From Serratia sp. FDAARGOS_506 (GTDB taxonomy: Bacteria; Pseudomonadota; Gammaproteobacteria; Enterobacterales; Enterobacteriaceae), in contig NZ_CP033831.1 of the NCBI RefSeq assembly GCF_003812745.1, positions 124,001-188,000 on the forward strand: 64,000 bases of DNA, in the 5' to 3' direction. Positions within the stretch are counted from its first letter, which is position 1; each line of letters starts with the position of its first letter. Of this stretch, positions 1 to 64,000 are shown piece by piece. The position numbers and the translations under genes were made by a program. Below the pieces are notes generated by a model. That model was not told the origin of the DNA. It was given only the letters and a program-made list of their open reading frames with translations, and made no database searches.

Positions 1-359
1 GGGTATTCGCGCTCGCCTGCGGCGATGCACTGCGGCATCAGATGGGCGGAAATGGTCTGGCTCGTCGCCACCCGCACCGTGCCGCTGCGCTGTACGCCAA
101 AGCTACGTGCATCCAGCAAAGCGGCCTGCAGCTCGTCCAGCAGCCGTTCGACCCGGTTGGCCAGCCGCAGACCGGCGTCGGTCAACACCACTTCACGCGT
201 GGTGCGATCCAGCAGGCGCACGCCGACCTCCGCCTCCAGCTCCTTCACGCTGTGGCTGACCGCCGATTGCGTCAGACCGATCGCCTCGCCGGCGCGGCTG
301 AAACTGCGGTGGCGGGCGATAGCGACGAACACCCGCAGCTGTTTGAGTGAGTAATTCAT
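1..359 (-). CDS. yfeR: LysR-family transcriptional regulator, YfeR-like (partial, N-terminal part)
   Basis: The reverse strand reads from an ATG at 359 out of the window, showing about 119 N-terminal residues (start [17 protein letters not shown]). This is the LysR winged helix: the recognition region reads [17 protein letters not shown], followed by the linker helix with the usual [13 protein letters not shown]-type motif. The effector-binding domain lies beyond the window. It is divergent from a YfeH-like symporter, as yfeR and yfeH are in E. coli, so it probably controls that neighbour; the roughly 100-bp AT-rich gap would hold both promoters. The inducer is not visible. Family assignment is sure; orthology to YfeR rests on synteny. 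Confidence 0.88.
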
Positions 360-455
360 GCGTTTTTTTCATATATGAATTAAATAAATCAATTTAATTA
401 TTATATGCCCACGCGGGAGAATAGCCCCATCGATTTTCTACCCGAGCGCATCGCC

Positions 456-1454
456 ATGAGATTCCTGCCCGATCGTTTTACCCTGACGCTGATCGCCACC
501 GTGCTGCTGGCGTCGTTTCTGCCGGCGCGCGGCGAGTTCGTCGGCTGGCTCAACGCCCTGACCATCGCCGCCATCGCCCTGCTGTTCTTCATGCACGGCG
601 CCAAGCTGTCGCGCGAGGCCATCCTGGCCGGCAGCAATAACTGGCGGCTGCATCTGTGGGTGATGTTCAGCACCTTCATCATTTTTCCGGCGCTGGGGAT
701 GCTGTTCGCCTGGTGGGCGCCGATCGACGTCAGCCCCGAGCTGTACGCCGGTTTCATCTACCTGTGCATCCTGCCCGCCACCGTGCAGTCGGCCATCGCC
801 TTCACCTCCCTGGCGGGCGGCAACGTGGCGGCGGCGGTGTGCAGCGCCTCCGCCTCCAGCCTGCTGGGGATCTTCGTGTCGCCGCTGTTGGTCGGTCTGC
901 TGATGAACGTGCACGGCGAGACCGGCAGCCTGCGGCAGGTGGGCTCGATCGTGCTGCAGCTGCTGGTGCCGTTCGTCGCCGGCCACCTGCTGCGGCCGCT
1001 GATCGGCGGCTGGATCGAGCGCCATCGCCCGCTGATCGGCAAAACCGACCAGACCTCGATTCTGCTGGTGGTGTACGCCGCCTTCAGCGAGGCGGTCACG
1101 CACGGTATCTGGCATCAGGTGGGGATCGGTTCGCTGGCGTTTATCGTCGGCGGTAGCATCGTGCTGCTGACGATCGTGCTGGTGGTGAACACCTACATGG
1201 CGCGCTGGCTGGGATTCAGCAAGGCGGACGAGATCACCATCGTGTTCTGCGGTTCGAAGAAAAGCCTGGCGAACGGCATTCCGATGGCCAATATCCTGTT
1301 CCCGGCGGCGACGGTGGGGGTCATGGTGCTGCCGCTGATGGTATTCCATCAGGTGCAGCTGATGACCTGCGCGGTATTGGCGAAAAGGTATCAGCGCAAG
1401 CAGCGGGCGCACCAGGCGGTGCCCAACGCCAACACGCAGGCGTCGCGCGGGTAA
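456..1454 (+). CDS. yfeH: Bile acid:sodium symporter family protein, YfeH-like
   Basis: An inner-membrane transporter of about 332 residues with close to ten hydrophobic segments. Family signatures include FFMHGAKLSREA near the N terminus, LPATVQSAIAFTSLAGGN in the middle and IVFCGSKKSLANGIPMANILFP near the C terminus, matching E. coli YfeH (SBF-like superfamily). The physiological substrate of YfeH proteins is not established, so bile-acid transport should not be assumed. I prefer the ATG at 456 (MRFLPDRFTLTLIATVLL) because homologues begin there; an in-frame ATG at 405 would add 17 polar residues and has no ribosome-binding site. It is divergent from the LysR gene, its likely regulator. Confidence 0.9.
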   Translation: MRFLPDRFTLTLIATVLLASFLPARGEFVGWLNALTIAAIALLFFMHGAKLSREAILAGSNNWRLHLWVMFSTFIIFPALGMLFAWWAPIDVSPELYAGFIYLCILPATVQSAIAFTSLAGGNVAAAVCSASASSLLGIFVSPLLVGLLMNVHGETGSLRQVGSIVLQLLVPFVAGHLLRPLIGGWIERHRPLIGKTDQTSILLVVYAAFSEAVTHGIWHQVGIGSLAFIVGGSIVLLTIVLVVNTYMARWLGFSKADEITIVFCGSKKSLANGIPMANILFPAATVGVMVLPLMVFHQVQLMTCAVLAKRYQRKQRAHQAVPNANTQASRG

Positions 1455-1477
1455 AAAAAGACGGGCCAAGGCCCGTC
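1453..1477 (-). terminator. Terminator after ypeB, shared with the end of yfeH
   Basis: An 8-bp perfect stem (gacgggcc/ggcccgtc) with a 2-nt loop at 1460-1477 has a run of seven A on its left, which becomes a U tract for leftward transcripts from ligA-ypeB. For rightward transcripts from yfeH the downstream run is weak (atttc). Confidence 0.8.
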
Positions 1478-1480
1478 ATT

Positions 1481-1695
1481 TCAGCTTTTTTTCAGCGGCT
1501 TGACCAGGTGGTCAAGCCCTTCGATTTTAATCGCCAGCGTCATCTCCATCAGCATGCCGAGCTTGCCTTTGGGGAATTCGCCCTTGCGAGCGAACCACAG
1601 CAGGTACTCTTCGGGCAGATCGATCAGCACCCGCCCCTGGTACTTGCCGAATGGCATCACGGTATTGGCGATCTCCAGCAGGTTTTCCTTTTCCA

Positions 1696-1696
<1 letters not shown>
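1481..1696 (-). CDS. ypeB: DUF3820 family small protein YpeB
   Basis: A 71-residue protein beginning MEKENLLEIANTVMPFGKYQ, nearly collinear with E. coli YpeB (72 residues), with the family core PFGKYxGRxLIDLPEEYLLWFARK. The family is found alone or fused to nuclease domains in other bacteria; its function is unknown. Its start codon overlaps the ligA stop (TGATG arrangement at 1694-1698), so the two genes are translationally coupled. Identification by similarity and synteny is strong; no function can be assigned from sequence. Confidence 0.93.
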
Positions 1697-3720
<2,024 letters not shown>

Positions 3721-3733
3721 TCACCATCAAAGA

Positions 3734-3757
3734 TAAAAAACCCCCGGCTAGCGGGGG
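3734..3757 (-). terminator. Terminator downstream of zipA
   Basis: Read leftward, a GC-rich hairpin (ccccc paired with ggggg around a gctagc centre, 3741-3757) is followed by seven U (A run 3734-3740). It lies between the zipA stop and the ligA start, so ligA must have its own promoter in this short gap or depend on readthrough. Confidence 0.85.
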
Positions 3758-3796
3758 CTTGGTTGTTACGGATGTTCAGTGCGCGCGGCAACCCGG

Positions 3797-4822
3797 TCAG
3801 GCGTTGTTTTCCAACACTTCACGGATACGCGCTTTGTAGGTTTCCAGCTTCTGCGGCGTCATCATGCGGCGCTCGTCGTCCAGCACCACGCCGCCCACGT
3901 CGTCGGCGATACGCTGTGCTGACTGCAGCATCAGCTTGAAGTTCTGATTGGCGTCGCCGTAAGACGGCACCATCATGAACATCGACACGCCCGGCGTGGA
4001 GAAGTCGGACATCATGTCAGGATCGAACGATCCCGGCTTGACCATGTTCGCCAGGCTGAACAGCACCGGGCCGCTGCCGGCTGGGCTGATATGGCGATGG
4101 AAGATGCCCATCTCGCCAAACTGGAAGCCCGCCTGCAACACACTCTGCAGCAGCACTTCGCCGCCGATTACGCCGCCCTGATGGGCCGCGACGTGCAGCA
4201 CCAGCACGGTCTCTTTCAGCTTGGCCGGAATTGGCGCAGCCGCCGGCTGTTGTGGCTGCGGCGCAGGTTCCTGCGGCGGCTTCACTTCCGGCGCAGGCTG
4301 CACAGGGGCCGGCTCGGCGTGGAATGCCGGTTCCGCCACCTGCGGTGCCTCATGTTCATGCGGCAGATCGTCGACGCGCGGCTCACGGCGCGCGGCCGGT
4401 TGCGGTTGCTGCGGTTCGGCCTGTTCTTCGTCCGGCGCGTAGTTGTTCAACAGGATGTCATCATACTCCGGCCGCTGAGACAGCGGGGGCGGCGTCTGAT
4501 GAGCAGCCGGCTGAACAGCGCGGGGCGCAGGCGCAGCCGCCGGAGCGGGCTTCGGCGCGACCACGGGTTCTTCGCGTGCGGCATCGAAATGGCCGAATGA
4601 CGGCTCGTCTTGCGGGTGAGCAGCGCGTACGCGCACTTCACCGACGCCTTCTTCGAGATCGTCGATCGGAGTTTGTTCACGTTCCTTTTGGGAACGTTTG
4701 GCTGGGCGATCGCGGAAGAGCGCTGACCGTTCTTTGCGACTGGTCCACAGACCGTGCAATAACAGCGCTATTATGGCGATCGCGCCAACAACGATTAATA
4801 TCAGACGCAAATCCTGCATCAT
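3797..4822 (-). CDS. zipA: Cell division protein ZipA
   Basis: An essential divisome protein that tethers FtsZ to the inner membrane. About 341 residues: an N-terminal membrane anchor ([24 protein letters not shown]), a basic stretch ([18 protein letters not shown]), a long Pro/Gln/Ala-rich linker (roughly residues 70-200, full of PQPQQPAA-type runs) and a C-terminal FtsZ-binding domain with the conserved [22 protein letters not shown] and [26 protein letters not shown]. The start at 4822 is chosen because it reproduces the E. coli N terminus; a longer reading to 4894 adds unrelated residues. Divergent from cysZ, as in E. coli. Confidence 0.96.
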
Positions 4823-5043
4823 TGCTATCTCTGTTGTTCCAATACATTGCCACCGCGGCAAACATTCACTCTTTAACTCTATTTGCCCGCGCACACAAGT
4901 GCAAGTCCGTGCTGAACTTTATGCCAATAAAGATGATTATACTGCCTTTTTCTGCTGGTTTTTCAGCCAACCCTACCCTAGCCAGTGGAAAATCATCCCT
5001 ATATGATAATGATGCCTGTTCAGACAACGAGATAACTTAAGAT

Positions 5044-5802
5044 ATGTCCTATACGCAGCCCCCTTCCCGTTCAACCAGCGGCATTCACTATTTCGCCGAG
5101 GGCTGGCGCCTGATTTCGCGCCCGGGGATTAAACGTTATGTGGTCCTGCCGTTGCTGGTCAACGTGCTGCTGATGGGGTCCGCTTTCTGGTGGCTGTTCA
5201 GCCGGCTCGGCGACTGGATCCCGGCGATGATGAGCCACGTTCCCGACTGGCTGCAATGGTTGAGCTACCTGCTGTGGCCGCTGGCGGTCATTTCGGTGCT
5301 GCTGGTGTTCAGCTATCTGTTCAGCACCATCACCAACCTGATCGCCGCGCCGTTCTGCGGCCTGCTGGCCGAGCAGCTCGAAGGTAGCCTGACCGGCAAA
5401 CCGCTGCCGGATACCGGCCTGCTCGGCATCGCCAAAGATTTGCCGCGCATCATGGCGCGCGAATGGCGCAAGCTGATGTATTACCTGCCGCGCGCGCTGT
5501 TGCTGCTGGCGCTCTACTTCGTGCCCGGCATCGGCCAGACGGTGGCGCCGGTGCTGTGGTTCCTGTTCAGCGCCTGGATGCTGGCGATCCAGTATTGCGA
5601 CTACCCGTTCGACAACCACAAGGTGAGCTTTGCCGACATGCGGCGCGCCCTGCGCCAACACAAAACCGACAACCTGCAGTTCGGCGCGTTGGTCAGCCTG
5701 TTCACCATGATCCCGATCCTCAATCTGGTTATCCTGCCGGTCGCCGTCTGCGGTGCCACCGCGATGTGGGTCGATCGCTACCGCTCGCAATTCGTCCGAT
5801 AA
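5044..5802 (+). CDS. cysZ: Sulfate permease CysZ
   Basis: 252 residues with four hydrophobic segments or re-entrant helices ([84 protein letters not shown]). The family motifs [16 protein letters not shown] and [22 protein letters not shown] are intact. CysZ is a high-affinity sulfate channel feeding assimilation to cysteine. It lies directly upstream of cysK, as in E. coli, but a hairpin and a 185-bp gap separate them, so they are likely separate units, both plausibly under CysB (inference). Confidence 0.96.
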
Positions 5803-5842
5803 CCGCCGTTTTTTACCGCCGATAGCGCGGGAATTTTCGACA

Positions 5843-5870
5843 GGGCGCGCATTTCGCGCCCTTATCATTG
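5843..5870 (+). terminator. Probable terminator after cysZ
   Basis: A seven-base-pair stem (gggcgcg/cgcgccc, 5843-5849 with 5855-5861) followed by a modest T-rich stretch (ttatcatt). The weak T tract lowers confidence. Confidence 0.5.
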
Positions 5871-5987
5871 TGCTTAAAACTTATTTCCTAATAACATATA
5901 GATATACCAATTCTTTACTTCCCTGCCGGTACTGTTAGCGTATGCTTTCGATGTTCCCCACATTTTCATAGAGTTAAAGGACGGGCT

Positions 5988-6956
<969 letters not shown>

Positions 6957-6983
6957 TTCTGCCACTGCACAAATCGCTAAAAA

Positions 6984-7006
6984 AGCACCCTGCGGGGTGC
7001 TTTTTT
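6984..7006 (+). terminator. Rho-independent terminator of cysK
   Basis: Perfect stem agcaccc/gggtgct with a short loop, then six T (7001-7006); a preceding A run makes it potentially bidirectional. Confidence 0.9.
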
Positions 7007-7122
7007 GTGGACTGGATCAAACTTTATAGCAGTCCAAGATTGCTTTTGCCCGTCGGCTTTAGTATTTAACGGTGCATTATTTCGATGCGCAAAATTAATC
7101 ACCCCCCGAGCCCGGTCAAGGC

Positions 7123-7135
7123 TGAATCGATTTAC
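7123..7135 (+). promoter_or_regulatory. Putative Cra (FruR) operator upstream of ptsH
   Basis: The bases TGAATCGATTTAC fit the published Cra consensus (TGAAWCGNTNRMW). A Cra site is known in the E. coli ptsH promoter region, so position and sequence agree. Binding itself is inferred. Confidence 0.65.
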
Positions 7136-7286
7136 TCATCTGTCGCCGACGCGTCGAATCGGGCATAATGGGGAGCGGATTGGAACGACGTCAAAAGCCG
7201 AGTTTTTTGATCTGAAGTGCCTAACGCGTCGTTTTCTGTTGCATCAACGTTCGCCCCTGTCCATAGTCAGGCGCTATAACCAGACA

Positions 7287-7320
7287 AGCTAAAGTCAGGC
7301 CCCTGGGCTAAACTTTAGCT
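7287..7320 (+). promoter_or_regulatory. Stacked hairpin in the ptsH leader
   Basis: A 9-bp perfect inverted repeat (agctaaagt/actttagct, 7287-7295 with 7312-7320) encloses a second small stem (gccc/gggc, 7299-7302 with 7305-7308). It ends about 15 nt before the GGGG-rich ribosome-binding region of ptsH. No T tract follows, so it does not look like a terminator. Confidence 0.55.
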
Positions 7321-7355
7321 CCACAACATTAATCCAATAAGTTGGGGAAACATCA

Positions 7356-7613
7356 ATGTTCCAGCAAGAAGTTACTATTACCGCTCCGAATGGTCTGCAT
7401 ACTCGCCCTGCCGCTCAGTTCGTTAAAGAAGCCAAAGGCTTCACGTCTGACATCACCGTAACCTCCAACGGCAAAAGCGCCAGCGCCAAAAGCCTGTTCA
7501 AACTGCAAACTCTGGGGCTGACTCAAGGGACCGTAGTGACCATCTCCGCTGAAGGTGAAGACGAGCAGAAAGCCGTTGAGCACTTGGTAAAACTGATGGC
7601 AGAGCTTGAGTAA
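7356..7613 (+). CDS. ptsH: Phosphocarrier protein HPr
   Basis: 85 residues, the standard HPr length. It carries phosphate from enzyme I to the sugar-specific EIIA domains in the cytoplasm. The phospho-histidine is His15 in [11 protein letters not shown], and the regulatory-serine region is [15 protein letters not shown] (Ser46). The ATG is preceded by a GGGG ribosome-binding motif. First gene of ptsH-ptsI-crr. Confidence 0.98.
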
Positions 7614-7659
7614 TCGGCCCGTCTTTTTAGTTAACACCAGTCAAGAGTAAGGTAGGGTT

Positions 7660-9387
7660 ATGATTTCAGGCATTTTAGTATCACCGGGCATCGCTTTTGG
7701 TAAGGCTCTCTTGCTGAAAGAAGACGACATCGTCATCAACCGGAAGAAAATCTCTGCTGATCAAGTAGAGCAGGAAGTCTCGCGTTTTCTGGCCGGCCGC
7801 GCAAAAGCGTCCGAACAGCTGGAAGCGATCAAGACCAAAGCTGGCGAAACCTTCGGCGAAGAGAAGGAAGCTATCTTCGAAGGCCACATCATGTTGCTGG
7901 AAGACGAAGAGCTTGAGCAGGAAATCATAGCCCTAATCAAAGACGATCTGGCCTCCGCAGACGCCGCCGCCTACACCGTGATCGAAGGTCAGGCGAAAGC
8001 GCTGGAAGAGCTGGACGACGAATACCTGAAAGAACGCGCCGCCGACGTGCGCGACATCGGTAAGCGCCTGCTGCAGAACATCCTGGGCATGCCGATCGTC
8101 GATCTGGGCTCCATTCAGGACGAAGTGATCCTGGTGGCCACCGATCTGACCCCGTCCGAGACCGCACAGCTGAACCTGGACAAAGTGCTGGGCTTCATTA
8201 CCGATCTCGGCGGCCGGACTTCCCACACCTCTATCATGGCGCGCTCCCTGGAGCTGCCGGCGATCGTCGGTACCAGCGACGTGACCAAGCAGGTGAAAAA
8301 CGACGATTACCTGATTCTGGATGCGGTTAACAACAAAATTTACGTTAACCCGACCGCTGACGTTATCGATCAGCTGAAAGCCGCCCAGAACCAATACATC
8401 ACCGAGAAAAACGATCTGGCCAAGCTGAAGGACCTGCCGGCGATTACGCTGGACGGCCATCAGGTTGAAGTCTGCGCCAACATCGGCACCGTGCGCGACG
8501 TCGCGGGTGCAGAGCGCAACGGCGCGGAAGGCGTCGGCCTGTATCGTACCGAATTCCTGTTCATGGACCGCGACTCGCTGCCGACCGAAGACGAGCAGTT
8601 CCAGGCTTATAAAGCCGTGGCGGAAGCCATGGGCTCGCAGGCCGTGATCGTCCGCACCATGGACATTGGCGGCGACAAAGACCTGCCGTACATGAACCTG
8701 CCGAAGGAAGAGAACCCGTTCCTCGGCTGGCGTGCCATCCGCATCGCGATGGACCGCCGCGAAATCCTGCACGCCCAGCTGCGCGCCATCCTGCGCGCCT
8801 CGGCGTTCGGCAAACTGCGCATCATGTTCCCGATGATCATCTCCGTGGAAGAAGTGCGCGATCTGAAAGGTGAAATCGAGACGCTGAAGGCGCAGCTGCG
8901 CGAAGAAGGCAAGGCGTTTGACGAGAGCATCGAAGTGGGCGTGATGGTGGAAACACCGGCTGCGGCGGTCATCGCTCACCACCTGGCGAAAGAAGTCGAC
9001 TTCTTTAGTATTGGGACAAACGATCTAACCCAGTATACTCTGGCGGTAGATCGCGGCAACGAGCTGATTTCTCATCTCTATAACCCGATGTCCCCATCAG
9101 TGCTTGGCCTGATCAAACAGGTTATTGATGCATCTCACGCGGAAGGCAAGTGGACCGGCATGTGCGGCGAACTGGCTGGCGATGAGCGTGCTACACTGTT
9201 GTTATTGGGCATGGGGCTGGATGAGTTCAGCATGAGTGCGATTTCAATCCCGCGCATCAAGAAAATTATTCGCAACACGAATTTCGAAGATGTGAAGGCG
9301 TTGGCAGCGCAGGCCTTGGCACAGCCAACGGCACAAGACCTGATGAATTGCGTCAATAAATTCATCGAAGAAAAAACGCTCTGCTAA
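7660..9387 (+). CDS. ptsI: Phosphoenolpyruvate-protein phosphotransferase, enzyme I
   Basis: 575 residues, the same as the E. coli enzyme. It autophosphorylates from phosphoenolpyruvate and donates the phosphate to HPr. The active-site histidine lies in [21 protein letters not shown] (about residue 189). The C-terminal PEP-binding TIM barrel shows [44 protein letters not shown] split by normal spacing, and the catalytic-cysteine region [14 protein letters not shown] (about residue 502). It lies 46 bp after ptsH behind AAGGTAGGG; no terminator is visible between them. Confidence 0.98.
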
Positions 9388-9436
9388 ACTTCCACGACAC
9401 TGGAACGCCGCCCAATTTAATGCTTAGGAGAAGATC

Positions 9437-9946
9437 ATGGGTTTGTTCGATAAACTGAAATCTCTGGTTTCTGATGACAAGAAAGACACGGGCACTATCG
9501 AGATCGTCGCTCCCCTTTCTGGCGAAATCGTCAATATCGAAGATGTGCCGGACGTAGTGTTCGCTGAAAAAATCGTTGGCGACGGTATCGCCATCAAACC
9601 GGCCGGCAACAAAATGGTTGCTCCGGTTGACGGCACCATCGGTAAGATTTTCGAAACCAACCATGCATTCTCTATCGAATCCGACAGCGGCATTGAGCTG
9701 TTCGTCCACTTCGGCATCGATACCGTAGAACTGAAAGGCGAAGGCTTCAAACGCATCGCCGAAGAAGGCCAGCGCGTCAAGAAAGGTGATGTGGTTATCG
9801 AGTTCAACCTGCCACTGCTGGAAGAGAAAGCCAAGTCTACCCTGACGCCGGTCGTTATCTCCAACATGGACGAGATCAAAGAGCTGATCAAACTGTCCGG
9901 CAGCGTGACCGTTGGCGAAACCCCGATCATCCGCATCAAGAAGTAA
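9437..9946 (+). CDS. crr: PTS glucose-specific EIIA component (EIIA-Glc)
   Basis: 169 residues. EIIA-Glc passes phosphate to glucose permease and, by its phosphorylation state, regulates adenylate cyclase and non-PTS permeases (inducer exclusion). The phospho-histidine is in [18 protein letters not shown] (about His91), and the other active-site histidine in [14 protein letters not shown] (about His76). A strong ribosome-binding site (TAGGAGAAG) precedes it, and the start [19 protein letters not shown] contains the amphipathic membrane-binding N terminus of the family. Third gene of the pts operon, closed by a strong terminator. Confidence 0.98.
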
Positions 9947-9965
9947 TCGCGAATGAGCAAGAAAA

Positions 9966-9990
9966 ACGGCGCCCTCGGCGCCGTTTTTTT
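9966..9990 (+). terminator. Rho-independent terminator of the pts operon
   Basis: Perfect 8-bp stem acggcgcc/ggcgccgt with a 3-nt loop, followed by seven T. Confidence 0.93.
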
Positions 9991-10020
9991 ATCCCCTTCG
10001 TCTTTTGAACCGCAGCGTTA

Positions 10021-10117
10021 TTGGCCGCACTTGCTCACCCCGGTCACTTACCGGAGTAAGCTCCCGGGGATTCCCCCGCTTGCCGCCTAGCTGCAATTCG
10101 AAATCCTTTGGGTATAC
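10021..10117. repeat. ERIC-like (IRU) intergenic repeat, probably incomplete
   Basis: The stretch contains the two conserved ERIC cores: gctcaccccggtcacttac (reverse complement of the ERIC2 primer region, near 10033-10051) and gtaagctcccggggattc (ERIC1R region, near 10056-10073), followed by the GCCGCC and ctgcaattcgaaat...gggtata tail seen at one end of enterobacterial ERIC copies. The opposite end is less recognisable, so the copy may be truncated. Identification is from memory of the ERIC consensus. Confidence 0.75.
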
Positions 10118-10143
10118 CGCGGATAATAGACGTTATCGGCGCA

Positions 10144-10227
10144 GGCAGTTTGAACATGGACAGCGCGCAACCTTCGTCACGTACACGTAGTACGTGACGA
10201 AGGCGAGCACTGCCCTAGTTCAAAATG
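10144..10227. repeat. Large imperfect palindrome between crr and the sensor kinase gene
   Basis: Perfect 14-bp arms ccttcgtcacgtac (10171-10184) and gtacgtgacgaagg (10190-10203) flank a 5-nt centre. The similarity extends outward with few mismatches to tttgaac (left) and gttcaaa (right), about 36-38 nt per arm. It sits between the ERIC-like repeat and the stop codon of the leftward kinase gene, so it could act as a terminator for that operon or be a mobile palindromic repeat of its own. Confidence 0.7.
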
Positions 10228-10244
10228 GCAAGTAAGATAGTCTA

Positions 10245-11567
10245 TTATTGCCAGCGCGGGATGCGCAGGGTAATGACAAGCCCCTCTTTATCGCCGTTGC
10301 GCGCCTCAACCTGGCCGCCGTGTGCCAGCACCACCTTGCGGGTGATCGCCAGCCCCAGGCCGTAACCCTTGCCCGACAGCGCCGACTTCACGCGCACGAA
10401 CGGATCGAAGATGCTCGACAGCTTCGCCTCCTCGACTCCCGGCCCCTGATCGCTGACCGCGATCTGGAACAGGTTATCGACGCGCGTCAACGCCACCGTC
10501 ACCCGTTGGCCGTGGCTGGAAAAGCGCAGCGCATTGCGCACGATATTGTCCACCGCTCGCCGCATCAGCTCCGCATTGCCCTTGACGGTGTACTCCACGT
10601 CCGACTCGGCCTGCAGCACGATATCCACGCCAGGCACCTGCGCCTCGTAACGTGCATCGCTCACCACCGCATCCACCAGGCCGTACAGATCGAAATACTC
10701 CTCGTCCGGCAGGCTGCTGTGTTCGGCGCGCGACAGCGCCAGCAGCTCGCCGATCATTTTGTCCAACCGCCCCGACTCATGTTCGATGCGCTTGAGCGAA
10801 GTTTCGACGTTGCCGGCATTCTGCCGCGCCAGGCCGATCGCCAGCTGCAGTCGCGCCAGCGGCGAACGCAGCTCGTGCGAAACGTCGTGCAACAGCTGCT
10901 CGCGGGCGCTGACCAGCAGCTCCAAGCGCTCGGCCATGGTGTCGAAATCGCGCGCCACGTCGGACAGCTCGTCATGGCGGCGGCGCATATTGGGGAACAG
11001 CCGCACCGACAAATCGCCCTGCGCCACCCGATCCAGTCCGCCGCGCAGCTGACGCATCGGCCGGGTCAGATTCCAGGCCAGCACGGCGCTGAACAGCAAA
11101 CCGCCCAGTCCGCCGACCCACAGCATCGGCGCAGGAATGTTGAAGAAGTGGGAGCGTCGCTCCGGGCGATACTCTTCCCGCAGTCCGCGCACGTTGTAAC
11201 TCAGCCAATATCCCTGCCCTTCGCCGGTCTGCACCCAGGCAGAGATCTCTTTCGGCATCCGCCGCCCTTCAAATACCGGTTCTTCCGGCGCGGGCGGCGG
11301 CGGTTGGGTCATCGCCGTCACGGATAGCAAACGCCTGTCGTCCTCGGGCCAGTCGCGCATCAGGGCTTCCAGCGCCGGCATGCCGCCGCTGCGCAACTGG
11401 GTAGCGGCCGAGGTCAGCTGCAGGCCGATAACCCGCCGCGCCATGGCATTCTCCGGCGGCACATAGCGGTCGCCATACAAAGAAAACGCTACCCACAGCG
11501 CCTGCGTCATGATGAGGAAGGTCAGCCAAAAGCCGAGCAAAATTTTCCAGAACAGTCTTCCGCGCAT
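10245..11567 (-). CDS. Sensor histidine kinase, CpxA-like
   Basis: 440 residues. First membrane segment near 9-30 (ILLGFWLTFLIMTQALWVAFSL), a periplasmic sensor region of about 110 residues, a second membrane segment near 147-166 (PMLWVGGLGGLLFSAVLAWN), a HAMP domain (LTRPMRQLRGGLDRVAQGDLS), dimerisation box with the phospho-histidine in LLHDVSHELRSPLARLQ, N box (VDNIVRNALRFSS), G1 (SDQGPGVEE) and G2 (GKGYGLGLAITRKV). The arrangement resembles CpxA, but the periplasmic part differs from what I recall of CpxA, so this is probably a paralogue with an unknown signal. It starts 6 bp after the response regulator stop, so the two are co-transcribed. This pair is not at this place in E. coli K-12. 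Confidence 0.9.
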   Translation of the reverse strand: MRGRLFWKILLGFWLTFLIMTQALWVAFSLYGDRYVPPENAMARRVIGLQLTSAATQLRSGGMPALEALMRDWPEDDRRLLSVTAMTQPPPPAPEEPVFEGRRMPKEISAWVQTGEGQGYWLSYNVRGLREEYRPERRSHFFNIPAPMLWVGGLGGLLFSAVLAWNLTRPMRQLRGGLDRVAQGDLSVRLFPNMRRRHDELSDVARDFDTMAERLELLVSAREQLLHDVSHELRSPLARLQLAIGLARQNAGNVETSLKRIEHESGRLDKMIGELLALSRAEHSSLPDEEYFDLYGLVDAVVSDARYEAQVPGVDIVLQAESDVEYTVKGNAELMRRAVDNIVRNALRFSSHGQRVTVALTRVDNLFQIAVSDQGPGVEEAKLSSIFDPFVRVKSALSGKGYGLGLAITRKVVLAHGGQVEARNGDKEGLVITLRIPRWQ

Positions 11568-11573
11568 GTCTGG

Positions 11574-12254
11574 TTACCGAATGCGATAGCCGATGCTGCG
11601 CACCGTCTCGATGCTCAGCGTATTGCCGGCCAGCGCACTCAGCTTCTGGCGGATATTGCTGATATGCACGTCCACGCTGCGATCATAGGCCTCGCGCGGG
11701 CGCCCCAGCCCCTTCTCGGACAATTCATCCTTCGACACCACGCGATCCGGCGCGCGCAACAACAGCTCCAGCAGATTGAATTCCGAAGCGGTCAGATCAA
11801 ACGCCTTACCGCGCCATTCGCTGCTGCGGGTTGAAGGGTTCAGCGTCAGCTCACCGAAGCTGATGGCGGCTTCGTCATCCGCCTCTTGCGGCCGCTCTTC
11901 GAAACGGCGCAGCACCGCGCGCAGACGCGCCACCAATTCGCGCGGGTAGCACGGTTTGGGCATGTAATCGTCGGCGCCCATCTCCAGGCCAATCACCCGA
12001 TCGATGTTGTCGCCTTTGGCGGTCAGCATGATGATCGGCAGCCGGCTCTTTTTACGCACGTCGCGCAGCACGTCGATGCCGCTCATGTCCGGCAGCATGA
12101 TATCGAGGATCATCGCGGTATAGTCGCCCGACAGCGCGCCCTCAACCCCCGCTTTGCCGGTCAGCACCAGCGTGGCGTCGAAGCCTTCGCCCGTCAGGTA
12201 TTCGCTCAGCATGGTGCCAAGCTCCAGGTCATCGTCGACCAGTAAAATTTTCAT
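11574..12254 (-). CDS. OmpR/PhoB-family response regulator, CpxR-like
   Basis: About 226 residues: receiver domain with the acidic pocket VDDD near the N terminus, phospho-aspartate in AMILDIMLPDMSG (about Asp52), conserved Thr (IIMLTAKG) and Lys (DDYMPKPCYP), then an OmpR-type winged helix (TASEFNLLELLL ... RSVDVHISNIRQKL ... VRSIGYRIR). The ATG at 12254 is preceded by AAGGAG with good spacing; an upstream in-frame start at 12269 lacks this. CpxR is the closest remembered relative (both have IIMLTAxG, ADDYxPKP and VDxHISNxRxKL), but target genes are unknown. First gene of a two-gene leftward operon with the kinase. Confidence 0.92.
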   Translation of the reverse strand: MKILLVDDDLELGTMLSEYLTGEGFDATLVLTGKAGVEGALSGDYTAMILDIMLPDMSGIDVLRDVRKKSRLPIIMLTAKGDNIDRVIGLEMGADDYMPKPCYPRELVARLRAVLRRFEERPQEADDEAAISFGELTLNPSTRSSEWRGKAFDLTASEFNLLELLLRAPDRVVSKDELSEKGLGRPREAYDRSVDVHISNIRQKLSALAGNTLSIETVRSIGYRIR

Positions 12255-12460
12255 GCCTTGCTCCTTCACCGATTTTCGTTATTTTCCCGCCAATTCCGCC
12301 GGCCCGCAGCCGGTTTTACTCAATCCTTACACATTGCGGTTCGCGTCTCGCCACCGTTATTGTGGCTGCTGTCGCGCGATTTATCTAATTCTGTCAGGGT
12401 ATTGGCGCACAGGCAGGCGGGGCGGCTATGCCGTCAGGCAAAAGGGGATGGGAAGGGCTT

Positions 12461-12484
12461 TCCCGGCGGAGCGCGCCGCCGGGA
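12461..12484 (-). terminator. Strong hairpin after cysM
   Basis: Perfect 9-bp stem (tcccggcgg/ccgccggga) with a 6-nt loop, 8 bp past the cysM stop. No clear U tract follows in the leftward direction, so it may stabilise the 3' end rather than terminate alone. The 205 bp between here and the regulator start at 12254 hold no gene I can see. Confidence 0.5.
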
Positions 12485-12492
12485 GGGCATAT

Positions 12493-13374
12493 TCAGTCGA
12501 ACACGCCGGTGGAGAGGTAACGGTCACCGCGGTCACAGACGATCGCCACCACGACGCTGCCGGGATTAGCCGCCGCGACGCGCAGGGCGCCGGCCACCGC
12601 GCCGCCGGAGCTGACGCCGCAGAAGATGCCTTCACGCTGCGCCAGCTGGCGCATGGTCTGCTCGGCATCGCGCTGCTCGATATCCAGCACCTGATCCACC
12701 AGCTCCGGGCGGAAAATGCCCGGCAGGTAAGCGGGCGCCCAACGGCGAATACCGGGAATGCTGCTGCCTTCCGCCGGCTGCAGGCCGATGATCTGCACCT
12801 GCGGGTTCTGACTCTTCAGATAACCGCCCACGCCGGTAATGGTGCCGGTGGTGCCCATGCTGGAAACGAAGTGCGTGATGCGCCCTTCGGTCTGCTGCCA
12901 GATCTCCGGGCCGGTGGTGGTGAAGTGGGCATAGGGATTATCGAGATTGTTGAACTGATCCAGCACCTTGCCCTGCCCCTGGCGCTGCATCTCCAGCGCC
13001 AGATCGCGCGCGCCTTCCATCCCCTGTTCACGGCTGACCAGGATCAGCTCGGCGCCGTAGGCGCGCATCGCCGCCTGCCGCTCCAGGCTCATGTTCTCCG
13101 GCATCAGCAGCTTTAGCGTATAGCCTTTCAATGCAGCGATCATCGCCAGCGCAATGCCGGTGTTGCCGCTGGTGGCCTCGATCAGCACGTCGCCGGGCTT
13201 GATCTCGCCGCGCAGCTCCGCCTGCTGGATCATCGCCAACGCGGCGCGATCCTTCACCGATCCCGCCGGGTTATTGCCTTCCAGTTTGACCCATACCTCG
13301 CTGCCCGCCTGAGCGGCCAGCCGTTGCAGTTGTACCAGCGGGGTGTTCCCGATGCATTGTTCGAGCGTTGTCAC
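12493..13374 (-). CDS. cysM: Cysteine synthase B (O-acetylserine sulfhydrylase B)
   Basis: About 293 residues; the PLP-dependent isozyme that can use thiosulfate to make S-sulfocysteine as well as sulfide. The PLP lysine is in NPAGSVKDRAALAM, with [17 protein letters not shown], the glycine loop SSMGTTGTITGVGGYL and C-terminal FCGVSSGGAVAGAL. I place the start at GTG 13374 (V/M-TTLEQCIGNTPLVQLQRL), matching the E. coli N terminus; the longer in-frame reading begins at a TTG at 13416 that falls inside the hairpin ending the cysA transcript. It is the last gene of the cysPTWAM cluster, separated from cysA by that hairpin. Confidence 0.94.
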   Translation of the reverse strand: MTTLEQCIGNTPLVQLQRLAAQAGSEVWVKLEGNNPAGSVKDRAALAMIQQAELRGEIKPGDVLIEATSGNTGIALAMIAALKGYTLKLLMPENMSLERQAAMRAYGAELILVSREQGMEGARDLALEMQRQGQGKVLDQFNNLDNPYAHFTTTGPEIWQQTEGRITHFVSSMGTTGTITGVGGYLKSQNPQVQIIGLQPAEGSSIPGIRRWAPAYLPGIFRPELVDQVLDIEQRDAEQTMRQLAQREGIFCGVSSGGAVAGALRVAAANPGSVVVAIVCDRGDRYLSTGVFD

Positions 13375-13405
13375 GATCTTTGCCTGTGTGTTGGTGTGCG
13401 TAAAG

Positions 13406-13431
13406 TAAAAAGGCAACCCGGGGGTTGCCTT
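13406..13431 (-). terminator. Hairpin between cysA and cysM
   Basis: Stem aaggcaaccc/ggttgcctt at 13410-13431, with a T-rich run (tttttacttt) after it in the leftward direction. It would end or attenuate the cysPTWA transcript ahead of cysM. Confidence 0.75.
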
Positions 13432-13455
13432 GAATAAAAGGGCAGCTAAAACCTA

Positions 13456-14544
13456 TCAGGCGCTTTTGGCTAACGCAACAGGTTGCAGCAGTTGATCGCC
13501 GGCATACAGGCGCGCATTGAGGCTGCCGACGTAATAACGGCCGCCGCGCACCGGCGTGGCGTTGCCTTCCGGCAGCACTATGCTTATCGGTTCCTGATGC
13601 CAGCCGATCGGCTGTACCGTCAGCTGCCAGAAGTGGCCACGCGGGCTAACTTCCAGCACCTGCACCGGCAGCGGGCAACGCTCGCTGCTTTCGGTCGCCA
13701 CTTCCATTTCCCACGGGCGCAGGAACAGATCGACGCTGCCCTGGTGCATCGGCTGGAACGACAGCGGCCACTGGTGCGCGCCGACGAACAGCTGAGAGCC
13801 GCGAATTTCGCCGTTCAGGCGGTTCACTTCCCCCATGAATTCCAGCACGAAGCGGCTGGCCGGTTCGCGCATGATCTCTTCCGGCGAGCCAACCTGCTCG
13901 ATATTGCCCTGGCTCATCACCACGATGCGGTCGGCCACTTCCATCGCCTCTTCCTGATCGTGGGTGACGAACACGCTGGTGAACTTCAGCTCTTCATGCA
14001 GTTGGCGCAGCCAGCGGCGCAGCTCTTTACGCACCTGCGCATCCAACGCGCCGAACGGTTCGTCCAGCAGCAGAATTTGCGGTTCCACCGCCAGGGCACG
14101 CGCCAACGCCACACGCTGTTTCTGGCCGCCGGACAGCTGCGACGGATAGCGGTTGGCCAGGTGGCCCAGCTGCACCATCTCCAGCAGCCGGGTGACTTTC
14201 TGTTTGATCGCCGCGGCGTTCGGTCGCTCGCGGCGCGGCAGCACGGTCAGGCCAAAGGCGATGTTGTCGAACACCGTCATGTGGCGGAACAGCGCATAGT
14301 GTTGAAATACGAAGCCTACACGTCTGTCGCGCGCGTGCATATGGCTGACGTCGGTGCCGTGGAAGCCCAGCTTGCCGCCGCTCTGGCTTTCCAGCCCGGC
14401 GATGATGCGCAGCAACGTGGTCTTGCCGGAACCGGACGGCCCGAGCAGCGCCACCATCTCGCCGGAAGCAATATCGAGCGAGATATCGTTCAATACCTTG
14501 GTGCGACCGAAGTACTTGTTGATGCCGTTAATCTCAATGCTCAT
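13456..14544 (-). CDS. cysA: Sulfate/thiosulfate ABC transporter ATP-binding protein
   Basis: 362 residues, cytoplasmic ATPase of the sulfate/thiosulfate importer. Walker [13 protein letters not shown] (about 35-46), Q loop [14 protein letters not shown], signature [15 protein letters not shown], Walker [15 protein letters not shown], switch histidine [14 protein letters not shown]; then a C-terminal TOBE-like regulatory region as in E. coli CysA (365 residues). Its start overlaps the end of cysW by 11 bp, showing translational coupling. Confidence 0.97.
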
Positions 14545-15409
14545 GATTTTCCTCCCGCTCGAGACGCGCGTTTTGACGTTCCAGACGCCACTGCAGCGCG
14601 CTCTTCAAAAATAGGGTAACGATCGCCATCAGGGTCAACAGGGCGGCGGCGGTAAAGGAGCCGACGGTGTTGTAATCCTGCTGCAACAGCTCGACCTGCA
14701 GCGGCAGGCTGTAGGTTTCGCCGCGAATCGAGCCGGACACCACCGACACCGCGCCAAACTCGCCGATGGCGCGGGCGTTGGTCAGCACCACGCCGTACAG
14801 CAGCGCCCAGCGAATGTTGGGCAGCGTCACGCGGCGGAACATTTGCCAGCCGGACGCCCCCAGCAGAATGGCGGCCTCGTCTTCCTGGCTGCCCTGGCTG
14901 AGCATCATCGGCACCAGCTCGCGCACCACGAAGGGGCAAGTGACGAAAATGGTCACCAGCACCATGCCCGGCCAGGAGAACATGATCTGGATGTTATGCG
15001 CATCCAGCCAGCCGCCCAGCAGGCCGTTGCTGCCGTAAAACAGCAGATAAATCAGCCCCGCCACCACCGGTGAAACGGCGAACGGGATATCGATCAGCGT
15101 CAACAGCAGCTGACGGCCGGGGAAGGTGAAGCGCGTCACCAGCCACGCCAGCAACGTGCCGAACACCAGGTTGAACGGCACGGTGATCAGCGCGATCAGG
15201 ACCGTCAGCCAAATGGCGTGCAGCATGTCCGGATCGAGCAAATTGCTCCACATCGCGCCGAACCCGTTGGAAAAGGCCTCGGCGAAAATCGACATCATCG
15301 GCACCACCAGCAGCAGCACCGAGAACAGCGCGCCGATGGCGATCAGCGTCCACTTGCCCCAGTTGACGCGCGGGCGCTCGGCGCCGTTGAAGGCGGAAAC
15401 ATCGGCCAT
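14534..15409 (-). CDS. cysW: Sulfate/thiosulfate ABC transporter permease CysW
   Basis: 291 residues with six membrane segments; inner-membrane permease partner of CysT. The binding-protein-dependent transport EAA loop reads [31 protein letters not shown], ending near residue 200, and contacts CysA. The N terminus [20 protein letters not shown] precedes the first segment. The ATG overlaps the cysT stop (TGATG). Confidence 0.96.
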
Positions 15410-16248
15410 CAGTGTCCTCCTCCCAAACGTCTGCCGAAGCGGCTTTGCAATACGTTAATGCTGAACAGCAGCAGCAGCGACGCCGCCAGGATCACCGAGG
15501 CGATGGCGCTGGCCGCCGGGTAATCGAACTCCTGCAAACGCACGAAAATCATCAGCGAGGTCACTTCCGTCTTCCAGGCGATGTTGCCGGCGATGAAAAT
15601 CACCGCGCCGAACTCGCCCAGGCTGCGGGTAAAGGAGATGGCGGTGCCGGCCAGCAATGCCGGCGCCACCTCGGGCAACACCACGCGGCGGAAACTCTGC
15701 CAGCGCGTAGCGCCCAGCGTCTCGGCCGCCTCTTCGTATTCCGGCCCCAGCTCTTCCAGAACCGGCTGCACGGTGCGCACCACAAACGGCAGGCTGGTGA
15801 ACGCCATTGCTACCGCGATCCCCAGCCAAGTGAAGGTGACCTTGATATCGAAGTGCGCCAGCCACTGACCGTACCAGCCGGTGGTGGAAAACAGCCCCGC
15901 CAGCGTCAGGCCGGCCACCGCGGTCGGCAGCGCGAACGGCAGATCGATCAGGCCATCCAGCAGCGAACGGCCGGGAAAACGGTAGCGCGTCAGGATCCAG
16001 GCCATCAGCATGCCGAACACCGCGTTGAACAGGCTGGCGACGCCGGCCGCCAGCAGCGTCACTTTATACGCCACCACCACCTGCGGGTTGGAAATCACTT
16101 CCCAGTATTGCGCCAGGCTCATCTGCGCCAGCTGCATCACCAACGCGGTGAGCGGCAGCAGCAGGATCAAACAGGTATAAAACAGGCTGCTGCCAAGGCT
16201 GAGGCCAAAACCGGGCAGCACCCGCTTACTGGACGACAATGCCAACAT
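15409..16248 (-). CDS. cysT: Sulfate/thiosulfate ABC transporter permease CysT (CysU)
   Basis: 279 residues, six membrane segments; forms the membrane channel with CysW. Its EAA loop is YEEAAETLGATRWQSFRRVVLPEVAPALLAG. The N terminus (MLALSSSKRVLPGFGLSLGSSLFYTCLILLLPL) and the motif ARTLGEFGAV-like TRSLGEFGAVIFIAGNIAWKTE are typical. It begins one base before the cysP stop region ends (start 16248, cysP stop 16249-16251), so it is tightly coupled to cysP. Confidence 0.96.
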   Translation of the reverse strand: MLALSSSKRVLPGFGLSLGSSLFYTCLILLLPLTALVMQLAQMSLAQYWEVISNPQVVVAYKVTLLAAGVASLFNAVFGMLMAWILTRYRFPGRSLLDGLIDLPFALPTAVAGLTLAGLFSTTGWYGQWLAHFDIKVTFTWLGIAVAMAFTSLPFVVRTVQPVLEELGPEYEEAAETLGATRWQSFRRVVLPEVAPALLAGTAISFTRSLGEFGAVIFIAGNIAWKTEVTSLMIFVRLQEFDYPAASAIASVILAASLLLLFSINVLQSRFGRRLGGGH

Positions 16249-17271
16249 TTACTTACGCCCTGCCGCTAACAGCTGATCCAGCTCGCCACCGGTGGCGAAG
16301 TGGGTTTTCATCACCTGCGGCCAGCCGCCGAACTGATCTTCCACGCGGAACAGTTGGGTGTCCGGGAATTGTCCCTTCGCCGCCGCCATCGCTTTCTGGT
16401 CATACACGCGGTAGTAGAAGCTGGTGATCACCTGCTGCGCCGCCGGGCTGTAGAGATAGTTCAGATAGGCTTTGGCCGCCTGTTCGGTGCCGTTGCGCGC
16501 CACGTTTTTGTCGACCCAGGCCACCGGGAACTCCGCCAGAATATCGACCGGCGGCACGATCACTTCGTACTTGTCCTCACCGTACTGCTTGCGGATGTTG
16601 TTCACTTCGGACTCGAAGCTGATCAGCACGTCGCCCAAGCCGCGCTCGACGAAGGTGGTGGTCGCGCCGCGGCCGCCGGTATCGAACACCAGCACGTTTT
16701 TCAGGAAGCGGGTCATGAAGGCGCGGGTCTTGGCCGGATCGTTGCCGTCGGCCTGATTGGCGGCGCCCCAGGCGGCCAGATAGGTGTAACGGCCGTTGCC
16801 GGAGGTTTTCGGGTTCGGGAATACCAGCTTCACGTCGTCGCGCACCAAATCGTTCCAGGTGTGGATCCCCTTCGGGTTGTCCTTGCGCACCAGAAACGCC
16901 ATGGTGGAGTAGAACGGCGAGCTGTTGTTCGGCAGGCGCGCCTGCCAGTCCGCCGGGATCAGCTGCCCACGATCGTGCAGAATCTGCACGTCGGTGACCT
17001 GGTTGTACGTCACCACGTCAGCGCGCAGGCCCTGCAGGATCGCCAGCGCCTGCTTGGAAGAACCGGCGTGCGATTGTTTGATGGTCAGCTTGTCGTTCGG
17101 ATGCTGTTGATTCCACTGCTGTTCAAAGCCGGGATTCAGCGCGACGAACAATTCACGGGAAACGTCATAAGAGCTGTTCAGCAATTCCGCCGCCGACGCG
17201 GCGCCGCTCGCCAACAGCGCAGCCGCCAGCCAACCTTTCAGCACGAGATTTTTAACCCGGTTTTGTTTCAT
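16249..17271 (-). CDS. cysP: Thiosulfate/sulfate-binding periplasmic protein CysP
   Basis: About 340 residues with a Sec signal peptide ([27 protein letters not shown], cleavage after ASA). It delivers thiosulfate and sulfate to CysTWA. Recognisable motifs include [51 protein letters not shown] and [28 protein letters not shown], which form the oxyanion-binding pocket in the family. The ATG at 17271 is used because AGGTG lies just upstream; a further in-frame start at 17286 adds five residues. First gene of the operon; CysB control is expected from the family, but no site was assigned. Confidence 0.96.
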
Positions 17272-17429
17272 TCTGCACCTTATCACTGAGTCATTCCTTC
17301 AGGCTTTCGCCTTATTGACGACCAGTGTATTTATAACTCGGTGCGGAGCTGTAACGCTTTTATATACCGTTTAGTGATTTACAAGCATCAAACGCTATAA
17401 GGCAGGGAGCGCGCGGCGTTTTCGGGGCG

Positions 17430-17464
17430 GGAAAACAGACCGAAGCCGGGCGCGCCGGCTTCGG
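17430..17464 (-). terminator. Terminator of yfeX
   Basis: Perfect 10-bp stem ccgaagccgg/ccggcttcgg (17440-17449 with 17455-17464) and a short U-rich tail (TCTGTTTTC) read leftward. Confidence 0.75.
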
Positions 17465-17472
17465 CAACGGCG

Positions 17473-18372
17473 TCAAAGTGACAGCAGGCGCGTCAGCGAT
17501 GGCGCAAAGTAGTAGCTGCCGGTAACCGCACGGCTGAAACGCAGCATCGCGTCGCGTTTGCCGTCCAGATCGCCGAACATGCTCAGCAGCTGCTGCTCAA
17601 TGTTGTGCAGGCGCGCGCAATAGGCGATGAAGAACAGGCCGTGTTTGCCGCTGGCAGTGCCGTAAGGCAGGCTTTGGCGCAGAATTTTCAGGCCTTTGCC
17701 GTTCTCTTTCAGATCGACGCGGCTGACGTGCGAGGTATCCGGGCGCTGATCGGCAGGCAGCTCTTCGCTGTCGTGCTTGGTGCGGCCGATGATCTGCTCC
17801 TGCTGTTCGGTGGTAAAGCGCTGCCACTGGCGCAGGTTGTGCTCGTAGCGTTGCACCAGCACGTAGCTGCCGCCTGCATCCTCTTCGCCTTCGGCGATCG
17901 TCGCCACTGCCGGACGCTGCTCGCCCTGCGGGTTTTCGGTGCCGTCGATGAAACCGCTCAGATCGCGCTCTTCCACCCAGCGGAAACCATGGGTTTCTTC
18001 TTCAATCTTGATGACGTTGCCGAACGCCGCCAGTGCCGCCTGCGCCAGCGTGAAGTTGACGTCGTGACGCAGCGACTGGATGTGGATCAGCATATCGCGC
18101 TGGGTGGCCGGTGCCAGCCCTTTGCCGAGCGGCGTAAACGGCTTCAACTCTTTCGCGCCCTGACCGTTGGAAAGATCGTGCCAAACGTCATAGCCGAAAG
18201 CGATCACCGCGCCGAGGCGCGCATCGGGAAACTGCTGCTGCAGCTCGCTCAATGTCTGACAAAACTGTTTGCAGCCCTGGCGCAAGTCGGCGAATTCGCC
18301 CTGCACGGTGGCTTCCATAAAAATGGCGAAACGGCAGTGCTCCAGCAGAATGCCACTCTGAACCTGTGTCAT
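17473..18372 (-). CDS. yfeX: Dye-decolorizing-type heme peroxidase YfeX
   Basis: 299 residues, cytoplasmic DyP-type peroxidase. The family GxxDG motif is present in [16 protein letters not shown] (catalytic Asp about residue 143), and the proximal heme histidine and surrounding residues are in [18 protein letters not shown] (about residue 215). The start [21 protein letters not shown] copies E. coli YfeX, and GAGGA precedes the ATG at 18372. E. coli YfeX was proposed to release iron from heme but is better supported as a peroxidase; both readings are literature-based. Single-gene unit with its own terminator. Confidence 0.96.
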
Positions 18373-18517
18373 GTTGTTATCCTCAATACCAGAATCCGGC
18401 AACAGGTAAGGTATGGCGGTTGACGCGCGGGTTCCCTGTTACAAACGCGCGCTATCATACCGCAAGCGCGGGCGATTGCCTTGCAGCAGCGCAAAGAAAA
18501 TAGGGGTAATGGCTTGA

Positions 18518-18543
18518 AAAGGCAGGCGCCGTGAACCGGCGCC
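18518..18543 (-). terminator. Probable terminator of yfeY
   Basis: Hairpin ggcgcc/ggcgcc (18525-18530 with 18538-18543) followed leftward by gcctTTTC. The T run is short. Confidence 0.55.
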
Positions 18544-18554
18544 CGTTGAACATG

Positions 18555-19142
18555 TTACTGCTGCGGCTTGGCGTGCCAGATGATTTTGCTGACCGTCCAG
18601 CTTTTCAGGGTGTCATCCGGCGGGATGATATCCTGCGCCCCGGCCCACTTGCCGCTGAAGATGTAGGTGACGTACTTGCTCTGCTCCGCCACGCACTCCA
18701 CTTTGCCGGCGTCTTCGCCGCTGCCCGGTTTACAGGAACCGAACGCCTTGCTGTACATATCGCCAAACGGCGTGCCGAGCTTGTTGCCCCACTCCGTCGC
18801 CACTTTCTGATCCATCACGTCTACCCGCTGCACGTGCCCTTTCGGTTCGCCGGTGATCACCAGCTTCACTTCGTCGCCGGACAGCGCCTGGTAATAAGAG
18901 ACGATCTGGCCGTTGCTGGTCGCCATACCGCCGCGCAGGCGGTAGTTGCCGTCCAGCCCGTCGTTGATGGCGCTCTCCGACATCGGCGTGCCGGCGTTGA
19001 GCTTGCCGACGCCCTTGGCGCCGACCTCCAGGCTGCTGCCGAACCAGTTGAACGGCGACAGGCTGGACCAAGAGAAATTGGACATGCTCGAACAGCCGGT
19101 CAGTAACAGCGGAAGCCCTAACAACAGGGGGCGAATATTCAT
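18555..19142 (-). CDS. yfeY: YfeY family lipoprotein (DUF1131)
   Basis: 195 residues with a lipoprotein signal (MNIRPLLLGLPLLLTGCSSM; lipobox LLTGC, Cys16). The mature part aligns with E. coli YfeY: WFGSSLEVGAKGVGKLNAGTP, DGLDGNYRLRGGM, KIGTPFxDxYSKAFGxC-type LGTPFGDMYSKAFGSC and SDDTLKNWKVSKIIW-like PPDDTLKSWTVSKIIW. In E. coli it is a periplasm-facing lipoprotein reported to be in the sigma-E regulon; its role is unknown. A good AAGGAG precedes the ATG at 19142; longer upstream readings are spurious. Confidence 0.93.
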   Translation of the reverse strand: MNIRPLLLGLPLLLTGCSSMSNFSWSSLSPFNWFGSSLEVGAKGVGKLNAGTPMSESAINDGLDGNYRLRGGMATSNGQIVSYYQALSGDEVKLVITGEPKGHVQRVDVMDQKVATEWGNKLGTPFGDMYSKAFGSCKPGSGEDAGKVECVAEQSKYVTYIFSGKWAGAQDIIPPDDTLKSWTVSKIIWHAKPQQ

Positions 19143-19299
19143 CTCTAGCTCCTTAAACATCAATGGCACGGGGCGGTAACCCTCCCCCCGCCGCACTCGG
19201 CGTTTTGCTGCGTGCCAGCCTCTCACAACGGCCCGCACTACGCCAACGGTTGCCAGCTTGGAGTGCGGAAAATGCGAAAAGTGCCGCACTTCTCGGCAA

Positions 19300-19758
19300 T
19301 TAGTCGGCGTGATCCGCCGGCAAAAAGCAGGCTTTCAGGCGCGCATTCAACAGCAGATAGCTCAGCGCCAGCGCATCGAGCAGCGCCAACGCCAGCCCCG
19401 GCGCATCGCCGTCCTGGCGCCACAGGCTGAACAGCGAGCCGCCGAGGGACGCCAGCACGGAGACAACCAGCCCCCAGCGCCAGCCGCGCCACAGCCGCGG
19501 CCATTGGTGGCGGCGGCCGCTCAGCAAAAACGCCAGCGCCGCCGGCAGGCCGAGCAGTATGCCGTACCAAAAGCGCTGGGTATCCGGATAAAACAGCGCC
19601 AGCAAGCTTTCGCCCTGCTCACGCGAAGCGCCGGCCATCACGAACAGCAGCCAGGTGCGCGCCTGCAGAATCAGTACGGCCCAAAATCCCAGCGGCAGCC
19701 GCAGCGCGCCGTGCTGGTCGTAATCATCCGGGGAAAACCGGGGTGAGAATGGCTTCAA
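19300..19758 (-). CDS. yfeZ: DUF2919 family inner-membrane protein YfeZ
   Basis: About 152 residues with four hydrophobic segments. The N-terminal SPDDYDQHGALRLPLGFWAVL and RTWLLFVMAGASREQGESLLALFYPD are the family hallmarks. I choose the TTG at 19758 because AAGGA sits six bases upstream and this gives the expected family length; no suitable ATG exists there. Function unknown. It lies beside yfeY, as in E. coli, with a 157-bp gap. Confidence 0.85.
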   Translation of the reverse strand: MKPFSPRFSPDDYDQHGALRLPLGFWAVLILQARTWLLFVMAGASREQGESLLALFYPDTQRFWYGILLGLPAALAFLLSGRRHQWPRLWRGWRWGLVVSVLASLGGSLFSLWRQDGDAPGLALALLDALALSYLLLNARLKACFLPADHAD

Positions 19759-19933
19759 CGATCGTTCCTTGCCAACAGAATAAAGACTATGGCTACAGAT
19801 GGGCGCCGGCGGCGGGAATTTCAATGCGTCGGCTTAAGAAGCTCTTAAGATCGGCGTGTTTTAATCCTTATCACTGAGCAAGCAACCCGATATCAGCGGG
19901 ATGTGATTTTCGATAACGATAAGGAAGCACAAC

Positions 19934-20332
19934 ATGAAAAAACTGACTCTGGCCGCTCTGATCGCGCTGTGCAGCGCACCGGTACTGGCGCAACAAGGCG
20001 GATTCCTCGATCCGGCCGCGCCGCCGGCCCAAACGCAACCTGCTCCACAGGGCGGTTTCTCCGGCCCCAGCGCAGCGCTGACCACCGTGGACAAGGTGAA
20101 ATCGATGAGCGACGACACGTGGGTGATGCTGCAGGGCAACATCGAACAGCGTATCGGCGACGACACCTATACCTTCCGCGACGCCACCGGCACCCTGACG
20201 GTCGAGATCGACCGCAAGCGCTGGAACGGCCAAACCGTTACGCCGAAAGACAAGGTGCAGTTGGAAGGTAAAGTGGATAAAGACTGGAGCAGCGTCGAAG
20301 TGGACGTGAAAACCGTCAAAAAGCTGCCGTAA
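19934..20332 (+). CDS. YgiW/YdeI-family stress-tolerance OB-fold periplasmic protein
   Basis: 132 residues: signal peptide MKKLTLAALIALCSAPVLA, then QQGGFLDPA, a Pro/Gln-rich spacer and an OB-fold (BOF) domain with WVMLQGNIEQRIGDDTYTFRDATGTLTVEID and VQLEGKVDKDWSSVEVDVKTVKKL. The family includes E. coli YgiW (OmdA) and Salmonella VisP, linked to stress and peptidoglycan binding. E. coli ygiW lies by a two-component operon elsewhere; here the gene stands alone between yfeZ and ypeA. AAGGAAG precedes the ATG. Confidence 0.9.
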   Translation: MKKLTLAALIALCSAPVLAQQGGFLDPAAPPAQTQPAPQGGFSGPSAALTTVDKVKSMSDDTWVMLQGNIEQRIGDDTYTFRDATGTLTVEIDRKRWNGQTVTPKDKVQLEGKVDKDWSSVEVDVKTVKKLP

Positions 20333-20338
20333 TGCACT

Positions 20339-20370
20339 GCGGCGGGCGGCGCAACACCGCCGCCCGCCGC
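20339..20370. terminator. Bidirectional hairpin between convergent genes
   Basis: Perfect 13-bp G/C-only stem (20339-20351 with 20358-20370) and a 6-nt loop fill the gap between the BOF-protein stop and the ypeA stop. There is no T tract on either side. Confidence 0.6.
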
Positions 20371-20374
20371 TCGA

Positions 20375-20800
20375 TCAATATTCCTGATCTTCGATCAGCC
20401 GCTTGCCCAGGCTGGTGATGCCCTGGATCTCGTAGCCGAGCTTCTCGTACATCTCGACCACCGTGTCGTTGTCTTCGCGCACCATAATCTGGATCTTCGG
20501 GCAGCCGCGGGCGATCAACTTCTTCTCCAGACGATTGATCAACGCATTGGCGATGCCGCGCCCGCGATAGTCGGGATGCACCCCGAGGTAATACGCCGAG
20601 CCGCGGTGGCCGTCATAACCGCCCATCACCGAACCGACCACTTCGCCGCCGACTTCCGCCACCAGGAATAGCTCCGGGTCGTGGTTCAGCTTGCGCTCGA
20701 TGTCCATTTCCGGATCGTTCCAGGGCCGCAGCAGATCGCAGCGCTCCCACAGGGTAATGACCTCTTCAAAGTCGTCTTGTCGAAATACGCGAATTTCCAT
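20375..20800 (-). CDS. ypeA: GNAT-family acetyltransferase YpeA
   Basis: 141 residues, the E. coli length, with N terminus [20 protein letters not shown]. The acetyl-CoA pyrophosphate loop is [20 protein letters not shown], preceded by [19 protein letters not shown]. The substrate is not firmly known. It is convergent with the BOF-protein gene and divergent from amiA, as in E. coli. Confidence 0.96.
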
Positions 20801-21004
20801 CGATGTTGGCCGCTGTTAATTAAGGTGTTTATCTGATTATCGCGTGATTATTCACTTACGCAATATCAAACTGCGATTTACTGCGCTATTTGCCCAGAAA
20901 TCGCCGGTAACAGGCGTAATAAATGGAAATAGTTATCGGGTCGATTAATGATTATCAATACGATATAACGTCGCGAAATAGAATCGTCGACGGAGCGTTG
21001 CGTA

Positions 21005-21886
21005 ATGAAAAAGCAGGGTAAACAATTCCTCAATTTTAAGCCGCTTGCCGTTTCCCCGACGCGACGCCAACTTTTGCTTTCCGGCCTGGCGATGGCGCTG
21101 TTCGGCGTGAAAAACCAAAGCGCCAAGGCGGAAGGCCTGCTGCGCAATCAGCACAGCAAGCCGGCGGCGAAACCGGCCGGTGCCAAAAAGCTGGTGATGA
21201 TCGATCCCGGCCACGGCGGCATCGACTCCGGCGCGGTCGGCCACGAAGGCTCGCAGGAAAAACACATCGTGCTGGAAATCGCCAACCACGTGCGCCGTTT
21301 TCTGCATGAGCACGACCACGTCGAGGCGCGCCTGACGCGCGAAGAAGACGAATTCATTCCGCTGTTCCAACGGGTGGAGATCGCCCACCAACACCAGGCC
21401 GACCTGTTCATTTCGATTCACGCCGACGGCTTCACCAGCCCATCGGCCTCCGGCGCTTCGGTGTTCGCCCTCTCCAACCGCGGCGCCAGCAGCGCCATGG
21501 CGCGCTACCTGTCCAACCGTGAAAACGCCGCCGACGACGTGGCGGGCGGCAAGTACAAGGATCAGGACAACTACCTGCAGCAGGTGCTGTTCGATCTGGT
21601 GCAAACCGACACCATCAACAACAGCCTGACGCTCGGCCGCCACGTGCTCGGCCAAATTCGCCCGGTACACCACCTGCACAGCGACAGCACCGAACAGGCG
21701 GCATTTGCAGTGTTGAAATCGCCGTCCATTCCCTCGGTGCTGGTGGAAACCTCGTTCATCACCAACCCAAACGAAGAGCGGCTGCTGGGCACCACCGCGT
21801 TTCGCGAGAAGATTGCCCGCGCCATCGCGGACGGCATCGTTAACTTCTTCGACTACTTCGACGCCCACCAGCGCAAACCCCGCTGA
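21005..21886 (+). CDS. amiA: N-acetylmuramoyl-L-alanine amidase AmiA (Tat substrate)
   Basis: 293 residues. A twin-arginine signal (SPTRRQLLLSGLAMALFGV) is followed by an Amidase_3 domain that cleaves septal peptidoglycan during daughter-cell separation. Zinc ligands are visible: His in IDPGHGGIDSG, Glu in SQEKHIVLEIANHV, His in LFISIHADGF; the catalytic Glu is in SVLVETSFITNPNEE. Like E. coli AmiA it lacks an AMIN domain. A GGAG motif lies somewhat far upstream of the ATG. It is followed at 65 bp by hemF, as in E. coli. Confidence 0.96.
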   Translation: MKKQGKQFLNFKPLAVSPTRRQLLLSGLAMALFGVKNQSAKAEGLLRNQHSKPAAKPAGAKKLVMIDPGHGGIDSGAVGHEGSQEKHIVLEIANHVRRFLHEHDHVEARLTREEDEFIPLFQRVEIAHQHQADLFISIHADGFTSPSASGASVFALSNRGASSAMARYLSNRENAADDVAGGKYKDQDNYLQQVLFDLVQTDTINNSLTLGRHVLGQIRPVHHLHSDSTEQAAFAVLKSPSIPSVLVETSFITNPNEERLLGTTAFREKIARAIADGIVNFFDYFDAHQRKPR

Positions 21887-21942
21887 TGCCGCGGACGGCG
21901 AATAAGAGTATACTCAGCGCCTTGTTCAGCCAGACGCTATAA

Positions 21943-23327
<1,385 letters not shown>

Positions 23328-23349
23328 CTGCGCCCTGCTCTGCTGCGGG

Positions 23350-25590
23350 TTAGAAGCGCACCTCCCCGCCGAAGATATAAGTGCGCCCACGGGCGGTGTT
23401 GGTCGGCGTCTCATACTGCGACTGCGACGGCAGCGAGTTCATCTTGTTCAGAGCGTCCGAATAGTCTCTGTCCATCAGGTTTTGCACGCTGAGCTTCAGC
23501 AGCAGATTGCGATTCACCTGATAGGTGCCGTACAGATCGATAATGGTCGGAATATGCGGCGCCGGCTCCTTCAGCAACTGCTCATTCTCATCGTAATCAG
23601 AGTCCGGCGACAGACGCACCGACTTGCCGGTGTATTTCACCACCCCGCCCAGCGTCAGTTTTTCGTCCAGCAGGCGCACCCCGCTGTCCAGCGTGAAGTA
23701 GAATTCCGGCAGTTCACTGATATCGCCCGCACCGAATACGTTGCTGGCCTGGTTGGTCGGCTGGGAGGTATGCTCCTTGCTTAACGACAGTTTGGTGAAG
23801 GCGAAACCGGCGTCGTACAGCGCTTCAAGCTCCACCCCGCGCGTTTTGACCGGATCGGGAGCATTGCTGTACATGGTCATGCTGACGTTGATGTCCGCGT
23901 TATCCCACTCTTCCTGCGTCGCCTGCGAACGGTTGCACTTCTGACGGTTTTTACACACCAGGTAGGTTTGGCTGGATATGTAGTTTTTGATCTTGGTTTC
24001 GAAATAGACCGCTTTCAGTTGGAAGCTGTCCTGCTTGAACAACAGATCGTGGGCATTGGCGTTGAATCCGCCCTGCCAGGTCTCCGCTTTTTCACCCTTC
24101 AGGAACGGGTTCATCGACTGGCCGCCGCTGTTGGCGAAGAACACTTCCTGGATATTCGGCCCGCGCATCGACTTGCTGTAGCTGACGAACGGCTGCAGCC
24201 ACGGCGTCACCTGCGCCGACAGCATGACCGACGGGTTGAAGCCGTGTTCGTTGCGGTTGATAGTGCCGGCGCCCTGAGGGAAGCACTCTACGCGCTCATC
24301 ACAGGCCGGCTTGTAGCCGGAGAGGCGATAAGCGGTGTAGTTCAGGTCGAAATTTCCCTGCCAGATGCCGTAGTTGGCCTGCAACCCACTGTACAGGCTG
24401 GAGATATCTTGTTTGCCGGCAATGCCCACCGGCATGCTTTCCGCCTGATCCTGATCCGTCACCAGCCCGGATGCCTTTTTCTTATACTCGTTGCGCACCA
24501 GCTTGCCGCCGTAGCTGAAGGCGAAATCAATATCCCGCAGGCTGAAACGGCTGGTGTTGTTGATATCCAGCGCATCGGAAATGTTTTTCGCCGTGCTGTC
24601 GCTGAACCCCGCCATGTTGTTGGACATGAACTTCTGCTCACCGCGGCTGGTGCTGGCGGTCAATTTGAAATCGATCAGTTCCGAGAACGGCGCGTAGTGG
24701 TATTTGAGGTAAAAATCGTCGCTGTCGATGTGGCGGCGGGTGATTTTATTCTGGTAGCTGCGCGCCGACAGTTCGATGCTGTTGAAGGCATCCGGCTTGA
24801 TGTCCACTTTGAACAGCTGGGATTTCGGGTTCTGGCGGTAGGTTTTATCGACGTTGAACATCTCGCTGTCGAAACCGGCGCCGTTTTTGTAGTTAGAGGT
24901 GATGGAGCTGCCGCTGATCGCCGCCATCGCCCCCAGGCTGCCGCCGTCGGCAAAGGCGGCAGTTTTGGCACCCACGGCGATCATGCCGCTGCGGCCGATG
25001 CCGTTATTGCCCACCGAGAACTTGGTGCGTACGCCGAACGGGTTATCGGAAAACACCACGTCATCCACGCCGATGGTGCGGAAATTGGCGCTGCCCGCCA
25101 AGGCATTCACCCCGTCGGAACCGGTGGCGTTGCCGCGCGCCACATCGACGCCGACGATAAAGTTAGGATCGATCAGCGCCCCGAACTGGCTGGTGGGCAT
25201 GCCGCCGTGCGCTGCATCGCTCGGGGAGTTGCCGTAGTAGTTTTGCGTGATGCCGTCGACCATGGTGTTGACCCGGCCGAAGCCGCTCAGCCCGCGAATA
25301 TTGACGCTGACCGATCCCTGGCCGGGGTCGATCTGGGTATAGGTGCCCGGCATGCTGCGCAGAATGCTGTCCACCGACTCCAGATTTTGGTTCTCGTCGC
25401 GCGAGCTGAACGCGCCCGGCCTCGCCAACGCGTCTTTTTCGCTGCTTTTGCCGCCGTCGGCGGCCGAGACGTTGAGCGGGCTGAACGCCACGCTGCCTTT
25501 ATTATTTTCCGCCTGTTCCTGCGCGGCCGCAGCCGGCCCGTACAGCGCCAGTCCCGCGCCGATCAGGCTCGCTATCATTTTGATTTTCAT
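23350..25590 (-). CDS. TonB-dependent outer-membrane receptor, heme/hemoglobin-receptor type
   Basis: 746 residues with a Sec signal (first about 22 residues, ending AAAAQ). The plug domain shows SVDSILRSMPGTYTQIDPGQGSVSVNIRGLSGFGRVNTMVDG and GVDVARGN. The barrel follows, ending in the terminal aromatic GGEVRF needed for outer-membrane assembly. SYSKSMRGPNIQEVFF (about residue 475) followed by NPFLKGEKAETW resembles the FRAP/NPNL region of heme and hemoglobin receptors; the plug lacks an obvious siderophore signature. Two C-x5-C pairs (CDERVEC near 431, CKNRQKC near 547) probably close surface loops. It lies downstream of chaN-tonB-oligopeptidase B on the same strand, but a terminator-like hairpin intervenes and I see no Fur box immediately ahead of it. 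The ligand is unknown; heme or a heme protein is the favoured guess. Confidence 0.85.
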   Translation of the reverse strand: MKIKMIASLIGAGLALYGPAAAAQEQAENNKGSVAFSPLNVSAADGGKSSEKDALARPGAFSSRDENQNLESVDSILRSMPGTYTQIDPGQGSVSVNIRGLSGFGRVNTMVDGITQNYYGNSPSDAAHGGMPTSQFGALIDPNFIVGVDVARGNATGSDGVNALAGSANFRTIGVDDVVFSDNPFGVRTKFSVGNNGIGRSGMIAVGAKTAAFADGGSLGAMAAISGSSITSNYKNGAGFDSEMFNVDKTYRQNPKSQLFKVDIKPDAFNSIELSARSYQNKITRRHIDSDDFYLKYHYAPFSELIDFKLTASTSRGEQKFMSNNMAGFSDSTAKNISDALDINNTSRFSLRDIDFAFSYGGKLVRNEYKKKASGLVTDQDQAESMPVGIAGKQDISSLYSGLQANYGIWQGNFDLNYTAYRLSGYKPACDERVECFPQGAGTINRNEHGFNPSVMLSAQVTPWLQPFVSYSKSMRGPNIQEVFFANSGGQSMNPFLKGEKAETWQGGFNANAHDLLFKQDSFQLKAVYFETKIKNYISSQTYLVCKNRQKCNRSQATQEEWDNADINVSMTMYSNAPDPVKTRGVELEALYDAGFAFTKLSLSKEHTSQPTNQASNVFGAGDISELPEFYFTLDSGVRLLDEKLTLGGVVKYTGKSVRLSPDSDYDENEQLLKEPAPHIPTIIDLYGTYQVNRNLLLKLSVQNLMDRDYSDALNKMNSLPSQSQYETPTNTARGRTYIFGGEVRF

Positions 25591-25637
25591 ATATCCCCAG
25601 AAATAGCCAATAAGGTTTGATGGCCGACAATGCCCAG

Positions 25638-25662
25638 CAAAAAAACCGCCGAAACGCGCGGT
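25638..25662 (-). terminator. Terminator between oligopeptidase B gene and receptor gene
   Basis: Read leftward, an accgc/gcggt stem (25645-25662) is followed by a T run (A run 25639-25645). A GC-rich imperfect hairpin near 25685-25705 lies just upstream. The receptor gene begins only about 48 bp past it. Confidence 0.7.
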
Positions 25663-25712
25663 AAAAGGTTGTTATTGTTTTATTGCGCCGCAGCATGCCG
25701 CGGCGCTGAAGG

Positions 25713-27839
25713 TTATTTCTGCGCCTGCCGATCCGCTGCCAGAATAAAGGCGTACTCCAGCGCGCCGTTTTCCAGCCGCGCCAGACGGCCCGATTTGCCG
25801 CCGTGGCCGGCGGTCATGTCGGTGGAGAGCAACAGCAGCGAATCGCCCTGCTTGAAGCGCCGCAGCTTCGCCACCCATTTGGCCGGCTCCCAATACTGCA
25901 CCTGCGAGTCGTACAAGCCGCTGGTAACCAGCAGGTTCGGGTAACGCTGCTTACGCACGTTGTCGTATGGGCTGTAGGATTTCATCAGCGCATAGGCGGC
26001 CGGCTGGTGCGGGTTGCCCCACTCCTCGTATTCGCCGGTGGTGAGTGGAATGCTGTCGTCCAGCATGGTGGTCACCACGTCGACGAACGGCACCTGCGCC
26101 ACTACCGCGTTGTACAGCTGCGGCGCCTGATTGATCACCGCCCCCATCAGCAAACCGCCGGCGCTGCCGCCCATGGCGTAGATGCGCCCCGGTTGGCCGT
26201 AGCCGTCTTTGATCAGCGCCTGGGTGGCGTCGATGAAATCGTTGAAACTGTTCGGTTTGTGCGTCAGCTTGCCCTGTTTGTACCAGCGCTGTCCCAGCTC
26301 GCCGCCGCCGCGCACGTGAATCAGCGCATAGACGAAGCCGCGATCCAGCAGGCTGATACGGTTGGCGCTGAACGCCGGATCCATGCTCATGCCGTAAGCG
26401 CCGTAGCCGTACACCAGCAGCGGGTTATGCCCGTTTTTGAACAGCGATGTGCGGTACACCAGCGAGACCGGCACCTTCACGCCGTCGCGCGCCGTGACCC
26501 AGATGCGTTCGCTGTGGTACAGGCTCGGATCGACACCTTTCACTTCCTGCTGCTTCAGCAGGGTGCGCTCGCCCTTGTTCAGATCCCACTCATAGGTGCG
26601 AGTCGGCGTAGTCATCGCCGAATAGCCATAGCGCAACCGATCGCTGTCCGGCTCGGGGTTATAGCCCAGCCAGGCCATGTAACTGGCGTCGTCGAACGGG
26701 ATGGCACGCTCGGTTTTGCCGTCCCAGCTGATTTGCCGCAGCTGCACCAGCCCGTTGGCGCGCTCCTGCACCACCAGCCAGTCGCGGAACAAGCTGAAGC
26801 TCTCCACCTCGTGCTGCGCCTGCGGCGCGATCAGCGTCTGCCACGGTTTACCCGCCGCCGCCGTGCGGTACAGGCCAAAGTTCGGATCCTGATGGTTGGA
26901 ACGCAGATAAAACTCGCCGCGGTAGTGATCGAGATAATACTCGCGGCCGTTCTGCCGAGCGGCGAACAGCTGCGGCTCGCGCTGCGGCTGGTTGGCGTCG
27001 AGCAGGCGCACTTCGGAGGTCGTGTTGCCGCTGATGGTCAGAATCAGGTAATCACGCGAGGACGAGCGGCCGAGGCTGAGGTAGAACGCCGGATCGTTTT
27101 CCTGGTACACCAGCTTATCTTCCGCCGTCGGCGTACCGTACTGATGACGGTAGACCTGGTATGGCAACAGCGTTTGCGGGTGGTTACGCACGTAGAACAG
27201 AGTTTGGTTGTCGTTGGCCCACACCATGTTGCCGGAGGTGTTTTCCAGCGTTTCCGGCGACCAGCGTTCGCTGCCTAACTCGCGCAGGGAGATGCGGTAT
27301 TGTCGGCGGCCCTGCAGATCTTCGGCCACCGCCAGGCGGCGGTTGTCCTGGCTGACGTCCATCCCCCCCAGGCGATAATAGGCGTGGCCGGCCGCACGCT
27401 GATTGGCGTCCAGTAAGGTTTGCCACGGCGCGTTGGCGGTGAGCGCCTGGCGTTGATACAGCGCGAAATCTTTACCGGCGGCGTAGCTTTCCTGATAGCG
27501 ATAGCCGTTGAGCTGATACGGCACCGAACGATCGTCAGGATTCATACGGCCCAGCATCTCCTGATACAGCGTGGCGCGCAATTTCTGGTACGGCGCCATC
27601 ATCTGCTCGGTGTAGCGGTTCTCCGCCTTCAGGTAGTCCAGCACCTTCTGCTCTTTCCGGCTGTCGTCGCGCAGCCAGTAGTAGTCGTCGGTACGCGTCT
27701 CGCCGTGCGCCATCAACGCTTTCGGCGCGCGTTCCGCCAACGGCGGCTGCGGTTGCGCCAGCGCGGCGCCGGCGATGCCTAAAGAAAGCCAGAGCGCGGC
27801 CGCAATGCGGCGGCGCGGGGTGAATAACAGCGGATTCAT
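25713..27839 (-). CDS. Oligopeptidase B-like S9A serine peptidase with signal peptide
   Basis: 708 residues. An N-terminal export signal (PRRRIAAALWLSLGIAGAALAQP) precedes the seven-bladed propeller domain (from APKALMAHGETRTDDYYWLRDDSRKE) and the alpha/beta-hydrolase domain. The triad is visible: Ser in MGGSAGGLLMG (about 557), Asp in SGLYDSQVQYWEP (about 642), His in TAGHGGKSGR (about 678). Family members cut after Arg/Lys in peptides short enough to enter the propeller. E. coli PtrB is cytoplasmic and has no signal; this one should be periplasmic. It sits 54 bp after a TonB paralogue, with GAGGG before the ATG, so a role in processing an imported peptide or hemoprotein fragment is plausible (inference). 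Confidence 0.88.
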   Translation of the reverse strand: MNPLLFTPRRRIAAALWLSLGIAGAALAQPQPPLAERAPKALMAHGETRTDDYYWLRDDSRKEQKVLDYLKAENRYTEQMMAPYQKLRATLYQEMLGRMNPDDRSVPYQLNGYRYQESYAAGKDFALYQRQALTANAPWQTLLDANQRAAGHAYYRLGGMDVSQDNRRLAVAEDLQGRRQYRISLRELGSERWSPETLENTSGNMVWANDNQTLFYVRNHPQTLLPYQVYRHQYGTPTAEDKLVYQENDPAFYLSLGRSSSRDYLILTISGNTTSEVRLLDANQPQREPQLFAARQNGREYYLDHYRGEFYLRSNHQDPNFGLYRTAAAGKPWQTLIAPQAQHEVESFSLFRDWLVVQERANGLVQLRQISWDGKTERAIPFDDASYMAWLGYNPEPDSDRLRYGYSAMTTPTRTYEWDLNKGERTLLKQQEVKGVDPSLYHSERIWVTARDGVKVPVSLVYRTSLFKNGHNPLLVYGYGAYGMSMDPAFSANRISLLDRGFVYALIHVRGGGELGQRWYKQGKLTHKPNSFNDFIDATQALIKDGYGQPGRIYAMGGSAGGLLMGAVINQAPQLYNAVVAQVPFVDVVTTMLDDSIPLTTGEYEEWGNPHQPAAYALMKSYSPYDNVRKQRYPNLLVTSGLYDSQVQYWEPAKWVAKLRRFKQGDSLLLLSTDMTAGHGGKSGRLARLENGALEYAFILAADRQAQK

Positions 27840-27893
27840 AATCCCTCACGAAGTTTGAAGAGGCGCACGACGGCGATGCGGCGCCTGCGGGCA

Positions 27894-28691
27894 TTAACGG
27901 CGGGCGTTCAGCTCCGCCAGATTGAAATCGATCGGCATCGTCACCTTGACGGCCCCCTGCTGCAGCATCTCCGGCGGCGGCGGCGGCAACGGCTGGGCGC
28001 GTGACACCACCGCCACCGCTTCCCGATCCAGCGACGCAGTGCCGGAACGCACCTGCAGCGTAACGTTCGACACCTGCCCCTGCGCGTCGACGCTGAAGCT
28101 GACCTGCGGCATGCCGCTGCGCCGGCGGCTGCGGGCATCCAAAGGGTAATCCTTGATGCGGTTCAGTTTGCCTTTAACCAGGCTCTCCCACGACAGTTTG
28201 GCCTGCGCGTTGCTGTTGGCGTCGCTGTTGATCGGTGCGGCGGTCTGATGGGAGAGCGTCTGCGCCTGCGGCGCGGCGGCGCTGGACGCGGCGGCATTGC
28301 GCGTCTCTTTGGCCTGTTCCTGCGGCTTCGGCTGCGACTTTTGCGGGGGGCGGTGTTCGGCGCGCTTCTTCTCCGCCGTCACGATTTTCGCTTTCTCGGC
28401 GCGCGCCAGCTTGGGCAGATCCGGTTGTTGCTGCTGCTCCGCAGGCTGCGCCGCGGCGGATTCCGCCTGCTGCACGCCCAGCGGCAGCGGCTTGCTTTCC
28501 GGCGCTTCAATCTGCGCCGCCCAGCTCATCATCACCGCCGGCGGTGGCAGTACCACCGGTTCCAGCGCCGTCTGCGGCCAGTAAAACAGCAGCACCAACG
28601 CTGCGTGCGCCGCCAGGGCGAGCAGCAGGCCGCGCGCCCAGCGCGGCTGCGGCAGTTCAAAGGCCGGAAGGGAGTAAGACTGACTTAACAT
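27894..28691 (-). CDS. TonB-family energy transducer (HasB-like paralogue)
   Basis: 265 residues. One N-terminal membrane segment (ARGLLLALAAHAALVLLFYW, about 19-38), a periplasmic linker rich in Pro, Gln, Glu, Lys and Ala, and a C-terminal TonB fold (KDYPLDARSRRRSGMPQVSFSVDAQGQV ... RSGTASLDREAVAVVSRAQPLPPPP). The RAQPLPxPP ending and general layout resemble HasB of the Serratia heme system more than housekeeping TonB, though HasB is normally in the has operon, so this is likely an additional transducer. It should couple the ExbBD proton motor to the receptor encoded nearby. A Fur-like site lies about 46 bp upstream. Confidence 0.88.
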   Translation of the reverse strand: MLSQSYSLPAFELPQPRWARGLLLALAAHAALVLLFYWPQTALEPVVLPPPAVMMSWAAQIEAPESKPLPLGVQQAESAAAQPAEQQQQPDLPKLARAEKAKIVTAEKKRAEHRPPQKSQPKPQEQAKETRNAAASSAAAPQAQTLSHQTAAPINSDANSNAQAKLSWESLVKGKLNRIKDYPLDARSRRRSGMPQVSFSVDAQGQVSNVTLQVRSGTASLDREAVAVVSRAQPLPPPPPEMLQQGAVKVTMPIDFNLAELNARR

Positions 28692-28736
28692 AGGGGCATT
28701 AGCTTGCTTAATTGCGAATGATTATAGATCACATTT

Positions 28737-28755
28737 ACTAATGATAATCATTTGC
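28737..28755 (-). promoter_or_regulatory. Fur-box-like site upstream of the TonB paralogue
   Basis: The 12-base core atgataatcatt is identical to the centre of the Fur consensus and the 19-bp window matches 15 of 19 positions by my count. It lies in the 102-bp gap between chaN and the tonB-like gene. Confidence 0.75.
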
Positions 28756-28793
28756 AACTAAAATTAACACCCCTTTTCACTGTCTTAACGCAT

Positions 28794-29636
28794 TCATTTC
28801 ACTGATGGTGTGATCCACAAGTAGTCTGCGGTGTTCGCATCGACCTGTACGCCCTGCTCCGCCAGCATCAGCACCGTCGGCGCCGCCGCCGGTTGCAGAT
28901 CCCGCACGTGCAGCGGCACCCCCACCGATTTGGCGGCGTGATAGCCACCGGCGATCAACAGCGCGGGCGTAGGCGCCGCCAGCAGGCGTTCCGCCATGCG
29001 CCGGTCGCGCTGCTGCTGGATCGCCAGCATCGCGCGCAGCTGATCGGCCTCAATATTGCCGCCGTGCGAAGTACGGATGGTCTCTTCCAGCGCCTTGCGC
29101 ACCGCCGGCTGCGCCGATAGCTGCCCCACCGGGAACTGCGGCTGCTGATAGAACGCCGTAATCTCGCTGCGATCCAGGTTGGCCGACCACAGCGGGTAAG
29201 GCGCACGCATCGCCGCCATCGTCACCCCGCCATACAGCTCCCACTTCCAGCCCGGCTGCCAGGCGATCAGCTCCGCTACGCGGCCGTCACGCACCGTGGG
29301 ATCGCTCTGCAACCACCGTTTGACCTTGTCGACCTGCGCCTGTTGGTTCGGGTTGATCATCTCCATCAGCACGCTGCCCTGCGGCCGCCGCAGCGGCAGC
29401 TGCTGCACCAGCCATTGCTCAATTTGATGGTGGTAAGGATTGTCATGCTTCTCTCCCAGGATCACCCGCGGCTGCTGCGCCAATCGCGTCAACAGCTGCT
29501 CCGGCGTCAGGGTCGCGCCGCTGTGCAGATCGGTGATGCTCCCCAAACTCGCGACGTCATTGGCCGGCGCTTTCACCGGCGTTTGGCTGCAGGCGCCGAG
29601 CGCCAACGCCGCCAATAAAATCAGGTATCTCATCAT
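28794..29636 (-). CDS. chaN: ChaN-family iron-regulated lipoprotein
   Basis: 280 residues. Lipoprotein signal MMRYLILLAALALGACSQTP (lipobox LGAC). The ChaN domain shows PRVILGEKHDNPYHHQIEQWLVQQL, VLMEMINPNQQ, AWQPGWKWELYGGVTMAAMRAPYPLWSANL (split by normal spacing) and ALLIAGGYHAAKSVGVPLHV. Characterised ChaN from Campylobacter binds heme as a dimer via a tyrosine, and it belongs with ShuW/PhuW-like heme-uptake lipoproteins. A Fur-like site lies about 33 bp upstream of the start. No good ribosome-binding site precedes the tandem ATGs. First gene of the iron cluster. Confidence 0.9.
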   Translation of the reverse strand: MMRYLILLAALALGACSQTPVKAPANDVASLGSITDLHSGATLTPEQLLTRLAQQPRVILGEKHDNPYHHQIEQWLVQQLPLRRPQGSVLMEMINPNQQAQVDKVKRWLQSDPTVRDGRVAELIAWQPGWKWELYGGVTMAAMRAPYPLWSANLDRSEITAFYQQPQFPVGQLSAQPAVRKALEETIRTSHGGNIEADQLRAMLAIQQQRDRRMAERLLAAPTPALLIAGGYHAAKSVGVPLHVRDLQPAAAPTVLMLAEQGVQVDANTADYLWITPSVK

Positions 29637-29668
29637 GTTGGCCCATTATCGAAAATGGCGACATTATA

Positions 29669-29687
29669 GATAATAATTATCATTTGC
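29669..29687 (-). promoter_or_regulatory. Fur-box-like site upstream of chaN
   Basis: The 19 bp beginning gataataattatcattt match 15 of 19 Fur-consensus positions by my count and lie directly upstream of chaN. The divergent mmuP gene begins 124 bp to the right, so Fur might touch it too, though that is less likely. Confidence 0.78.
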
Positions 29688-29810
29688 ATATAGATCCGAC
29701 TTAACGATTTTTTTACGCACCGATCGCCGGCTGCGCATTGCGTTGAAAAAGCATTGCGGGTATAACCAATAGCCATTCAGATATTTAGACGTCTATACGG
29801 ATAGATTATT

Positions 29811-31220
29811 ATGCAACCATCGGCACCCGCCGCAGGACAGTTCAAACGCAGCATGAAGGCCCGGCACCTGGTGATGCTGTCGCTGGGCGGCGTGATCGGC
29901 ACCGGGCTGTTTTTCAACACCGGCTACATCATCTCCACCACCGGGGCGCTCGGCACGCTGCTGGCCTACCTGATCGGCGCGCTGGTGGTATATCTGGTGA
30001 TGCTGTGCCTGGGCGAGCTGTCGGTGGCGATGCCGGAAACCGGCGCTTTTCACGTCTATGCTTCGCGCTATCTGGGGCCGGCTACCGGCTATGCTGTCGC
30101 CTGGCTGTATTGGCTCACCTGGACGGTGGCGCTCGGTTCCAGCCTGACCGCCGCCGGATTCTGCATGCAGTACTGGTTCCCGCAATCGCCGGTGTGGCTG
30201 TGGTGCCTGATCTTCTGCGCGGCCATTTTCCTGCTCAACGTGGTGACCACGCGCTTTTTCGCCGAAAGCGAATTCTGGTTTTCGCTGATCAAAGTGGTGA
30301 CCATTCTGGCGTTTATCATTCTGGGCGGTGCCGCCATGTTCGGCCTGCTGCCGATGAAAGACGGCACCCCGGCGCCGTTCCTGCATAACCTGACCGCTTC
30401 CGGCTGGCTGCCACACGGCACGCTGCCGATCCTGATGACCATGGTGGCGGTGAACTTCGCCTTCTCCGGCACGGAGCTGATCGGCATCGCCGCCGGTGAA
30501 ACCGAGAACCCGGAAAAAGTCGTGCCGCTGGCGATCCGCACCACGGTGATCCGTCTGATGCTGTTCTTTATCGGCACGGTCTTCGTGCTGGCGGCGTTGA
30601 TCCCGATGGATCAGGCGGGGATCGTCAAAAGCCCGTTCGTGCTGGTGTTTGAACGCATCGGCGTGCCTTACGCCGCCGATATCTTCAACTTCGTGATCCT
30701 GACCGCCATCCTGTCGGCGGCCAACTCCGGCTTGTACGCCTCAGGGCGCATGCTCTGGTCGCTGGCCCACCAGCGCACCCTGCCGGCCTACTTTGCGCGC
30801 GTCAATGCGCGCGGCATCCCGATCAACGCCCTGACCTTCAGCATGCTCGGCGGCGTGCTGGCATTGCTGACCAGCGTGATCGCGCCGGATACGGTGTTTG
30901 TCGCCCTGTCGGCGATCTCCGGTTTTGCGGTGGTGGCGGTGTGGCTGAGCATCTGCGCGGCCCACTTTGCTTTCCGCCGCGCCTACCTGCGCAGCGGCCA
31001 GCCGATAAGCGGCCTGAAATATCGCGCGCCCGGCTACCCACTGACGCCAATCCTCGGCTTTGCGCTGTGCCTGCTGGCCTGCATCGGGCTGGCGTTCGAT
31101 CCGGAGCAGCGCATTGCGCTCTACTGCGGGCTGCCGTTCGTCGCCCTGTGCTACCTCACCTATTTCCTGACCCGGCGCGCCGGGCAAAAAAACGCTTTGG
31201 GAGAACAACATGTCGGTTAA
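29811..31220 (+). CDS. mmuP: S-methylmethionine permease
   Basis: 469 residues with about twelve membrane segments, in the amino acid-polyamine-organocation superfamily. The first segment carries the family motif [21 protein letters not shown]; others are [24 protein letters not shown] (split by normal spacing) and [26 protein letters not shown]. Assignment to MmuP over other AAT permeases rests on length and on its 11-bp overlap with a homocysteine S-methyltransferase gene, as in E. coli mmuPM. It would import plant-derived S-methylmethionine. Confidence 0.92.
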
Positions 31221-32148
31221 CAACCCCGTCGCCCGCCTGCTGGCCGGACAGCCCACGCTGATCCTGGACGGCGCACTGGCCACCGAGCTGGAAGCGCGCG
31301 GCTGCGATCTGACCGATCCGCTGTGGTCGGCCAAGGTGCTGATTGAAAATCCCGAGCTTATCTATCAGGTGCATCTCGATTATTTCAACGCCGGCGCCCA
31401 ATGCGCCATTACCGCCAGCTATCAGGCTACGCCGCAGGGCTTCTTGCGCCGCGGTCTGGATCAGGATCAATCGCTGGCGCTGATCGCCAAAAGCGTGCAG
31501 CTGGCGCAACGCGCGCGCCGCGATTATTTGGCCGCGCACCCGCAGGCCACGCCGCTGCTGATCGCCGGTTCGGTGGGCCCGTACGGCGCCTATCTGGCCG
31601 ACGGCTCGGAATACCGCGGTGACTACCGGCTGGCGCAGGATGACATGATTGCTTTCCACCGCCCGCGCATCGCGGCGCTGGCCGCCGCCGGCGTCGATCT
31701 GCTGGCCTGCGAAACGCTGCCGTCGTTCGCCGAACTTCAGGCACTGCTGGCGCTGCTGCAGGAATTCCCGACGCTCGGCGCCTGGTTCGCCTTCACCCTG
31801 CGCGACAGCCAACACCTCAGCGACGGCACGCCACTGCCGGAGGTCCTGTCCGCGCTGCGCGGCAACCCGCAGGTATTGGCCGTCGGCATCAACTGCATCG
31901 CGTTGGACCAGGTCGCCCCGGCGCTGCGCCAGCTGGGCGCGCTGGCAGATAAACCGCTGCTGGTCTACCCGAACTCCGGCGAGCACTACGATGCGGTGAG
32001 CAAAACCTGGCACGCCTGCGGCGGCGAGCACGGCAGCCTGGCCGATCAGGCGACGGAGTGGCGCACGCTCGGCGCGCAATTGATCGGCGGCTGTTGCCGC
32101 ACCACCCCGCAGGATATTCGCGCCATCGCTGCGCGCTGCAAGGCATAA
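31210..32148 (+). CDS. mmuM: Homocysteine S-methyltransferase
   Basis: 312 residues. It transfers a methyl group from S-methylmethionine (or S-adenosylmethionine) to homocysteine to give methionine. The N terminus [26 protein letters not shown] and [25 protein letters not shown] are typical; the zinc-binding cysteines are Cys in VGINCIALD and the pair in [12 protein letters not shown] near the C terminus. Overlaps mmuP by 11 bp, so the two form an operon. Confidence 0.95.
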
Positions 32149-32179
32149 AAAAGCCCCCGGCGCCAGCGGCGCAGGGGGC
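32147..32179 (-). terminator. Terminator of maeB
   Basis: GC-rich hairpin (gcccccggcgc arms, 32153-32179) followed leftward by a six-T run; its A run overlaps the mmuM stop. Serves the leftward maeB transcript and possibly mmuM. Confidence 0.85.
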
Positions 32180-32197
32180 CAGTCACTCAACCCGGGC

Positions 32198-34477
32198 TTA
32201 CAGCGGCTGGGTTTGGGCTTCCACCACCGCCAACGCCACCATGTTGACGATGCGGCGCACCGAGGCGATCGGCGTCAGGATGTGCACCGGCTTGGCGACC
32301 CCCATCAGCACCGGCCCGACGGTCACCCCTTCCGAGCAGGAGACGCGCAGCAGGTTGTAGCTGATGCGCGCCGCTTCCATGTTCGGCATGATCAGCAGGT
32401 TGGCCGAGCCTTTCAGCGGGCTGTCCGGCATCAGATCGTGACGGATGCTTTCCACCAACGCGGCGTCACCGTGCATTTCGCCGTCGATCTCCAGCTCCGG
32501 CGCCAGCTCGTTCACCAATTCCAGCGTTTTGCGCATCTTGCGCGCCGCCGGGCAGTCGGAAGAGCCGAAGCTGGAGTGAGACAGTAGCGCCACCTTCGGC
32601 TCGATGCCGAAGCGGCGCACGGTTTCCGCCGCCATCAGGGTGATCTCCGCCAGCTGCTCCGGCGTCGGATCGTCGTTGACGTAGGTGTCGGCGATAAAGG
32701 TGTTGCCGCTCGGCAGCAGCAGCGCGTTCATCGCGCCGGCGACGTGCGCGCCTTCACGGAAGCCGAACACGTTCTTCACCACGTCGTAATGCTCATGGTA
32801 GCTGCCGATGGTGCCGCAGATCATCGCATCCGCTTCGCCGCGGTGCAGCATGATGGCGGCGATCAGCGTCGGGTTGCCGATCACCGCGCGGCGCGCCTGT
32901 TCCTGCGAAACGCCGCGACGCTTCATGATCTGGTAGTACTCGCCCCAGTATTCGTTAAAGCGCGGATCCGACTCGTTGTTCACCACTTCGAAATCCTTGC
33001 CCGGCGTCAGCTGCAGGCCCAGCTTTTTCAGGCGCATCTCGATCACGCTCGGGCGGCCGACCAGGATCGGGAAAGCCAGCCCCTGCGACACCAGCTCCTG
33101 CGTGGCGTGCAGTACGCGCTCTTCCTCGCCTTCCGCCAGCACCACCCGCTTCACCTCTTTGCGCGCCTGCGAGAAGATCGGCTTCATGAACAGGTTGGTT
33201 TTGTAGACGAACTCCGCCAGCTTCTCGACGTAGGCGTCAAAGTCTTCAATCGGGCGCGTCGCCACGCCGGAATCCATCGCCGCCTTGGCAACCGCCGGCG
33301 CGATCTTGACGATCAGACGCGGATCGAACGGTTTCGGAATGATGTATTCCGGCCCGAAGGAGAGATCCTGGTCGTCATAGGCGGAAGCCACCACGTCGCT
33401 CTGCTCCGCCAGCGCCAGATCGGCGATGGCATGCACGCAGGCCAGCTTCATCTCTTCGTTGATGGTGGTGGCGCCCACGTCCAGTGCGCCGCGGAAGATG
33501 AACGGGAAGCACAGGACGTTGTTCACCTGGTTCGGGTAATCGGAACGGCCGGTGCAGATGATGGCGTCCGGGCGCACCGCTTTGGCCAGCGGCGGCAGAA
33601 TTTCCGGTTCCGGGTTGGCCAGCGCCATGATCAGCGGATCGCGCGCCATGGTTTTCACCATATCCTGCGTCAGGACGCCCGGGCCGGAGCAGCCGAGGAA
33701 GATGTCGGCGTTCGGGATGGCGTCGCCCAGCGTGCGCTGGCCGTTATCCTCGATGGCGTAGGCGGCTTTGGTCTGCTCCATATTGGCGTCGCGGCCTTTA
33801 TAGATGACGCCCTTGGAGTCGCAAACGGTGATGTTCTGTTGCCGCAGCCCCAGCGCCACCAGCAGGTTCAGGCAGGCGATGGAGGCCGCGCCGGCACCGG
33901 ACACCACCAGGCGCACGTCGGAGATATTCTTCTTCACCACGCGCAGGCCGTTGAGCACTGCCGCAGTGGTGATGATCGCCGTGCCGTGCTGGTCATCGTG
34001 GAACACCGGGATCTTCATGCGCTCGCGCAGTTTCTGTTCGATGTAGAAACACTCCGGCGCCTTGATGTCTTCCAGGTTGATGCCGCCGAAGGTCGGTTCC
34101 AGCGCGGCGATAATGTCGATTAATTTGTCAGGGTTATGCTCATCCACTTCGATATCAAACACATCAATACCGGAAAACTTCTTGAACAAAACGCCCTTGC
34201 CTTCCATCACCGGCTTACCGGCCAACGCGCCGATATTGCCCAGACCCAGTACCGCCGTGCCGTTGGAAATCACCGCCACCAGGTTGCCGCGCGCGGTGTA
34301 TTTGTACGCCGCCAACGGATCTTCGGCGATCTCGAGGCAAGGCGCGGCGACGCCCGGCGAATAGGCCAATGCCAGATCGCGCTGGGTCGCCAACGGTTTG
34401 GTGGGGGAAACCTGGATCTTCCCTGGGACAGGAAACTGATGGAAATCAAGGGCACTCTGTTTGAGCTGTTCGTCCAT
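32198..34477 (-). CDS. maeB: NADP-dependent malic enzyme MaeB
   Basis: 759 residues, the long form that fuses an N-terminal malic-enzyme module to a C-terminal phosphotransacetylase-like domain. It decarboxylates malate to pyruvate, yielding NADPH. The malic part includes [49 protein letters not shown] and [16 protein letters not shown] (dinucleotide-binding); the PTA part includes [13 protein letters not shown] and [19 protein letters not shown]. In E. coli the PTA-like domain is regulatory (acetyl-CoA sensitive) and not catalytic. AAAGGAA precedes the ATG. In E. coli it lies beside talA; here the chitin island separates them. Confidence 0.97.
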
Positions 34478-34522
34478 TATGGATTCCTTTGTTTTTTGCT
34501 TTTATGTTGAGGTAAGGCTTTG

Positions 34523-34577
34523 AGGCTGCGCCCTGCCGTGGGCCATGGCGCCCAAGTACAATGACAGGGCGCAGCCT
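34523..34577. repeat. Long hairpin between chiZ and maeB
   Basis: Perfect 13-bp arms aggctgcgccctg (34523-34535) and cagggcgcagcct (34565-34577) with a 29-nt loop that itself contains gggc/gccc. It lies 45 bp upstream of the maeB start and 113 bp past the chiZ stop. No T tract is present, so it may be a factor-dependent terminator, a leader structure or a palindromic repeat. Confidence 0.65.
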
Positions 34578-34689
34578 TGAAGTATAGTGAGAGAAACATC
34601 ACAAACTTTGAAGCGGGCCATAACCTTGGCCGAAAGACCGTTTTAAAAGTAAAAAAAGGATCGCGAGACGAGTCTGAGAAGCGCCGCCG

Positions 34690-34953
34690 TCAGCGTGGCG
34701 GCAACGTGGCGCGCCAGGCATTGAGCGTCTCCACCTGGCCGGCGCAAATGTGTAACGAGGTTTGTAACGCCAGGGTATAGCTTACCGCATCGCCCCAGGT
34801 CTCCCCCTGCAGCTGCGGTTGCTCGCAGGGCGCAAATACCGACTCAGGGGGCAACAGCGGCACGGCCTGCGGCGCCGGCGGCCGGGAGCAGGAGCTCAAG
34901 CACAGCACCAGGCAGAGGCTGAGCGGCGCAGGGATCGTTTTTAATCGCTTCAC
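34690..34953 (-). CDS. chiZ: Outer-membrane spanin-like lipoprotein (ChiZ, Rz1-type)
   Basis: 87 residues beginning MKRLKTIPAPLSLCLVLCLSSC; a lipoprotein signal with lipobox LSSC, then a proline-rich start to the mature part (RPPAPQAVPLLPPES), as in phage o-spanins. It overlaps the end of the i-spanin gene by 110 bp in another frame, the classical Rz/Rz1 layout. Together the spanins join inner and outer membranes. In S. marcescens chiWXYZ is required for export of the chitinolytic proteins. It is the last gene of the cassette. Confidence 0.85.
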   Translation of the reverse strand: MKRLKTIPAPLSLCLVLCLSSCSRPPAPQAVPLLPPESVFAPCEQPQLQGETWGDAVSYTLALQTSLHICAGQVETLNAWRATLPPR

Positions 34954-35224
34954 GGTATTTCCTCTGATAAGCCTCGTGTTGTTGGCGCAGCCGCTGTTCC
35001 TGCCGCTGCTGCGCCGCCATCAGCGCACGGTTTTGCGCATCCTGGGTCTGCAGGGTGGCGATCAGCCCGGCCTGCTGCGCCAGGCTTTTCTGCAGCTCTG
35101 CCGCCTGTTGCTGCGCGGACGCCAACTGGTGCGACAGCAGCGAGCTGTAGCCGCCGAGGCAGATGGCCGCAAGCAACAGCAGCAGCAACCCGCCCTGCAT
35201 CAGTTTTGGCAGCCAGCCGCTCAT
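34844..35224 (-). CDS. chiY: Inner-membrane spanin-like protein (ChiY, Rz-type)
   Basis: About 126 residues starting MSGWLPKLMQGGLLLLLLAAICLGGYSS: one N-terminal membrane segment and then a Gln/Ala-rich, probably coiled-coil periplasmic region (SHQLASAQQQAAELQKSLAQ ... AAQQRQEQRLRQQHEAYQRKYREAI). This is the i-spanin design. The start overlaps the chiX stop (ATGA). The longer reading to 35293 runs through chiX and is unlikely. Its C terminus overlaps chiZ. Confidence 0.85.
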   Translation of the reverse strand: MSGWLPKLMQGGLLLLLLAAICLGGYSSLLSHQLASAQQQAAELQKSLAQQAGLIATLQTQDAQNRALMAAQQRQEQRLRQQHEAYQRKYREAIKNDPCAAQPLPGAVLELLLPAAGAAGRAAVAP

Positions 35225-35622
35225 GCCGGATAATCCCGGAACGCCAGCTGGAAATGCGGGCCATCCTTGAGGGTTTTCCACTCGCCGCCCCATTCGACGT
35301 TAACCCCGCATTCACGCGCCGCACGCCGCACCGCCACCGCAATCTGCGCATAGTAATCCCACTCCCAGGAGACCACGCCCGCCGGCATCGCCACCACGTC
35401 CACCGCGTGGCCGGTCAGGTGGCGGCTGCGCAATGTCTGGCTGCTGCCGGCGCGTACCATTTCCCGCTGGCGCGCCATGCTACGCAGCCCCTCGCTGACG
35501 GAGAACGGCACCAGCGAATAACGCAGCGCCAAACGAATGACGCGCACCAGATCCGGGTGTACGCCGCGCAAGTTCTCTTCGCTTCGGGCGGTAAAACGAA
35601 TATCTTCGATGTCATTTAACAT
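35221..35622 (-). CDS. chiX: L-alanyl-D-glutamate endopeptidase (ChiX, M15 family)
   Basis: About 133 residues with no signal peptide; a phage-type peptidoglycan endopeptidase. The zinc-binding and catalytic residues of the M15C family appear as SRHLTGHAVDVVAMP (H-x6-D) and GPHFQLAF (final His). In S. marcescens this enzyme is essential for chitinase release (published for ChiX). I choose ATG 35622, which overlaps the chiW stop and has GGGG upstream; the longer reading starts at a TTG (35646) with no ribosome-binding site. It should reach the periplasm through the ChiW holin. Confidence 0.9.
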   Translation of the reverse strand: MLNDIEDIRFTARSEENLRGVHPDLVRVIRLALRYSLVPFSVSEGLRSMARQREMVRAGSSQTLRSRHLTGHAVDVVAMPAGVVSWEWDYYAQIAVAVRRAARECGVNVEWGGEWKTLKDGPHFQLAFRDYPA

Positions 35623-35938
35623 TTTTAAACCCCGTTTTTTTGCCAATGAATTTCTTAATTAAGGCGTTGATGTAATCCGCCCCCATAAAGCCAATCAGCA
35701 CGCTGGCTAAATTCGCCCAATTTAATTCCAGCCCCATCAACGCCAGCGCATCGCGCACCGTCCAGGCCAATAACGCGCACATCGCCGCATTCAATAAACG
35801 TCGCCGAATACCCACGTTGCGGTAGGCGCCGTGCAATAGCGCCATTACGCCGGCCAAAATGGCGTTTAATACCGGCTGAAGATATTCACATACTCGCTGG
35901 ACTATTAAGCCAACAGCGTCAGGCTCTATGCTGGACAT
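35612..35938 (-). CDS. chiW: Holin-like membrane protein ChiW
   Basis: 108 residues with two or three short membrane segments (LNAILAGVMALLHGAY; LLNAAMCALLAWTVRDALALMG; LASVLIGFMGADYINALI) and a basic tail (KKFIGKKTGFKNVK), typical of phage holins. First gene of the chiWXYZ cassette; GGAG with good spacing precedes the ATG. In S. marcescens ChiW is required with ChiX for release of the chitinolytic enzymes; it would form the inner-membrane lesion that frees ChiX. The genes overlap end to end (11 bp with chiX), like phage lysis modules. Confidence 0.9.
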   Translation of the reverse strand: MSSIEPDAVGLIVQRVCEYLQPVLNAILAGVMALLHGAYRNVGIRRRLLNAAMCALLAWTVRDALALMGLELNWANLASVLIGFMGADYINALIKKFIGKKTGFKNVK

Positions 35939-36232
35939 AGCTCATCTCCTTTTTTATTTTTTAATTAAATGCCAATCACGGCCGGCGGGACATCGGATAA
36001 TCAGAATCTAGTTAAGGATGCTATGACAAATCAAATGAATAAATACAGCTCCTATGGTCGAATTCATTCATGCTGAACGCTGGCACAACACATAAACACC
36101 AATGCATGCGGCAGTGAACAAAAATTCATTATTATTGTGATTTATTTCGACTTTTGTTTTCACCAAAAATAAACATTAATGACTGCGGGAAATAGTTCCC
36201 CATCATAAAAACACCCACTCTGGAGAAATGCC
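35939..36232. promoter_or_regulatory. Divergent AT-rich promoter region of chiW and chiB
   Basis: About 294 bp clearly richer in A/T than the flanks, lying between two divergently transcribed chitin-system genes. It should hold both promoters and any ChiR operators. No gene is visible, and I could not assign a ChiR site or promoter boxes by eye. Confidence 0.55.
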
Positions 36233-37732
36233 ATGTCCACACGCAAAGCCGTTATTGGGTATTATTTTATTCCAACCAACCAAATCAATAATTACACCGA
36301 GTCCGATACCTCCGTCGTGCCGTTCCCGGTTTCCAACATTACGCCGGCCAAAGCCAAACAGCTGACGCACATCAACTTCTCGTTCCTGGATATCAACAGC
36401 AACCTGGAATGCGCCTGGGATCCGGCCACCAACGACGCCAAGGCGCGCGATGTGGTCAATCGCCTGACCGCGCTCAAAGCGCACAACCCCAGCCTGCGCA
36501 TCATGTTCTCCATCGGCGGCTGGTACTACTCCAACGATCTGGGCGTGTCGCACGCCAACTACGTCAACGCGGTGAAAACCCCGGCATCGCGCACCAAGTT
36601 TGCCCAATCCTGCGTGCGTATCATGAAGGATTACGGCTTCGACGGCGTGGACATCGACTGGGAGTACCCGCAAGCCTCAGAAGTGGAGGGTTTCATCGCC
36701 GCGCTGCAAGAGATCCGCACCCTGCTGAACCAGCAAACCGTCGCCGACGGCCGCCAGGCGCTGCCGTATCAGTTGACCATAGCCGGCGCCGGCGGCGCCT
36801 TCTTCCTGTCGCGCTATTACAGCAAGCTGGCGCAGATCGTCGCGCCGCTCGATTACATCAACCTGATGACCTACGATCTGGCCGGCCCCTGGGAGAAGAT
36901 CACCAACCACCAGGCGGCGCTGTTCGGCGACGCGGCCGGGCCGACCTTCTACAATGCGCTGCGTGAAGCCAATCTGGGCTGGAGCTGGGAAGAGCTGACC
37001 CGCGCCTTCCCCAGCCCGTTCAGCCTGACGGTCGACGCCGCGGTGCAGCAACACCTGATGATGGAAGGCGTGCCGAGCACCAAGATCGTGATGGGCGTCC
37101 CCTTCTACGGCCGCGCCTTCAAAGGCGTCAGCGGCAGCAACGGCGGCCAGTACAGCAGCCACAGCACGCCGGGCGAAGATCCGTATCCGAGCACCGACTA
37201 CTGGCTGGTGGGCTGCGAAGAGTGCGTGCGCGACAAAGATCCGCGCATCGCCTCCTATCGCCAGTTGGAGCAGATGCTGCAGGGCAACTACGGCTACCAG
37301 CGATTGTGGAACGACAAGACCAAAACCCCTTACCTGTATCATGCGCAGAACGGGCTGTTCGTCACCTATGACGATGCCGAAAGCTTCAAATACAAAGCGA
37401 AGTACATCAAGCAGCAGCAGCTGGGCGGCGTGATGTTCTGGCATCTGGGGCAAGACAACCGCAACGGCGATCTGCTGGCCGCGCTGGACCGCTATTTCAA
37501 CGCCGCAGACTACGACGACAGCCAGCTGGATATGGGCACCGGCCTGCGCTACACCGGCGTCGGCCCCGGCAACCTGCCGATCATGACGGCACCGGCCTAC
37601 GTGCCGGGCACCATTTACGCGCAGAGCGCGCTGGTGTCCTATCAGGGTTACGTCTGGCAGACCAAGTGGGGCTATATCACCTCGGCGCCCGGCTCCGACA
37701 GCGCCTGGCTGAAGGTAGGCCGCGTGGCGTAA
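36233..37732 (+). CDS. chiB: Chitinase B, GH18
   Basis: 499 residues, essentially the textbook S. marcescens ChiB. The TIM barrel starts at MSTRKAVIGYYFIPTNQ with no Sec signal peptide; the catalytic motif is FDGVDIDWEYP with the acid Glu at about 144, and the substrate-assisting residues lie in MTYDL and MGVPFYGRAF. A C-terminal chitin-binding domain occupies about residues 450-499 (GTIYAQSALVSYQGYVWQTKWG). ChiB is a processive exo-chitinase working from the non-reducing end and releasing chitobiose. The lack of a signal fits export by the neighbouring ChiWXYZ cassette. CTGGAG precedes the ATG. Confidence 0.98.
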   Translation: MSTRKAVIGYYFIPTNQINNYTESDTSVVPFPVSNITPAKAKQLTHINFSFLDINSNLECAWDPATNDAKARDVVNRLTALKAHNPSLRIMFSIGGWYYSNDLGVSHANYVNAVKTPASRTKFAQSCVRIMKDYGFDGVDIDWEYPQASEVEGFIAALQEIRTLLNQQTVADGRQALPYQLTIAGAGGAFFLSRYYSKLAQIVAPLDYINLMTYDLAGPWEKITNHQAALFGDAAGPTFYNALREANLGWSWEELTRAFPSPFSLTVDAAVQQHLMMEGVPSTKIVMGVPFYGRAFKGVSGSNGGQYSSHSTPGEDPYPSTDYWLVGCEECVRDKDPRIASYRQLEQMLQGNYGYQRLWNDKTKTPYLYHAQNGLFVTYDDAESFKYKAKYIKQQQLGGVMFWHLGQDNRNGDLLAALDRYFNAADYDDSQLDMGTGLRYTGVGPGNLPIMTAPAYVPGTIYAQSALVSYQGYVWQTKWGYITSAPGSDSAWLKVGRVA

Positions 37733-37737
37733 GCCAT

Positions 37738-37771
37738 AAAAAAACCCCGTAGCCGAACGCTGCGGGGTTTT
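37738..37771. terminator. Bidirectional terminator between chiB and chiR
   Basis: Stem aaccccgtag/ctgcggggtt (one G-T pair) at 37743-37769, with A run on the left and T run on the right, between the convergent chiB and chiR genes. Confidence 0.88.
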
Positions 37772-37817
37772 CATTGAGTTAACCGTTTGATTTTCGCGTC
37801 CCTTCGTCTCTATTCCT

Positions 37818-38759
37818 TCAGTTGTGGCACCAAGGATAACCGCCATCCCGCACCACTTCCCGGCCCATCAGGCTGTAAACATCGCTTTTGCGCGTCAGCC
37901 GCTCATGCCACCAGCTAAACCCGGCGCCCTTGCTGGCCGGATGCCACGCCAGCCAAATCATTTCGTCACCCTTTTGCATCTCCACCGGCACCGTCACCAG
38001 TTCGCCGCTGGCCAGTTCCTTTTCAATCAGCGCCGGCGGCAGAAAAGCGTGGCCGATGCCGCGTTTGAGCAGCGCCAGGTTACTTTCCACGTCGCACACC
38101 ACCAGCTGACGCTGCAAAGGCAACGTGCCGTGATTGCGTTTGGGCAGCTCATGGCTGCTGTCGGCGATCACCACCACGATGTCGTTCAAGCGCTGCTTTT
38201 TGCACACCGGCTTTCTCTGCGCCGCGAACGGGTGCGAAGGCGACACGCACAGCACAAAGTTGAGTTTGCCGAGCATCAGGGTTTTGGCCTGTACGCTGTC
38301 GGGGATTTGGCCGATGGCGATGATCAGATCCGCCCGATTGTTCTTCAGTGCATCCCAGGTGCCGTTCAGCGCTTCCCGCTGCACCGAGATATTGGCGTTC
38401 GGGCAGTGCTGAATATAGTCGCGAATATCCTGCGTCAGGGTTTCCAGAGGGAAGAAGGTGTCCACTGCCAGGCGGATATTATTATCCAGCTTGGGAATGT
38501 TTCTGACCCGGCTTTCCAGATCCTGCACCGCATTTAATATCCAGCCGCCTTCCTGCAGGAGAAACTCCCCTTCATCCGTCAGGGTAATCATGGGGCCATT
38601 GCGATGAAAAAGTTTCACGCAAAGTTTACTTTCAATATTGGAAACTCGATAAGAGATCGCCGAAGGCGTTTTATGCAGCGCCTCAGCCGCCATAGAGAAA
38701 GAGCCAGTATTCTTGATGGTGCTGATTATTTTAATCGCGTCCAGGGATAATCTAGTCAT
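37818..38759 (-). CDS. chiR: LysR-type activator of chitin utilisation, ChiR
   Basis: 313 residues. The N-terminal winged helix reads LDAIKIISTIKNTGSFSMAAEALHKTPSAISYRVSNIESK, followed by a LysR substrate-binding domain (NIRLAVDTFFPLETLTQDI ... LLKRGIGHAFLPPALIEKEL). Its position between chiB and cbp21 is that of chiR of S. marcescens, reported as needed for expression of the chitinases and CBP21. AGAGGAAT precedes the ATG at 38759. The effector is unknown to me; a chitooligosaccharide-derived signal is likely. Confidence 0.93.
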   Translation of the reverse strand: MTRLSLDAIKIISTIKNTGSFSMAAEALHKTPSAISYRVSNIESKLCVKLFHRNGPMITLTDEGEFLLQEGGWILNAVQDLESRVRNIPKLDNNIRLAVDTFFPLETLTQDIRDYIQHCPNANISVQREALNGTWDALKNNRADLIIAIGQIPDSVQAKTLMLGKLNFVLCVSPSHPFAAQRKPVCKKQRLNDIVVVIADSSHELPKRNHGTLPLQRQLVVCDVESNLALLKRGIGHAFLPPALIEKELASGELVTVPVEMQKGDEMIWLAWHPASKGAGFSWWHERLTRKSDVYSLMGREVVRDGGYPWCHN

Positions 38760-38975
38760 ACAAATTCCTCTTTAAAATAAAATAAGAAAAATGACACTAA
38801 ATTCCCAAGGTGGTGGCGCACAAAAAACGATCAAATAGAACAAGAGTGCTCAAGGCAACAAGCAATATACTTCATAAATGAGAGCGCTATCTTAAATATT
38901 ATTCATCACTACCTGAGATAAATTTCATCATAGCGCCGTGCTTTTACACTGTGACAGCTAAATAAATTCAACCTA

Positions 38976-38990
38976 ACGATCAAAGATCGT
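38976..38990. promoter_or_regulatory. Short palindrome in the chiR-cbp21 gap, possible operator
   Basis: Six-base arms around a 3-nt centre (acgatc-aaa-gatcgt), about 187 bp before cbp21. The T-N11-A look of LysR sites is only loosely met, so ChiR binding here is a guess. Confidence 0.35.
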
Positions 38991-39067
38991 CATCATAATA
39001 TTTTTCGTTAATAGCCGCTAAAACATTCCGTTCTGCTGCACACCCAGAATGATAAAAATAAAACAAG

Positions 39068-39118
39068 CCGACAAAAAGGGTTATTTCCAATTGCGTTATT
39101 AGCCTTTCATTTTGTCGG
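39068..39118 (+). promoter_or_regulatory. Inverted repeat in the cbp21 leader region
   Basis: Perfect 9-bp arms (ccgacaaaa, 39068-39076; ttttgtcgg, 39110-39118) with a 33-nt loop, 45 bp before the cbp21 start. It may be a protein-binding site or an mRNA leader hairpin. Confidence 0.5.
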
Positions 39119-39163
39119 TGAAATACGCTCAACTTACAACATAATTTCAGTCAGGAGTGACTT

Positions 39164-39757
39164 ATGAACAAAACTTCCCGTACCCTGCTCTCTTTGGGCC
39201 TGCTGAGCGCGGCCATGTTCGGCGTTTCACAACAGGCAAATGCCCACGGTTATGTCGAATCCCCGGCCAGCCGTGCCTATCAGTGCAAACTGCAGCTCAA
39301 CACCCAGTGCGGCAGCGTGCAGTATGAACCGCAGAGCGTCGAAGGCCTGAAAGGCTTCCCGCAGGCCGGCCCGGTTGACGGCCACATCGCCAGCGCCGAC
39401 AAGTCCACCTTCTTCGAACTGGATCAGCAAACGCCGACGCGCTGGAACAAGCTCAACCTGAAAACCGGCCCAAACGCCTTTACCTGGAAGCTGACCGCGC
39501 GTCACAGCACCACCAGCTGGCGCTATTTCATCACCAAGCCGAACTGGGACGCGTCTCAGCCGCTGACCCGCGCTTCCTTTGAGCTGACGCCGTTCTGCCA
39601 GTTCAACGACGGCGGCGCCATCCCTGCCGCACAGGTTACCCACCAGTGCAACATACCTGCAGATCGCAGCGGTTCGCACGTGATCCTTGCCGTGTGGGAT
39701 ATAGCCGACACCGCCAACGCCTTCTATCAGGCTATCGACGTCAACCTGAGCAAATAA
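39164..39757 (+). CDS. cbp21: Chitin-active lytic polysaccharide monooxygenase CBP21 (AA10)
   Basis: 197 residues, near-identical to remembered S. marcescens CBP21. The Sec signal [20 protein letters not shown] ends ANA, leaving the mature N-terminal His28 ([14 protein letters not shown]), which with His114 ([14 protein letters not shown]) makes the copper histidine brace. It oxidatively cleaves crystalline chitin and greatly boosts the chitinases. Unlike ChiB it has a Sec signal; reports also link its final release to ChiWXYZ. AGGAG precedes the ATG. Confidence 0.98.
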
Positions 39758-39779
39758 TCGGCCAAATGAGGAGATCGTT

Positions 39780-39816
39780 GAGGGTTCAGCCTGGCGCTGA
39801 ACCCTTCTTTTTTTTG
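39780..39816 (+). terminator. Rho-independent terminator of cbp21
   Basis: Perfect 10-bp stem agggttcagc/gctgaaccct with a 5-nt loop (39781-39805), followed by a long T tract. Confidence 0.93.
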
Positions 39817-40015
39817 CCTCTCGCTCTACCGCCCCCTTCACCTCCCCCGCTGCAAGCCGCGCTCCGCCTGGGTTTATTCGGCATTCATTGTTATTATCCA
39901 TCGCAACAATCAGAAAAAGCGCATTTTCATTCCCGACTCGATGATGCAGTGTGTTCCCCCTATGATGAAAAAGGTTCTCATTTCCCTACGTTGAGCTTGG
40001 TCAAGGAGCTTATTA

Positions 40016-40966
40016 ATGAATCAGTTAGACGCACTCAAGCAGCTGACCACGGTGGTTGCCGACAGCGGCGATATCGAATCCATCCGCCAATTCGAACCCC
40101 AGGATGCCACCACCAACCCTTCGCTGATCCTGAAAGCCGCCGCGCTGCCGCAGTACAAGGCGCTGATCACCGAAGCGCTGGAATATGCCCGTCGCCAGGG
40201 CGGCAGCAAGGAAACCCAGCTGATCAACGCCAGCGATAAGCTGGCGGTCAATATCGGCGTCGAGATCCTCAAAAGCGTGCCGGGCCGCATCTCCACCGAA
40301 GTGGACGCCCGCCTGTCGTTCGATCGCGGCATGTGCGTCGCCAAAGCGCGCAAGCTGATCGCCATGTATCAAGAACAAGGCATCGACAAATCGCGCATCC
40401 TGATCAAACTGGCTTCCACCTGGGAAGGCATCAAAGCCGCTGAAGAGCTGGAAAAAGAAGGCATCAACACCAACCTGACGCTGCTGTTCTCCTTCGCTCA
40501 GGCCCGCGCCTGCGCCGAAGCCGGCGTGTATCTGATCTCGCCGTTCGTCGGCCGTATCTATGACTGGTACCAAGCCAAACAGCCTGCCGCCGACTACGAT
40601 GCCGATCAGGATCCGGGCGTGAAGTCGGTGCGTACCATCTATGAGTACTACAAGCGTCATCGTTACCAGACGGTGATTATGGGCGCCAGCTTCCGTAAGG
40701 TTGAGCAGATCCTGGCGCTGGCCGGCTGCGATCGCCTAACCATCGCGCCGAACCTTTTGGAACAGCTGAAAAACAGCGACCAGCCGGTCGAGCGCAAGCT
40801 GACCCCGTCTACCGAGGGCTTCCACCAACCGGCCCCGCTGGCCGAAGCGGAGTTCCGCTGGCTGCACAACCAGGACGCCATGGCGGTGGAAAAACTCGCC
40901 GAAGGCATTCGCCTGTTCGCCGTCGACCAGCAGAAGCTGGAAGACATGTTGGCTGCTCAACTGTAA
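40016..40966 (+). CDS. talA: Transaldolase A
   Basis: 316 residues, pentose phosphate pathway transaldolase moving a dihydroxyacetone unit between sedoheptulose 7-phosphate and glyceraldehyde 3-phosphate. The Schiff-base lysine lies in [19 protein letters not shown] (about Lys131), with the N-terminal signature [14 protein letters not shown] and VSPFVGRIxDW-type [12 protein letters not shown]. Called talA, not talB, because tktB follows at 18 bp as in E. coli. AAGGAG precedes the ATG. Confidence 0.97.
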
Positions 40967-40984
40967 CCGCACTGGAGTTTCGTT

Positions 40985-42979
40985 ATGTCTTCTCGTAAAG
41001 AGCTTGCCAACGCCATCCGCGCACTCAGCATGGACGCCGTACAAAAAGCAAATTCCGGCCACCCGGGTGCCCCTATGGGCATGGCGGACATCGCCGAAGT
41101 CCTGTGGCGTGATTACCTCAACCACAACCCGACTAACCCGCACTGGGCTGACCGCGACCGTTTCGTGCTCTCCAACGGCCACGGCTCCATGTTGATTTAC
41201 AGCCTCCTGCACCTCACCGGTTACGACCTGCCGATGCGCGAGCTGGAAAACTTCCGTCAGCTGCACTCCAAGACCCCAGGCCACCCGGAGTACGGCTACA
41301 CCCCAGGCGTTGAAACCACCACCGGCCCGCTGGGCCAGGGCATCGCCAACGCCGTCGGCTTCGCCATCGCCGAACGCACCCTGGCGGCGCAGTTCAACCG
41401 CCCTGGCCACGACATCGTCGACCACCACACCTACGCCTTCATGGGCGACGGCTGCATGATGGAAGGCATCTCGCACGAAGTCTGCTCTCTGGCCGGTACC
41501 CTCAAGCTCGGCAAGCTGACCGCTTTCTACGATGACAACGGCATCTCCATCGACGGCCACGTCGACGGCTGGTTCACCGACGACACCGCCCTGCGTTTCG
41601 AAGCCTATGGCTGGCACGTGGTGCGCAACGTCGACGGCCACAACCCGGACGCCATCAAGGCGGCGATTGAAGAAGCCCGCAAGGTGACCGACAAGCCGTC
41701 GCTGCTGATGTGCAAAACCGTTATCGGCTTCGGTTCGCCGAACAAGGCCGGCACCCATGACGTGCACGGTGCCGCGCTGGGCGCCGCCGAAGTGGCCGCC
41801 ACCCGCGAAGCGCTGGGCTGGAAATACGCCGCCTTTGAAATCCCGCAGGACATCTACGCCCAGTGGGACGCCAAGGAAGCCGGTCAAGCCAAGGAAGCGG
41901 CCTGGAACGACAAGTTTGCCGCCTACGCCAAGGCCTTCCCGGAACTGGCCGCCGAGTTCAAGCGCCGCATGAACGGCGAGCTGCCGGCCGACTGGAAAGC
42001 CGACGCCAAGGCGTTCGTGGAAAAACTGCAGGCCAACCCGGCCAACATCGCCAGCCGCAAGGCATCGCAGAACGCGCTGGAAGCGTTCGGCAAGGTGCTG
42101 CCGGAGTTCCTGGGCGGCTCTGCCGACCTGGCGCCGAGCAACCTGACCATGTGGCCCGGCTCGAAAGCGCTGAACGTTGACCCGGCGGGCAACTACATTC
42201 ATTACGGCGTGCGCGAGTTCGGCATGACCGCCATCACCAACGGCATCGCGCTGCACGGCGGCTTCCTGCCGTACTCGGCGACCTTCCTGATGTTCGTGGA
42301 ATACGCCCGCAACGCGGTGCGCATGGCGGCGCTGATGAAGCTGCGCAACGTGTTCGTCTACACCCACGACTCCATCGGTCTGGGCGAAGACGGCCCGACC
42401 CACCAGCCGGTGGAGCAGCTGGCGAGCCTGCGCGTGACCCCGAACATGAGCACCTGGCGTCCGTGCGACCAGGTGGAGTCGGCGGTGGCGTGGCAGTACG
42501 GCATCGAGCGCAACGACGGCCCGACCACGCTGGTGTTCTCGCGCCAGAACCTGACCCAGCAGCCGCGCACCGCGGAGCAGCTGGCGAACGTGTACCGCGG
42601 CGGCTACGTGCTGAAAGACTGCGCGGGCACGCCGGAGGTCATCCTGATTGCCACCGGCTCCGAAGTGGGCATCACGGTGGAAGCGGCGGACAAGCTGACC
42701 GCGGCGGGCCGCAAGGTGCGCGTGGTGTCGATGCCGTCGACCGACGCGTTCGACAAGCAGGATGCGGCGTACCGCGAGTCGGTGTTGCCGGCGGCGGTAA
42801 CGGCGCGCGTGGCGGTGGAAGCGGGTATCGCGGACTACTGGTACAAGTACGTGGGCCTGAACGGCGCCATCGTGGGGATGACCACCTTCGGTGAGTCGGC
42901 GCCGGCGGAGCAGCTGTTCGCCGAGTTCGGCTTCACCGTGGACAACGTGGTGGCGAAGGCACAGGCGCTGCTGAAGTAA
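40985..42979 (+). CDS. tktB: Transketolase 2
   Basis: 664 residues; thiamin-diphosphate enzyme of the pentose phosphate pathway. The ThDP-binding motif is [18 protein letters not shown] (about 154-171); other signatures are [22 protein letters not shown] near the N terminus and [24 protein letters not shown] in the pyrimidine domain (each split by normal spacing). Synteny with talA (18-bp gap) identifies it as tktB. GGAG precedes the ATG. The 3' third is extremely GC-rich at third positions. Confidence 0.97.
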
Positions 42980-42999
42980 GCCGCCTGGCGTCAGCCGAT

Positions 43000-43028
43000 A
43001 AAAAAGCCGGTCATTGCGACCGGCTTTT
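43000..43028. terminator. Bidirectional terminator between tktB and nudK
   Basis: Stem gccggtc/gaccggc with a 5-nt loop (43006-43024), an A run before and seven T after; it touches the nudK stop codon and serves both convergent genes. Confidence 0.92.
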
Positions 43029-43029
43029 T

Positions 43030-43605
43030 TTATTCCATCACCCGATGAATCTGCAAATACTGCAGCAGCATGATGGTTTTGCCGTCTTTAATGCGGCCAT
43101 CGGCGATCATCGCCACCGCTTCACTGAACGGCAGTTCGATCACTTCGATATCTTCATCTTCAATGCCGCCGCCGGCCGCGCGCCGCTCATCGTCATGGTA
43201 TTCGGCGATGAAGAAGTGCACGATCTCGGTCACGCCGCCCGGCGACATGTAGGCTTCGAAGATTTTCTTGACCTCGCCCACCTGAAAACCGGTCTCTTCC
43301 ACCGCTTCGCGGCGCGCGCACTGCTCCGGCGAATCGGCGTCCAACAGGCCGGCGCAGGCCTCCAGCAGCATGCCGCTCTCGTTGCCGTTGACATAGGTCG
43401 GCATGCGGAACTGGTTGGTCAGCACCACCGTGCCCTTGGCACGGTTGTACAGCAAAATGGTGGCGCCGTTGCCGCGATCGTAGACCTCGCGCATCTGTTG
43501 CACCGAACCGCCGTTTTTGCGTTTCAGATCGAACGTGTACTTGTGCAGTACATACCAGTTGTCCGACAACAGCTCTTTCTTCACATTCTCAATTTTCGAC
43601 GACAT
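43030..43605 (-). CDS. nudK: GDP-mannose pyrophosphatase NudK (Nudix hydrolase)
   Basis: 191 residues, the E. coli length. It hydrolyses GDP-mannose to GMP and mannose 1-phosphate. The Nudix box is recognisable at [23 protein letters not shown] (written here with its flanks; catalytic REAVEETG about 98-105); the first Glu of the canonical box is Ser here, but the metal-binding EExG part is intact. N terminus [20 protein letters not shown] and the [12 protein letters not shown] region match NudK. Convergent with tktB as in E. coli (with ypfG absent). Confidence 0.93.
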
Positions 43606-43924
43606 GACCCTTTTCCCTTGAGTTGCAACCTGAAGATCATACCGCGATTACGCCGCGCCGCGGCAGACGATTTGCAACAAAAATCACACGCCCCCACCGG
43701 GCGAACCAGAACGAAGCGCCCCCCAAAGGCAAATCGTCAGCGGAAATTAGCCTGCCGCTGAACATCGGCGGGCATTTCGCTATTCATTTGATTACACAAC
43801 GACAATTGTTCCCGTTTTGTTGACAACTTGATACAAATCGCGGTGCATTTTAGTTGCAAAAGTTATAGTTTTGCTTTCGAATGAAACTGGCGAAGCGCCT
43901 CACCCGAGAGAAAAGGATCCGTGA
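43606..43924 (+). promoter_or_regulatory. Intergenic region upstream of narQ and nudK
   Basis: 319 bp between the divergent nudK and narQ starts. It holds no convincing gene. The right half is AT-rich and should contain the narQ promoter; a small ggcg/cgcc hairpin lies about 25 bp before the narQ start. Nothing more specific could be assigned. Confidence 0.45.
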
Positions 43925-45601
43925 TTGCTTGTTAAACGTTCCGTGACCGGCAGCCTGGCCAGAGCGCTGTTCGGCATCGTGATACTGTCGGTGCTCGCCA
44001 CCGGGTTGGCGTTAACCACCGTCGCCGGCAGCCAAAGCGATGCCGAAGCGATCAATATCGCCGGTTCGCTGCGCATGCAAAGCTACCGACTGGCCTTCGA
44101 TCTCGATCAACGGAGCCCGGAGCTGGAGCTGCACCTGCAGCAGTACCGGCAATCGTTACATGCGCCGGCGCTGCAAAAGCTGGCGCGGTTTTACGTACCG
44201 AGCGAGGTGCAAAACCACTATCTGGCGCTGCAACGGGCATGGCAAAGGATGGAACGGCAGATTCGCGACGGGCAGGCGGCCGCCTATCGGGCGGAGGTTG
44301 CCGGTTACGTCAACCACGTCGATCATTTCGTTTCCGCTCTGCAGCGTTATTCCGAGTTGAAGCTCACCCTGGTGGCCGCCGTCAGCGTGCTGGGCTACGC
44401 CGCCATCATCGGTCTGGTGCTGTTCTGCATTCGTTTTATGCGCCGTCAGGTAGTCACGCCGCTGCAGCATCTGGTCGACGCCAGCCAGCGCGTGCAACAG
44501 CGCGACTTTCGCCACCCGCAGTTGGACGTGGCGCTGCCGAACGAGCTCGGCGTGCTCTCGCAAACCTTCAGCGCCATGTCGGACGAACTGGCCCGGCTCT
44601 ATCAATCGCTGGAGCTGAAAGTGCAGGAAAAAACCCAGCGCCTGCAGCAGGCCAACGAAACGCTGGAAGTGCTGTATCGCTGTTCGCAGGCGCTGAGCGT
44701 GCGCCAGATCGATCAGCAGGCGTTCGAAAATGTGCTGCGCATCGTGCGCCAAAGCGAACGGCTGCGCTGCATCCGGCTGAACGTGACGGACGATCATGGC
44801 CAGTGGCAACTGAATGAAGGAGAACCGGCGCCGGCGCAAACCTGGAGCGCACTGCCGATCACCCAGAGCGACAAACCGCTGGGCGAGCTGCGTTGGCAGC
44901 CCGAGGCACACCCGCCGCATCCTCATCTGATGCAGAGCCTGGCCAATATGCTGGGCCGCGGCGTTTACTTCAACCGGGCGCAAAAGCAGCACCAATATTT
45001 GCTGTTGATGGAAGAGCGCGCGACCATTGCCCGCGAGCTGCACGATTCTCTGGCGCAGGCGCTGTCGTTTCTGCGCATTCAGCTGACGCTGCTCAGGCGC
45101 GCCGCCGACATGCCGGCGGCGCAGGCGATTATCGACGATTTCGATCGTGCGCTGGCCGATGCCTATCGCCAGCTGAGAGAATTACTGGCCACCTTCCGTC
45201 TCAATATTCAGGAGGCGGACCTGAACGCCGCGCTGGAGCAGCTGTTGCAGCCATTAAAGGCTCTAACCACCGCGCGGATTCAGTTACACTGTCGGCTGCC
45301 CTCACAGGCGCTCAACGCCCAGCAGCAGGTGCACGCACTGCAGATCGTGCGCGAGGCGGTGCTCAATGCCGTCAAGCACGCCGGGGCGAACGAAATAACC
45401 CTGCATTGTGAAGTCAACGCCGCAGGCGACAACGTATTCAGCATTATCGACGACGGTTGCGGCATTGCCAGTCTGGAGGAACCGGAGGGGCATTACGGCT
45501 TGACCATCATGAGCGAACGCGCAGCGCGACTGGGAGGAACGCTGCACATCCGGCGCAGAAGCGGCGGCGGCACGGCCGTCTGCCTGACATTCCCGCCCTG
45601 A
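43925..45601 (+). CDS. narQ: Nitrate/nitrite sensor histidine kinase NarQ
   Basis: 558 residues. Two membrane segments (about 14-33 and 146-167) bracket a four-helix periplasmic sensor carrying the P-box AINIAGSLRMQSYRLAFDL, the nitrate-binding signature of NarX/NarQ. HAMP (PLQHLVDASQRVQQRDF), a cysteine-containing central module, then the HisKA_3 box with the phospho-histidine in ERATIARELHDSLAQALSFL and the ATPase motifs (REAVLNAVKHAGA; GHYGLTIMSERA). The start is a TTG (M-LVKRSVTGSLARALFGIV), preceded by AAAAGGAT; E. coli NarQ begins MIVKRPVSASLARA, so the position is supported. Confidence 0.95.
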   Translation: MLVKRSVTGSLARALFGIVILSVLATGLALTTVAGSQSDAEAINIAGSLRMQSYRLAFDLDQRSPELELHLQQYRQSLHAPALQKLARFYVPSEVQNHYLALQRAWQRMERQIRDGQAAAYRAEVAGYVNHVDHFVSALQRYSELKLTLVAAVSVLGYAAIIGLVLFCIRFMRRQVVTPLQHLVDASQRVQQRDFRHPQLDVALPNELGVLSQTFSAMSDELARLYQSLELKVQEKTQRLQQANETLEVLYRCSQALSVRQIDQQAFENVLRIVRQSERLRCIRLNVTDDHGQWQLNEGEPAPAQTWSALPITQSDKPLGELRWQPEAHPPHPHLMQSLANMLGRGVYFNRAQKQHQYLLLMEERATIARELHDSLAQALSFLRIQLTLLRRAADMPAAQAIIDDFDRALADAYRQLRELLATFRLNIQEADLNAALEQLLQPLKALTTARIQLHCRLPSQALNAQQQVHALQIVREAVLNAVKHAGANEITLHCEVNAAGDNVFSIIDDGCGIASLEEPEGHYGLTIMSERAARLGGTLHIRRRSGGGTAVCLTFPP

Positions 45602-45762
45602 ACTGGCGGTTGTTCACTCTACGTTACGGTTGTCGCCGGGCAGAAGGCCGCCCGGGGAGGTTTGCGGCGCAGATTGCCGCTATTTTTGAAGAGACAGTCC
45701 CACTGTGAAGCACGCCCCAGGGCGCGTTTGAGTGGCTTTATTTGCTACAGGGAGCATATTTC

Positions 45763-46395
45763 ATGGTGATGAAGCAATACCGAGTCATGATCGTTGACGA
45801 TCATCCGTTGATGCGGCGCGGCATCAAACAACTGCTGGGACTGGATGCGCGATTTGGCGTAGTGGCAGAGGCCGGCAACGGCAGTGAGGCGGTTGCGCTG
45901 GCATTGCAGCACACGCCGGACGTGATCTTGTTGGATCTGAACATGAAGGGCATGTCCGGGCTGGATACGCTGCGGGCTCTGCGCGACGAAGGCGTGGACG
46001 CGCGCATCATCGTGCTGACGGTTTCCGACGCGCGCAGCGATCTGTATGCGCTGATCGACGCCGGCGCCGACGGCTATCTGCTGAAAGACAGCGAACCGGA
46101 GCAGCTGCTGGAACACATCAGTACCGCCGCAGAGGGGCAAAACGTGATCAGCGACGCCATGGCCGACTATTTGCTGGCGCGCGGCGAGCAACGCGATCCC
46201 TTCGCCGCCTTGACCGAACGCGAGCTGGACGTTTTGCAAGAGGTGGCGCGCGGCCTGTCCAACAAACAGGTGGCGGCGCAGTTGCATATCTCTGAAGAAA
46301 CCGTGAAGGTGCACATCCGCAACATACTGCGCAAGCTGGACGTGCGTTCTCGCGTGGCGGCGACGGTGATGTACCTGGAGCACAAAAGCCAATAA
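45763..46395 (+). CDS. narP: Nitrate/nitrite response regulator NarP
   Basis: About 210 residues: receiver with VMIVDDHPLMRRGIKQLL, phospho-Asp in VILLDLNMKGMSGLDTL (about Asp58), then a LuxR/FixJ HTH (LTERELDVLQEVARGLSNKQVAAQLHISEETVKVHIRNILRKL). Closest to E. coli NarP, notably DDHPLMRRG, NMKGMSGLDTL and LTERELDVL. ATG 45763 has GGGAG 8 bp upstream; an in-frame ATG at 45769 is also possible. It lies 160 bp after narQ, whereas E. coli narP is elsewhere, so here the pair is linked. It controls anaerobic respiration genes. Confidence 0.93.
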   Translation: MVMKQYRVMIVDDHPLMRRGIKQLLGLDARFGVVAEAGNGSEAVALALQHTPDVILLDLNMKGMSGLDTLRALRDEGVDARIIVLTVSDARSDLYALIDAGADGYLLKDSEPEQLLEHISTAAEGQNVISDAMADYLLARGEQRDPFAALTERELDVLQEVARGLSNKQVAAQLHISEETVKVHIRNILRKLDVRSRVAATVMYLEHKSQ

Positions 46396-46426
46396 TCGCC
46401 CGCCCCGGCCGATGCGCCGGGGCTGC

Positions 46427-46705
46427 TTACTCGATGGCGCTGAGCAACGCCTGATGATGCTGGTGCACCCAGCTCTTGTTGAACGGCCCCCAGCTTTCCA
46501 ACTGATAGAAACCGTCGTTGTTGCGCACGCCTTGCTGCACGAACTGCAGCTCTACGCCCATGCCGGGCAGCGCCTTCAGCACATCCTGCAACGTGCGGCG
46601 CGGCCAACCGGTCAGCGCCATCAATCGCGGCACGTTCGGCCGTTCACTGTGGCTGATCAGCCAGCACAAATAAAGCCGACGGGCAAATACCGGGTTAATT
46701 CCCAT
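46427..46705 (-). CDS. Small winged-helix DNA-binding protein
   Basis: 92 residues starting MGINPVFARRLYLCWLISHS. The piece ERPNVPRLMALTGWPRRTLQDVLKALPGMGVELQFVQ has the shape of a winged helix-turn-helix (helix, turn at TGWP, recognition helix RRTLQDVLKAL, wing GVELQFVQQG). I recognise it only as a small conserved family of enterobacterial HTH proteins, possibly Pfam HTH_43; targets unknown. Convergent with narP. Confidence 0.75.
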   Translation of the reverse strand: MGINPVFARRLYLCWLISHSERPNVPRLMALTGWPRRTLQDVLKALPGMGVELQFVQQGVRNNDGFYQLESWGPFNKSWVHQHHQALLSAIE

Positions 46706-46996
46706 GCCAAGCTCCTGCTAAGGTGAGTCCAGTTTTTACTTTCCGGTTCCCTGCGGCAAAGAAATACGCAAGGCCTTTGATAGTAATAAAAATGTCTTAA
46801 TAGCGTACAATTGCCGGCGCCAGTGCACCCACGCCGTTTTCCGCTACCGTTATTTACACTATCTCCTTTTTTTCTCCACGCTTTCCTCGACTATCCCGAG
46901 TAAAGTGCAATAGCGCCGGAATCCTTCCCTGCCGCTGAAATGCATAATTCTGATGCGTTTTAAAGATAGAACAAGTCATAACGAGGTTCGCGCTGC
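46706..46996 (+). promoter_or_regulatory. Promoter region of acrD
   Basis: About 290 bp between divergent genes, with T-rich tracts and no gene. It should contain the acrD promoter; in E. coli BaeR and CpxR bind upstream of acrD, but I could not pick a convincing BaeR or CpxR site here. Confidence 0.4.
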
Positions 46997-49900
46997 ATGG
47001 CCAATTTTTTTATTGATCGCCCGATTTTCGCCTGGGTGCTGGCAATTATTCTTTGCCTGACCGGAGCGTTGGCGATTTTTTCTTTACCGGTAGAACAATA
47101 CCCGAATTTGGCGCCGCCGAACGTGCGCATCAGCGCAACTTACCCAGGTGCTTCGGCGCAAACGCTGGAAAACACCGTCACACAGATCATTGAACAGAAT
47201 ATGACCGGCCTCGACAACATGATGTATATGTCGTCGCAGAGCACCAATACCGGCCAAGCGACCGTCACGCTGACGTTCGAAGCCGGCACCGATCCCAACG
47301 AGGCGATGCAGCAGGTGCAAAACCAGCTGCAAGCAGCGATTAAACGCCTGCCGCAGGCGGTGCAGAACCAGGGGGTTACGGTCTCGAAATCCGGCGACAC
47401 CACGCTGATGATGGTGGCGTTCGTCTCCACCGACAACAGCATGGACAAGCAGGACATCGCCGATTACATCGTCTCCAACCTGCAGGACCCGCTCAGCCGC
47501 ATCAACGGCGTCGGCAGCATGGACGTATACGGCTCGCAATACGCCATGCGCATCTGGCTCGATCCCAACAAGCTCAACAGCTACCAGCTCACGACCCAAG
47601 ACGTGGTCAAGGCCATTCAGTCGCAGAACGCCCAAGTGGCGGTCGGCCAGCTGGGCGGCACCCCGTCGGTCGACAAGCAGGCGCTGAACGCCACCATCAA
47701 CGCTCAATCGCAGCTCCAGACGCCGGAACAGTTCCGTCAGATCACCCTGCGGGTCAATCAGGACGGCTCGCTGGTGACGCTGGGCAACGTCGCCACCGTC
47801 GAACTGGGCGGCGAAAACTACAACTACCTCAGCCGTTACAACGGCATGCAGGCCGCGGGCATGAACATCAAGCTGGCCTCCGGCGCCAACGAACTGCAGA
47901 CCGACCAGCTGGTGAAGGACAAGATCGCCGAGCTGTCGCAATACTTCCCGCATGGGCTGGAGGCCAAAGTGGCCTATGAAACCACCCCGTTCGTCAAAGC
48001 CTCGATCAAAGACGTGGTGAAAACGCTGCTGGAAGCCATCCTGCTGGTGTTCCTGGTGATGTACCTGTTTCTGCAGAACTTCCGCGCCACGTTGATCCCC
48101 ACCATCGCCGTGCCGGTGGTGCTGATGGGCACCTTCGCCATCCTTTCCGCCTGCGGCTTCAGTATCAACACCCTCACCATGTTCGCCATGGTGCTGGCGA
48201 TCGGTCTGCTGGTGGATGACGCCATCGTGGTGGTGGAAAATGTCGAACGCGTGATGAGTGAGGAAGGGCTGCCACCGCGTGAGGCCACGCGCAAATCCAT
48301 GGGGCAGATCCAGAGCGCGCTGGTCGGCATCGCCCTGGTGCTGTCGGCGGTGTTCGTGCCGATGGCGTTCTTCGGCGGCACCACCGGTGCCATCTATCGC
48401 CAGTTCTCCATCACCATCGTCTCCGCCATGGTGCTGTCGGTGCTGGTGGCAATGATCCTGACCCCGGCCCTGTGCGCCACGCTGCTCAAACCGATCGCCA
48501 AAGGGCACCATCAAGGCAAACGCGGATTCTTCGGCTGGTTCAACCGCATGTTCAACCGCAACGCCGAACGCTATGAGCGCGGCGTGGGGCGCATCCTGCA
48601 CGCCAGCGGCCGCTACATGGTGATTTATCTTCTGTTGCTCGGCGGAATGGCGCTGCTGTTCATCAAGCTGCCGACCTCGTTCCTGCCGCAGGAAGACCGC
48701 GGCATCTTCACCGTGCAGGTGCAGCTGCCGGCGGGCTCGACCCTGCAGCAAACCTCTAAAGTGGTGGAAAAGGTCGAGCAGTACTTCCTGACCGAAGAGA
48801 AACAGGATGTGGTGTCGGTGTTCGCCATCATCGGTTCCGGCCCGGGCGGCAACGGCCAAAACGTGGCGCGCCTGTTCGTCCGGCTGAAAGACTGGGATCT
48901 GCGCACCTCGGGCGCCAACAGTTCGTTCGACATCATCGATCGCGCTACTCAGGCGTTCAGCAAGATCAACGAAGCGCGGGTGATCGCCAGCAGCCCGCCG
49001 GCGATCACCGGCCTCGGCAACTCCTCCGGCTTCGATATGGAGTTGGAAGACCACGCCGGGCTCGGCCACGCCAAGCTGATGGCGGCGCGCGATCAACTGC
49101 TGCAGCTGGCCGGGCAAAATCCGCTGCTGTCGCGCGTGCGCCACAACGGCCTGGACGACAGCCCACAGCTGCAAATCGATATCGATCAGCGCAAGGCTCA
49201 GGCGCTGGGCGTGTCGATCGACGACATCAACAATACCCTCTCCACCGCCTGGGGCTCGACCTACGTCAACGACTTCGTCGACCGTGGTCGGGTGAAAAAA
49301 GTCTATGTGCAGGCCGCGGCGCCGTTCCGCATGCTGCCGGATGACATCAACAAATGGTATGTACGCAACAGCACGGGTGGCATGGTACCGTTCTCGGCTT
49401 TCGCCAGCTCACATTGGGAGTACGGTTCGCCACGGCTGGAACGCTATAACGGCAGCTCGGCGCTGGAGATCGTCGGCGAGGCGGCCAACGGCGTCAGCAC
49501 CGGCACCGCCATGGCAGAAATGGAGAAACTGGTCAGCCAACTGCCGACCGGCTTTGGCCTGGAATGGACCGCGATGTCCTATCAGGAACGGCTGTCCGGC
49601 TCGCAGGCACCGGCGCTGTATGCCATCTCGCTGCTGGTGGTGTTCCTGTGCCTGGCGGCGCTGTATGAGAGCTGGTCGATTCCGTTCTCGGTGATGCTGG
49701 TGGTGCCGCTGGGGGTCATCGGCGCGGTCGCCGCCACCTGGATGCGCGGCCTGGAGAACGACGTCTATTTCCAGGTCGGCCTGTTGACCATCATTGGGCT
49801 GTCGGCGAAAAACGCCATTCTGATCGTCGAGTTCGCCAATGAGTTGAACCATAAGGGACAGGATCTGATGTCGGCAACGCTCGATGCGTCACGCATGCGT

Positions 49901-50134
49901 CTGCGGCCGATCCTGATGACCTCGTTGGCGTTTATCTTCGGCGTGCTGCCGATGGCCACCAGCAGCGGGGCCGGTTCCGGCAGCCAACATGCGGTCGGCA
50001 CCGGGGTAATGGGCGGCATGATCTCCGCCACCCTGCTGGCTATTTTCTTCGTACCGCTGTTCTTCGTGCTGGTACGGCGCCGTTTCCCGGGCAAAGCGCA
50101 TCCTGCAGGCAATACGACGGCCGCCGGGGAGTGA
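46997..50134 (+). CDS. acrD: RND multidrug efflux permease AcrD
   Basis: 1045 residues with twelve membrane segments and two large periplasmic loops. N terminus [20 protein letters not shown] and the proton-relay residues in [19 protein letters not shown] (two Asp in TM4) are intact, as is the TM10 lysine region [16 protein letters not shown]. It matches E. coli AcrD along its length and sits after narQ, as acrD does. AcrD exports aminoglycosides and other amphiphilic drugs with AcrA and TolC. CpxR/BaeR control is known in E. coli; a CpxRA-like pair is also in this window at 10-12 kb. Confidence 0.95.
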
Positions 50135-50150
50135 TTGACAGGGCATAAAA

Positions 50151-50186
50151 AAGCAGCGTCGGGTGAACCGATGCTGCTTTATTTCG
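50151..50186 (+). terminator. Terminator of acrD
   Basis: Long stem aagcagcgtcgg/ccgatgctgctt (one G-T pair) with a 5-nt loop (50151-50179), A run before and a short T-rich tail (tatttc) after; could also stop the leftward ypfM transcript. Confidence 0.8.
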
Positions 50187-50260
50187 AACGATAATCTCGT
50201 TCCCAAGGTGTTTCAGTGACTTTCCAATGACTCAACCTTGCCATCTGCTTCAACGCTGTG

Positions 50261-50320
50261 TCAGTTGCCCAACATCTCATCAATGAAGTCTTTCCAGTTT
50301 CCTAATTCACGATCAACCAT
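50261..50320 (-). CDS. ypfM: 19-residue small protein YpfM
   Basis: The reverse strand encodes MVDRELGNWKDFIDEMLGN and a TGA stop. E. coli ypfM, a verified 19-residue protein, reads MIERELGNWKDFIEVMLRK and also lies just after acrD, so length, core RELGNWKDFI and position all agree. A GAGG motif lies 12 nt before the ATG. It is convergent with acrD. Function unknown. Confidence 0.85.
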   Translation of the reverse strand: MVDRELGNWKDFIDEMLGN

Positions 50321-50604
50321 AATACTTTACAACCTCAATTATTTGACGAAGCGGATTCTACGCCTGTTTTTTGACCATGTGAAGGAGAATGGGAACGATG
50401 CCGGGCCAGGAAACCGGAGTTAGCGCACATTTTCGTATTTATCTGATCAATGTTCAGTACCGCTATTCCCTTGTGATATCAATTTCTCCACGGTAGCGTG
50501 TAAAAGGTATAAAAATGCGCCAATGGAGCGCCGACATCCGTGGCTATCAGCGCGCCATTCGGCACTATGCCGCCGATCTCAATCTTGTTGGTTAGAGGAA
50601 GACG
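50321..50604. other. Intergenic stretch between ypfM and the first acetyltransferase
   Basis: 284 bp that should carry the ypfM promoter (leftward) and that of the acetyltransferase gene (rightward). No other gene, terminator or repeat is evident. Confidence 0.4.
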
Positions 50605-51036
50605 ATGGAAATTATCACCGATCTGAAACGCCGCGACATCGACTGGCAGCGGCTGTGTGAGTTGCTCGAGTCTGCCGGGCTGGGCAAACGCGATCCGCAC
50701 ACGTTGCAACACGTTTACCAACACAGTCAGTTTTGCTATTGGGGGTTTATCGGCGATGAGCTGATAGCGACCGCACATGCCATCAGCGATCTGACCTCGG
50801 TCGCCTACCTGGCCGATGTGGCGATCGATCCGCATTATCAGGGGCAGGGATTGGGGCGCAGGTTGATGGATCGGGTGATGCAAGATTTGGCGCCGCTTGG
50901 CAAGATTTTCATCTATTCCGTACCGGAAAAACTGGCCTTTTATAAAAAGTATGGCTTTCACGATTTAACCACCGGCATGGTGTATGCGGACGGTGCCTCA
51001 CTGCTGCGCCTGCAACAGGGAGGCTACGTGCGTTAA
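50605..51036 (+). CDS. GNAT-family N-acetyltransferase
   Basis: 143 residues. The acetyl-CoA-binding loop is in VAIDPHYQGQGLGRRLMDRVMQDL (Q/RxxGxG/A pattern QGQGLG), preceded by a beta strand VAYLADV and followed by YSVPEKLAFYKKYGFHDL, the usual GNAT ending. Substrate not identifiable. AGAGGAAGACG precedes the ATG. It is convergent with a second GNAT gene, 7 bp apart, and neither is at this place in E. coli K-12. Confidence 0.88.
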   Translation: MEIITDLKRRDIDWQRLCELLESAGLGKRDPHTLQHVYQHSQFCYWGFIGDELIATAHAISDLTSVAYLADVAIDPHYQGQGLGRRLMDRVMQDLAPLGKIFIYSVPEKLAFYKKYGFHDLTTGMVYADGASLLRLQQGGYVR

Positions 51037-51043
51037 TCGCACA

Positions 51044-51469
51044 TCACAAGGTTTTGCTCATAAAGACGCGGCTGGTTCCTGGCGGCAAGCAAGGCACCTC
51101 CCCCATACGCTGCCAGCCATGCCGCTGATAAAAGTCCGGCGCCTGAAAGCTGATGGTGTACAACACGGCGGAAAGGCAACCGCGTCTGCGCCCCTCTTGC
51201 TCAAAGCGGCGCAACAGCTCGCTGCCCAACCCCGCGCCGCGCAGCGCTTTCGGCAAATAAAAAAGATCGAGAAACAGCAGCCCTAGTGATGAGCGCCCGG
51301 TAATTCCCCCCAGAACTTCCCCGCTGTCGGGATCTTTTACCACCACCGCCAGCGTCTGACGATCGCCATAGCCGATATGTTCATCATTAAAACGGTCCAA
51401 CCCTTCCGCGATACAGGACGTTATTTCCGGTGTTACCCGATCGGAAATTTCGATATGACATTCTTTCAC
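51044..51469 (-). CDS. GNAT-family N-acetyltransferase
   Basis: About 141 residues starting at GTG 51469 (M-KECHIEISDRVTPEIT), which has GGAGAG just upstream; an in-frame TTG at 51487 is less likely. The CoA loop is LPKALRGAGLGSELLRRFEQEGRRR and the C-terminal half has YTISFQAPDFYQRHGWQRMGEV. The tail region LPPGTSRVFMSKTL is typical of the family. Substrate unknown. Convergent with the preceding acetyltransferase gene. Confidence 0.88.
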   Translation of the reverse strand: MKECHIEISDRVTPEITSCIAEGLDRFNDEHIGYGDRQTLAVVVKDPDSGEVLGGITGRSSLGLLFLDLFYLPKALRGAGLGSELLRRFEQEGRRRGCLSAVLYTISFQAPDFYQRHGWQRMGEVPCLPPGTSRVFMSKTL

Positions 51470-51997
51470 GCTAGCTCTCCGTATCAATCACCCAAATTTA
51501 TGCGCTGTTTGTAGCTCAAAACATCGCATTTTCTTTGTTTATATTTATCTTTACATCAATTTTCACGCTATTTTCCACACCGCTTCATAACCGGTTCTAT
51601 CATCGATTGAAATAAAGCCGCCAAACGTAATAAAACTAAGAAATATCTTAATAATTAATCCATTAGCCCCAAAAAATGCCAACAAACGATCGACAAAAAC
51701 GATCGAACTGAAAAATTTAATAGCTACAAACTATGTTAATTCCTTTTAATAACCACGGTATTAATAGAGGATTTCTATTTTATCGATCTCACATTGCTTA
51801 GGCCGTCGGTTAAAAAAAATTTTACTCGTTATAAATCATGCTAGTATATGTCTCCCCCGCGAAACTCGCGCCCAGCTACCGCTCATTGGCTTGCGGCGCA
51901 AGATAAGTTCAACATGAAATTATTTATATTATTTCTTTTTTTATGTTTTAAGATATCAATCCTCACCGGGAAATAGAAAGCAAAGGACTATAATAAA
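51470..51997 (+). promoter_or_regulatory. Long AT-rich non-coding region upstream of the RcsA-like gene
   Basis: About 528 bp of low GC, the longest non-coding stretch of the window. It contains a tandem acgatcga motif (about 51685-51706), an RcsAB-box-like palindrome (51637-51650) and poly-T/poly-A tracts near 51800-51830, the sort of DNA H-NS often silences (inference). No gene seen. Confidence 0.55.
51637..51650. promoter_or_regulatory. RcsAB-box-like palindrome
   Basis: TAAGAAATATCTTA is a perfect taaga/tctta inverted repeat and resembles the RcsAB box (TAAGAATATTCCTA). It lies about 350 bp before the RcsA-like gene, which is farther than is usual for an autoregulatory box. Confidence 0.4.
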
Positions 51998-52549
51998 ATG
52001 GAAATTGATATTTTCAGCGAGTGTGCCTATACCACTGTCGGCATCCGACAACTTATTAAGCAAACCTGGGCGGAAAAACGCGCACCGGCCGGTTTTAGCC
52101 GCAAAAGAGTCTGCTTTATCGATGTCACCATCGCCAATTTTGAAGCGCGTTATCGCGTTGAATATGCTAACCCCAATACCTACAAAATAGTCATTATCAC
52201 CGACTGCCCGCATGAAATGGTGATTGTCGACAGCAAGACCATTATATTATCAAACCTTATATCATTGAGCCGTTTCAGCCGCCTTATCGACGATCTCTAT
52301 AAGCGTTACAATCATTATACCGAGCCACCGCAACTCTCCCAGCGCGAGTCGCTTTTCCTCTCGGAATGGTCGACGGGGAAATCGCTGACCGACATCAGTA
52401 GTGCCATGAATATCAGAAATAAAACCGCCAATCATTACAAGTCACGAATCATGAAAAAACTCGGCGCCAGCCGGATAAAGCCGCTATTGCACATTACCCG
52501 CGTGCGCTGTTTAACCGATCGTTTAAACATAAGAATAAATAAAGAGTAA
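51998..52549 (+). CDS. RcsA/EcpR-like LuxR-family auxiliary regulator
   Basis: 183 residues. The C-terminal HTH is LuxR type (LSQRESLFLSEWSTGKSLTDISSAMNIRNKTANHYKSRIMKKLGA), while the N-terminal 120 residues lack the acidic phosphorylation pocket of response regulators. The opening MEIDIFSECAYTTVGIRQLI and the layout resemble RcsA, which partners RcsB, so a role as auxiliary regulator is likely; it is not clearly an RcsA orthologue. The gene and its upstream are strikingly AT-rich for this genome, suggesting transfer. A weak AAAGGAC precedes the ATG. Confidence 0.8.
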   Translation: MEIDIFSECAYTTVGIRQLIKQTWAEKRAPAGFSRKRVCFIDVTIANFEARYRVEYANPNTYKIVIITDCPHEMVIVDSKTIILSNLISLSRFSRLIDDLYKRYNHYTEPPQLSQRESLFLSEWSTGKSLTDISSAMNIRNKTANHYKSRIMKKLGASRIKPLLHITRVRCLTDRLNIRINKE

Positions 52550-52587
52550 CGCCCTCTTCTTCAGATTCGCCTTTGCGGCTGAACGCA

Positions 52588-52622
52588 TTCGCCGGCCTCT
52601 CTTCGAGAGCACCGCCGGCGAA
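52588..52622 (+). terminator. Nested hairpin after the RcsA-like gene
   Basis: Perfect 9-bp stem ttcgccggc/gccggcgaa enclosing a second stem (ctct...agag around cttcg). No T tract follows, so intrinsic termination is uncertain. The rest of 52550-52804 shows no gene. Confidence 0.45.
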
Positions 52623-52804
52623 GGCCGCCGCTCCGCCACGTTGCCTCCCCCCTCTCTCTGGCACCCAATCGCACCTCGCCCACATCGTTGTCTGGATCTC
52701 GCCGCCGCTTTACTGGCATTATCTCTGCTATCGCCGGGCGGCGAGAGGCCAAAGATCGCGCCCGCCGCTCAGTATCGACTCGACGAGACAGGTAGCTTTA
52801 CGCC

Positions 52805-53191
52805 ATGGCAAACAAACCGCAACAGACAACGCTGACGATGTACGGCATCAAAAACTGCGACACCATCAAAAAAGCCCGCCGCTGGCTGGAAGATCAGGGC
52901 GTGGCCTATCATTTTCACGACTACCGCGCCGACGGCCTGACCGAACAGCAGCTGCGCGGTTTCATCGCGCAACTGGGTTGGGAACCGCTGCTCAATACTC
53001 GCGGCACCACCTGGCGTAAACTGGATGAAGCGCAACGCAACGCCTGCGATAACGCTGACGCCGCCATCGCGCTGATGCTGGCGCAGCCGGCGATCATCAA
53101 ACGCCCGCTGCTGGACGACGGCAACGGCCACGCCCTGCTCGGTTTCAACGCCGACGCTTACCAGCAATTTATCGCCGAGGTCGCCGTATGA
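52805..53191 (+). CDS. yffB: ArsC-family reductase-like protein YffB
   Basis: 128 residues with the ArsC-like core [48 protein letters not shown] and [20 protein letters not shown]. The Cys in KNCDTIKKA is the redox-type position, and Arg in IIKRPLL matches the conserved arginine of the fold. No arsenate-reducing role is shown for YffB. A shorter start at the ATG at 52838 (MYGIKNC) would also fit E. coli (118 residues); I keep the longer. It overlaps dapE by 4 bp (ATGA), as in E. coli. Confidence 0.93.
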
Positions 53192-54315
53192 CTTGCCCGG
53201 TTATCGAACTGGCCCAGCAGCTGATTAAACGCCCTTCCCTCAGCCCGAGTGACGAGGGCTGTCAGCAGCTGATGATCGATCGCCTGCAGGCGATCGGTTT
53301 CACCGTCGAAGCGATGGACTTCGAAGATACCCAGAACTTTTGGGCCTGGCGCGGCGAAGGGCAAACCCTGGCGTTTGCCGGGCATACCGACGTAGTACCA
53401 ACCGGAGATGAAAAACGCTGGGACAACCCGCCGTTTGAACCGACGATCCGCGACGGCATGCTGTATGGCCGTGGCGCGGCAGACATGAAAGGCTCGTTGG
53501 CCGCAATGGTGGTGGCCGCAGAACGCTTTGTCGCCGCCAACCCGAATCACCAGGGCCGCCTGGCTTTTTTGATCACCTCAGATGAAGAGGCCAGCGCCAC
53601 CCACGGCACGGTTAAAGTGGTCGAAACGCTGATGGCGCGCAATGAGCGCCTGGATTACTGCCTGGTCGGCGAGCCGTCCAGCACCGAGCGCGTCGGCGAC
53701 GTGGTGAAAAACGGCCGACGCGGCTCCATCACCGCCAACCTGCACATTCACGGCGTGCAGGGGCACGTCGCCTATCCGCACCTGGCGGACAACCCGGTGC
53801 ACCGCGCCATGCCGGCGCTGAATGAACTGGTGGCGATCGAATGGGATCGCGGCAACGAGTTTTTCCCGCCGACCAGTATGCAGATCGCCAACGTGCAGGC
53901 CGGTACCGGTAGCAACAACGTGATCCCGGGCGATCTTTACGTGCAGTTCAACTTCCGCTTCAGCACCGAACTGACCGACTCGATGATCAAGCAGCGCGTG
54001 GAAGAGCTGCTGGAACGCCACCAGTTGAATTACAGCATCGAGTGGCGGTTGTCCGGTCAACCGTTCCTCACCTCGCGCGGCGCGCTGGTGGATGCGGTGG
54101 TCAACGCCGTCGAGCACTATTCTGAATTGACGCCGCAGCTGCTGACCACCGGCGGTACCTCCGACGGCCGCTTCATCGCGCAGATGGGCGCGCAGGTGGT
54201 GGAACTGGGGCCGGTCAACGCCACCATCCACAAGGTCAACGAATGTGTCAACGCCGCGGATCTGCAGCTGCTGAGCCGCATGTATCAACGCATCATGGAG
54301 CAATTGGTCGCATGA
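53188..54315 (+). CDS. dapE: Succinyl-diaminopimelate desuccinylase
   Basis: 375 residues, dizinc M20 enzyme that removes succinate from N-succinyl-LL-diaminopimelate for lysine and peptidoglycan. Metal ligands and base are visible: His in [13 protein letters not shown] (about 66), Asp in [16 protein letters not shown] (about 100), catalytic Glu-Glu in [14 protein letters not shown] (about 133-134) and the last His in [13 protein letters not shown]. The start overlaps yffB; the stop overlaps the next gene. Confidence 0.97.
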
Positions 54316-54986
54316 TCAACGCAGAAATGCTCACCGGCCGCTCAACTGAACACCTGGCGCCGCTGAGCGGGAACCACCGGCTGCAACCGCAGGCGGCCAA
54401 CGCCTTCCTGGCGATGCAGCAGGCGGCGCGTGAGGCGGGATTCGATCTCCAGCCCGCCAGTACCTTCCGCGATTTCGACCGGCAGTTGGCTATCTGGAAT
54501 GGCAAATTCTGCGGCCAGCGGCCAGTATTAGATAAGGACAGCCGCCCGATCGACGTCGCGCCGCTGTCCGCCGCCGAGCGCTGCGAGGCGATCCTGCGCT
54601 GGTCGGCCCTGCCGGGCGCCAGCCGCCATCACTGGGGCAGCGATTTAGACGTGTACGACCCGTCGCTGCTGCCGGAAGGGCAAAAGCTGCAGCTGGAGCC
54701 GTGGGAATACGAAGAAGGCGGTTACTTTGCGCCGCTCAATCAGTGGCTGACGGCGCATATGGCCGAGTTCGGTTTCTATCGCCCCTTTACCGAAGACAGC
54801 GGTGGCGTGGCGGTAGAGCCGTGGCATCTGAGCTACCGGCCGCTGGCGCAAGAGGCCGAACATTTGCTGACCCCGGCGCTGCTGCTGGCGGCCTGGCAAG
54901 ATAAGGAGGTCGCCGGTGCCGAATGGCTCGAACGCCATCTGCCATCGATTTTTTCGCGTTTTATACGCAGTGAAGGAAAGGAGTAG
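54312..54986 (+). CDS. M15-family D-alanyl-D-alanine carboxypeptidase-like protein
   Basis: 224 residues. Zn-peptidase motifs of the VanY group are present: [34 protein letters not shown] (H-x6-D) and [11 protein letters not shown] (E-x-x-H). No signal peptide is evident, so the protein should be cytoplasmic or of unusual targeting. It overlaps the dapE stop by 4 bp, which suggests a role in cell-wall peptide turnover (inference). Common in Serratia and Yersinia at this place, absent in E. coli. Confidence 0.9.
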
Positions 54987-54988
54987 CT

Positions 54989-55174
54989 ATGCAATGGTTA
55001 GCTGATTACTGGTGGATTATCCTGCTGGTTCTGGTGGGAATGGTCGTCAGCGGCATCAAGGAACTGCGCCGCGTCGACGTTAAAAGCTATCTGGCCAACA
55101 AGCCGGAGATACCGCCGCACCGCGACAACAACGCCCAGTGGGATGACGAAGACGACTGGCCGAAAAAGAAATGA
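54989..55174 (+). CDS. ypfN: UPF0370 small membrane protein YpfN
   Basis: 61 residues: one membrane helix ([22 protein letters not shown]) and a polar C terminus ([27 protein letters not shown] ... DEDDWPKKK), as in E. coli YpfN. GGAAAGGAG precedes the ATG, two bases after the preceding stop. Function unknown. Confidence 0.93.
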
Positions 55175-55176
55175 CA

Positions 55177-55205
55177 TCAGGGCGCTCATCGGCGCCCTGA
55201 ATTTT
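55177..55205 (+). terminator. Terminator of the yffB-dapE-ypfN operon
   Basis: Perfect 9-bp stem tcagggcgc/gcgccctga (55177-55200) followed by a short T run (attttc); convergent with ypfH. Confidence 0.8.
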
Positions 55206-55894
55206 CAACGGAAGGCGATCAGCTCGCCGCGCTTGCCGGACAATGCCTCGTCCCAGTAGCGCTGCGGCACATAATAATGCAGCCTTTCCAACGCAGCGTT
55301 CATCATGCCCTGGTTGATCGCATGCCCGACGTTTTCCTCCACATCCAGCGTGAAATCGGCGCCGCCGGCCCGTAGCGCTTCTGCCGCCGCGTGCGCGTGT
55401 TGCACCGCGATCACCGCGTCCTCTTCCCCGTGGATCAAATGCACCACGCTGTCGCCGAAAGCCTGCTCAGGCAGTTGGGCGAAACGCCCGCTGAACGCGA
55501 CCACGCGACCGGCCAGCCGGGATTCTGCTTTTAGCGCCTCAAGCGCCATGATCGCCCCCTGCGAGAACCCCACCAGCGCCGTGCCGGCATAGCCCACGCC
55601 GCTCAGCTGCTGCCAATGGCGCACCACGGCCACAAACTGCGGCATCACGTCTGCGATGCGGGCCGCGCGGTTCTCTTCGGTCACGTCCTGCACCGAAAAC
55701 CACTGGCGCCCACCGCCGTTGCCGAACGCTGCGGGGCCACCGATGCTCACCACCTGCGCCTGAGGAAAGTCCTTGGCAAAGTAGCTGCCGATCTCCCCCA
55801 TCGCTACCGGGTTATCGCCGACACCGTGAAACAGCAAGATCAGCTGCGCCGCCGGGGATGCCGGGCTTTGGACAACGAAATGCTCATGTTTCAT
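55205..55894 (-). CDS. ypfH: Esterase YpfH (alpha/beta hydrolase)
   Basis: 229 residues, carboxylesterase/phospholipase family. Nucleophile elbow GFSQGA in GTALVGFSQGAIMALEAL (Ser about 116), Asp in VVHLIHGEEDAVIAVQHA and His in EENVGHAINQGM, plus LLFHGVGDNPVAMGEIG for the oxyanion hole. E. coli YpfH is an esterase on short acyl esters; physiological substrate unknown. Confidence 0.94.
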   Translation of the reverse strand: MKHEHFVVQSPASPAAQLILLFHGVGDNPVAMGEIGSYFAKDFPQAQVVSIGGPAAFGNGGGRQWFSVQDVTEENRAARIADVMPQFVAVVRHWQQLSGVGYAGTALVGFSQGAIMALEALKAESRLAGRVVAFSGRFAQLPEQAFGDSVVHLIHGEEDAVIAVQHAHAAAEALRAGGADFTLDVEENVGHAINQGMMNAALERLHYYVPQRYWDEALSGKRGELIAFR

Positions 55895-56014
55895 CGATGA
55901 CTCCTTAATAGTAACCCAACCTGGTACGGCGACAGTCGCCGCCTCACCGCTGACAGTGACTATACGCCGTTGAGAAATTGGGAAAATCGGGTTTTATTGA
56001 GCGAGTTATTCAAT

Positions 56015-56046
56015 TTATTGCAATGACTGCTTATTGCAATGACTGC
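56015..56046. repeat. Perfect 16-bp tandem duplication at the tmcA stop
   Basis: ttattgcaatgactgc occurs twice back to back (56015-56030 and 56031-56046). The right copy supplies the last codons and stop of tmcA. Confidence 0.9.
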
Positions 56047-58043
56047 GCCCAGTCACGCCAGTAGCGGCAGTGCTGCGCATTCAGCTGTTCCAACGCCTGC
56101 GCCGTTTCGTGCCGCCACTGGCGCAGCAAGGCTCTCTGGCCGCTGACGCCCGCCTGCTCCACGCAGGCCGCAGGGGATTGCCGCCGCTGCAAATGACCAC
56201 GCAGCGCGGGCAGCGGCAGATTGCTGGCCAGCAGCAAACGTTGCAATGCCCCCAGGCTGGCCTCAAGCGGCCGATGGGCGAAAGCGAACCCGGCCAGCTC
56301 GCGCCAATCCTCTTCACTCAGCGATGTGTCGCCGTCGTCGCCCGGGATCGCCAGCGCGAGCTCAATACGCTGCCGCAGCCAGGGCCAATCGCGCGCCAGA
56401 TGCTTGTGTGCCGCGTGTCGCAGCGCCTCACCTTGTTCGCTCAAAGGCAAGATAGCCATCGCGGTATAACAGCCGCTGCTGGCCTCCGGCTTGCTGCCGA
56501 TGCGCACCAGCTCGAAACCGCAGGATTGCCAAAAGCGCCACAGCGGCTCGGTATAGCCGAAACTGACCGACAGAAAATCCAGCCCCTGCGCCTGGCGGCG
56601 TTGCCGCTCGACCAGCTGACGTGCAATACCCTGCCGCCGCAACGCCGGCAGCGTCGCGATGCGGGTAATACGCCGTGACCGCAGCGTCGGCGCCCACCAC
56701 TGGCCGCCATGCGCCGCCAACGACTGCGCCACCAGGTTGCCGCGCGGCCGGCGGCGGCCGGCCCACACATCGTGCGCCAACTCGGCGCTCAAACCGCCTT
56801 CGTCCACCAACCACACGGCGCCGACCACCTCCTGCCCGGCCTGCGCCAGCCCGAAGTGCATGCCGGGCGCATCCATCAGCCTGCGCAAATCCAGCGGCGA
56901 GGTGCGGTAATGCGCGCTGCTCAGCAGAGCATAGAAACGCGCCAGCCGCTGCGGTTCGGCGCACAGTTCACGCTGCTCCGCCTGGCTGTAATCGATCGCC
57001 TGGCCATCCGCCGGCCAGGCGGGCAGCTCGTTGAACAACAACGCATTGTCCGTTATCCGTTCCAACGCATCGCCCTGCGCCCAGCGCATTGGCTGTTGCA
57101 GACTCAATGCCTGATAGGACGGCAGCCCGGCGCAAAACTTCAGCAGAAAACCGCGGCCGGTGCCCTCATACCCCTGCACCGTGGTGGTCAGCAGCACACG
57201 TGGGAAGTAGCCGATCAGCTGCTGCAACAGCGGCGCGGGGATCGCCGCCGCTTCATCCACCAGCAGCCAACCCACGTTGCTGACGTCACCCTCCCGGCAC
57301 TGCGCAAGCAAGGCATCGGGCGCCCAAAACTGCGCGCGCCCCCGCGCCCATTCCCCGGCCACCTCGGTGGCGGCGCGGCTCGGCCCGGTTATCCAACAGC
57401 TCAGCGGCGACTGCGCCACCAGCATACCGGCCAGCGTCGATTTGCCGCGGCCGCGGGCGGCGGTCAGTACCCACACGCCGGATTCGGCCTGCAGCAGCGC
57501 CGTCAGGATCGCCTGCTGTTCATCGGTCGGCCGGCCATCCGGCGGTTGCCAATCCTCACGCGCCGGCAGCGCGGCCAGCGTCAGGGGCTCATCCTGCCGC
57601 CAAATCGTCACTTCACGGTCGTCGGCCAGATGCCGCTGCAGATGGTGGATGAAATGCGGGGTGGTAATTGGCTGCGGGCAATCGCTCCAGCGCAGGCTGT
57701 CGCCGTCCGGCTGCTGAGGCCATTGCCGCCAGGGCGGCGTCAGCAACAGCAGCCAGCTACCGGCACGCAATGCGCCGCACAGCGCCGCCAATGCCTCCAC
57801 GTCCAGCGACTGACCGGCGTCGAACACCGCGTGCAGCCGCTCCTGCCCCAGCAATTGGCGCACCGCGCCACTCGCCAACGCCGTCTGGCCGGGCGGCGGA
57901 TTTTCCCCCACCCACGGCCAGTCGCCGGGCAACGTCGCCGCCAGCCGCTGCGCCTGTTCGCGGCACCAGTCGGGCTCACCGCTGAGCACCAGCAGGCGCC
58001 GGATGCCCTGACGCCGCATGAGTTGTTGCGCTGCCTGTAACAT
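56031..58043 (-). CDS. tmcA: tRNA(Met) cytidine acetyltransferase TmcA
   Basis: About 670 residues (E. coli 671). It makes N4-acetylcytidine at the wobble base of elongator tRNA(Met), coupling an ATPase/helicase-like module to a GNAT domain. Visible: N-terminal [20 protein letters not shown], Walker [19 protein letters not shown] (about 200-216), Walker [14 protein letters not shown], and the acetyl-CoA loop [26 protein letters not shown] use the ATG at 58043; upstream in-frame residues to 58091 do not match the family. Confidence 0.95.
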
Positions 58044-58099
58044 AAGGCTGTATCTCAATCCGAAAAAAATGCCGGAGTCAGGCTCCGGCACTTGAGGCG

Positions 58100-58969
58100 T
58101 TAACGGGATGCGAAGGTGTTGCAGGTATTAGGATCGCCGCTGTCGAAGCCCTGTTTAAACCAGGTGTAGCGCTGTTGCGAGGTACCGTGGGTGAAGCTGT
58201 CCGGCACGACGCGGCCCTGGCTCTGCTGCTGCAACCGATCGTCGCCAATCGCCTGAGCGGCGTTCAGCGCCGCCTGCAGGTCACCCTCTTCCAGCATCTG
58301 CTGCTTCTCGGCGTATTTGCCCCACACGCCGGCGAAGCAGTCCGCCTGCAGCTCCATTTTCACCGACAGACGGTTCACTTCCGCCTGGCTGGCGCCCTGC
58401 TGCATCTGGCGAACCTTGGGCTCGATGCCCAGCAGGTTCTGCACGTGGTGGCCAACTTCGTGCGCCACCACATAGGCCTGGGCGAAATCACCGCCGGCGC
58501 CCAGCTTGGTTTTCATGTCCTGATAGAAAGACAGATCGATATACACCGTTCTGTCACCCGGGCAGTAGAACGGCCCCATCGCCGCCTGGCCGGTGCCGCA
58601 GCTGGTCCGCGTGACGCCACGGTACATCACCAGCTTCGGCGGTTGATAGGTTTTGCCCATGCGCTGGAAAATCTCTTTCCAGTTATCCTCGGTTGAGGCC
58701 AGTACCACCGAAGTGAATTTGGCCAGCTCATCGTCTTTCGGACTGATGTTGGCGCTCTGCTGTTGACCCTGCGGTGCGACGTTACCGCCGTTCAATAGCG
58801 GCGACAGATCGATGCCGTAATAGCCGGCCACCAGCACCACCACCAAAATGACGATGCCGCCCTTGCCGCCCACCGGCACGCGGAAACCGCCACCACCGCC
58901 GCCCAAACCTGAAGACTGCCCGCGACGATCCTCAACATTGTCACTTTCCCGACGCCCTTGCCAACGCAT
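58100..58969 (-). CDS. ypfJ: Putative zinc metallopeptidase YpfJ
   Basis: 289 residues. A glycine-rich N terminus ([20 protein letters not shown]), one membrane anchor ([20 protein letters not shown], about 38-57), then a neutral zinc metallopeptidase domain with [16 protein letters not shown] (HExxH) and the family pieces [34 protein letters not shown] and [23 protein letters not shown] (split by normal spacing). Substrate unknown. Confidence 0.95.
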
Positions 58970-59178
58970 AAATATACTCCAGATATTTCCCCTGCTCGTT
59001 GAAGTTGCGCCGCGATCGTAAGCGCATAGGCAGCTTCAAGCCTGAGTGGGATAGGTTTTAGTCATCTCGCATCCATCATTATAAATGGTCTGCCGCGGAG
59101 GAAATGTAGAAATTTTCTGGAAAAATGCAGAATAGCGGGACGATCCGGCCGGATCGCCCCGAATGGCGGTGCCAACGC
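58970..59178. other. Intergenic stretch holding a 16-bp palindrome
   Basis: 209 bp between the purC stop and the ypfJ start. A perfect palindrome cgatccggccggatcg (59141-59156), flanked by ggg/ccc, could help end the purC transcript, though no T tract follows leftward. The ypfJ promoter should lie at the left end. Confidence 0.5.
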
Positions 59179-59892
59179 TTAGTCGAGCTTCACGCCGATG
59201 CGGCGCGCCACTTCTTCATAGGCTTCGATCAGGCCGCCCAGGCTTTGACGGAAACGGTCTTTATCCATCTTGTCCAGGGTGTTTTTGTCCCACAGGCGGC
59301 TGCCGTCTGGCGAGAACTCATCACCCAGCACCACTTCGCCGTTGAACAGGCCGAACTCCAGCTTGAAGTCGACCAGGATCAGACCGGCGTCGTCGAACAG
59401 CTTGGTCAACACGTCATTGGCGCGGTAGCTCAGCTCGCGCATGCGCGCCAGATGTTCTTTGCTCACCCAGCCGAAGGTTTCGCAGTAGGATTCGTTAACC
59501 ATCGGATCGTGCATGGCGTCGTTTTTCAGGAACAGATCGAACAGCGGCGGGTTCAGCACCAGGCCTTCTTCGATGCCCAGACGCTTCACCAGCGAACCGG
59601 CAGCGCGGTTACGGATCACGCACTCCACCGGCACCATGTCCAGCTTCTTCACCAGCACTTCATTGTCGGACAGCAGACGCTCCATCTGGGTCGGGATGCC
59701 GGCTTCTTCCAGTTTGCTCATGATGAAATGGTTGAACTTGTTGTTCACCATGCCTTTGCGATCGAACTGCTCAATGCGCTGACCATCCAGTGCTGACGTA
59801 TCGTTGCGGAACTCCAACACCAACAGATCGGGATTCTCGGTGGTGTAAACGGTTTTTGCCTTTCCGCGATACAGCTCAGCTAGCTTTTGCAT
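59179..59892 (-). CDS. purC: Phosphoribosylaminoimidazole-succinocarboxamide synthase
   Basis: 237 residues, same as E. coli. It joins aspartate to CAIR (ATP-dependent) to form SAICAR in purine synthesis. N terminus [24 protein letters not shown] and signatures [36 protein letters not shown] and [13 protein letters not shown] are all present. Preceded by a PurR-like operator, and separated from bamC by a terminator. Confidence 0.98.
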
Positions 59893-60009
59893 CTTACTTA
59901 CTCCAGTAATGTATCCCCGTTGTCTCCCGAGCGCGGCCCGAAATTAGGGGGTATAGAATTGACCTAATGAATTCTTTGGCGTGCCGGACACTATTGTGCC
60001 AAACCTGCG

Positions 60010-60025
60010 ACGCAAACGATACCGT
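60010..60025 (-). promoter_or_regulatory. PurR operator upstream of purC
   Basis: ACGCAAACGATACCGT matches 11 of the 12 defined positions of the PurR consensus ANGCAANCGNTTNCNT by my count. It lies about 118 bp upstream of the purC ATG, right before the bamC terminator. E. coli purC is a known PurR target. Confidence 0.75.
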
Positions 60026-60038
60026 ATAGACAAAACAA

Positions 60039-60060
60039 AAAGGGGCCGAAGCCCCTTTTT
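60039..60060. terminator. Terminator of dapA-bamC
   Basis: Stem aaaaggggc/gcccctttt with a cgaa loop, A and T runs on each side; for leftward transcripts from bamC, and potentially bidirectional. Confidence 0.9.
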
Positions 60061-60062
60061 GG

Positions 60063-61115
60063 TTATTTAACGCTGGTTTTACTGAAGGCAGACTGGAATG
60101 CCGCCACCAGTGCGTCGTTTTTCGACTGGGTCAGCGGTTTGCCTTTCGGATCGATAAATTGCAGGCTGGTGCGGTTGTTGAGATCGCCGACCTGCAGTTT
60201 GTAATCGCCTTCCGCCAGTTCAGGATCCTTGACGCCCAACGCATCCCAATCGCTGCTGCTCAGGGACTTGTAGGTCACGGCGACGGTGCCCTGCGGACGG
60301 CTGCGGTCACCCACTTTCATCCCCAGTTTTTCGAGCGCCGCCGGCAGGCGATCCCACACCACGGTATACGGGCCGCGCACCACCAGCATCGGCAGGCCGG
60401 TGTCATCGGCGCCACTCTGCACGTCCAGCGCGCCGAAGCGGCTGGCCGTCTGGCTGCTCGCCAGGTTGTCCTGCTTGTCCAGGCCTTCGATCAGGGTGTT
60501 GATCATCATGCCGTTGTAGCGCTGAATCTCAGACTGGTCAGTCACCTGCTCGGTCTTGCCCTGCTGCTGCAGACCAACGCTTTTCACCACCAGCGCCTGC
60601 TGGTAGCCCTGCTGCTGCACGCTGATCTGATAGCGGCCTTCGTACTGGTTGTCTTCGTCCAGACGGTTCCACTTCACCCAGTCGGTGGTCAGGGTCTGAC
60701 CGGCGTCCTGGCGGGAAGCAATCGCGATGTTCTTCGCCTGCAGCAGGCTGACCACGCGCGACCACAGATTCTGGTTCTGCGGGCTGTTTTCCAGCAACAG
60801 CGTGCCGCTGTCGCCGGCGTACTGCGCGCGTGAACCGCTCAGCAGCGCCAACGGCTGCACCGGCGGACGAATGTCCAGTTGCTTGCCGACGTTGCCTTGC
60901 AGCGTCGTGGCGGGAACGTCATAGTTGCCGCTCTGGACCGGCAGGATCATGCCGGACGGCGCGTTCAGCGCCTTGAGCGGAGCCGCGTCGAGGTAAGCCT
61001 CATCGCCGCTGACCTGACGCTTGTAGCGCTGATCGCTGCTGCAGGCTGCCAGCATCATCACCAATGAGATGCCCACTACTTTTGCTACCGTCGACTTTTG
61101 CAATGAATAAGCCAT
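60063..61115 (-). CDS. bamC: Outer-membrane assembly lipoprotein BamC
   Basis: 350 residues. Lipoprotein signal [34 protein letters not shown] (split by normal spacing; lipobox LAAC, Cys25), the BamD-binding lasso region ([26 protein letters not shown]) and two helix-grip domains ([47 protein letters not shown]). Part of the BAM complex that inserts beta-barrel proteins. ATG 61115 follows an upstream in-frame TTG; AAGGG is well placed for the ATG. 16 bp after dapA, as in E. coli. Confidence 0.96.
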
Positions 61116-61131
61116 CAAATTTCCCTTAGAG

Positions 61132-62013
61132 TTACAGCAAACCGACGCTTTTCAGCGCGCGCTCCACCACCGGGCGGGCGGCTTCGCTCAACGGCGTCAT
61201 CGGCAGACGCAGCGTATCGGTTGCCATCAATCCCAACGCCTTACAGGCCCACTTCACCGGAATTGGGTTTGCTTCTACAAATAGATCCTGATGCAACGGC
61301 ATCAAGCGCTGATTTAAGCGGCGCGCTTCGGCAAACTTGCCCTGCGCCGCCAGCGCGCAAAGTTCCGCCATCTCGCGCGCGGCCACGTTGGCCGTCACGG
61401 AAATCACCCCTTTGCCGCCCAGTTGCATGAAGTCCAGCCCGCTGGCGTCGTCGCCGCTCAGCAAAATGAAGTCTTCATCGTCAACCAGCACTTGGATCTG
61501 ACTAACGCGACTTAAGTTCCCCGTCGCTTCTTTTACAGCAACAATATTCTTGATTTTCGCCAGCCGAGCGATGGTCGGCGGCAGCATGTCGCAGCCGGTG
61601 CGCGAAGGCACGTTATACAGGATCTGCGGCAGCTCGGTGCTCTCGGCGATCGCCTTGAAGTGCTGGTACAGCCCTTCCTGCGTCGGCTTATTGTAGTACG
61701 GCGTCACCGTCAGGCAGCCCACGACGCCGGTATTGGCGAAGCGGGTGGTGAGCGCGATGGCTTCGGCGGTGGCGTTGGCGCCGGTGCCGGCGATCACCGG
61801 GATGCGGCCGTCGGCCAGCTCCAGCGTCTGCAGCACCACGTCAACGTGCTCGTCATGGGCAAGCGTTGCGGACTCGCCGGTGGTCCCTACGGAAACGATC
61901 GCCGCGGTGCCACTGGCTACATGATAATCGATCAATTTTTTTAGGCTCGCGCGATCGACAGCACCTTTGTCGTCCATCGGCGTAACCAGTGCAACAATAC
62001 TTCCCGTAAACAT
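61132..62013 (-). CDS. dapA: 4-hydroxy-tetrahydrodipicolinate synthase
   Basis: About 293 residues; condenses pyruvate with aspartate semialdehyde, first step of the diaminopimelate/lysine branch. The Schiff-base lysine is in [13 protein letters not shown] (about Lys161), the substrate tyrosine in [13 protein letters not shown] (about Tyr133), and the nearby [14 protein letters not shown] motif is intact. Start [17 protein letters not shown] at 62013 has GGGG upstream; the longer reading to 62040 is unlikely. Operon with bamC. Confidence 0.97.
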
Positions 62014-62159
62014 TGGCCGTCCCCTCCACACACAGGTCACTCATGGTACTTTTGCTGCCTATCCAAAAGCAAGCGCACAACCGCGTTGTAAGCGCTTGGC
62101 AGGCGGTTTTTTTTATGTTTACCATGGTAACCCCATTAAGCACGACAGGAAGCGCTATT

Positions 62160-62729
62160 TTGCCTCAGTCAGACGAACACTATCTCGTGATTACCGCGCT
62201 CGGCGCCGACCGCCCCGGAATCGTCAATACCATCACCCGCCACGTCAGTAGTTGCGGATGCAATATCGAAGATAGCCGTCTGGCCATGCTGGGGGAGGAA
62301 TTCACGTTCATCATGCTGCTGTCCGGCAGCTGGAACGCCATTACCCTGATCGAATCCACCCTGCCGCAAAAAGGCGCGGAGCTGGATCTGCTGATCGTGA
62401 TGAAGCGCACAAACTCGCATGAAAGGCCGCCGATGCCGGCCACGGTGTGGGTGCAGGTGGAAGTGAAGGACTCGCCGCACATCATCGAACGCTTTACCGA
62501 TCTGTTCGACTCCAGCCAGATGAATATCGCCGAACTGGTTTCGCGCACGCAGCCGGCGGACGGCGACCTGCCGCCACAGCTGTATATCCAAATCACCGCC
62601 CACAGCTCCGGCGATCGGGACGCCTCAAATATTGAGCAAGCCTTCCATCGCCTATGTACAGAATTGAACGCGCAAGGCAGTATTAGCGTGGTGAACTATC
62701 CACAGCATGACGAGAAAGATGGAGAGTAG
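62160..62729 (+). CDS. gcvR: Glycine cleavage system transcriptional repressor GcvR
   Basis: About 189 residues with two ACT domains (ALGADRPGIVNTITRHVSSCGCNIEDSRLAMLG and VEVKDSPHIIERFTDLFDSSQMNIAELVSRTQP, each split by normal spacing). It binds GcvA and glycine and represses the gcv operon. I choose TTG 62160 (M-PQSDEHYLVITALGADRPG): AGGA lies upstream and the product has the E. coli length, while ATG candidates upstream near 62115 and 62124 lack a ribosome-binding site. Next to divergent dapA and 2 bp before bcp. Confidence 0.92.
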   Translation: MPQSDEHYLVITALGADRPGIVNTITRHVSSCGCNIEDSRLAMLGEEFTFIMLLSGSWNAITLIESTLPQKGAELDLLIVMKRTNSHERPPMPATVWVQVEVKDSPHIIERFTDLFDSSQMNIAELVSRTQPADGDLPPQLYIQITAHSSGDRDASNIEQAFHRLCTELNAQGSISVVNYPQHDEKDGE

Positions 62730-62731
62730 TG

Positions 62732-63196
62732 ATGAGCCCATTGAAAGCCGGTGACACAGCGCCGAAATTTAGTTTGCCTGACCAGGACGGTGAGGAAATT
62801 AATTTGGCCGACTTCCAGGGACAGCGAGTATTGGTCTATTTCTATCCGAAGGCGATGACGCCGGGCTGCACCGTGCAAGCCTGCGGCCTGCGGGACAACA
62901 TGGACGAATTGAAAAAGGTCGGCGTCGAAGTGCTGGGCATCAGCACCGACAAACCGGAAAAACTGTCGCGCTTCGCCGAAAAGGAGCTGCTCAACTTCAC
63001 GCTGTTGTCTGATGAAGATCATCAGGTGTCGCAACAGTTTGGCGTGTGGGGCGAGAAAACCTTCATGGGCAAGACCTACGACGGTATTCACCGCATCAGT
63101 TTCCTGATCGACGCCAAAGGCAAGATTGAAAAAGTGTTTGATGATTTCAAAACCACCAATCACCACGACATCGTTCTGAGCTACCTGCAGCAGTAA
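62732..63196 (+). CDS. bcp: Thioredoxin-dependent thiol peroxidase Bcp
   Basis: 154 residues, peroxiredoxin Q. MSPLKAGDTAPKFSLPDQDG, then the peroxidatic and resolving cysteines in YPKAMTPGCTVQACGLRDNM (about Cys46 and Cys51), and GVWGEKTFMGKTYDGIHRISF. The peroxidatic Cys in TPGC and the C51 in the same helix mark the atypical 2-Cys type. ATG 62732 is chosen over the GTG at 62729 because it gives the family N terminus. It begins 2 bp after gcvR and is coupled to it. Confidence 0.97.
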   Translation: MSPLKAGDTAPKFSLPDQDGEEINLADFQGQRVLVYFYPKAMTPGCTVQACGLRDNMDELKKVGVEVLGISTDKPEKLSRFAEKELLNFTLLSDEDHQVSQQFGVWGEKTFMGKTYDGIHRISFLIDAKGKIEKVFDDFKTTNHHDIVLSYLQQ

Positions 63197-63204
63197 TTCT
63201 CACG

Positions 63205-63236
63205 AAGCGCAGCGGCCTGCTGCGCTTCTTTTCTTT
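63205..63236 (+). terminator. Rho-independent terminator of gcvR-bcp
   Basis: Perfect 10-bp stem gaagcgcagc/gctgcgcttc with a 5-nt loop (63205-63229), then a T-rich run. The convergent perM stop lies just beyond. Confidence 0.87.
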
Positions 63237-63240
63237 CCTG

Positions 63241-64000
63241 TCAGTCGGCCTTGTCTTCCACCTCGACCCGCAGTTCATCCGGCCAGGCATGGATCACCGC
63301 CTTCACCAACGTCGCCAGCGGTATGGCGAAAAACACGCCCCAAAAACCCCACATCCCGCCGAATACGATCACCGACAGGATAATCACCAGCGGATGCAGG
63401 TTGACCGCTTCGGAGAACAAAATAGGCACCAGCAGGTTGCCGTCCAGCCCCTGCACCACCAGATAGGCGACGATCAGCGTCCAGAAATCGGCGCCGACGC
63501 CCCACTGGAACAGCGCCACCACCACTACCGGTATGGTGACCAGCACCGCACCGATGTAGGGGATCAATACCGAGAAGCCCACCAGCACCGCCAGCAGCAG
63601 CGAGTAGCGCATGTCCAACACGGCGAACACCAGGTAGGTCGCCACGCCGACAATCACCATCTCCAGCACCTTGCCGCGGATGTAATTGGTGATCTGCTGA
63701 TTCATCTCGTTCCAAACCTGCCCCGCCAGGCCGCGATTGCGCGGCAGCACGCGGCGCACCGCGTTTAACAGCTGCTCTTTGTCCTTCAACAGGAAGAACA
63801 TCATCATCGGCACCAGGATCAGGTAGATGGCCAGCGTCAACAGACCGACCAGCGACGCCAACGAGAATTTCACCACCGATTCGCCCATGCCGGACAGCCG
63901 GCTGCGCAGGTTTTCCGCCATCATGTCGATGATGCCGGCATCCACCAGCGCCGGGTAACGCTTCGGCAACGTCGCGGCAAAGTTATAGAACTGATTGAGC
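63241..64000 (-). CDS. perM: AI-2E/PerM-family transporter (partial)
   Basis: The reverse strand runs open from the window end to a stop at 63241, showing about 253 C-terminal residues. Four or more membrane segments are seen, with family motifs FFLLKDKEQLLNAVRRVLPRNR, QITNYIRGKVLEMVIVGVATYLVFAV, VGFSVLIPYIGA, QGLDGNLLVPILFSEAVNLHPLVI and GGMWGFWGVFFAIPLATLVKAVIHAWPD (split by normal spacing). E. coli PerM (YfgO) follows bcp in the same way. The role of PerM is not settled; AI-2 export was shown only for TqsA-type relatives. The N terminus is beyond the window. Confidence 0.93.
   Translation of the reverse strand, partial: LNQFYNFAATLPKRYPALVDAGIIDMMAENLRSRLSGMGESVVKFSLASLVGLLTLAIYLILVPMMMFFLLKDKEQLLNAVRRVLPRNRGLAGQVWNEMNQQITNYIRGKVLEMVIVGVATYLVFAVLDMRYSLLLAVLVGFSVLIPYIGAVLVTIPVVVVALFQWGVGADFWTLIVAYLVVQGLDGNLLVPILFSEAVNLHPLVIILSVIVFGGMWGFWGVFFAIPLATLVKAVIHAWPDELRVEVEDKAD

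Follow-up and report, generated by a model that had tools for sequence, protein, structure and literature searches.

A cluster of four leftward (minus-strand) genes in Serratia sp. FDAARGOS_506, comprising chaN, a tonB paralogue, opB and a gene for a TonB-dependent receptor, is a real unit, and the balance of evidence leans toward its being a Fur-regulated, TonB-dependent uptake module for heme or a heme protein. In the window, i.e., the whole 64,000-nucleotide stretch of DNA analysed, the cluster consists of genes for a ChaN-type lipoprotein (28794–29636; 280 aa; PF04187), a TonB paralogue with a HasB-type C-terminal domain (27894–28691; 265 aa; PF03544), a putatively exported oligopeptidase B (OpB) of family S9A (25713–27839; 708 aa) and a TonB-dependent receptor of the heme/hemoglobin type (23350–25590; 746 aa). 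The places, strand and Pfam families of all four genes agree with the original prediction. NCBIfam concurs for three of the four proteins, with scores mostly under the curated cut-offs, and the NCBIfam profile search yielded no ChaN match. The four-gene set was not found in the titles or abstract openings of the openly licensed papers listed by the literature searches. The overall reading first proposed for this region stands with respect to the conserved four-gene order, the iron-type sites, the export-type leader on OpB and the heme-type parts, whereas its parallel with the Fus system holds as an analogy only.

Co-occurrence of the four families in this order, proposed as a check in the original prediction, was examined at 94 receptor-bearing loci: TonB is encoded at all 94, chaN is present at 90 (the other four being cut by contig ends) and OpB is encoded at 75. 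At all 65 OpB-bearing named loci, opB lies between tonB and the receptor gene. The neighbourhood of opB is also non-random in other Serratia, in which 10 of 10 other loci keep the gene order (L063–L071 and L050, the latter being of the same genus and counted among the ten). None of the four genes flanking the cluster in the window occurs within the stretch examined at 82 of the 94 loci. Stand-alone OpB genes serve as a control: ChaN, receptor or TonB genes are absent within 1.5 kb of all 29 and within about 8 kb of all 20 for which this wider distance was covered, one side being shorter in L219 (6.0 kb) and L220 (1.3 kb). A chance neighbourhood is ruled out by the order kept amid changing flanks, together with this control. 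Carriers include Serratia, Photorhabdus, Xenorhabdus, Providencia, Proteus, Chromobacterium and others.

Fur-box-like sites precede chaN (29669–29687, minus strand) and tonB (28737–28755, minus strand), as predicted; the number of matches to the 19-position Fur consensus is 16 and 14, respectively, rather than 15 for each. When three or fewer mismatches are allowed, the consensus has one match in the window versus 0.00 expected from 100 shuffles. A site with at least 13/19 matches is present before chaN at 82 of 90 loci, and one with at least 15/19 at 40 of 90; shuffled sequences reach the latter score in 0.06% of cases and random stretches in 0.9%. Before tonB, a site with at least 13/19 matches is present at 47 of 94 loci, three of these regions being mis-cut at contig ends. 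At related loci in another family (f9), a Fur-like site is found before chaN in 14 of 22 cases (versus 0.8%). Judging from these sites, the cluster is likely to be controlled by Fur. A terminator-like hairpin (25662–25645, minus strand), which is a consensus match only, is located between opB and the receptor gene, and a single four-gene transcript is therefore not established; the region contains nine matches of this kind, little more than the 6.9 expected by chance.

The receptor contains plug and barrel domains (PF07715 and PF00593) scoring over cut-off, and its best NCBIfam family is TIGR01785 (E = 5e-74), with 250 bits, under the curated cut-off of 316.85. The receptor plug aligns to that of HasR, in which plug His128 is opposite HasR chain position 189, which we take to be a heme ligand, and the plug His-Gly is kept in all 94 receptor orthologues. 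Nothing in the aligned region of the cluster receptor corresponds to the second heme histidine of HasR, presumably position 603. The nearest solved chain, 9oaa_T (E = 7e-82), is devoid of the plug His, as are two other distant relatives, L172 and L173. Overall, the best families and sequence matches of the receptor are heme-type receptors and 9oaa_T. Proteus HmuR2 is a possible orthologue.

The TonB paralogue (PF03544, E = 8e-15) matches the HasB structure 2m2k with E = 7e-24, versus 0.015 or worse for TonB structures, and thus bears the HasB-type C-terminal domain characteristic of Has-type systems. ChaN (PF04187, E = 1.4e-35) matches the structure 2g5g_X, titled ‘putative lipoprotein’ (E = 7e-29), which is presumably C. 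jejuni ChaN. It has both the Cofac_haem_bdg domain and the lipobox of the ChaN family, with the lipobox Cys16 present in 90 of 90 orthologues; it is predicted to be a lipoprotein from a heme-binding family, and heme binding by this protein is putative.

In the f9 loci, chaN is upstream of the receptor gene in 22 of 22 cases, and OpB is encoded at six and absent from 16; all six opB genes sit between chaN and the receptor gene. An ABC import set is located near 11 of the 22 loci, including five of the six OpB-bearing ones, the sixth of which ends with its contig. The best family of the two ABC ATPases scanned is the heme HmuV type, over cut-off in L166 only, the L165 ATPase missing the heme cut-off (252.6 versus 261). 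The ABC binding protein and permease are closest to BtuF and BtuC, all below cut-offs. The L165 locus also bears a lipoprotein with a TbpB/fHbp-type barrel. The plug loop of f9 receptors never contains His-Gly; in the 11 of 22 whose residues were inspected, it does include a His. Of the possible cargoes, heme has the strongest support and is a likely one as far as sequences can indicate: the TonB paralogue is of the HasB type, the plug His-Gly conserved in all 94 receptors aligns with a HasR histidine, and an ABC importer of the iron/heme type lies close to f9 loci.

OpB combines a propeller and an S9 domain (PF02897 and PF00326) with a Ser-Asp-His triad (S559/D644/H679), as is typical of S9A enzymes, and scores 947.6 bits against NF007511 (PtrB equivalog), below the cut-off of 1313. 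The triad is intact in all 75 cluster copies. All 75 also have a hydrophobic leader, compared with nine of 29 stand-alone OpBs, and OpB is likely to be located in the periplasm. A second OpB in the same genome is 60% identical and has no leader. Inactivity of the f9 OpBs was considered when motif patterns missed them, and was rejected because the alignment keeps Ser, Asp and His in six of six; E603, the first acid after the S9 serine, is not strictly conserved in these six by alignment. In the OpB tree, a single branch parts 35 cluster OpBs from 29 stand-alone OpBs. In a wider tree of 57 rows with farther relatives added, three changes are required among the enterobacterial/beta cluster copies, and five stand-alone OpBs group with those of f9; given this tree, a single origin of cluster OpBs is not established.

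OpB is absent from 19 of the 94 clusters, and the receptor, TonB and ChaN are therefore independent of OpB. A gene for a YncE-like propeller directly follows the receptor gene at nine of nine OpB-less enterobacterial loci, compared with none of 75 OpB-bearing loci; this alternation of OpB and the YncE-like protein beside the receptor is newly seen here. The YncE-like protein does not belong to a peptidase family, and we know of no function for YncE-like proteins. Ten Janthinobacterium clusters have neither OpB nor YncE. The receptor tree, which includes 54 of the 94 rows (near-copies and L056, L074, L054 and L055 being left out), needs three YncE changes. Among four independent pairs differing in OpB, YncE varies inversely with OpB in three and is unchanged in one (p = 0.25), a test too small to decide, as the sign test requires at least six independent switches. 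Replacement of OpB by the YncE-like protein is thus suggestive. As a tentative extension, the cluster might represent a serine-protease class of protease-associated import, in which a heme/hemopeptide receptor is combined with a periplasmic processing slot filled by exported OpB or by a YncE-like beta-propeller that has repeatedly taken its place.

In the favoured heme-uptake mechanism, the receptor would import heme across the outer membrane, possibly with peptide or protein still attached, using power provided by the private HasB-type TonB, and ChaN would take over or hold the heme. OpB cleaves after basic residues and is restricted to short peptides. The exported enzyme might trim short basic peptides entering with heme or derived from a heme carrier, thereby freeing heme and clearing peptides; this action on imported peptides is a proposed role.

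Cleavage after basic residues would also suit a protective envelope protease acting on cationic antimicrobial peptides, induced by iron starvation in the host and sharing only regulation with heme uptake, and many carrier genera live with animals or insects. We regard this role as rather unlikely, as the placement of OpB between TonB and the receptor at 65 of 65 named loci, and between ChaN and the receptor at six f9 loci, is more specific than shared regulation requires. An alternative cargo in place of heme, also unlikely, is a siderophore of peptide nature or a metallopeptide, binding iron or another metal and opened by OpB after import. In its favour, 75 of the 94 clusters have a peptidase gene next to that of the receptor, and 9oaa_T, the closest solved receptor, has no plug His; against it, three features (the HasB-type TonB, the plug His and ChaN) indicate heme, and OpB-less clusters retain the same receptor, TonB and ChaN. 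Maturation or turnover of the receptor, TonB or ChaN by OpB, leaving the cargo untouched, is improbable, given the restriction of OpB to short peptides and the ten Janthinobacterium clusters with neither OpB nor YncE, even though the YncE-like protein present at the nine OpB-less enterobacterial loci is not of a peptidase family. S9-type isopeptidases adjoin TonB receptors in lasso peptide clusters, but it is highly implausible that OpB acts as an isopeptidase on lasso peptides or other antimicrobial peptides after their import, since the 52 PDB structures that it matches comprise oligopeptidase B, prolyl oligopeptidases and related enzymes, with no isopeptidase among their names, and no maturation gene was noticed among ORFs of at least 90 aa at nine loci (short precursors being below that size).

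If heme uptake with periplasmic processing is correct, a second, unrelated protease class has been recruited for bacterial nutrient import, suggesting that linking uptake with digestion in the periplasm is a strategy of general use, and an exported oligopeptidase gains a testable job. A widespread heme-uptake module would be marked in the carrier genera named above. If the slot is real, OpB and the YncE-like protein would do interchangeable jobs, providing a functional lead on YncE-type proteins.

In Campylobacter, a ChaN lipoprotein adjoins a TonB-dependent receptor, as in the Serratia cluster, but we know of no oligopeptidase beside it. The Has system (HasR–HasB) shares with the cluster a HasB-type TonB and a HasR-related receptor with an aligned plug His; it differs in that the solved HasR chain is longer (865 versus 746 aa), its second His is unmatched, and chaN and OpB set the Serratia cluster apart. 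Serratia PtrB has the same family and triad as cluster OpB, which, unlike PtrB, has an export-type leader and sits in an iron cluster. Fus reportedly includes a TonB homologue, as does the Serratia cluster. An import-and-digest logic like that of Fus, as originally suggested, is possible by analogy: protease-associated import likewise pairs a receptor with a neighbouring exported protease gene, is sporadic in Proteobacteria, is iron-linked and has a protease that is not universal (PMC6793856). The parallel does not extend to the components, as the Fus protease is M16 (PMC6793856), whereas the Serratia cluster has an S9A protease, a receptor whose best families are heme receptors, and ChaN in addition. 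Some clusters are said there to contain ‘other proteases’, the terms ‘oligopeptidase’, ‘serine protease’ and ‘S9A’ occurring zero times in the main text (PMC6793856). The Acinetobacter hemophilin system HphA–HphR likewise includes a receptor and a TonB-related protein and obtains heme from hemoproteins, and the barrel-type lipoprotein at L165 is a further likeness; unlike in the Serratia cluster, OpB is not mentioned in the available part of that source (PMC8560813). Overall, we consider the cluster to be a new form of heme uptake through a TonB-dependent receptor, in which a slot is filled by OpB or the YncE-like protein.

The four genes named in the original prediction are all present on the minus strand, and belong to the families expected: ChaN (28794-29636), TonB (27894-28691), oligopeptidase B (OpB; 25713-27839) and a heme-receptor-type TonB-dependent receptor (23350-25590). 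The cluster is likely to function in heme import. In all 94 receptors compared (85 by pattern, nine by eye), the plug loop bears a His-Gly pair, and the aligned counterpart of this histidine in the HasR chain is position 189, a heme ligand. The HasR loop histidine has no match in the receptor when aligned to the HasR chain, and the plug histidine is absent from the aligned nearest solved receptor, 9oaa_T. The C-terminal domain of the TonB paralogue matches HasB (E 7e-24) much better than TonB (0.015); TonB_C matches occur at three places in the same genome. Elsewhere in this genome, a separate heme-receptor gene (C2:3597960-3599852; C2 is a contig) scores above the TIGR01785 cut-off, which makes a further heme route, or more than one, probable in this strain.

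Within the family of the window, the receptor was found in 14 of 149 genomes, and the 13 loci other than the window have chaN and tonB in the cluster (13/13) and mostly OpB (9/13). A public-genome scan gave 159 relatives, of which 80 named loci were kept for counts: TonB is present in all 80 and OpB in 65, one matched in two pieces; chaN was seen in 76, with contig ends truncating the remaining four. Carriers include Serratia, Yersinia nurmii, Rahnella, Hafnia, Cedecea, Photorhabdus, Xenorhabdus, Providencia, Proteus and Raoultella on the enterobacterial side, and Janthinobacterium, Iodobacter and Chromobacterium. The window and both sets make 94 loci, 75 with OpB; the sets overlap in part (e.g., locus L051 duplicates L074), so these counts are of loci, not of independent events. 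Any of the four genes flanking the window's cluster occurs in only 12 loci, 11 of Serratia (window included) and that of Yersinia nurmii, and none was seen in the other 82 within ~8 kb or less per side. Conservation is thus of the cluster, not of its genomic address. The two-piece OpB, of one Providencia stuartii (L128:5698-7801), and a receptor split over two frames (L056:9180-11446) reflect decay or sequencing error.

Fur-box-like sites were scored as the best 19-base match to the Fur consensus; kindred loci do not count as independent cases. Before chaN, 82 of 90 loci reach at least 13/19, 65 at least 14 and 40 at least 15, compared with 5.3, 1.2 and 0.06% of mononucleotide shuffles and 10.2, 3.6 and 0.9% of random 270-base stretches. 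At least 13/19 is reached before tonB in 47 of 94 loci (three regions mis-cut at contig ends), before OpB in only 1 of 75 and before the receptor in 35 of 94, the window not among these (best 11/19). A terminator-like hairpin lies between OpB and the receptor (25645-25662, minus strand), so the receptor may be produced separately. In f9, a separate family (probably Pasteurellaceae) that also has the receptor, the region before chaN reaches at least 14/19 in 19 of 22 loci and at least 15 in 14 (shuffles, 3.3 and 0.8%). The putative Fur site is kept across families, with drifting letters.

Ser559, Asp644 and His679 are conserved in all 75 cluster OpBs, as are the acids E603 and E606. A hydrophobic stretch lies within the first 70 residues in 75/75 cluster versus 9/29 stand-alone OpBs, these leader counts being approximate because starts were set by the longest frame; some stand-alone OpBs of other families also look exported. 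The window's genome encodes a second OpB, 60% identical to the leader-bearing cluster OpB and beginning right at the mature sequence, and a distant relative at 26%. No ChaN, receptor or TonB gene was found within ~8 kb of any of 20 stand-alone OpBs or within 1.5 kb of any of 29; three of the 20 have a weak match to an ABC ATPase nearby. That OpB acts on peptides imported together with heme is a tentative proposal.

In OpB-less enterobacterial clusters, the gene directly after the receptor encodes an exported-type protein of ~390-400 aa that matches the beta-propeller protein YncE (3vgz, E 1.6e-24; NF052280, 170.7 bits, far under its cut-off of 400). It occurs in nine of nine such loci (L053, L057, L058, L051, L074, L124, L127, L131 and L133), two of which are probably one strain, and after the receptor in none of the 75 OpB-bearing loci; in 10 Janthinobacterium loci neither OpB nor YncE was seen. 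Among 14 genomes searched, four have a cluster YncE, and all four also hold more distant copies elsewhere; the 10 OpB-bearing genomes have no cluster-type YncE, two having distant copies. L053 is a clear case of YncE exchange: despite its closeness to Cedecea davisae L082 (receptor 88%, ChaN 77%, TonB 76% identity), it has YncE and lacks OpB, and its YncE is 78% identical to that of Silvania, whose receptor is only 51% identical. The receptor tree requires three YncE changes, and an independent-pairs test of YncE against OpB gave p = 0.25, the sample being too small for significance.

A phylum-wide search matched 12 of 398 genomes at 1e-60. In f9 (~2-Mb genomes), the receptor occurs in 30 of 140 genomes, and 22 of the 30 neighborhoods were examined. 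There, chaN is upstream of the receptor on the same strand in 22/22, adjoining it or separated by OpB, exb/tonB or lipoprotein genes; OpB is present in six, ExbB-ExbD-TonB in nine and a lipoprotein in 12 (L165, L182-L184, L186-L193). In the 11 of 22 sequences that were readable, the same plug loop has a histidine, in no case as His-Gly. The L165 lipoprotein, the one scanned, has a C-terminal barrel of TbpB/fHbp type and scores barely at the FHBP_C and TbpB_B_D cut-offs; these f9 lipoproteins are possible surface co-receptors for a host protein. An ABC import set lies nearby in 11 loci, nine on the same strand. In the two sets scanned, the ATPase's top family is heme HmuV-type (cut-off 261; L166, 314.6, above; L165, 252.6, slightly below), and the binding protein and permease are closest to BtuF and BtuC, both under cut-offs. 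Most of the beta-proteobacterial clusters, and the Hafnia-type ones, also carry exbB-exbD. Clusters with their own exbB-exbD (L085, L086, 9 of 10 Janthinobacterium loci, L139, L076 and L052) have a complete private Ton motor.

The known protease-associated import systems follow a logic like that of this cluster, but their protease and receptor families differ from those of the cluster (PMC6793856).
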